Assembly (NCBI GenBank): GCA_030640625.1
Contig: DAOWJB010000060.1
Location: 1-34,492, forward strand
Direction of reading: 5' to 3'
Source: Bacteroides sp.
Lineage (GTDB): Bacteria > Bacteroidota > Bacteroidia > Bacteroidales > SM23-62
Length of the DNA: 34,492 bases
The notes beneath the pieces were generated by a model. The model did no database searches. It was not told where the DNA came from and was given only the letters and a program-made list of their open reading frames with translations. Below are positions 1 to 34,492 of the stretch, piece by piece (position 1 is the stretch's first letter; each line of letters begins with the position of its first letter). A program made the translations under genes and the position numbers.

Positions 1-2981
1 AGCTGGTTATTGAATTTTTTATAGGGAGCATAGAAATGGGCCCGGCCAATATTGGATTCCGGAATCAAAAAAATAGGATCATCCTTCTGTACCAACCTTC
101 CATTGATTTCCAGTATCTTGTTTACCTCCAGACGGTTGGTGACCTGCTCGTCGAGGCGGTCGTTCTGGTAATCCTGCCTGAGCCTGTAGACCTCATCAGA
201 ACCCAGTGAGTCTGCCAGCTTTGAATATACCGCATCTCTTTGGAAGGATGCATCCCGCGATGCATCCTGAAAATGGAAGCGTACATAGGTCAGCCAATCT
301 TCCAGATCTGTGGAATATGATTCGTCAAAATCATTCATGTTCAACCTGGCCAGGTGCTCGAAAGCAAAGAGATCGGGATGATCCCCTAATTTCTCAACCT
401 CATGAAAAAGTAATTCAAGATTATCTTTCAGGATCTGCTGGTCTCCTCCGATATCAAGGTTCCGATTGCATTCATCAAGTTTATTTAACAGGCGTGGTAT
501 CAGAAAGGAAGTTTTGAACTGCGCTTCACTGATCTGTTGGTCATAAATGTAAAAATTTTTTTCAAAACGGTTATTCTTGGACTGCTCTACTGTGAGTGCT
601 TCGAATGCCCACCTGGATGCCATCAGGTCGCCTATTACCGGAACATAGACCTGCGAGGTAATGCTTTTATGCAGGTCATCGAATTTTACTGTCACTCCGC
701 TGAGCAATAATTGCGGGATCAGGATCAGGGGGATGAGAATGTATATGTTTACAATATGATTCATTCCGGCAGAAATATTCAGTCCCAGCATATTTGCCGT
801 AATGGCAGTACTGAAAAGGATCAGCCAGTAATTGAAGGTCATTCCCTTTATTTCAAGGATCCAGTTTCCTACAAGTACAAAAAGGAGCATTTGAACAGCC
901 GATAATGTAAACAGATAAAGGATCTTGGAATTGATATAACTGAACCAGCTCAGGTTCAGAAAAGCCTCTCTTTGCAGGATTTTCCTGTCGCGTATGATTT
1001 CCTCTGCACTGACGATGAGTCCAATGAAAATGGCTACGATAACCGACATGAAAAGGTAAGCCGGCAGATTTTTATTTTCACTGAATATGTACTGATCGCC
1101 AGATACATACTTTGTAAAATAAGCCAGGATGAGTGCCAGGAACGGTGCTTCAATCAGGCTGAGTATGACATATTGCCGGTTGGTCAGTTTGGAGATAAGG
1201 TTACGCAGAAAAAATACCTTGAACTGTACATTGATGTCAGGTATCCTGAAAGAGGTTGCCGGCAATATTTTTTTTGCCTCTTTTTGAACAATATCCGCTG
1301 CGATATTTTCCTGGTAATGCTCGTACCAGGTTTCTGGTGATATTTTCCTTTCCTGTGAGTACTTTCCCTTTTCATCAACCAGCTTTGCTTCTACGATCTG
1401 AAGGATCTGGTCCGGATTAACATGACCGCAACTGCTGCATTCTGCCTCACTTACCTCTGCAAAGCTGCTAAGTTTCTTAAAGTAAACGATGGCATCCACG
1501 GGATTTCCTGAGTAGATTGGGAATCCCCCCTTATCAAGCACCCAGAGCTTATCGAACATCTTAAAAACATTTGAACTGGGCTGGTGTATATTGGCAATAA
1601 CGAGTTTGCCCTTGATCGTTTGTTCCTTGAGCAGGCGAATTACGTTTTCTGCATCCATGGAAGATAAACCGGAGGTAGGTTCATCTATAAATAAAACGGA
1701 TGGTTCCCGCATTAGTTCCAGGCCAATGTTCAATCTTTTCCTTTGTCCACCACTGATCAACTTATTCAGGGGTGACCCTACCTTAAAATCTTTAATTTCA
1801 GTGAGATCCAGGTCATTGAGTATGTTTGCCACGGTTTCTGCCAACTGTCTTTCGGAATAATTCCCGAAACACAAACGGGCATTATAGTAAAGATTCTGGT
1901 AGACTGTGAGTTCTTCAAAAAGGAGGTCATCCTGTGGGATAAACCCAATAATCCCTTTAATTTTGAAACGGTCCCTGTGCAGGTCATAATTGTTTATGGT
2001 GATTTTGCCGTTGTTCAGGGGCAGTTGTCCGCTCAGCAGGTTGAGGAGGGTGGATTTCCCGACACCTGATCCACCCATGATCCCGATCATTTGCCCGGAA
2101 TCCTCTGAGAATGAAAACCTGCGGATGCCGTTTTCGCTGTTCTTGAAACGAAATTCAATGTCGACCGCATTCATGGTGATCCTGATCTCCTGGGAGGACT
2201 GCAGTAACCTGCTGGCAATTTCTGAATAATATATTGACCCGAATCCACTACCGCGGATGATAGAACCGTTATCAAAGAGATGGACCTTCCCGGTGTCCAG
2301 CAGGTTCCCATCTATTGTCAGTGTATCCGGGCCCTGGTATTTCAAGACAGAAACGTTCAGGCTTTTAAAATGCAGGAAGATTATCTTTCCTTCAATCCCC
2401 GGTTTTATGATCTTGTTCTTCTCAGCCTCGTCTATGGGCCGGTTTTTCTCAATCCAGTCCCCCTCCAACTCATCATACGACACCGGGCTTTCAGTCTGAA
2501 CGTAGATGGTATATTCATCAGGGATCTGCTCCTCTTTTTCTTCCTCCAAAAAAAGGATTGCGTTGTTGAGTTCTATTCCTGTGATGGAAAAGGTTTCTGC
2601 CACCAGGGTAACGAATTCCCGTTCCAGTTCAGAGACGAATTTATCTTCCAGGATGAATTCAATAAGACGCAACAGCACAAGGATCCGTTCATTCCTGTTC
2701 AACTCTTTTGTGATCTGCGTACAGATCCTGGTCAGGTTCTCAGTATCGAGAACAGTTGTTTGAAATCCGGTATCTTCCTGGGGAATGGCAAGATCGCGCT
2801 GGTAAAAGTCAAGGTAATTGTCGAACAAATGGAGATATTCCTCAATAACTTCCTTTTTATTCAGGTATCTCAAGAGGTAGGACTGAACGATATTTCTGCC
2901 CGCATCTGTAATACCTTCTTTTCTCACTGTGGCAAAAACAGCGAAAAGATGCATCAGGGCGTTGAGAATAGATTCGCTCAT
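1..2981 (-). CDS. ABC transporter ATP-binding/permease protein (ABCG-like) with TerB-like N-terminal region; 3' end beyond window
   Basis: Hand reverse-translation from ATG at 2981..2979 (MSESILNALMHLFAVFATVRKEGITDAGRNIVQSYLLRYL...) stays open to base 1. Walker A GGSGVGKST, signature ISGGQRKRLNIGLEL, Walker B VLFIDEP, then hydrophobic ABC-2-type segments. Missing from the ORF track because no stop lies inside the window. Confidence 0.92.
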   Translation of the reverse strand, partial: MSESILNALMHLFAVFATVRKEGITDAGRNIVQSYLLRYLNKKEVIEEYLHLFDNYLDFYQRDLAIPQEDTGFQTTVLDTENLTRICTQITKELNRNERILVLLRLIEFILEDKFVSELEREFVTLVAETFSITGIELNNAILFLEEEKEEQIPDEYTIYVQTESPVSYDELEGDWIEKNRPIDEAEKNKIIKPGIEGKIIFLHFKSLNVSVLKYQGPDTLTIDGNLLDTGKVHLFDNGSIIRGSGFGSIYYSEIASRLLQSSQEIRITMNAVDIEFRFKNSENGIRRFSFSEDSGQMIGIMGGSGVGKSTLLNLLSGQLPLNNGKITINNYDLHRDRFKIKGIIGFIPQDDLLFEELTVYQNLYYNARLCFGNYSERQLAETVANILNDLDLTEIKDFKVGSPLNKLISGGQRKRLNIGLELMREPSVLFIDEPTSGLSSMDAENVIRLLKEQTIKGKLVIANIHQPSSNVFKMFDKLWVLDKGGFPIYSGNPVDAIVYFKKLSSFAEVSEAECSSCGHVNPDQILQIVEAKLVDEKGKYSQERKISPETWYEHYQENIAADIVQKEAKKILPATSFRIPDINVQFKVFFLRNLISKLTNRQYVILSLIEAPFLALILAYFTKYVSGDQYIFSENKNLPAYLFMSVIVAIFIGLIVSAEEIIRDRKILQREAFLNLSWFSYINSKILYLFTLSAVQMLLFVLVGNWILEIKGMTFNYWLILFSTAITANMLGLNISAGMNHIVNIYILIPLILIPQLLLSGVTVKFDDLHKSITSQVYVPVIGDLMASRWAFEALTVEQSKNNRFEKNFYIYDQQISEAQFKTSFLIPRLLNKLDECNRNLDIGGDQQILKDNLELLFHEVEKLGDHPDLFAFEHLARLNMNDFDESYSTDLEDWLTYVRFHFQDASRDASFQRDAVYSKLADSLGSDEVYRLRQDYQNDRLDEQVTNRLEVNKILEINGRLVQKDDPIFLIPESNIGRAHFYAPYKKFNNQ

Positions 2982-3017
2982 AGAAATCTCTCTTAGGTAA
3001 GGTAAAAGTAGTGATTT

Positions 3018-3066
3018 TTAAAAAAAATGCCCACCAGATTCTCAACATGAAAAATCTGACGGGCTT
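3018..3066 (-). terminator. Intrinsic terminator downstream of the 3090-3935 lipoprotein gene
   Basis: Minus strand: GCCCGTCAGATT-tttcatgttgag-AATCTGGTGGGC followed by ATTTTTTTT; 12-bp stem with two imperfect positions, then a T tract. Confidence 0.75.
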
Positions 3067-3089
3067 TATGATGTGTTTGCTCCGGTGAT

Positions 3090-3935
3090 CTAGGTAATGA
3101 TCATGTTACGGAGTTTTTCAGTTTTCTTGATAAGTTCCTCCAGTTGTTTAGTAGTGAATTCGCTGCCGGCACTCTTGAAAATCTCCTGCAGCCCTGAAAG
3201 TCCCTCATGAATATCAGCACCTGTATCAATGACCCTGATGGGATCCAGCACTTCCATGAGCTTTTCCAGTGAAGTATTTTGTGCGATTATGATATCAATG
3301 ATCTCTGAATTATCCTTGCTGATTATACTTATCTGCGTTGTTATGTACATGGCTTCGATCCAGCTTCCTGCCATTACCAGGAGGGACATGTCATCCTGCT
3401 CATTCGAAACAAGGTACTTATAGGTATTATAGAAGGAATCTGAAATGATGATGATCAGTGAATCTACATTGTCAAGGTTGTTCTCAATGCGATTTACCAT
3501 GTCATCGTTGAATGAACCATTGATTTCCAGCTCGTCGATAAGATCGGAAGAAACATTCAGGTAGTGCATGGTCTCCTGTGTCTGGTTATAGGTGGCTGCG
3601 TAACTGAGGTCCGCACCGTATACACCCAGGTTCAATGCTTTGCTCTTAAGGCTGATATATCTATCTACGTTATCCACAGGATTACAGAGATTGAGTATAT
3701 AGCTCGCACCGGCTTCAACCAATAGTTTGGTAACATCGAAGGAAGTGGGAAGAGGGTATTCCGATATCTCCTTGATAACATCTGCCTTGCCATCGTAGGA
3801 TTCCTCCGTTGCTGGACCGGTTGTTGTGCTTTCATTTGAGGATTTTTGATTCTTGCAGGCTGAGACTGAGAGAACCAGGAGAGCAGCCAAAAGGATGGAT
3901 ATTGATCCATTGGATCGGGTTTTTGTATTTTTCAT
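3090..3935 (-). CDS. Conserved hypothetical lipoprotein
   Basis: ORF 3090..3977; start more likely at internal Met (MKNTKTRSNGSISILLAALLVLSVSAC), giving a signal peptide with lipobox LSVSAC. Confidence 0.75.
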   Translation of the reverse strand: MKNTKTRSNGSISILLAALLVLSVSACKNQKSSNESTTTGPATEESYDGKADVIKEISEYPLPTSFDVTKLLVEAGASYILNLCNPVDNVDRYISLKSKALNLGVYGADLSYAATYNQTQETMHYLNVSSDLIDELEINGSFNDDMVNRIENNLDNVDSLIIIISDSFYNTYKYLVSNEQDDMSLLVMAGSWIEAMYITTQISIISKDNSEIIDIIIAQNTSLEKLMEVLDPIRVIDTGADIHEGLSGLQEIFKSAGSEFTTKQLEELIKKTEKLRNMIIT

Positions 3936-4069
3936 TGTGCAGGAATTAGCTGTGTTGTAAAATTTAATTGAATCCAAAAATATAAAGTTTTATCAAGATA
4001 TTTAATGAAATGTATAATTACTTCTCCAAATTACTATTTTTGTCACTGTACTCCCCAACAATCAAATCC

Positions 4070-5104
4070 ATGAAAGTCATACGGGAAATATTTGGCAATT
4101 TACCGGGTAAGGCTGATGCAAGCCTGTATACCATTACAAACTCCAATGATGTAACACTGAAAGTATCTGATTATGGGGGCATCATCCAATCCATTCTGGT
4201 GCCTGACAAGAACGGTAAGCCGGGCGATGTGGTACTTGGATTCGACAACCTGGAGGGATATCTGCAGGATCAACCTTACATAGGTACCCTTGTTGGAAGG
4301 TATGCCGGCAGGATTGCAAAAGGCAGCTTCGTACTGGATGGCACCGAGTACAATTTGGCCCGGAACCATGGCCAGAATCACATTCACGGTGGCATAGTTG
4401 GATTCGACAAGGTACTCTGGCAGGCTTCAGAATTTGCTAATAAAAAGGGAGCCGGAGTTACACTTAAGTACATAAGCCATGACATGGAGGAGGGATATCC
4501 CGGTTTCCTCAGGGTAAGTGTTTCCTATACACTGGATGATGAGAACCAGGTTTGCCTGGATTACCAGGCAAGCACAGATAAGGCCACGCATCTTAACCTG
4601 ACGAATCATGCCTACTTCAACCTGAATGGAGCAGCCGCGGAGATTTATGATCATGAATTAATGATCGCTTCCTCAGCATATGTCGTCACTGATCACGATC
4701 TGATACCTACTGGTGAGATAGGGTCGGTGGAGGGGAGTCCCCTGGACTTCAGGGTCCCCAAACTTATCGGGAAGGATATCCATGAGGTTGAAGGGGGATT
4801 CGATCATTGTTACGTATTGGAAGGGGATGGTAAAGAACCCTTGCTGGCCGCCAGGGTTGTGCATCAGGAAAGTGGAAGGGTCATGGAGACATATACGACA
4901 GAACCCGGTGTGCAGTTTTACAGCTCCAATTTTCTTGCTGGCATTACAGGAAGAGGGGGGATCCCGTACCGGAAACACCTTGCTCTCTGCCTTGAGACAC
5001 AACATTATCCCAATTCTCCGAATATTCCAGGATTTCCTTTAACCATTCTGCGCCCGGGGAAAACTTACAACCAGCGGACAATTTATAAATTTACAACCCT
5101 ATAG
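4070..5104 (+). CDS. galM: Aldose 1-epimerase (galactose mutarotase)
   Basis: Motifs RYAGRIAKGSFVLDG, NHGQNHIHGG, THLNLTNHAYFNL, GGFDHCYVL, TEPGVQFYSSNFL. Start placed at 4070 because a -7-like TATTTTTG lies at 4035..4042, inside the longer ORF. Confidence 0.93.
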   Translation: MKVIREIFGNLPGKADASLYTITNSNDVTLKVSDYGGIIQSILVPDKNGKPGDVVLGFDNLEGYLQDQPYIGTLVGRYAGRIAKGSFVLDGTEYNLARNHGQNHIHGGIVGFDKVLWQASEFANKKGAGVTLKYISHDMEEGYPGFLRVSVSYTLDDENQVCLDYQASTDKATHLNLTNHAYFNLNGAAAEIYDHELMIASSAYVVTDHDLIPTGEIGSVEGSPLDFRVPKLIGKDIHEVEGGFDHCYVLEGDGKEPLLAARVVHQESGRVMETYTTEPGVQFYSSNFLAGITGRGGIPYRKHLALCLETQHYPNSPNIPGFPLTILRPGKTYNQRTIYKFTTL

Positions 5105-5127
5105 GGCCACTCGCCCACAAACGCTTC

Positions 5128-6102
5128 ATGTATAACAGAAGGAAATTTTTGCTCTCCTCCCTTGCCGCCTCGATAGGAATCAGCCTTCCTGCTTCCGGGC
5201 ATAAAGAATACCGATACCGGTCTGACAGGTCTGGATTTGACGGTCCTGTTATCATCTCCACCTGGGAGCATGGTCTGGCTGCCAATCTTGCCGCCTGGAA
5301 AAAGCTTACTGCCGGTAAATCTGTCCTTGATGCTGTTGAAGCAGGGGTCATGGTAAGCGAAGCTGACCCGGCCGTCAGCAGTGTTGGCTATGGTGGATTT
5401 CCTGACAGCCAGGGAGAAGTAACCCTGGATGCCTGCATCATGGGTCCGGAAGGTGATGCAGGTTCCGTAGCTTGCCTGAAACATATTTTGCACCCGATAT
5501 CGGTGGCCAGGCTGGTTATGGAAAAAACCCCGCATGTTATGCTGGTCGGGGAGGGAGCCTTAAAATTCGCCGTGGAAGAAGGATTTCAGAAAACAGACCT
5601 GCTTACACCCGATGCAAAAAAAGCCTGGGAGAAATGGAAACAAAAAAGTATGGTTCCCGATGACTTCAATGGCGGGCACGATACCATCGGTATGATTGCC
5701 CTTGGGGCAGGGGCTGATGTTGCCGGCGCCTGTACCACCAGCGGGTTGAGTTATAAATTGCCTGGCAGGGTGGGGGATTCACCCATTATTGGAGCCGGAC
5801 TCTTTGTGGATAATGAAGTTGGAGGAGCCGCAGCTACAGGTCACGGGGAACTGGTAATGAAAACACTCGGATCTTTTCTGGTTGTGGAATTAATGAGAAC
5901 CGGGTTATCCCCTGAAGCGGCATGCCGGTCAGCACTTAATAGGATTGCAGAAAAAATCCCCTTGAAACCTGATTACCAGGTTGGATTTATCGCCATAAAT
6001 AAAGGGGGAGAAACCGCAGGATACGGATTACAGAAATCCTTCGAATACGCGGTTATGAAAGAAGGCAAGAACCAGCTGTTCAAGGCGGGGTCATTATTTT
6101 GA
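5128..6102 (+). CDS. N(4)-(beta-N-acetylglucosaminyl)-L-asparaginase (glycosylasparaginase, Ntn-hydrolase)
   Basis: Motifs ISTWEHGLAANLAAWK, DPAVSSVGYGGFPD, GGHDTIGMIAL (autoprocessing Thr), GDSPIIGAGLFVDNEVGGAAATGHGE; N-terminal signal with RRKFLLSS. Confidence 0.93.
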   Translation: MYNRRKFLLSSLAASIGISLPASGHKEYRYRSDRSGFDGPVIISTWEHGLAANLAAWKKLTAGKSVLDAVEAGVMVSEADPAVSSVGYGGFPDSQGEVTLDACIMGPEGDAGSVACLKHILHPISVARLVMEKTPHVMLVGEGALKFAVEEGFQKTDLLTPDAKKAWEKWKQKSMVPDDFNGGHDTIGMIALGAGADVAGACTTSGLSYKLPGRVGDSPIIGAGLFVDNEVGGAAATGHGELVMKTLGSFLVVELMRTGLSPEAACRSALNRIAEKIPLKPDYQVGFIAINKGGETAGYGLQKSFEYAVMKEGKNQLFKAGSLF

Positions 6103-6140
6103 ATGTGAACCCCCTGAACGTTACAGCAGTGAGACTCTTC

Positions 6141-6175
6141 ACTAGACAGAGGCTTGTCTGTAAACCCTGTCTAGT
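6141..6175. terminator. Inverted repeat, possible bidirectional terminator between convergent genes
   Basis: actagacag (6141-6149) / ctgtctagt (6167-6175), perfect 9-bp arms separated by 17 nt, between the stops of the 5128-6102 (+) and 6171-6419 (-) genes. Confidence 0.5.
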
Positions 6176-6419
6176 CCTTCTGCAGACGGTTGTATAGCCA
6201 GGCGAAGGCCGCTCCCACGATCAGACCGTCTAGGAATCCGTAGATCAGTCCAAGCAGACTCCCCAGCGGAGAGATGGTAAAATAGGGAAAGACTTTACCC
6301 ACCAGGGTGGGTTGTCCCACACTTATCTGTCTGATATACAGCCACCAGGTAAAAAGGAATATAAGCAGGCCCCAGATGATTCCTGCACTTAAGGCAAATG
6401 CACGTACGTTTAGTCGCAT
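6171..6419 (-). CDS. Small two-TM membrane protein, 'bacteriophage holin'-like conserved Bacteroidota family
   Basis: 82 aa, MRLNVRAFALSAGIIWGLLIFLFTWWLYI...SLLGLIYGFLDGLIVGAAFAWLYNRL; resembles short conserved proteins often labelled holin. Confidence 0.65.
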   Translation of the reverse strand: MRLNVRAFALSAGIIWGLLIFLFTWWLYIRQISVGQPTLVGKVFPYFTISPLGSLLGLIYGFLDGLIVGAAFAWLYNRLQKD

Positions 6420-6493
6420 GGAAAATGAAATTATGGTTTATACTTACTACAGAGGAAAGTTACAAAATTCCGGGAGGATTATGCAGAAAACAA

Positions 6494-6523
6494 TTTGTCC
6501 CAATAAACGTTTTATTATTTTTG
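6494..6523 (+). promoter_or_regulatory. Bacteroidota-type promoter upstream of M1 peptidase
   Basis: TTTG (6494-6497) - 18 nt - TATTTTTG (6516-6523), close to the TTTG-N19-21-TAnnTTTG consensus; start codon at 6545. Confidence 0.55.
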
Positions 6524-6544
6524 GACCATGATTTAAGACTTTAG

Positions 6545-8473
6545 ATGAAGAGATATTTACTCACTATTATATTTGTACTTTCTGTACTGCGTGCCCACGC
6601 CAGCGAAAAGGAGCATGTATGCTCAGGCCATCACGCATTCGGTATATCCAATGTGCCAACCCATGTAAAAGATTCTGCATTGTTGCTGTATGATGTCCAT
6701 TTCTATGGGATTGATCTGGAAGTGAATGATACCAGTACCTATATCAAAGGAAGCACCCAAATCCTGGTATCTGCTCTCGAACAAATTGATGAACTTGTAT
6801 TTGAATTATCCATTAATATGACAGTGGATTCAATATTCATCGATGGGGAAAAAGTACCGGCCTATTCACATGGGAATGACCTGGTGAAGATCACTCCGGA
6901 TGTCCCGCTAGAGGAGGGAAGACATTTCAGTACCAAAATATTTTACCATGGCACTGGCGGAAAGAATAGCATCTTTTCAGGGATATCCAACCGCTTTGAT
7001 AGTTTCTGGGGGAAGCATGTGACCTATACACTTTCTGAACCATTTCATGCGCTGGACTGGTTTGCATGCAAGCAGGTGCTCACGGATAAGGCGGATTCAG
7101 CACATGTTTATATTACAACGACTGATCGTTTGAAAGCTGGTTCCATTGGACTGCTGGCCGGTGTGGACAGCCTCCCGGGCAACAGGCTTACTCATAAATG
7201 GGAAACCCATTATCCCATAGCCTTTTACCTGCTCTCCATGTCCGTGTCAGAGTATGATGAATACAGTTTTTATATACATCCGGAACAATCGCCTGATTCC
7301 TTCCTGTTCCAGAATTATATTTATGACAGCCCTTCATACCTGCTTGAAAACAAGGATGATATTGATGCCACCGGCGATATGATGAATTTGTTTGCATGGA
7401 TTTTTGGAAACTATCCCTTCTGGCAGGAAAAATATGGTCATTGTGTTGCCCCCATGGGAGTAGGGATGGAGCACCAGACCATGACCACGCTGGTTAATTT
7501 TGGCTTTAACCTGGTGGCCCATGAACTGGCCCATCAGTGGTTCGGGGATAATGTAACCTGTGCCAGCTGGCAGGATATATGGATTAACGAAGGATTCGCC
7601 TCCTACGGGGAGTACCTTGCACTCGAGTATCTCGACTCGAAAAAGGAGGCGGATTTCTGGATGTTACGGGCTCATGAAAGGGTCTTTACCGAACCCGAAG
7701 GCAGTGTATATATACCTGAGGAGGATGCCACTGACGAGTTCCGGATTTTCAGTTCTGCCTTATCCTATAAAAAGGGAGCTGCCCTGTTGCATATGATCCG
7801 TTATGAATTGAATGATGATTCTCTCTTTTATATGACCTTAAAGAGCTTCCAGGAGCAGTTTGCCGATTCCGTGGCCACTGGCCATGATTTTTTAATGGTT
7901 CTGAACGAAATCTCCGGCAGGTCTTTTGACTGGTTTTTCGACCAGTGGTATTATGGACAGGGATATCCTGTGTTCAACTTTAACTGGTGGCAGACATCAG
8001 ACAGCCTGATTATCCTTGCAGATCAGAGGGGCAGTTCATCAGCCACACCCTTCTTTAGGACAAGCCTGGATATTGGTCTGATCCTGGAGGATGGACTGGA
8101 CACAAGCATACAGGTTAACTATGACAGTCCAACAAAACGAATACAAATCCCCATGAACCAGAAAGTGCGGGATGTGGTCGCAGATCCTTTGAACTGGATT
8201 GTTGACATCTCACAGGTGATCCATCGTTATGTGACAAATGCCTATTTCAGTGTCAGTCCGAATCCATTCCAGGATGAGCTGAACATCGTTTTCAATTCAG
8301 GGGATGCTGAGCGCGAGATTATACTTACCGATATCAATGGCCGCGTGGTAGACAGGACATTCAGCTCATATGGGACCGTCAGCCTGCATACGCATGACCT
8401 TGCCCAGGCAGTTTATCTCCTTCAGGTGATCGTCGGGAATGAAAGTTATACTGCTAAAGTAATCAGGCAATAA
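6545..8473 (+). CDS. M1 family metallopeptidase with C-terminal T9SS type A sorting domain
   Basis: GMEHQTM, HELAHQWFGDNVTCASWQDIWINEGFASYGEYL (HExxH-x18-E); C-terminus SVSPNPFQDELNIVF...VYLLQVIVGNESYTAKVIRQ. Confidence 0.95.
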   Translation: MKRYLLTIIFVLSVLRAHASEKEHVCSGHHAFGISNVPTHVKDSALLLYDVHFYGIDLEVNDTSTYIKGSTQILVSALEQIDELVFELSINMTVDSIFIDGEKVPAYSHGNDLVKITPDVPLEEGRHFSTKIFYHGTGGKNSIFSGISNRFDSFWGKHVTYTLSEPFHALDWFACKQVLTDKADSAHVYITTTDRLKAGSIGLLAGVDSLPGNRLTHKWETHYPIAFYLLSMSVSEYDEYSFYIHPEQSPDSFLFQNYIYDSPSYLLENKDDIDATGDMMNLFAWIFGNYPFWQEKYGHCVAPMGVGMEHQTMTTLVNFGFNLVAHELAHQWFGDNVTCASWQDIWINEGFASYGEYLALEYLDSKKEADFWMLRAHERVFTEPEGSVYIPEEDATDEFRIFSSALSYKKGAALLHMIRYELNDDSLFYMTLKSFQEQFADSVATGHDFLMVLNEISGRSFDWFFDQWYYGQGYPVFNFNWWQTSDSLIILADQRGSSSATPFFRTSLDIGLILEDGLDTSIQVNYDSPTKRIQIPMNQKVRDVVADPLNWIVDISQVIHRYVTNAYFSVSPNPFQDELNIVFNSGDAEREIILTDINGRVVDRTFSSYGTVSLHTHDLAQAVYLLQVIVGNESYTAKVIRQ

Positions 8474-8476
8474 TCT

Positions 8477-9298
8477 TTAATATACTTCCGGGACAAAAGT
8501 CTGATCGGTTATCGGGGGCCTGACATATCCCTCATTATTGATCGGGGGAAGGATTATTTTTTTGTATTTGACTTCCTCATATGGAATCATGCCAAGCAGG
8601 TGATGAATGCAGTTAAGGCGCGCCTTTCTTTTATCATCGGCCTCAACAACCCACCAGGGTGAGACCTTTGTATCTGTATAAGAAAACATTTCATCCTTGG
8701 CTTTGGAATACTCAATCCAACGGTTTCTGGAGCTCATGTCCATCTCGCTTAATTTCCAGTTTTTGGACCGGTCAGCAATACGTTCCTTGAATCTTTTTTC
8801 CTGTTCCTCATCACTGACTGAAAACCAGTATTTAATCAATATGATCCCGGAATGTATGAGTATCTCCTCAAACCGCGGACAGGATCTGAGGAATTCCCAG
8901 TACTCATCATTAGTGCAGAAGTCCATTACCCGTTCCACGCCGGCCCTGTTATACCAGCTACGGTCGAAAAGGACGATCTCTCCGGCAGCTGGCAGGTGAG
9001 AAACATACCTTTGAAAATACCATTGTGTTTTTTCCTTTTCAGTGGGGACACCTAGTGCAACCACATTGCAAACACGGGGATTCAGACGCTGGATGATCCT
9101 TTTGATCACGCCTCCCTTTCCGGCAGCATCCCGTCCTTCAAAAATTACGATGACCTTCAGCCTCTTTTCTTTGACCCATTCATGCATTTTTACTAACTCC
9201 ATCTGGAGGTTTTGCAGTTCCTTAAAATAAAAACGCTTATCGAGCCTTTTTCCGTCTGCAGACTTAGGGTGATTGTGGTGCTTATCTTTCTGGCCCAT
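8477..9298 (-). CDS. ppk2: Polyphosphate kinase 2 family protein
   Basis: VIFEGRDAAGKGGVIKRI (Walker A), PTEKEKTQWYFQRYVSHLPAAGEIVLFDRSWYNRAGVERVMDFC, all PPK2 hallmarks. Confidence 0.95.
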   Translation of the reverse strand: MGQKDKHHNHPKSADGKRLDKRFYFKELQNLQMELVKMHEWVKEKRLKVIVIFEGRDAAGKGGVIKRIIQRLNPRVCNVVALGVPTEKEKTQWYFQRYVSHLPAAGEIVLFDRSWYNRAGVERVMDFCTNDEYWEFLRSCPRFEEILIHSGIILIKYWFSVSDEEQEKRFKERIADRSKNWKLSEMDMSSRNRWIEYSKAKDEMFSYTDTKVSPWWVVEADDKRKARLNCIHHLLGMIPYEEVKYKKIILPPINNEGYVRPPITDQTFVPEVY

Positions 9299-9356
9299 AG
9301 AAGATTGTTTGTCTGGTAAATATAGGGAATAAGCCTGCTAAATGCAATGGCACATT

Positions 9357-10514
9357 TTATACCTCCTTTGCTCCGTCACCAACTTCACCCAGGTAGAAAT
9401 CAGGTTTGAGTCCGGTTTTGGCATGATACGCACTACCAACCTCGGTAATGAAACGGTCGATGGCATCTTTATGTACCAGGCTTACGGTACAACCACCGAA
9501 CCCGGCACCTGTCATCCGGGATCCCATCACCCCTTCCACCTTGCGGGCTTCATCCACAAGCGTGTCCAGTTCAATGCCGGTAACTTCATAATCATCCCGC
9601 AGGGAATCATGGGACGCATTCATCATTTCTCCGAACAGTGCCAGGTCAGATTCTTTGAGCGCCTTGACAGCATCAAGTACACGCTGATTTTCCGATACCA
9701 CATGGTGGGCCCGCCTCCTCACTGTTTCATCCGGAATGAGATGTTGCAGGTCAAGAAACCTGGAGAAAGTCAATTCTCCGAGGAAGGAAACCGGTTCAGT
9801 CCTGGCAATTGACTCAACAGAGCTTTCACATTCCGAACGGCGCTCATTGTATTTGGAATCTGTCAGTCCCCTGCGTTTATTGGTATTGGAGATAACGATT
9901 TTATATTCGCCCAGGACAAGGGGCACCTGTTCATAATCCAGGGTGGCACAGTCAAGGTATACTGCATGGTCGGTTTTGCCCATTCCGGAAGCAAACTGAT
10001 CCATAATGCCACAGTTAACCCCAACAAATTCATTCTCTGCTTTCTGGCCTATCTTAATCAGGTCAATCATATTGAGTTGCATATTATACAGTGCATTCAT
10101 AGCCACAGCGGTTACCATCTCAATACTGGCTGAGGATGAAAGTCCGGCTGCATTTGGTACATCACCCGAAAAAAGCAAATCCATTCCTTTCATCTGGAAT
10201 CCTCGCTTTACCAGCTGGTCCATCACCCCGAGGGGATAGTTCACCCATTTTTTATCCTGCCGGGCAAATCCTTCAGCAGGTACACTACAGCGCTGATCGA
10301 AGTTGGTGGTGGCAAAATTGATCTGGTCCGATCCATTTAACCGGACAGCCAGGTATGTTCCGTATTGCAGGGCGCAGGGAAAAACATAGCCACCGTTATA
10401 ATCAGTGTGTTCTCCTATCAGATTCACCCTTCCGGGAGCAAAAAAGGTTCGGCAAACCTGATCCTTTTTGGTATATAGTTCAAAAAATTTCTCATGTAGT
10501 GACTGAACGTCCAT
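9357..10514 (-). CDS. galK: Galactokinase
   Basis: FAPGRVNLIGEHTDYNGGYVFPCAL, GLSSSASIEM, GVNCGIMDQFAS, GSRMTGAGFGGCTVSLV. Confidence 0.97.
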   Translation of the reverse strand: MDVQSLHEKFFELYTKKDQVCRTFFAPGRVNLIGEHTDYNGGYVFPCALQYGTYLAVRLNGSDQINFATTNFDQRCSVPAEGFARQDKKWVNYPLGVMDQLVKRGFQMKGMDLLFSGDVPNAAGLSSSASIEMVTAVAMNALYNMQLNMIDLIKIGQKAENEFVGVNCGIMDQFASGMGKTDHAVYLDCATLDYEQVPLVLGEYKIVISNTNKRRGLTDSKYNERRSECESSVESIARTEPVSFLGELTFSRFLDLQHLIPDETVRRRAHHVVSENQRVLDAVKALKESDLALFGEMMNASHDSLRDDYEVTGIELDTLVDEARKVEGVMGSRMTGAGFGGCTVSLVHKDAIDRFITEVGSAYHAKTGLKPDFYLGEVGDGAKEV

Positions 10515-10629
10515 AATTAAGTCGTTTTAAAGTCAGAGAAACAAATGTAGTAAAAAAACAAGCAAACCTTAGAGAGCAGAAACCGTACCAGGCACCATTA
10601 AATCAGCAACAGATTCACTGAGAAAAATC

Positions 10630-10638
10630 TATCTTTGC
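10630..10638 (+). promoter_or_regulatory. Possible -7 element upstream of the PAP2/GT block
   Basis: TATCTTTGC matches TAnnTTTGC; no good -33 TTTG at the expected distance. Confidence 0.35.
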
Positions 10639-10675
10639 TATTTATCGAATACAGATTTGAAATGGTGGGATTACA

Positions 10676-11335
10676 ATGTTCAGGATAATCAGGGATAACA
10701 GTCTGGGTTTTGTTTTGTATGCTGTATTGCTATTTGCGGGATTTTTACTGGTGGCAGCAGTGCCAAGGCTGGAATTGCATGTTTTACTGAACAGCGGCCA
10801 TACCAGATCACTGGATATATTCTTCAGGCAGCTCACGCTGCTTGGGAATGGCTGGTTTGCAGTTATTTTTTCGATGCTGTTCCTCTTTATCCGGTTCAGG
10901 TTTTTTTTTATGTTGATTTTGTCATACAGTGTATCCGGACTGATGGCACAATTCCTGAAAAGGGTAATATTTCCGGATGTGCTGAGGCCGGCAGCATTCC
11001 TGGATCAGATGCCCGGACTGGACCTGGTGCCTGGGGTTGATCTGCATCATACCTTAAGCTTTCCCTCAGGGCATACTACCACCGTCTTCGCTATCCTGCT
11101 GCTGACCGGATTCATTCTCAACAGAAAATATGCAGTATTTGGATTGATGTTTCTGGCCTGGCTGGCAGGAATGTCAAGGGTTTACCTGTCCCAGCATTTC
11201 CTGATCGATGTTTTGGGAGGATCCATCCTCGGAGTTTTTTCAGCTTTGTTTTTTTATTGGTATTTTAGAAAATCAAAATCTTCATGGCTTGACCAATCAT
11301 TGACAGGTATAGCAAGGAGGAAAATTTACAAATAA
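10676..11335 (+). CDS. PAP2-family membrane phosphatase
   Basis: KRVIFPDVLRP, FPSGHTTTVFAI, SRVYLSQHFLIDVLGG, multiple TM segments. Confidence 0.9.
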   Translation: MFRIIRDNSLGFVLYAVLLFAGFLLVAAVPRLELHVLLNSGHTRSLDIFFRQLTLLGNGWFAVIFSMLFLFIRFRFFFMLILSYSVSGLMAQFLKRVIFPDVLRPAAFLDQMPGLDLVPGVDLHHTLSFPSGHTTTVFAILLLTGFILNRKYAVFGLMFLAWLAGMSRVYLSQHFLIDVLGGSILGVFSALFFYWYFRKSKSSWLDQSLTGIARRKIYK

Positions 11336-11338
11336 GAA

Positions 11339-13015
11339 GTGCTCAAAGAACGGCCCATCATTACTGAAATACTGATCGCACTTGGCGCGCTGGTATTGTT
11401 TGTTCCTTTCCTGGGTGGGGTTCACCTGTTCGACTGGGACGAGATTAACTTTGCCGAATCTGCCAGGGAGATGATCCTGACAGGTAACTTTCTTACCGTA
11501 CATATTGACTTTGAACCATTCTACCAGAAACCCCCACTCTTTATCTGGATGCAGGTATTGTCCATGAAGCTCTTCGGGATCAATGAATTTGCAGCCAGGT
11601 TTCCGAATGTGATCTGCGGAATGATCACCCTGGTGGTTCTTTACCGGACCGGGAGGAGGATCTACGACACCGGGTTTGCATGGTTCTGGGTACTCAGCTA
11701 CATCGGTACCATACTGCCTTTTTTGTATTTCAAATCAGGCATTATAGATCCCTGGTTCAACCTTTTTATCTTCACATCCCTGCTGAATCTGATCCGCTTT
11801 CTGGATGCAGAAAGAGGTGAAAAACGCTGGCAAAACCTGGTTCTTTCCGCTGTTCTTCTTGGAATGGCCAACCTGACCAAGGGTCCCGTTTCCCTCTTAC
11901 TGTTTGGCTTGACCGTAGGTGTATTCTGGGCCGTAAACAAATTCAGGTTAAGGATCCTGTGGAGTGAGATCCTCCTATTTCTGCTCATGCTCGTAATGGT
12001 TGGCGGTTTATGGTTCTTTATTCAGGTAGCCATTGGGAACTTCAGCGTGATCCTTGATTTTATCCGGTATCAGATACAGCTTCTCAGAACTGAAGACTCC
12101 GGTCATGGCGGATTTCTGTTCTACCATTTTGTCGTTTTGTTAGCAGGCGTATTTCCGGTTTCAGTTTTTGCACTCAAGGCATTTCGCAGGAGCTATTATG
12201 ATGCCAATTCCCAGAAACGCTTTAAACGCTGGATGATCATTCTTTTCTGGGTGGTCCTGCTTATCTTTTCACTGGTGAAAACAAAAATCGTTCACTATTC
12301 GTCCCTCTGCTACCTGCCTTTAACTTTCCTTGGAACCTACGTGATCTATAAGATCATTCACGAGAGGATAAAGAATTACCGTTGGCTGAATATCATTTAT
12401 GCAGTGCTTGGCATGATCATCGGGCTTGCATTTGCCATCATCCCCATACTTGCATCAAGAATAGATGATATCCTGGCATTGGGATATTTCCCGGACCCGT
12501 TTACCCAGGCGAATTTAAAAGCAGATGTTTATTGGAGTGGTTTCGAGGGACTGATCGGGCTGCTGTTCATTCTCGGGATCATTACAAGCCTTGTCCTGCT
12601 GAGGAAAAATAAAAAAATCGCATACTATGCCATGCTTCTCAATGTAACCCTTTTCATAAACCTTGCCTTGTTTTTCACAGCCGGGAAAATTGAGGGTTAT
12701 TCACAGCATGCACTGATCGAATTCTGCAAAGAAAGAAAGGGGGAGGATGGCTATGTACATACCCTGGGAATGAAAAGTTATGCACATTTGTTTTATACGG
12801 CCAAGCCCGTCCCTGAAAATGAGCAATCCCAGGATCTTGACTGGTTACTCAAAGGAAAAATTGACAAGCCGGCGTATTTTATTTTACGCAGTAAAACCCT
12901 GGAGCACTTCCAGCAATCGAATCCTGAACTGAACCTGCTTTACGAGAAGAATGGATTTTCCTTTTGCATACGGGAACCTGGTAATGATAACGGTAATAGA
13001 GTAACATATGATTAA
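11339..13015 (+). CDS. GT39 / ArnT-PMT-like polytopic glycosyltransferase
   Basis: GTG start; FDWDEINFAESAREMILTGNFLTVHIDFEPFYQKPPLFIWMQ is the N-terminal acidic-motif loop of the ArnT/PMT fold; ~12 hydrophobic segments. Confidence 0.9.
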   Translation: MLKERPIITEILIALGALVLFVPFLGGVHLFDWDEINFAESAREMILTGNFLTVHIDFEPFYQKPPLFIWMQVLSMKLFGINEFAARFPNVICGMITLVVLYRTGRRIYDTGFAWFWVLSYIGTILPFLYFKSGIIDPWFNLFIFTSLLNLIRFLDAERGEKRWQNLVLSAVLLGMANLTKGPVSLLLFGLTVGVFWAVNKFRLRILWSEILLFLLMLVMVGGLWFFIQVAIGNFSVILDFIRYQIQLLRTEDSGHGGFLFYHFVVLLAGVFPVSVFALKAFRRSYYDANSQKRFKRWMIILFWVVLLIFSLVKTKIVHYSSLCYLPLTFLGTYVIYKIIHERIKNYRWLNIIYAVLGMIIGLAFAIIPILASRIDDILALGYFPDPFTQANLKADVYWSGFEGLIGLLFILGIITSLVLLRKNKKIAYYAMLLNVTLFINLALFFTAGKIEGYSQHALIEFCKERKGEDGYVHTLGMKSYAHLFYTAKPVPENEQSQDLDWLLKGKIDKPAYFILRSKTLEHFQQSNPELNLLYEKNGFSFCIREPGNDNGNRVTYD

Positions 13016-13751
13016 AGATAGAAGGATAGCCGTAGTTATGCCTGCCTATAATGCAGAGAGGACCCTGGAAGCTACGTTCAGGGAGATCCCCTTTGATATT
13101 GTGGATCACGTTATCCTGGTCGATGATAAGAGCAGTGATCAAACGGTAAAGGTGGCAAGGGGCATGGGCATAAAGCATATCATAGAACACGATGAAAACA
13201 AAGGTTATGGAGGAAATCAGAAGACCTGTTATTTGACTGCACTTGATCTCAAAGCTGATATTGTTGTGATGCTTCATCCTGATTACCAGTATGATCCGAG
13301 ATTGATCCATTCCATGTGCTACCTGATTGCGAACGGTGTTTACGAGGTAGTCCTTGGTTCCCGGATCCTGGGCAGGGGAGCATTGAAAGGCGGGATGCCC
13401 CTGTATAAGTATATTGCTAACCGTTTTCTGACACTGTTCCAGAATTTTCTTACCAGGCAGAAATTATCAGAATATCATACAGGCTACCGTGCTTTCTCGG
13501 CCAATGTCCTGCAGGGGATAAATTTTCAGGTAAATTCTGATGATTTTGTATTTGATAACCAAATGCTGGCCCAGATCTTTTATGCCGGATTTGAAATTGC
13601 AGAAATTACCTGCCCGACCAAGTATTTTAAAGAAGCATCATCCATTAATATCAAAAGAAGTATCAGATATGGACTGGGGGTCATGGGTGTCTCCATCCGT
13701 TATTTTCTTGCGAAGACGGGAATTGTTAAAAGCAAAATATTCATCAATTAA
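13008..13751 (+). CDS. GT2 glycosyltransferase (DPM1/polyprenyl-phosphate-sugar-synthase-like)
   Basis: IAVVMPAYNAERTLEATFREIP, ILVDDKSSDQTV, NKGYGGNQKT, MLHPDYQYDP, GYRAFS; overlaps the end of the GT39 gene by 8 bp. Confidence 0.92.
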   Translation: MIKDRRIAVVMPAYNAERTLEATFREIPFDIVDHVILVDDKSSDQTVKVARGMGIKHIIEHDENKGYGGNQKTCYLTALDLKADIVVMLHPDYQYDPRLIHSMCYLIANGVYEVVLGSRILGRGALKGGMPLYKYIANRFLTLFQNFLTRQKLSEYHTGYRAFSANVLQGINFQVNSDDFVFDNQMLAQIFYAGFEIAEITCPTKYFKEASSINIKRSIRYGLGVMGVSIRYFLAKTGIVKSKIFIN

Positions 13752-13764
13752 AGTAGATATCACT

Positions 13765-14760
13765 GTGATCATTCGTACAAAATCCTATCCAAGGGCAGCA
13801 TTGCTGGGAAATCCCTCGGATGGCTACTATGGCAAAACCATTGCCTTTCTTTTTAAGAATTTCTCTGCCAATGTGATCCTGTATGAGACACCTGAGCTGG
13901 AGATACTGCCGGCTGATTATGATTCAAATGTATTCGATAGCATCTCAGAGCTGAACGAAGATGTAGTATTATTTGGTTATTACGGTGGCATACGGCTTCT
14001 AAAGGCAGCGGTTAAACGGTTCTATGATTATTGCATGAAGGAAGAAATCAAACTCCATAATCGAAATTTCACCCTGCGGTATTCTTCGGATATTCCTTAC
14101 CGGCTTGGACTGGCAGGGTCAAGTGCGATCATTACAGCATGCATCAGAGCCCTCATGGAATATTACCAGGTTGAGATCGAACCATACAAAATGGCCAACC
14201 TTGTCCTGTCGGTTGAAACAGATGAACTGGGTATTGGAGCCGGACTCCAGGACAGGGTAGCCCAGGCCTATGAGGTACCTGTGTTTATGGATTTCAACAG
14301 GGAGATCATGGAATCACGGGGCTACGGCATTTATGAACCCATTGAAAGAAAATATCTGAAAAACCTGTATATCGCCTATCAGAATGATCTTTCAGAAGGT
14401 TCTGAGGTGGTTCATAATGATTTCAGGGAACGATATAACTTTGGTGTCAGGGAGGTAGTGGATGCCATTGACAGCTGGGCTAATATCACCATCCGGGGCA
14501 AACAGGCCCTGGAGTCAGGAGACAGAGAGGGACTGAAACAGCTGATTGATGAGAATTTTAATCTGAGGAAATCCGTTATGAATATCAGCAACAAAAACAT
14601 TGATATGGTGGAACTTGCCAGATCAACCGGTGCCTCCGCCAAATTCACCGGTTCCGGTGGAGCCATTATCGGTACTTTTGAGGACGAGAATACATATGAG
14701 CGCCTGAAGGAAAAACTGGGTAAAAACAATATAGCAACCATTAAACCAGAAATTTTATAA
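13765..14760 (+). CDS. GHMP kinase, glucuronokinase-like
   Basis: RAALLGNPSDGYYGKTI, FGYYGGIRLLKAAVKRFYDYCMKEEIKLHNRNFTLRYSSDIPYRLGLAGSSAIITA, LGIGAGLQDRVAQAY, AKFTGSGGAIIG. Start placed at GTG 13765, after the GT2 stop; the supplied ORF start (13540) lies inside GT2 in another frame. Confidence 0.85.
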   Translation: MIIRTKSYPRAALLGNPSDGYYGKTIAFLFKNFSANVILYETPELEILPADYDSNVFDSISELNEDVVLFGYYGGIRLLKAAVKRFYDYCMKEEIKLHNRNFTLRYSSDIPYRLGLAGSSAIITACIRALMEYYQVEIEPYKMANLVLSVETDELGIGAGLQDRVAQAYEVPVFMDFNREIMESRGYGIYEPIERKYLKNLYIAYQNDLSEGSEVVHNDFRERYNFGVREVVDAIDSWANITIRGKQALESGDREGLKQLIDENFNLRKSVMNISNKNIDMVELARSTGASAKFTGSGGAIIGTFEDENTYERLKEKLGKNNIATIKPEIL

Positions 14761-14772
14761 GCAGTTCACATC

Positions 14773-15648
14773 ATGTTCAGAATTAATAAAGCAGTTATCC
14801 CGGCCGCCGGGTTCGGAATACGTTTTCTTCCTGCGACCAAATCACAGCCCAAAGAGATGCTTCCCATAGTCGATAAGCCCACCATCCAATATGTGGTAGA
14901 AGAGGCTGTCGAGGCTGGTATTACTGATATCCTGATGATCATAGGAAAAGGTAAAAGGGCCATTGAAGAGCATTTTGACAGGAACATGGAACTCGAATAC
15001 CAGCTGGAAGAAAAGAAACAATACGAATTGCTCGAGGAGATACGCTCCATTACCCAGCTGGCGGATATTCATTTCATCTGGCAGAAAGAATTAAGCGGGC
15101 TGGGTGATGCGATCAGGTATGCCCGCCATCATGTTAATAACGAGCCTTTTGCCATCCTGCTGGGCGATACGCTGATAGATAGCAGTTTTGGATCTGTCAC
15201 CAGGCAACTGATCGAGGTATTCAGAAAATACAAAGGTTCTGTCGTGGCCCTGGAAGAAGTTGACCGGGAGATGGTAAGCAGATATGGGATTATTGACGGA
15301 TCGGAGGTTGAAGAAAATGTTTTCAAAGTTTCAGACTTCATTGAAAAACCATCTGTCGAGGAATCCCCATCGAACCTGGCCATTGCCTCAAGATATATCT
15401 TCACCCCTGATATCTTTAATTACCTGCAACGTGTACAACCTGGCAAGAATAATGAGATCCAGCTGACAGATGCCATGCATTTGATGCTGCAGGATCATCA
15501 GATGTACGGTTTGAAATTTGACGGTATCAGGTATGATATAGGTAACAAACTGGATTTCTTGAAAACGAATGTGATCTATGGTTCGAAAAGAGAGGACCTG
15601 GGTGCTGATTTCCTTGTGTGGCTGAAACAATTTGTTGATAATCAATAA
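14773..15648 (+). CDS. galU: UTP--sugar-1-phosphate uridylyltransferase (GalU family)
   Basis: KAVIPAAGFGIRFLPATKSQPKEMLPIVDKPTIQYVVEEAVEAGI, LLGDTL, EIQLTDAMHLML, RYDIGNKLDFLKTNV. Confidence 0.93.
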   Translation: MFRINKAVIPAAGFGIRFLPATKSQPKEMLPIVDKPTIQYVVEEAVEAGITDILMIIGKGKRAIEEHFDRNMELEYQLEEKKQYELLEEIRSITQLADIHFIWQKELSGLGDAIRYARHHVNNEPFAILLGDTLIDSSFGSVTRQLIEVFRKYKGSVVALEEVDREMVSRYGIIDGSEVEENVFKVSDFIEKPSVEESPSNLAIASRYIFTPDIFNYLQRVQPGKNNEIQLTDAMHLMLQDHQMYGLKFDGIRYDIGNKLDFLKTNVIYGSKREDLGADFLVWLKQFVDNQ

Positions 15649-15653
15649 TTCCC

Positions 15654-15678
15654 GGTTTTAGCAAAAAACCTTATTTTT
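15654..15678 (+). terminator. Possible weak intrinsic terminator after galU
   Basis: GGTTTT (15654-15659) / AAAACC (15665-15670) followed by TTATTTTT; stem low in GC. Confidence 0.4.
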
Positions 15679-15703
15679 AAATAATCAATCAATAAACGCT
15701 ATT

Positions 15704-17068
15704 ATGAAGAAGACACTTAAAATCCTGAATGGAATGCTTATTATGGCTCTATTCATTGCTTCCTGTGTGACAGAACCCTGGACACCCCTGTTCAATCCCA
15801 ATAACCTGGATGATTTCACACAGCTGGGTGGCGAGGCTATTTATGAATTGGAGGATGGCGTGATCATCGGGACAACGGTAGCCAGTACCCCAAATAGTTT
15901 CCTGAGTACGAAAGAGATGTATGGAGATTTTATCCTCGAATTCAAGGTCATGGTTGACACCCTGTTAAATTCTGGTGTCCAGATCCGCAGTAATTCCTAT
16001 CTCAACGGAAGGGTGCATGGATACCAGGTGGAGATTGATCCATCACCCAGGGCTTATAGTGCTGGTATATATGATGAGGCACGAAGAGCCTGGTTGCATG
16101 ATCTTTCGGAAAACGAGGCCGGCAGGAAGGCATTTAAGAATGGGAAATGGAACCTGTACCGGGTAGAGGCCATTGGCAATACTATCAAGACCTGGATAAA
16201 TGGGGTCATGTGTGCCAACCTGGTGGACGAGGCAGACGACAGTGGATTTATTGCCTTTCAGGTTCATAGTGTCAATGCAGAGGAAAATCCTGCGACAGTG
16301 GGTGTGCAGGTGAAATGGAAAAATGTCCGGATCATGACTGAAGACCTGGAAAATTATCGTTTCAGGGGAGAGGATCCCATACCTGCTAAAGAGGTATTAC
16401 TTACGAATCAACTGACAAAAGCCGAAAAAGCCGATGGCTGGGAGATGCTGTTTGATGGTAAGTCCACCGAAAAATGGAGAGCTGCCCACAAAGAAACATT
16501 TCCCGAAAAAGGGTGGACAGTAGAGAATGGCTTGCTGGCATTGCATGCAGAGAGTGGAGGGGAATCCACCGAAGCCGGAGACATTGTTACCCTGGAACAA
16601 TTTTCAGATTTTGAGCTGAACCTGGAATTCAACATCACACCCGGCGCGAACAGCGGAATAAAGTATTTTGTCACAGAAGGGGAAAAGACTGAAGGTTCTG
16701 CCATCGGCCTGGAGTATCAGATACTGGATGATGAGAAGAATGAGGATGCCAGTAATGGCATAGACGGTAACCACACCGTTGCTTCACTTTATGACCTGAT
16801 CCCGGCAGGGGAAAAATATGTCAGGGAACCCGGACAATGGAACATGGTTAGGATCGTCTCCAAAGACCGCAAAGTGGAGCACTGGCTGAACGGAAGGAAA
16901 CAGTTTGAATATGAACGTGGATCAAAGGCATTCAGAGACCTGGTTGCGATCAGTAAGTATAAGGTCTGGGAGAATTTTGGAGAGGCGGATGCCGGATATA
17001 TTCTGCTGCAGGAGCATGGACATGATGTTTTTTTCAGGAATATCAAGATTAAAAGGCTCAAACCTTAA
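15704..17068 (+). CDS. Lipoprotein with two tandem DUF1080 (3-keto-disaccharide hydrolase) domains
   Basis: Lipobox FIASC; first domain WTPLFNPNNLDDFTQLGG...SGVQIRSN...VHGYQVEIDP; second domain WEMLFDGKSTEKWRA...NSGIKYFV...GLEYQILDDE...DLIPAGEKYVREPGQWNMVRIV. Confidence 0.9.
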   Translation: MKKTLKILNGMLIMALFIASCVTEPWTPLFNPNNLDDFTQLGGEAIYELEDGVIIGTTVASTPNSFLSTKEMYGDFILEFKVMVDTLLNSGVQIRSNSYLNGRVHGYQVEIDPSPRAYSAGIYDEARRAWLHDLSENEAGRKAFKNGKWNLYRVEAIGNTIKTWINGVMCANLVDEADDSGFIAFQVHSVNAEENPATVGVQVKWKNVRIMTEDLENYRFRGEDPIPAKEVLLTNQLTKAEKADGWEMLFDGKSTEKWRAAHKETFPEKGWTVENGLLALHAESGGESTEAGDIVTLEQFSDFELNLEFNITPGANSGIKYFVTEGEKTEGSAIGLEYQILDDEKNEDASNGIDGNHTVASLYDLIPAGEKYVREPGQWNMVRIVSKDRKVEHWLNGRKQFEYERGSKAFRDLVAISKYKVWENFGEADAGYILLQEHGHDVFFRNIKIKRLKP

Positions 17069-17087
17069 ATATTAAACAAATCATGTT

Positions 17088-18200
17088 ATGAAGGACACAC
17101 AAAGAATCCAGACAAAACACTTTCAACTGACCCTGCTGATAACTGCCGTGGTAATCCTGGGAAGCTGCGGCTCAAAACAAAAACAGGTAAGCGACGATTC
17201 GGAATCATCCCTTAAGAAGGGGGTGGTCCTGGTTGATTACCGTGAAAAGCATAAGGTGGATATATTTATTGATGGAGATTTGTTTACATCGTACATCTAT
17301 CCCACGGATCTTGAAAAACCTGTCCTGTTTCCCATTCGTGATGCAACGGGGACAATCATCACCCGGGGCTTCCCGCTTGATCCGAGAGAAGGGGAAAGGG
17401 TAGATCATCCCCACCATGTGGGTTTGTGGTTTAATTTCGGTGATGTGAATGGTTATGACTTCTGGAATAATTCAAAAGCCATCCCGGAAGAGAAGAAGGG
17501 GCATTATGGCCGGGTCTTGCACCGGGGCGTAAAACGTGCTGAAAGCCGTGATGACGGGGGCGTACTTGAAATTGCAGCTGACTGGCAGGTGCCGGGTGAG
17601 GAGGACAGATGGCATACCGTACTGCAGGAACAAACCATATTCGAGTTCAGCGGTGATGAAGATACCCGCAGCATAGACCGGATCACCCGTCTGACCGCCC
17701 AGGAAGATCAGGTTGTATTCACCGACAACAAGGAAGGATTGTTTGCTGTACGATTAGACAGGGCATTCGAGTATCCATCAGATAAACCGCAGATCTATAC
17801 GGATACTGATGGCAATCCCACAGCGGTTAAAGTCATGGATAATAAGGGCAAGAACGGTCACTACAGGAATAGCGAAGGGGTGGAAGGAACAGAAGTATGG
17901 GGCAAAAGGGCTGTGTGGACTTCCTTATCATCCAACGTGGGGGATGAGGATATTACCATAGCCATCTTTGATCATCCGGATAACCCGCAACATCCTTCCT
18001 TCTGGCATGCCCGGGGTTATGGATTATTCGCGGTAAATAACCTTGGAGCTGTTGTATTTGATGAAAATAATGAACCATTCAGGTTGGAACTTGCCCCCGG
18101 TGAATCTATCGTTTTCAAACACAGGGTCTATATTACATCCTGGTATCATGCCTCGGATGAGCAGCTGAATACACAGTTTGCCGATTTCAGCAGGAAATAA
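17088..18200 (+). CDS. PmoA-like / DUF6807 family lipoprotein
   Basis: ILGSCGS lipobox; YIYPTDLEKPVLFPIRDATGTIITRGFP, DHPHHVGLWFNFGDVNGYDFWNN, WGKRAVW, HARGYGLFAVN. Confidence 0.85.
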   Translation: MKDTQRIQTKHFQLTLLITAVVILGSCGSKQKQVSDDSESSLKKGVVLVDYREKHKVDIFIDGDLFTSYIYPTDLEKPVLFPIRDATGTIITRGFPLDPREGERVDHPHHVGLWFNFGDVNGYDFWNNSKAIPEEKKGHYGRVLHRGVKRAESRDDGGVLEIAADWQVPGEEDRWHTVLQEQTIFEFSGDEDTRSIDRITRLTAQEDQVVFTDNKEGLFAVRLDRAFEYPSDKPQIYTDTDGNPTAVKVMDNKGKNGHYRNSEGVEGTEVWGKRAVWTSLSSNVGDEDITIAIFDHPDNPQHPSFWHARGYGLFAVNNLGAVVFDENNEPFRLELAPGESIVFKHRVYITSWYHASDEQLNTQFADFSRK

Positions 18201-18259
18201 TATCAGCACAGCAGACCACAAGAAAAATATCCTGGTGGCTTATGATTATTTGTGAGGGG

Positions 18260-19324
18260 TTAGAGCTTCACCCTGTTTCCTGACTGATTGCTCTCGACGG
18301 CAGCTTCGATAACCTGAATGACCAGGTTGGCCTGCCTGGATGTGACTGCCGGTTTTTCTTTTCCGGTCAGCACCTGATATATATTTTCATAGTAGGCTCC
18401 GTAGTTGCCTGGCAGGGTTTCATAGGGACCATGGAATGCTCCTATTTCTGTATTTAAAACACCCCATTCTGTTTCAGGCTCCATTCCCCAACCAGGTCCA
18501 CCGGGCAAGGCGCCTTGTTTCAGGGCTTCCTCCTGGGGATCGATCCCATGTTTCAGGAAGGAACCTTCGGTGCCATGTATAAGATATCTTGGACCCGGTT
18601 CCCTGACCAGGTAGCTTGCTTTCAGGGTGACTTTTACATCGGGATAACCCAGCCAGAGGGTAAATGCGTCATCCACCCTGCCACCCGTCCGCTGTATCCT
18701 GATATCTGCGTTTACGTATTCCGGTTTGCCAAACAGGACCAGGGCCTGGTCGATCAAATGAGATCCCAGGTTAAATAAAGTACCTGTCCCGGAACCGGGA
18801 TCTTCCTTCCATGTGTTCTCCTGGATAAAATTCCGGTATCTGTCGAAATGGGCCTCGTATTCAACCAGGCGCCCGAGCATTCCCTTATCCAGGATCTTGC
18901 GGATGGTCAGAAAATCACCATCCCACCTGCGATTCTGGAAGACACTCAGGAGGAGATTTTTACCATCTGCAAGGGCTATCAGTTCATCACCCTTTTTGCT
19001 ATCTTGTACGATAGGTTTTTCAAGAACTACATGCTTGCCAGCCTCAAGGGCTTCTTTTGCCATCTCGTAATGAAAGCGATCCGGCGTATTTACCACAACA
19101 AGCTCAATCCTGTCATCTCTCAATAAGTCACTGAAATCCCTTACAATCTTTGCATCCGGGTACCTGGACCGGGACAGGTCACGGGTCCGTTCCAGGATGG
19201 AAATGATTTCAAATCCGGGATTTACATACAACAGGGGAGCATGAAATACCTGGCCAGACATGCCAAAAGAGGCCAAACCAACACCAATTTTTTGCATTGC
19301 ATCAAAATTTCGACCAAAATACAA
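18260..19324 (-). CDS. Gfo/Idh/MocA family NAD(P)-dependent oxidoreductase
   Basis: VGLASFGMSGQVFHAPLL, VVVNTPDRFHYEMAKEALEAGKHVVLEKPI, HFDRYR, LFNLGSHLIDQALVLFG. Confidence 0.95.
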   Translation of the reverse strand: MYFGRNFDAMQKIGVGLASFGMSGQVFHAPLLYVNPGFEIISILERTRDLSRSRYPDAKIVRDFSDLLRDDRIELVVVNTPDRFHYEMAKEALEAGKHVVLEKPIVQDSKKGDELIALADGKNLLLSVFQNRRWDGDFLTIRKILDKGMLGRLVEYEAHFDRYRNFIQENTWKEDPGSGTGTLFNLGSHLIDQALVLFGKPEYVNADIRIQRTGGRVDDAFTLWLGYPDVKVTLKASYLVREPGPRYLIHGTEGSFLKHGIDPQEEALKQGALPGGPGWGMEPETEWGVLNTEIGAFHGPYETLPGNYGAYYENIYQVLTGKEKPAVTSRQANLVIQVIEAAVESNQSGNRVKL

Positions 19325-19338
19325 TTTAACCTAACCTG

Positions 19339-19377
19339 AATAATTCTGAGGCTACCCCGTTAAACCTTGATCTTTTT
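19339..19377. repeat. 39-bp imperfect direct repeat, left copy
   Basis: aataattctgagGctaccccGttaaaccttgatcttttt; differs from the right copy (20107-20145) at two positions (capitals). Confidence 0.9.
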
Positions 19378-19852
19378 TTAGCTTATTCTTACTTAATTCC
19401 TTCAAGGCTTCAAGGTTTTCTACGTCAAGTAAATCTTTCATGCGATTTGATTTTTTTTTACATCCAATCAAATCATCAAATCCAATAATTTTTATTTCCA
19501 CCCCTCCCACATTTGTTTTTATATGGTTCCTGTAACTAGTTTCAAATTCATACTTTATCATGAAAGAATCCAGAAGCTCTATTTTCGTTTTGTCTAGAGG
19601 AATCTTTATCATGTGATTATCTACTAAGTATTGTATTGCGTCACTACATTTTGACTTCTCAAATCCAAGAGATTTAAAAGAATTAAAAAGTCTTTTCAGG
19701 TTTTTTTCATTGGTGTCAACCCAAATATCCATGTCCATTGTTGAACGAGAATATCCATGAAAGTTTACTGCAAATCCGCCAACAACCATGTAGTCTACTT
19801 TATGATCGTTGAAGCTGCTGATTATACCTTTATATTGATCGATGAAGCTCAC
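19352..19852 (-). CDS. Nucleotidyltransferase-fold protein (AbiEii/DUF6036/MNT-like)
   Basis: GTG start; VDYMVVGGFAVNFHGYSRSTMDMDIWV (GG...RxTxDxD), C-terminal DDLIGCKKKSNRMKDLLDVENL. Confidence 0.85.
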   Translation of the reverse strand: MSFIDQYKGIISSFNDHKVDYMVVGGFAVNFHGYSRSTMDMDIWVDTNEKNLKRLFNSFKSLGFEKSKCSDAIQYLVDNHMIKIPLDKTKIELLDSFMIKYEFETSYRNHIKTNVGGVEIKIIGFDDLIGCKKKSNRMKDLLDVENLEALKELSKNKLKKDQGLTG

Positions 19853-20019
19853 GTTAACTTAAAAATATCAGGGTTGTTGTTTTCTAACTCAAATAAATAG
19901 TGTTGGTTAAATTCTGAACAAAACTCTGAAAACTCAGCACACCTTATGAACCTTTCTTCAGCTGTTAATTTCAAACATTCTTTTAGATAATCTATATCAA
20001 TATTTGAATCTACAGCCAT
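19849..20019 (-). CDS. Small (56 aa) helical partner protein upstream of the nucleotidyltransferase
   Basis: Hand-translated: MAVDSNIDIDYLKECLKLTAEERFIRCAEFSEFCSEFNQHYLFELENNNPDIFKLT*. Its TGA overlaps the GTG start of the nucleotidyltransferase (GTGA). Below the ORF-track length cutoff. Confidence 0.75.
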   Translation of the reverse strand: MAVDSNIDIDYLKECLKLTAEERFIRCAEFSEFCSEFNQHYLFELENNNPDIFKLT

Positions 20020-20097
20020 AATTTCTTTATGTTGTTTCCTAAAACTACTGAATTGCCAGTATTTTCAGGGTATACAGAACAAACACCCCTTTATGCA

Positions 20098-20217
20098 ATG
20101 ATAAAAAATAATTCTGAGACTACCCCATTAAACCTTGATCTTTTTCCTGTATCGGGCAAGCCGGTTGAACTTAGTTTTTCCGGAGAAAAGGCCAAGCTTG
20201 CAGAATCCCGGGTATAA
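20098..20217 (+). pseudogene. Possible 5' fragment of a transposase (IS1380-like N-terminus)
   Basis: MIKNNSETTPLNLDLFPVSGKPVELSFSGEKAKLAESRV* resembles the N-terminal 'F...GKPVEL.F.GE' region of IS1380-type transposases, then stops. From memory, not searched. Confidence 0.3.
20107..20145. repeat. 39-bp imperfect direct repeat, right copy
   Basis: aataattctgagActaccccAttaaaccttgatcttttt; see left copy at 19339-19377. Confidence 0.9.
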
Positions 20218-20425
20218 AACATTACCCAACCAAACAATCACGAATGACCAGAAAATGAAAAAGAGAGAAGAAAGATACTTATTTTGAAGATTAAAAATTA
20301 ATCAGGTTCAGCCTCTATTTTATGTTAAATATCTGAGTATTTTTGTGACTTAAACAGGACCTGTCCTGAAACTCACTGAATCAACATATTATTCAGATGA
20401 TCATCCGTATAAAAATGATTTTATC

Positions 20426-21328
20426 ATGAGAAACGCACGAAAAAGAGAGAAAATAAGCCGGTTAATAATTATTGGATTGCTTGTTATTGCAGGTATAAAC
20501 TCCTGCAAACCAGACAACAAATTTACAGATAGCAAGGCAGAAAGGCCCAGGAATATTATTTTGATGATCGGGGACGGAATGGGCGTGGCCCATGTCTATG
20601 CCGGACTGACTGCCAACGGTGGTCATCTGAACCTGGAAAGCTGCCAGTATGTTGGATTTCAAAAAACACACTCTGCCAGTTCCTATATAACTGATTCCGG
20701 AGCCAGCGGCACAGCCATGGCAACCGGCAAGAAAACTTTCAACGGAGCCATTGCCGTGGACACAAGCGGGAACAGCGTTAAAACCATTCTCGAAATGGCA
20801 GAAGATGAGGGCCTGTCTACCGGCCTGGTTGCCACCAGTACCATCACTCATGCCACCCCGGCTTCTTTTGTAGCTCATAACCCCGACCGGGGCAAATACG
20901 AAGAAATTGCCCAAGATTTCATAGGGGCCGGTATTGAAGTAATCATCGGAGGTGGCAGGTATCACTTCAATAAGCGTGAAGATGGACTGGACCTGCTTGA
21001 ACAGTTAAAGGAAGACGGGTACCTGGTAACTGACCAGATCGAAAGGGTGGATCAGGGTCATCAGGGCCCCATTGCCGTATTCACAGATTCACTCTCTATG
21101 CCACCAGCCTTAAAAGGCAGGGGCGATCTATTGCCACGGGCAACTGAACTGGCCATTGAAAGCGGCCATATGGAGTCCGGGGAGGTTGCCGGAATATTTG
21201 GTACGGACGGCCATACGGGTGTCATGGTCCCGGTGTTTGCATATGGACCGGGAGCGGAAAAGTTTGCCGGGATTTATGAAAATACCGATATCTTTAAGAA
21301 GATGGCCAGTTTACTGGACCTGGAGTAA
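20426..21328 (+). CDS. Alkaline phosphatase (PhoA family), apparently with an internal deletion
   Basis: IILMIGDGMGVAHVYAGL, ITDSGASGTAMATGKKT, ITHATPASFVAH, IIGGGRYHF, GTDGHTGVMVPVFAYGPGAEKFAGIYENTDIF; the region carrying the remaining metal ligands is absent. Confidence 0.88.
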   Translation: MRNARKREKISRLIIIGLLVIAGINSCKPDNKFTDSKAERPRNIILMIGDGMGVAHVYAGLTANGGHLNLESCQYVGFQKTHSASSYITDSGASGTAMATGKKTFNGAIAVDTSGNSVKTILEMAEDEGLSTGLVATSTITHATPASFVAHNPDRGKYEEIAQDFIGAGIEVIIGGGRYHFNKREDGLDLLEQLKEDGYLVTDQIERVDQGHQGPIAVFTDSLSMPPALKGRGDLLPRATELAIESGHMESGEVAGIFGTDGHTGVMVPVFAYGPGAEKFAGIYENTDIFKKMASLLDLE

Positions 21329-21338
21329 TTTCCTCAAG

Positions 21339-22304
21339 ATGCCTCAGACTGTTAAATTCAATTCTCTTTCATTGCTGATGGTTTTGCTTCCGGTACTATT
21401 TATTGCCGGATGTAATATCACAGGGAAACCTGCAAAAGAGAATGGTCACGGGAATAAACCCGAATTGATCCTCCATACTGATTACCTCGATCAGATATTG
21501 CTTGAGAATTCAGGTTTGGTCTGGTTCCGGAATAAATTATGGGCCATTAATGACAGCGGGGGAGAACCGGTGCTGTTTGCCATTGATATGCAAACAGGCA
21601 AATGTATTCAGGCCATTTATATTGATGGTGCAATAAACAGGGACTGGGAAGAATTGGCACAGGATGAGAATTTTATATATATTTTTGATATTGGTAATAA
21701 TTATGGACGCAAGAAAGAACTCACCATTTACAAGGTCTTTAAGGACTCCATCCCGTTCTCCGGAAACGCCAGGATAGCACCTGAAATCATTCACTATCGA
21801 TACGGCGATATGGAGAAAAACAACGGGTTTCTCTCCAGGAGTCCATATGACTGCGAGGCTGCATTTGCGCTACATGATAGTTTGTACATTTTTACAAAAG
21901 ATTGGGTAGATCAGCACACGACACTTTACATCTGCCCTGCCAGTCCGGGTTCATACACCCTATGGCCGGTTAAAACCTATGAGGCAGACGGACTGGTAAC
22001 AGGGGCAGACATCAGTCCGGATAGCAGTTTTATTATGCTGATCGGCTATAAGGATTATGTTCCTTTTGTCTGGGAATTCCGGGATTTTAATTTTACCAAT
22101 TATACCATGGGATCTGCCAGACGGCTGGATTTTCCCGAATATTACGACCTTCAGACGGAAGGAATTGCCATTCAAACAGCTAAGAGGATCTATATATCCT
22201 GTGAAATGTCCTCATTGCCTGCCTCTGTTTATACTTTGAATTTGGGGATTATATTCGGTGAAGGTCATAATTCTGGTATAATTTCTGTACGTCCTGTATA
22301 TTAA
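21339..22304 (+). CDS. Hypothetical lipoprotein, probable beta-propeller
   Basis: Start placed at ATG 21339 (MPQTVKFNSLSLLMVLLPVLFIAGC), giving a lipobox; the longer ORF start (21156) lies inside the phosphatase gene. Confidence 0.75.
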   Translation: MPQTVKFNSLSLLMVLLPVLFIAGCNITGKPAKENGHGNKPELILHTDYLDQILLENSGLVWFRNKLWAINDSGGEPVLFAIDMQTGKCIQAIYIDGAINRDWEELAQDENFIYIFDIGNNYGRKKELTIYKVFKDSIPFSGNARIAPEIIHYRYGDMEKNNGFLSRSPYDCEAAFALHDSLYIFTKDWVDQHTTLYICPASPGSYTLWPVKTYEADGLVTGADISPDSSFIMLIGYKDYVPFVWEFRDFNFTNYTMGSARRLDFPEYYDLQTEGIAIQTAKRIYISCEMSSLPASVYTLNLGIIFGEGHNSGIISVRPVY

Positions 22305-22315
22305 AGTTTGTTCTG

Positions 22316-24244
22316 ATGAGATATTGCCTGGTTTTTGGACTATTATTTATCACCGGAATGCTGCATGGGCAACATGAATACACTACCGGTAATAAGCGTG
22401 CCATCAGTCATTTTGAAACCGGCCGGCAGTATTATATCCTGCTGGATTATATCAGGGCCGAATCCACGCTCAAAAAGGCCATTGTCTTAGAACCTGAATT
22501 TATCGAGGCCTGGTTGATGATGGCACAGGTTTATACGGATGCAGGGAAATTGGAAGAATCTGTAGGCTCCTACAGGCGAGCCATCGAACTGGATTCGCTT
22601 TTCTTTCCGAATGCATTTTATTTTCTCGGGATGAATGAGTTTGAACTCGGATGGTATAAGGATGCCTACAATCATTTTCAAATGTTCCTGGCATTGGATG
22701 ATATCAAGGAGAGACTGAAGGAATCCGCCCGGGAAAGAATTGTCTCCTGTGAATTTGCCATTGATGCCATGGAAAATCCGGTACCGTTTGACCCGGTTAA
22801 TATGGGTCCAAATATCAATACGGAAAATGATGAATACTGGCCAAGCTTATCGGCCGATGAATCAATCATGGTATTTACGATGTTGCTGCCCATCGATGCC
22901 AAAAATCCCTTGACCAGGGCCAACAGGCACGAAGATCTTTATTACAGCAGCTATGAAGACGGGGCATGGCAACCTGCCCAAAATGCAGGCAAGCAGCTGA
23001 ATACCTATGATAACGAGGGGGCACAATCCATCTCTGGTAATGGCAGGTTTATGGTTTTTACGGCATGTGGCAGGGATGACGGATATGGCTTGTGTGATCT
23101 GTATTTTTCGGCAAGAGAGGAAGGAAGATGGAGCATCCCGGTCAATATGGGCCCGTCCATAAACAGCAATTACAGTGAGAAACAACCCTCCCTATCTGCT
23201 GATGGCAGAGTCATATATTTTACAAGCGATCGTCCAGGTGGATTCGGAAAATATGATTTGTGGATGTCCTCAAGAACACCCGACGGAAAGTGGAGTCCAC
23301 CAAAAAACCTTGGAGACAGTATAAATTCCGCAGCGTTCGACCAATCCCCTTTTATCCACCCTGACAATAAAACACTATATTTCAGTTCAGTCGGATGGCC
23401 GGGTATGGGTGGATTCGATATATATATGTCTCACAGGATCAATGACAGCATCTGGGGCAAACCAGTGAACCTGGGTTATCCCATTAATACGCATCATCAC
23501 GAAGAAGGATTGATTGTGAATGCCCGGGCAGATATGGCTTATTTTTCATCAACCAGACTCAGGGGCAAGGGTCGGGATATATTTTCTTTTGAATTGTATG
23601 AGGAGGCCAGGCCCAATAGGGTATCCTATATGAAAGGTAAAGTGTTTGACAGCCAAACACAAAGGCCGCTTGAGGCAAATTTTGAACTGATTGACCTGGA
23701 ATCACATAAAACGGTTATTGAATCCACCTCTGAGCCAGGCAATGGAGAATTCCTTGTCGTGATCCCAGTCGATGCTGACTATGCGCTTAACGTTTCAAGG
23801 CCTTCATACCTTTTCCATTCCGAAAATTTTGCTTTTGATAAAATTTATAGCCGAACCGAACCTTTCCTTAAAGATATTGCCCTGAATCCTATCGAAATAG
23901 GAGAGCGGATCATACTCCGAAACGTTTTCTACCAGATAGATTCTTTCGTCATTGATGAGAAATCTATTGTGGAACTTGATAAGGTCGTACTGTTTATGCA
24001 GGCAAATCCATCCCTGGTTGTGGAGATAGGTGGTCATACTGACAATACTGGCAGTCAGGAGCACAATCGCTGGCTGTCGGGTAAACGTGCCGGTGAGGTG
24101 GCTGCATACCTGATAGGCAAAGGCATAGAACAGGAACAGATTAGTTTCAGGGGATATGGGATGGATGTCCCTGTCTCATCGAATGAGACAGAGGAGGGCA
24201 GGGCCCTGAACCGGCGCACCGAGCTGAAGGTGCTGTCAAAATGA
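22316..24244 (+). CDS. TPR - PD40 beta-propeller - CRD - OmpA C-terminal domain protein (PorE-like architecture)
   Basis: TPR-like start (RAESTLKKAIVLEPEFIEAWLMMAQVYTDAGKLEESVGSYRRAIEL), PD40 repeats (WPSLSADESIMVFTM, QPSLSADGRVIYFTSDRPGGFGKYDLW), OmpA motif GGHTDNTGSQEHNRWLSGKRAGEVAAYL...NRRTEL. Confidence 0.92.
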   Translation: MRYCLVFGLLFITGMLHGQHEYTTGNKRAISHFETGRQYYILLDYIRAESTLKKAIVLEPEFIEAWLMMAQVYTDAGKLEESVGSYRRAIELDSLFFPNAFYFLGMNEFELGWYKDAYNHFQMFLALDDIKERLKESARERIVSCEFAIDAMENPVPFDPVNMGPNINTENDEYWPSLSADESIMVFTMLLPIDAKNPLTRANRHEDLYYSSYEDGAWQPAQNAGKQLNTYDNEGAQSISGNGRFMVFTACGRDDGYGLCDLYFSAREEGRWSIPVNMGPSINSNYSEKQPSLSADGRVIYFTSDRPGGFGKYDLWMSSRTPDGKWSPPKNLGDSINSAAFDQSPFIHPDNKTLYFSSVGWPGMGGFDIYMSHRINDSIWGKPVNLGYPINTHHHEEGLIVNARADMAYFSSTRLRGKGRDIFSFELYEEARPNRVSYMKGKVFDSQTQRPLEANFELIDLESHKTVIESTSEPGNGEFLVVIPVDADYALNVSRPSYLFHSENFAFDKIYSRTEPFLKDIALNPIEIGERIILRNVFYQIDSFVIDEKSIVELDKVVLFMQANPSLVVEIGGHTDNTGSQEHNRWLSGKRAGEVAAYLIGKGIEQEQISFRGYGMDVPVSSNETEEGRALNRRTELKVLSK

Positions 24245-24321
24245 TCCATCAGTGGAGATAGCATGGAAATATTTGCGATATTTCCCCTTTCAGAAATAAA
24301 ACCCAATAATAGAAATATACA

Positions 24322-24534
24322 ATGGAATGTAAGAAAGACAGGAACAGTCAGTATTGTAATTGTTCATACCCCTGCAGTAAACACGCAGTATGCTGCGATT
24401 GCCTGGATTACCACAGGAGGATGGGGGAGTTGCCTGCCTGTTATTTTCCGGATAATGCGGAAAAGACCTACGACCGTTCCATAGATTATTTTATCAGTCT
24501 CTGGGAAAAGGACCGTGGATCATGGCTGAATTAG
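24322..24534 (+). CDS. Small cysteine-rich protein (DUF6485-like)
   Basis: [58 protein letters not shown], a Cys-rich putative metal-binding protein. Confidence 0.8.
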
Positions 24535-25136
24535 CAAGCAATACAAAATCCACCTGTTCCTGGCCAAGTAACAATCCTCTCATGATCGAATATCACGATA
24601 AGGAATGGGGTACTCCGGTCCATGATGATCGAAAACATTTTGAGTTTTTTGTACTTGACCTTTTTCAGGCTGGCCTCAGCTGGCAGATTGTACTAAAAAA
24701 AAGGGAAGGGTTCCGGGAGGCATTAGATAATTTTGATTTTGAAAAGATTGCATTATACAATGAACAAAAAATTCAGGAATTGATTATGAATGAGAAGATC
24801 ATCAGGAACCAGCTAAAAATACGGGCCACCATCACCAATGCCCAAAAATTCCTTGAGATCCGTGAAGAATTCGGAAGTTTTGATGACTATATCTGGCAGT
24901 TTGTAAACCATAAACCCATACACAACCAGTATACAGAACTCAGCCAGCTACCGGCGAGCACCAGGGAATCAGATGCCATGAGCAAGGACCTGAAAAAAAG
25001 GGGGTTCAAATTTGTAGGAACCACCATCTGCTATGCCTATATGCAGGCAGCAGGTATGATGAATGATCACATGACCTACTGTTTCCGTTATAAGGAATTA
25101 AATCCGGCAGGTTATCCTTTAGGTAAACAAATATGA
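24522..25136 (+). CDS. tag: DNA-3-methyladenine glycosylase I
   Basis: [78 protein letters not shown]. Confidence 0.96.
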
Positions 25137-26632
25137 TGCAGAAAGGGAAATTCCCCAGGATGTCCTCTAATTCTGTCAAACCTTTGCTATTAAGGGGATA
25201 TAGCCTTCTTTTTATCGCCTGCCTGGTAGTGGTGTCCATTCTTCTGGACGCCTGTCAGACAACTGAGGTGAATAAGAGACTTCGCAAAGACCATCCAAGA
25301 TTGATATTCACCATGGAATCACAACAGCGGATAGTGAATTTAGCCAGCGAGGATGTGCTCTTAAAACAATCAATAGAATCATTATTGAACCTGGCAGATC
25401 AGATGACTTCACTTCCTTCAATTCAATATAAATTGGAAGGTCCGCGACTCTTGTCCAAAAACCGGGACTGCCTGTCGAAAGTTATGACTCTTTCCATGGC
25501 ATACCGACTCACTGGTGAACTTCGATATGCTAAACGGGCCCTGGCTGAAATGCTTGCAGCTGCTGATTTTCCTGATTGGAATCCCAGCCATTTCCTTGAC
25601 GTTGCAGAGATGTGCACTTCCCTGGCAATAGGCTATGACTGGCTCTATGAAACCTTATCAGATGAGGATAAGGAAATCATCAGGACAGCATTGATTGAAA
25701 AAGGCCTCAAACCCGGACTGAAGCAATATCCGGATGGTTTTGCAAAGAAGATTAATAACTGGAATTTTGTTTGTAACGGTGGACTGATCATGGCGGCGCT
25801 TGCCATTGCAGACGAGGAGCCGGATCTGGCACAGGAGATCATCAACCAAGCCCTGGAATCCCTTCCCAATGGATTACAAAGTTATGCACCGGATGGTGCC
25901 TGGTTTGTGGGGCCCAGTTATTGGATGTATGGCACGAATTATCTGGCAATGCTGATCTCTTCCCTGGAATCGGCGTTGGATTCTGATTTTGGTTTATCCG
26001 GCTATCCGGGTCTGAGCCGTTCGGGTCATTTTTATCTCAGCTCTATTGGGCCCTCTGGTAACTTTTTTAATTATTCCGATTGCAGACTTAGTCCCAGGGG
26101 ATCAAACCCGGCGCTCTTTTGGCTGGCAGGCACCTTTGATCAGCCATTTCTTGCTTTCTCAGAACGGCAAGAACTAAGCTCTTTTGTTAAAGAGCTGGAT
26201 GCTACAAAATATGGCAAACATGAGGATCATTACTATCACCGGTTTTATCCGCTCGAAATTGCCTGGTATGATCCGCGAAATCCAGTTGAAACATCAACCG
26301 CACTGGACTCTTATTTTCGAGGTCTCACCGATGTGGTCTATTTCAGAAATTCATGGGAGAAGGAAGCCTTTTTCATTGGATTTAAAGCAGGTTACAATGG
26401 CATCAACCATGGACATCTCGATTGTGGAAGTTTTATTTTGGAAGCCTTGGATCAGAGATGGGCTGAAGATCTGGGCTCGGATGATTACAATTTGCCCGGT
26501 TATTTCGAATATAAGCCAGCAGGGGAGCGGTGGAATTATTTCAGGATTTCCTCGCGAAGTCACAATGTGCTGACCATAAACGGCCAACGTATCATCAGGA
26601 TGAAAAATCCAATACAGGTACATACCTGCTAA
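25133..26632 (+). CDS. Heparinase II/III family protein, apparently C-terminally truncated
   Basis: N-terminal lipobox LLDAC, DHPRLIFT, helical toroid region, GHLDCGSFILEALDQRWAEDLGSDDYNLPGYFEYKPAGERWNYFRISSRSHNVLTINGQ; ends soon after the NVLTINGQ motif where a beta-sandwich is expected. Confidence 0.82.
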   Translation: MMQKGKFPRMSSNSVKPLLLRGYSLLFIACLVVVSILLDACQTTEVNKRLRKDHPRLIFTMESQQRIVNLASEDVLLKQSIESLLNLADQMTSLPSIQYKLEGPRLLSKNRDCLSKVMTLSMAYRLTGELRYAKRALAEMLAAADFPDWNPSHFLDVAEMCTSLAIGYDWLYETLSDEDKEIIRTALIEKGLKPGLKQYPDGFAKKINNWNFVCNGGLIMAALAIADEEPDLAQEIINQALESLPNGLQSYAPDGAWFVGPSYWMYGTNYLAMLISSLESALDSDFGLSGYPGLSRSGHFYLSSIGPSGNFFNYSDCRLSPRGSNPALFWLAGTFDQPFLAFSERQELSSFVKELDATKYGKHEDHYYHRFYPLEIAWYDPRNPVETSTALDSYFRGLTDVVYFRNSWEKEAFFIGFKAGYNGINHGHLDCGSFILEALDQRWAEDLGSDDYNLPGYFEYKPAGERWNYFRISSRSHNVLTINGQRIIRMKNPIQVHTC

Positions 26633-26853
26633 CCGTCTCTTTCCCGTTAAAAAAAAAACGATACTACCCGGCTGGTGATCATGATGACACCAAAGCATGA
26701 ATCAGAAAGCCAGACAATGGAAGGTGGCTATGATATAGTTCCGCTCAAGCGATGGGCTGGTCATTTTACAGAAGAGGCGAAATAGAGCGGTAGAATTTCA
26801 GCACCATCCATTACCAATCCAAGTTCTTTATATCCAAGTTAAAAGAAGGCAGG

Positions 26854-29800
26854 CTATTTGGTTTTATCCGGATCAGCCGGTACCGCCGGCAGGGGCTGGT
26901 ACTGGTCGAGTTGCTCCAGGATGACCTCGATGGCTTTGTTCAGCTGTTCATCTTCACCATCGTATTCCTTTGCAGGATCATTATCCAGGAGTATATCTGG
27001 TTCCACACCAACACCTTCTATCACCCACTTGCTTTCTGTGGCTGAGTATGTCGAGAATTCAGGCCTCATTAGAATCCCGCCATCAATAAAGGGAAGTGTA
27101 CCGCGGATACCAATCACTCCACCCCAGGTCCGTGTGCCAATCACCGTACCCAGCTTGAGGGTCTTGAACTGGTAAGGGAACAGGTCCCCATCAGAAGCGG
27201 AAGCATAGTTTACCAGCAATACTTTGGGACCCAGTACCATTTGTCCCGGTGCGGTAATGCCATAGGGCACACCTCGCATGTTGCGTGTATGGGTCAGTTC
27301 CCTTCTGAGCCTTTCAATGATCATGGGAGATACATTACCTCCTCCATTGCCCCGGCCATCAATGATCAATCCCTTCTTATTCTTTAACTGAGGATAGAAA
27401 TATTTCGCAAATTCATTCAAACCCTTCGGCATCATATCTGGAATATGAAGGTAACCGATCTGTCCGTCCGTGGCTTCGTTAACTATCCTGATATTTTCTT
27501 GTACCCAGTTATAATAATAGAGAGATGATTCATCAGCAATGGGTTTTACGAGGGATTTCCGGGAGTCGTTTTCAGCTGGTTCGGAATTTATCGTAAGTTC
27601 AACCGTTTTTCCGGCAGTGTTAATAAGGGCGGCATATATGTCTCCCATTTCTTTGGTGGATGCTCCGTTCACAGCCACAATGAAGTCCCCTTCGTTGATA
27701 TTAACCCCGACTTCAGTAAGTGGAGAACGCAGGGCATCACTCCAGTTGGCCCCTTCCAGGATCTTGTCAATTTTGTAATACCCGGAGGAATGCTTCGACA
27801 ATTTGGCGCCAAGAAGTCCGGTCTGTATCCTTTCCGGTAAATTAATATCGCCCGGTGAATTTACATAAGTGTGTCCGACGGACAACTCGCCGATCATTTC
27901 TCCGATAACATAGGTCAGATCATTTCTGTGATTTACATACGGCAACAGAACAGCATATTTTTCATGCATTGCCTCCCAGTCCAAACCATGCATGTTCTCC
28001 ACGTAGAAAAAGTCACGCATATGCCTCCAGCTCTCGTCAAAGATCTGCTTCCATTCCTGCTGGTAATCTGTCATAACTTTCATGTCAGAAAGATCAATGG
28101 TATCTTCCAGTGTAACCTTCCCCTCGGGCAGGTCGATCACCGCATATTTCCCGTTTTGAATGGCCAGCATCTTCTTCCCATTGGCAGAAATGGTAAAAAT
28201 CAGACCAGGTCCAAGATCTGCTTCCTTCTTGGTTTTCAGGTTAAATACTTTCCCGGTCATGGGTCCACCGAATGATGATCTTTCAATATAATACACCTTG
28301 TCAGCAGATGGTTCCAGGTTTCCATAGTTTGAGGCTTTAACCGGAAGGGACAGGATCCTGGCGTTTAATCCTTCTGTATCGATTTTCGTTATTTTTTCCC
28401 CGGTATCTTTTCCTTCATCTTCGGTTTTGTCCTTGCCTTCGTCATCACCGTTCTCAGACTTATCCTCTTCCTCCGTCTTTACTTCATCATTTTCAAGGGC
28501 AAAAGGGGAAGGAGTATCCTTTGCCAGTGTAACCAGGTAGACCTTATCCATATTGGAATAAGAATGGTTCCTCTCGGTATTCGAATAAGTTGGATTGAAA
28601 TCCCTGGAAGATCCAAAATACAGGTATTTGCCATCGGGTGAGAATCTGGGACCGAAGGATTCATACCAGTTGTCTGTAACCGGATAGGACTTTCCTTCTG
28701 CTGTATTGTACAGGTAAATAACGCCGAACTGGTTTTCAGCATTATCAGTATAGGTAATCCATCTGCTGTCGGGCGACCAGTCGAAATCATTCAGTTCCGT
28801 GTCGATGGATTTTTTTACCTGGGTGACCTTTTTCGTGGCCACATCAACATATTGCAAACGGAATTTCCGGTCGCTGAAAAGGATCTTCTTGCTGTCAGGT
28901 GACCATTCAAGGTCATAGAGGTAACTGTTTGTGCCACTGGTTAGCTGAACCGGTTCTTCCGAACCATCCTGCTTCATAATATATACTTCAAATTCCCCGG
29001 ATTCATCTGAAAAGTAGGCAATGTACTTACCGTCCGGGGACCAGCTGACGACCCTTTCATGTGCTCCAGCTGTCTGGGTCAAATTCCGGGTGATCCCATG
29101 TTTGGCCGGAAGGGTATAGATTTCGCCGCGGGCACTGAAAACCACCCTCTCACCATTGGGCGACAGGTCACCGCTCTGGATGGCCTTGCTGGCATCCTTT
29201 AATTCAGTCCGGCTGTAAGCATTATCATTGGCTATTTGTATGGGGACTTTCGCATATTCTTTCGTATTCACATCAAGCTTGTAGATATAACCTCCATTCT
29301 CAAAGACGATCTGTTCTTTACCAAGGGAAGGAAACTTTACATCGTACTGCGTGAAATCAGTAACCTTGCTGGTCTGGTTGGAGGATGTATTATAAACAAA
29401 AACATTCATGGTCCGGTCACGGTCCGACAGGAAAAATATTTCCTCACCTACCCACATGGGAATGATGTCCTGTTCAGTGTTGTCCGTAATTTTTTCAGTC
29501 GTCCTAGCATTGAAATCATGTATCCATATCTCATCGGCCATCCCGCCACGATAATATTTCCAGGTCCGGAATTCACGGAAGATGCGGTTATAAGCGAGCT
29601 TGCTTCCATCCGGAGAATAGGAGCAGAATCCGCCAGTGGGCAAGGGAAGCTCTTTACTTAATCCTCCATCAACAGACACCTTGTAAAGTTGTCCGACGAA
29701 GGAATTGAATGATTGCTTGCGTGAGCGGTAGGTAATGAACTTTCCGTCTGGTGTCCAGTCCATTACAATATTATTCGGACCCATGCGATCGGATACATTA

Positions 29801-30135
29801 TCCCTTCCTAAGGTTGCTGTGTAGGTCAGGCGTTTGGGAATTCCCCCTTCAGCCGGGATAATGAAAACTTCAGTATTGCCGTCATACTGACCGGTAAAAG
29901 CGATCTTGTGCCCATCCGGAGAAAACCGGGGGAACATTTCGTAGCCATTGTGACTGGTCAGTTTTCTGGCCATCCCGCCATCACTATCTACAGTATACAG
30001 GTCGCCGGCATAGGTGAAGACAATCTGGTCCTTGTAAATTGCCGGGAATCGCATCAGCCTGGCTTCATCATTGGCCAATACGTTGAAAAGTGTAAAAGCT
30101 GTAAAGAAAAATGCAAAAAGGAAAAACTTTTTCAT
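26854..30135 (-). CDS. Tricorn-like S41 family peptidase (PD40 propellers, PDZ, S41 domain)
   Basis: PD40 repeats (PRFSPDGHKIAFTGQYDGNTEVFIIPAEGG...), PDZ-like GVNINEGDFIVAVNG, S41 region IIDGRGNGGGN and LVNYASASDGDLFPYQFKTL; acidic linker EEEDKSENGDDEGKDKTEDEGKD. Confidence 0.95.
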   Translation of the reverse strand: MKKFFLFAFFFTAFTLFNVLANDEARLMRFPAIYKDQIVFTYAGDLYTVDSDGGMARKLTSHNGYEMFPRFSPDGHKIAFTGQYDGNTEVFIIPAEGGIPKRLTYTATLGRDNVSDRMGPNNIVMDWTPDGKFITYRSRKQSFNSFVGQLYKVSVDGGLSKELPLPTGGFCSYSPDGSKLAYNRIFREFRTWKYYRGGMADEIWIHDFNARTTEKITDNTEQDIIPMWVGEEIFFLSDRDRTMNVFVYNTSSNQTSKVTDFTQYDVKFPSLGKEQIVFENGGYIYKLDVNTKEYAKVPIQIANDNAYSRTELKDASKAIQSGDLSPNGERVVFSARGEIYTLPAKHGITRNLTQTAGAHERVVSWSPDGKYIAYFSDESGEFEVYIMKQDGSEEPVQLTSGTNSYLYDLEWSPDSKKILFSDRKFRLQYVDVATKKVTQVKKSIDTELNDFDWSPDSRWITYTDNAENQFGVIYLYNTAEGKSYPVTDNWYESFGPRFSPDGKYLYFGSSRDFNPTYSNTERNHSYSNMDKVYLVTLAKDTPSPFALENDEVKTEEEDKSENGDDEGKDKTEDEGKDTGEKITKIDTEGLNARILSLPVKASNYGNLEPSADKVYYIERSSFGGPMTGKVFNLKTKKEADLGPGLIFTISANGKKMLAIQNGKYAVIDLPEGKVTLEDTIDLSDMKVMTDYQQEWKQIFDESWRHMRDFFYVENMHGLDWEAMHEKYAVLLPYVNHRNDLTYVIGEMIGELSVGHTYVNSPGDINLPERIQTGLLGAKLSKHSSGYYKIDKILEGANWSDALRSPLTEVGVNINEGDFIVAVNGASTKEMGDIYAALINTAGKTVELTINSEPAENDSRKSLVKPIADESSLYYYNWVQENIRIVNEATDGQIGYLHIPDMMPKGLNEFAKYFYPQLKNKKGLIIDGRGNGGGNVSPMIIERLRRELTHTRNMRGVPYGITAPGQMVLGPKVLLVNYASASDGDLFPYQFKTLKLGTVIGTRTWGGVIGIRGTLPFIDGGILMRPEFSTYSATESKWVIEGVGVEPDILLDNDPAKEYDGEDEQLNKAIEVILEQLDQYQPLPAVPADPDKTK

Positions 30136-30334
30136 GGTATGATAATTATGATTTGGATGAATATAAAATTGGCTGTTTCAATTTGAGGGATTGAAAGAAT
30201 TTAATAAGATAAATACAGGTGTTAAAACCTCTTTTTCTAATACTCTTTTGCAAAAAACCACAGTCTTGGCAGAAACCACAAAATTATAATTTAATCACAG
30301 AATTTGTTATGTCCGATAACGTTTTTTGCACGAT

Positions 30335-30366
30335 ATGCGTACATAACATGTTAAGAGCTATATTTG
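30335..30366 (+). promoter_or_regulatory. Bacteroidota-type promoter upstream of the GH3 fusion gene
   Basis: TTTG (30335-30338) - 20 nt - TATATTTG (30359-30366), full match to TTTG-N19-21-TAnnTTTG. Confidence 0.65.
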
Positions 30367-30395
30367 CTATGAGAGATTTCAGATTTTCATGGAGT

Positions 30396-33300
30396 ATGCG
30401 TTTCCAGAGGACGATTTATAATTTTTTGGTAATTCTGGCCAGTATACTGGTTACTTCCAGCTTTCATTTCCGGCCAGAATTTGGCCATTCACAGTCAGAA
30501 AGGCTCGATCCCCCCTTTCTGGATTCAACAAATGCCTGGGTTGATTCTGTATATGAATCTCTCTCAAAAGATGAGCGAATCGCCCAGCTGTTCATGGTCA
30601 GGGCTTATTCCAATAAGGATCCCGGACATGCGGAATCCATCCTGAAACTCATAAAAAAATACAATATTGGAGGATTATGTTTCTTCCAGGGCGGACCGGT
30701 CCGGCAGGTTAAGCTTACCAATTTGTATCAGGCAACAGCCAAAACACCCCTTATGATCTCCCAGGATTTTGAATGGGGACTAGGAATGCGGCTTGACAGT
30801 GCTCTTTCTTATCCCAGGCAGATGATGCTGGGGGCTATTCAGGATGAAAGGTTGATTTATCAAATGGGACTTGATATTGCTGCACAAATGAGGATGATTG
30901 GTGTTCACATGAACCTGGCACCGGTACTTGATGTCAACAACAATCCCCGCAATCCGGTGATCAATAGCCGGTCCTTTGGTGAAGATGTTCAAAATGTAAG
31001 CCTGAAAGGCCTTGCCTATTTCAAAGGTTTACAGGATGGAGGTGTATTGTGTACAGCAAAACATTTCCCCGGTCACGGGGATACGGATTCAGATTCCCAT
31101 TATACCTTGCCGATAATCCCGCATGATGCCAAACACCTCTGGTCCACCGAGTTTTACCCCTTCCAGGAGGCAATTCATCAGGGCCTGACCGGGGTAATGA
31201 TCGCACATCTGCATCTGCCGGCGCTGGATACCACCACCAACCTTGCATCTTCCTTATCGAAGAATATCGTTACGGGCATCCTGAAAGAGGAAATGGGTTT
31301 TAAGGGACTTGTGGTGACCGATGCCCTGGATATGGCAGCTGCGGATAAATTTCATAAACCAGGCGATCTGGAAGCCCTGGCTTTTGAGGCTGGTAATGAT
31401 ATCCTGATGATCCCATCTGATATTGGCAAGGCTATCAATGCCATCAGAAAGAAAATCCGCAAGGGTGATATTACCTGGGACAGGGTAGAGGAGAGCTGCA
31501 AGAAGATCCTGGCTGCAAAATACTGGGTAGGCCTCGCAGAGATTAAACAATTGGAAACCGGTAATTTGTATGAAAACCTGCACAAAAATGAGTATCGATT
31601 AACCCAATCCAGGCTGGTCCATGCTGCCCTGACGCTGGTTGAAAACAAGGATGACCTCATTCCGGTCAGGAGACTTGATACACTGAAGATTGCATCAGTT
31701 GCAATTGGGAGTACTGATAAAAACGAATTCCAGGAGTACATTGACCTGTATTTACCTGCAACACATTTTAATATTCCCGGGAATGCTCCTGCTGATGCCT
31801 TTATTAAGTTGTTGAATAAGCTTGATTCTTTTAACCTGGTGATAGCCGGTCTGCATAATACGGATATGAGGGTGTCCAGGAACTATGGCATATCAGAAAA
31901 TTCAGTGTTGTTCCTGAATATGCTGTCAAAGCTGAAACCGACCATTGCCTGTGTATTCGCGAACCCTTACAGTCTTGGCAGGTCATCTTTCGGGGAACAA
32001 TTCGCGGGATTGATCATGTGTTATGAGGATAACGATCTGACTCAGCGGGCTTGTCCCCAGCTTATCTTCGGTGGCACCCCGGCCACCGGTAAGCTTCCTG
32101 TAAGCTCCGGTGAACAATACGTTTCGGGAGCAGGCATCACCACCAGAGAGACATTCCGACTCAGATACGGTCTGCCTGAAGAAGCAGGTATTGACTCCAG
32201 ACAATTATATAAAATAGATTCATTGGCCCTGGATGCCATCCAGGTCAAGGCGACTCCAGGTTGCCAGATCCTGGCAGCCCGCAATGGACTGGTTTTTTAT
32301 AATAAGGCCTTTGGCTACCATACCTATTCCAGGAAAATACCTGTCAAAAAAACCGATTTATACGACGTAGCCTCGGTTACAAAAATTGCTTCAACCCTCC
32401 CCATTTTGATGCAGCTCACCCAGGAAGGCAAGTTTGATGTAAACGACAGCCTGGCAGATTACCTGCCTGCCCTGGATACCTGTGATAAAGGGGATCTGCT
32501 GATCAAGGAAATACTGACCCACCAGGCAAGGCTTATCCCGTGGATCCCATTTTATTATTCCACCATTGAACCACTGGATGTAGATGCACCTTTGATCAGT
32601 AAAAAACTGTCAAGCAGGTATCCGTTCAAACTCTCCAATCATATTTACCTGAATAAGAACCTGACTTATATGGATAGCGTTTATGCGAGAGAATACTCAG
32701 CTGACTTTCCTGTACAGGTAGCAGAAAACCTCTTTATAAATAAATCATACCGTGACAGCCTGATCCACTGGATTATCAATTCGGAGTTGCTTGAAAAGAA
32801 AGAATACCTGTACAGTGACCTGGGTTACTATTTTTTCCACGAGATTATCGAAGACCTAACGGGTACTCCCATTGAGACTTATGTTACTGATCAGTTTTTC
32901 AAACCATTAGGCGCATCTTATACAGGTTACCTGCCACTTCTCAGATTTTCAAATGAGCGAATTGTGCCAACGGAAAATGACTTGGTTTTCAGGAGACAAT
33001 TGATACAGGGATACGTACATGATCCGGGAGCAGCCATGCTTGGCGGTGTCGCCTACCATGCAGGTATTTTTTCCAACACCAATGACTTGGCCAAGATCAT
33101 GCAGATGTACCTCAATGGTGGCAGCTATGGTGGACAACAGTATATTGATCCAGCTATTGTGGATATGTATAATTCCAGTCCCTATTTGAGAAAAGGGAAC
33201 CGCAGAGGCATCGGATTTGATAAGCCTGAAATGGATTTCGAAAAAGAAGGACCAACCTGTCAATGTATTTCAGCATCCAGCTTCGGCCATACCGGATTTA

Positions 33301-33461
33301 CGGGCACCCTGGCATGGGCTGATCCCGAATCCGGCATTCTCTATGTTTTCCTTTCAAACAAGATCCATCCAGACCAGGATAATTCAAAGCTGGTTGAGAT
33401 GAATGTACGAACCAAAATTCAGGAAGTGATCCATGCCGCAGTGATAGAACCGGATATATAA
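30396..33461 (+). CDS. GH3 (beta-N-acetylhexosaminidase-like) fused to a serine hydrolase/class C beta-lactamase-like domain
   Basis: KHFPGHGDTDSDSHYTLP, VVTDALDMAAADKF (GH3/NagZ); ASVTKIAST (SxxK), YSDLGYYFFHEII, FGHTGFTG (beta-lactamase fold). Start moved to MRFQRTIYNFLVILASILVTSSF (signal peptide), downstream of the promoter; supplied ORF starts at 30219. Confidence 0.88.
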   Translation: MRFQRTIYNFLVILASILVTSSFHFRPEFGHSQSERLDPPFLDSTNAWVDSVYESLSKDERIAQLFMVRAYSNKDPGHAESILKLIKKYNIGGLCFFQGGPVRQVKLTNLYQATAKTPLMISQDFEWGLGMRLDSALSYPRQMMLGAIQDERLIYQMGLDIAAQMRMIGVHMNLAPVLDVNNNPRNPVINSRSFGEDVQNVSLKGLAYFKGLQDGGVLCTAKHFPGHGDTDSDSHYTLPIIPHDAKHLWSTEFYPFQEAIHQGLTGVMIAHLHLPALDTTTNLASSLSKNIVTGILKEEMGFKGLVVTDALDMAAADKFHKPGDLEALAFEAGNDILMIPSDIGKAINAIRKKIRKGDITWDRVEESCKKILAAKYWVGLAEIKQLETGNLYENLHKNEYRLTQSRLVHAALTLVENKDDLIPVRRLDTLKIASVAIGSTDKNEFQEYIDLYLPATHFNIPGNAPADAFIKLLNKLDSFNLVIAGLHNTDMRVSRNYGISENSVLFLNMLSKLKPTIACVFANPYSLGRSSFGEQFAGLIMCYEDNDLTQRACPQLIFGGTPATGKLPVSSGEQYVSGAGITTRETFRLRYGLPEEAGIDSRQLYKIDSLALDAIQVKATPGCQILAARNGLVFYNKAFGYHTYSRKIPVKKTDLYDVASVTKIASTLPILMQLTQEGKFDVNDSLADYLPALDTCDKGDLLIKEILTHQARLIPWIPFYYSTIEPLDVDAPLISKKLSSRYPFKLSNHIYLNKNLTYMDSVYAREYSADFPVQVAENLFINKSYRDSLIHWIINSELLEKKEYLYSDLGYYFFHEIIEDLTGTPIETYVTDQFFKPLGASYTGYLPLLRFSNERIVPTENDLVFRRQLIQGYVHDPGAAMLGGVAYHAGIFSNTNDLAKIMQMYLNGGSYGGQQYIDPAIVDMYNSSPYLRKGNRRGIGFDKPEMDFEKEGPTCQCISASSFGHTGFTGTLAWADPESGILYVFLSNKIHPDQDNSKLVEMNVRTKIQEVIHAAVIEPDI

Positions 33462-33474
33462 AAAACAGAACAAG

Positions 33475-33879
33475 ATGAAGCCAACACATATTGAGCATAT
33501 TGGAATTGCTGTCAGTAATCTGGAGGAAGCCATCAAGTATTATGAGCAGGTACTCGGACTCGAATGCTATGCCATTGAGGAAATAAAGGACCAGAAAGTA
33601 CGTACAGCTTTTTTCAGGGTAGGAGAAACAAAGATTGAACTGCTGGAGTCTACCGAGTCAGATGGCCCGGTCGGAAAATTCATCGAAAAAAGGGGACAGG
33701 GAGTCCACCATATTGCCTTTGCCGTGCAGGATACAGATATGGCCCTCAGAGAGGCGGAAGCAAAGGGGATCCAACTGATTGACAAAACATCACGCAAAGG
33801 GGCCGAAGACCTTGATATCGGTTTTCTCCATCCAAAATCCACCCTTGGTGTATTGACAGAATTTTGTAGCCAATACTAA
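33475..33879 (+). CDS. mce: Methylmalonyl-CoA epimerase
   Basis: HIEHIGIAVSNLEEAIKYYEQVLGL, KIELLESTESDGPVGKFIEKRGQGVHHIAFAV, DIGFLHPKSTLGVLTEFC. Confidence 0.96.
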   Translation: MKPTHIEHIGIAVSNLEEAIKYYEQVLGLECYAIEEIKDQKVRTAFFRVGETKIELLESTESDGPVGKFIEKRGQGVHHIAFAVQDTDMALREAEAKGIQLIDKTSRKGAEDLDIGFLHPKSTLGVLTEFCSQY

Positions 33880-33909
33880 TTTGCCTTTTGAGAACGTTGT
33901 TTTATATGT

Positions 33910-34287
33910 ATGAAATTTAAACCTGTATATATGATCATTATGCTGCTGTTGGCAGCGTCAATCTCCGGATGTGAGAAACAGAAGAATCCATCTGTGACAT
34001 TGTTGAATGATAAATTTATTATTTCGAATACAAGCATCGGGCCTGGTGGACTCCTAAAATTCAAATGGGAAGCCAAAAAAGGGAAAGCAGATCTCTCATC
34101 GTTTTCCGTACTGATGAACGGGCAGGATCTGCCCGGTTATCCTGAAACGACCATCCCAGCTGATGTATATCTTGATTCAACCTTCCTTGAGGGACCTGGC
34201 CAGACAGGGAATTATACCTTCTCTTTCCAGGCCACCGATGCCGACGGGAATATCGGGGACAGGTCTGTGGTTATTACGGTCGAATAA
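33910..34287 (+). CDS. Hypothetical lipoprotein, Ig-like
   Basis: MKFKPVYMIIMLLLAASISGCEKQ signal/lipobox, then short beta-rich sequence. Confidence 0.7.
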   Translation: MKFKPVYMIIMLLLAASISGCEKQKNPSVTLLNDKFIISNTSIGPGGLLKFKWEAKKGKADLSSFSVLMNGQDLPGYPETTIPADVYLDSTFLEGPGQTGNYTFSFQATDADGNIGDRSVVITVE

Positions 34288-34303
34288 ATGCACCGCTGAC
34301 AGA

Positions 34304-34337
34304 AATTGCCGGGTCCCTGACGCAATTACCTTTTATT
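34304..34337 (+). terminator. Possible intrinsic terminator
   Basis: AATTGC (34304-34309) / GCAATT (34322-34327), then accttttatt; short stem. Confidence 0.35.
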
Positions 34338-34402
34338 AAGCATATCCGCTTATTCCTTCTTTGATCCAAACTCTTGCTATCTTTGATCGAAAGGATTATC
34401 AT

Positions 34403-34492
34403 ATGGCAAAAATCGGTACAGCAGGGAATGGGGGAGAAAAAGTCAGGTCAGATTGCCTGGTCCGGATAGAACCTACCAGCTCCGGAGGCATC
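34403..34492 (+). CDS. N-terminus of a citrate lyase acyl-carrier-protein (CitD)-like protein; continues beyond window
   Basis: MAKIGTAGNGGEKVRSDCLVRIEPTSSGGI... resembles the CitD pattern AGT..SSD..V.I.P; only 30 codons visible. Confidence 0.4.
   Translation, partial: MAKIGTAGNGGEKVRSDCLVRIEPTSSGGI

Follow-up and report, generated by a model that had tools for sequence, protein, structure and literature searches.

Two adjacent genes in the 34,492-nucleotide stretch of Bacteroides sp. DNA analysed here (the window) encode a GHMP sugar-1-kinase of a distinct, glucuronokinase-like family and a GalU-family uridylyltransferase. The genes belong to one operon, and in our sample of Bacteroidota the two occur in exactly the same genomes, nearly always side by side. 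We consider it likely that they constitute a dedicated salvage unit converting glucuronic acid (GlcA) via GlcA-1-phosphate to UDP-GlcA, in the window's family probably feeding three genes located upstream (Table 1). In this unit the kinase would phosphorylate free D-glucuronic acid at C1 at the expense of ATP, and the GalU-family enzyme would combine the resulting GlcA-1-phosphate with UTP to give UDP-glucuronic acid. We infer GlcA as the substrate of the kinase, and UDP-GlcA as the product of the pair, from the lines of evidence given below.

Table 1. Genes of the five-gene cassette in the window, with the evidence used for each assignment
Gene product	Position	Strand	Length	Basis of assignment
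PAP2 phosphatase, LpxE-like	10676..11335	+		PF01569; best PDB match LpxE 6EBU, 1.1e-10
PMT/ArnT-like GT-C glycosyltransferase	11339..13015	+		PF13231 (PMT_2); only PDB match ArnT 5EZM, 1.6e-16
GT2 glycosyltransferase, polyprenyl-phosphate sugar synthase-like	13008..13751	+		PF00535; best PDB match dolichyl-phosphate mannose synthase 5MLZ, 3.5e-8
GHMP sugar-1-kinase, glucuronokinase-like	13765..14760	+	331 aa	GTG start; Pfam, family alignment, tree, AlphaFold
GalU-family UTP:sugar-1-phosphate uridylyltransferase	14773..15648	+	291 aa	TIGR01099; co-occurrence; residues G131, A205, I256

The reading frame of the kinase is uninterrupted from its GTG at 13765 to the stop at 14760. A longer frame of 406 aa opens at 13540 and overlaps the GT2 gene; the additional codons are a mechanical extension, since the alignments of relatives begin at the first residue of the 331-aa form. 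The first-pass annotation had described a GHMP kinase with several long glucuronokinase-type motifs, and this description was borne out: both Pfam domains scored above cut-off (GHMP_kinases_N, 5.5e-12; GHMP_kinases_C, 2.7e-7), and the motifs RAALLGNPSDGYYGKTI, GYYGGIRLL, LHNRNFTLRYSSDIP...GLAGSSAII and LGIGAGLQDRVAQAY are present and conserved in relatives. These relatives, found in Bacteroidota and Hydrogenedentota, align over the full length with 48–79% identity, and 46 of the 335 columns in an alignment of 48 sequences are invariant, many of them inside the motifs listed. Further features are a catalytic-type Asp (D163), a family-specific Arg (R164) and the motifs GLAGSSA and FTGSGGA. Both the kinase and GalU are single-copy in the window genome.

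The best NCBIfam match of the kinase was the model for HddA, the D-glycero-D-manno-heptose kinase (NF049969), whose cut-off of 600 bits it missed with a score of 62.7. The models for mevalonate kinase (62.1 bits, cut-off 163) and galactokinase (40.3 bits, cut-off 443) did not reach their cut-offs either, and the galactokinase signature domain GalKase_gal_bdg was not found in the kinase by Pfam search. An AlphaFold model of the protein was confident (pLDDT 90.2), and a fold search with it matched mevalonate, heptose and galactose kinases alike; the fold therefore does not name the substrate. The tree, which took in galactokinase-type paralogues from the same genomes together with HddA and mevalonate kinase as represented in the PDB, united the kinase family in a single clade (SH-aLRT 99) set off by a long branch of length 3.8, with galactokinases, HddA and mevalonate kinase all falling outside it. 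Grouping with heptose or mevalonate kinases, the outcome that had been named beforehand as speaking against a glucuronokinase, was thus not seen.

As plant reference we used a sequence of 362 aa which we take to be Arabidopsis glucuronokinase. This presumed glucuronokinase is 39% identical to the window kinase over the full length, and up to 47% identical to its relatives. On the profile of the kinase family the same presumed plant sequence scored 335 bits, whereas HddA reached 66 bits, mevalonate kinase 54 and no other GHMP paralogue more than 26. The presumed plant sequence has 40 of the 46 family-invariant residues, and a quick tree method placed it inside the kinase clade, on a long end branch. 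We treat this match as a strong lead on the identity of the family and not as a test of it. R164 adjoins D163 and is retained in what we take to be the plant enzyme, whereas HddA has Gln at this place, and we suggest R164 as a candidate ligand of the substrate carboxylate. Plant and fish glucuronokinases have been described as unusually similar, and the fish enzyme is strictly GlcA-specific, glucuronic acid being the only substrate accepted (PMC3938481).

It is improbable, but conceivable, that the pair consists of a sugar-1-kinase and a uridylyltransferase for some other sugar (galacturonate, arabinose, a heptose or a modified hexose), with another UDP-sugar as the product. The indifferent fold matches, HddA as the best NCBIfam hit and the long end branch of the presumed plant sequence would all agree with this, whereas the position of HddA, galactokinase and mevalonate kinase outside the clade that contains the presumed plant glucuronokinase argues against it. 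The lipid A uronic acids known from gene sets such as the one upstream of the pair are galacturonic, not glucuronic (PMC7663294), which would also suit another sugar. Against galacturonate in particular, Arabidopsis galacturonokinase has been reported to be very different from glucuronokinase in sequence (PMC3938481).

The GalU gene starts 12 bp past the kinase stop; the two are separate reading frames with stops between them, and do not form one polypeptide. With 368.3 bits on TIGR01099, GalU passed the equivalog cut-off of 326.8. It contains the Pfam domain NTP_transferase, and its nearest solved relatives are GalU/YngB. Among 398 Bacteroidota genomes, drawn evenly, the kinase profile matched 11 and the TIGR01099-type GalU model likewise matched 11, and the two lists were identical (G000, G120, G178, G234, G242, G249, G266, G274, G309, G318 and G401). 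The naive chance of such identity is about 1e-21, a figure whose weight is lowered by relatedness among the genomes; eight genera are involved. When nearer relatives and named MAGs were added, GalU directly adjoined the kinase in every checkable case except G249, in which both genes are present on different contigs; in another genome, G006, galU is broken across two contigs. The order of the genes varies, with galU first in family f77 and the kinase first elsewhere, and Rufibacter tibetensis has the pair on a mobilizable plasmid. In RefSeq, the Rufibacter kinase WP_062546164 is annotated as 'GHMP kinase' only and its partner as galU. The neighbourhood pointed out by the first-pass annotation in a single genome is kept in relatives far beyond chance, and its conservation across Bacteroidota, which had been put forward as a check, was confirmed.

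The kinase and GalU almost certainly work as one unit in Bacteroidota. The identical genome lists, the adjacency in both orders and the plasmid copy together show that the Bacteroidota GalU travels with the kinase and is its dedicated partner, which is not how a housekeeping UDP-glucose enzyme would behave. It is very unlikely that this GalU is a plain UDP-glucose pyrophosphorylase and the kinase an unrelated neighbour supplying GlcA-1-phosphate or another sugar phosphate elsewhere. Such a housekeeping role would fit with the equivalog cut-off being passed and with the enzyme being the sole GalU of the window genome, in which no UDPGP-family pyrophosphorylase was found. It is at odds with the 387 of 398 Bacteroidota genomes that lack such a GalU, the holders being exactly those that hold the kinase, with an adjacency that stays while the gene order flips, and with the presence of the pair on a plasmid. 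Nearly all of the tested Bacteroidota with the kinase lacked a UDPGP-type pyrophosphorylase that might have served as an alternative partner. Among the sampled genomes without a TIGR01099 GalU, which make up most of the 398, nearly all those tested were also without the UDPGP family.

The sequences of the GalU enzymes suggest that they may be specialised. Position 205 (window numbering) is Ala in all 19 GalUs from kinase-bearing genomes and Ile, Val, Met or Asn in 10 other GalUs. Likewise, 19/19 have Gly131, as part of GDT or GDS, and Ile256, each of these residues being in the minority among the 10 others. Positions 205 and 256 presumably line the sugar pocket or are close to it, as judged by alignment to RmlA. 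In the GalU tree the kinase-linked enzymes were scattered in the best topology, and a single origin for all of them was neither supported nor rejected (p-AU 0.35); we do not claim convergent recruitment.

With regard to the place of the pair in metabolism, the first-pass annotation had predicted a salvage route to a UDP-sugar and had set it against the usual bacterial synthesis of UDP-GlcA by UDP-Glc dehydrogenase. The first part of this prediction is in keeping with the conserved kinase-GalU unit. The second part did not hold: UDP-sugar-dehydrogenase homologues were present in the window genome and, of 19 further genomes with the kinase that were tested, in 18 (19/20 in total), and the idea that the pair replaces an absent UDP-glucose dehydrogenase was rejected. 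The salvage route would therefore be an addition. Through these homologues UDP-GlcA could arise independently of the pair, which counts against the explanation that we prefer. Free GlcA could be provided by polysaccharide breakdown; the Mariniphaga loci around the pair contain a GntR regulator, an aldose epimerase, a galactokinase and a GH2 hydrolase. Four kinase-bearing Bacteroidota (G309, G249, G242 and G459; loci L182-L188) encode myo-inositol oxygenase, with scores of about 365 bits on PF05153, as against 0 of 14 control genomes; it was not found in the window genome. In those four genomes it would complete a plant-type route to UDP-GlcA, and in at least two of them its neighbour is, from reading of the sequence, what we take to be a sodium-solute symporter-like gene. 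The window itself also holds an aldose 1-epimerase (4010-5104, + strand) and a true galactokinase (9357-10514, - strand) near the pair, and in G048 and Mariniphaga, too, a galactokinase is close to the pair, hinting at a wider sugar-salvage neighbourhood.

The main problem for a simple kinase-GalU model is the Hydrogenedentota, which it does not explain. The kinase was present in 61 of 68 Hydrogenedentota genomes (e.g. G456; L009:2101-3102), whereas a search with the GalU model found GalU in 0 of the 68, and the role of the kinase therefore cannot depend on a GalU partner everywhere. Its conserved neighbour in these genomes is not a sugar gene; from reading its sequence, we take it to be rsmI-like. 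A UDPGP-type enzyme was considered as partner of the kinase and set aside, as the one examined looks like a UDP-GlcNAc pyrophosphorylase. Either the Hydrogenedentota use a different uridylyltransferase, or the role of the kinase is broader. A reading in which the kinase opens a catabolic route, with the UDP-sugar only an intermediate as in Leloir-type pathways, could account for the Hydrogenedentota kinase without GalU beside its presumed rsmI-like gene and for the genes around the Mariniphaga pair, but we regard it as very unlikely, given that UDP-sugar synthesis is indicated both by the strict coupling of kinase and GalU throughout the Bacteroidota sample and by the cassette for envelope glycosylation found in the window's family.

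Returning to the proposed salvage unit in the window, the pair is preceded by the PAP2, PMT_2 and GT2 genes, in this order, all five in the same orientation and either closely spaced or slightly overlapping. This five-gene cassette occurs only in the window's family and in a single further genome, G048, a narrow spread that weighs against the explanation that we prefer. None of the three upstream genes reaches an equivalog cut-off. Their enzyme types, a PAP2 phosphatase, a polyprenyl-phosphate sugar synthase and a GT-C transferase, are those of the LpxE, RgtE and RgtD/RgtF systems to which the addition of galacturonic acid to lipid A is ascribed in rhizobia, Oligotropha and Caulobacter (PMC7663294), and we therefore infer transfer from a UDP-uronic acid to an envelope acceptor. 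By this analogy, the cassette may serve to attach a uronic acid to lipid A or to some other acceptor in the envelope, the least certain step of the scheme. In the window's family the GT2 enzyme would probably load the uronic acid (GlcA, if the upstream genes serve its transfer as we suppose) onto polyprenyl phosphate, the ArnT-like transferase would pass it on to the envelope acceptor, with lipid A as our best candidate, and the LpxE-like phosphatase would clear the phosphate that the uronic acid replaces. Unlike in the LpxE/Rgt systems, the cassette shares one operon with the kinase and GalU, so that its sugar nucleotide could be supplied by salvage. The complete scheme, in which salvaged GlcA is activated by the kinase and a GalU re-specialised for GlcA-1-phosphate and delivered via polyprenyl phosphate to lipid A in place of the phosphate removed by the LpxE-like enzyme, while some related Bacteroidota run from myo-inositol via GlcA to UDP-GlcA (a plant-like route proposed because four kinase-bearing genomes encode myo-inositol oxygenase), is speculative and rather unlikely to be right in all its parts.

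Downstream of the pair, genes for a 3-keto-disaccharide hydrolase (DUF1080) and a DUF6807 protein follow (15704-18200, + strand), and these also lie beside the pair in G048. Farther on, an alkaline-phosphatase gene (20426-22304, + strand) is split into two overlapping reading frames of 300 and 382 aa, only the first of which matches PF00245, possibly through a frameshift or an assembly error; a 1080-aa protein (30219-33461, + strand) has a GH3 domain fused to a beta-lactamase-type domain.

Among known systems, the pair would be a bacterial equivalent of the zebrafish fusion enzyme described below and of plant glucuronokinase (EC 2.7.1.43) with UDP-sugar pyrophosphorylase (USP). The two plant proteins are likewise separate enzymes and carry out the reactions proposed here; the kinases are of the same GHMP family, provided that the presumed plant sequence is what we take it to be. 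The partner differs, being a 291-aa protein of the bacterial GalU type as opposed to the UDPGP-family USP of about 600 aa, and the window genes are adjacent in an operon. HddA/WcbL shares the GHMP fold and a Gly-x-Gln-Asp-type catalytic motif, and a nucleotidyltransferase comes next in HddA's own pathways, but the window kinase is only about 25% identical to it, scores 62.7 as against 600 bits and is separate in the tree. The salvage logic of a GHMP sugar-1-kinase coupled to a nucleotidyltransferase is found within Bacteroidota in Bacteroides Fkp (fucokinase/GDP-fucose pyrophosphorylase), which unlike the window pair is a single fusion protein with GDP-fucose as product; its kinase part came at rank 49 in our fold search, with 12% identity. 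Zebrafish DrGKUP, a glucuronokinase/putative pyrophosphorylase, also joins the kinase to a nucleotidyltransferase, by fusion where the window system has two separate proteins joined by an operon, and its second domain is a shorter nucleotidyltransferase (260 aa) of extremely low activity (PMC3938481), whereas the window partner passes the GalU model.

Glucuronate salvage to UDP-GlcA has been described for plants and some animals, and we found no bacterial glucuronokinase in the open-access literature searched. If the proposed salvage unit is real, it would assign a function to an enzyme family that so far lacks a name, present in almost all Hydrogenedentota but only patchily in Bacteroidota, and would explain why the few GalU-bearing Bacteroidota have a GalU at all. 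The pair would also be a natural kinase/uridylyltransferase set for making UDP-GlcA, in comparison with the fish fusion, whose second activity is barely measurable, and it would raise the question of a bacterial source of the eukaryotic glucuronokinases.
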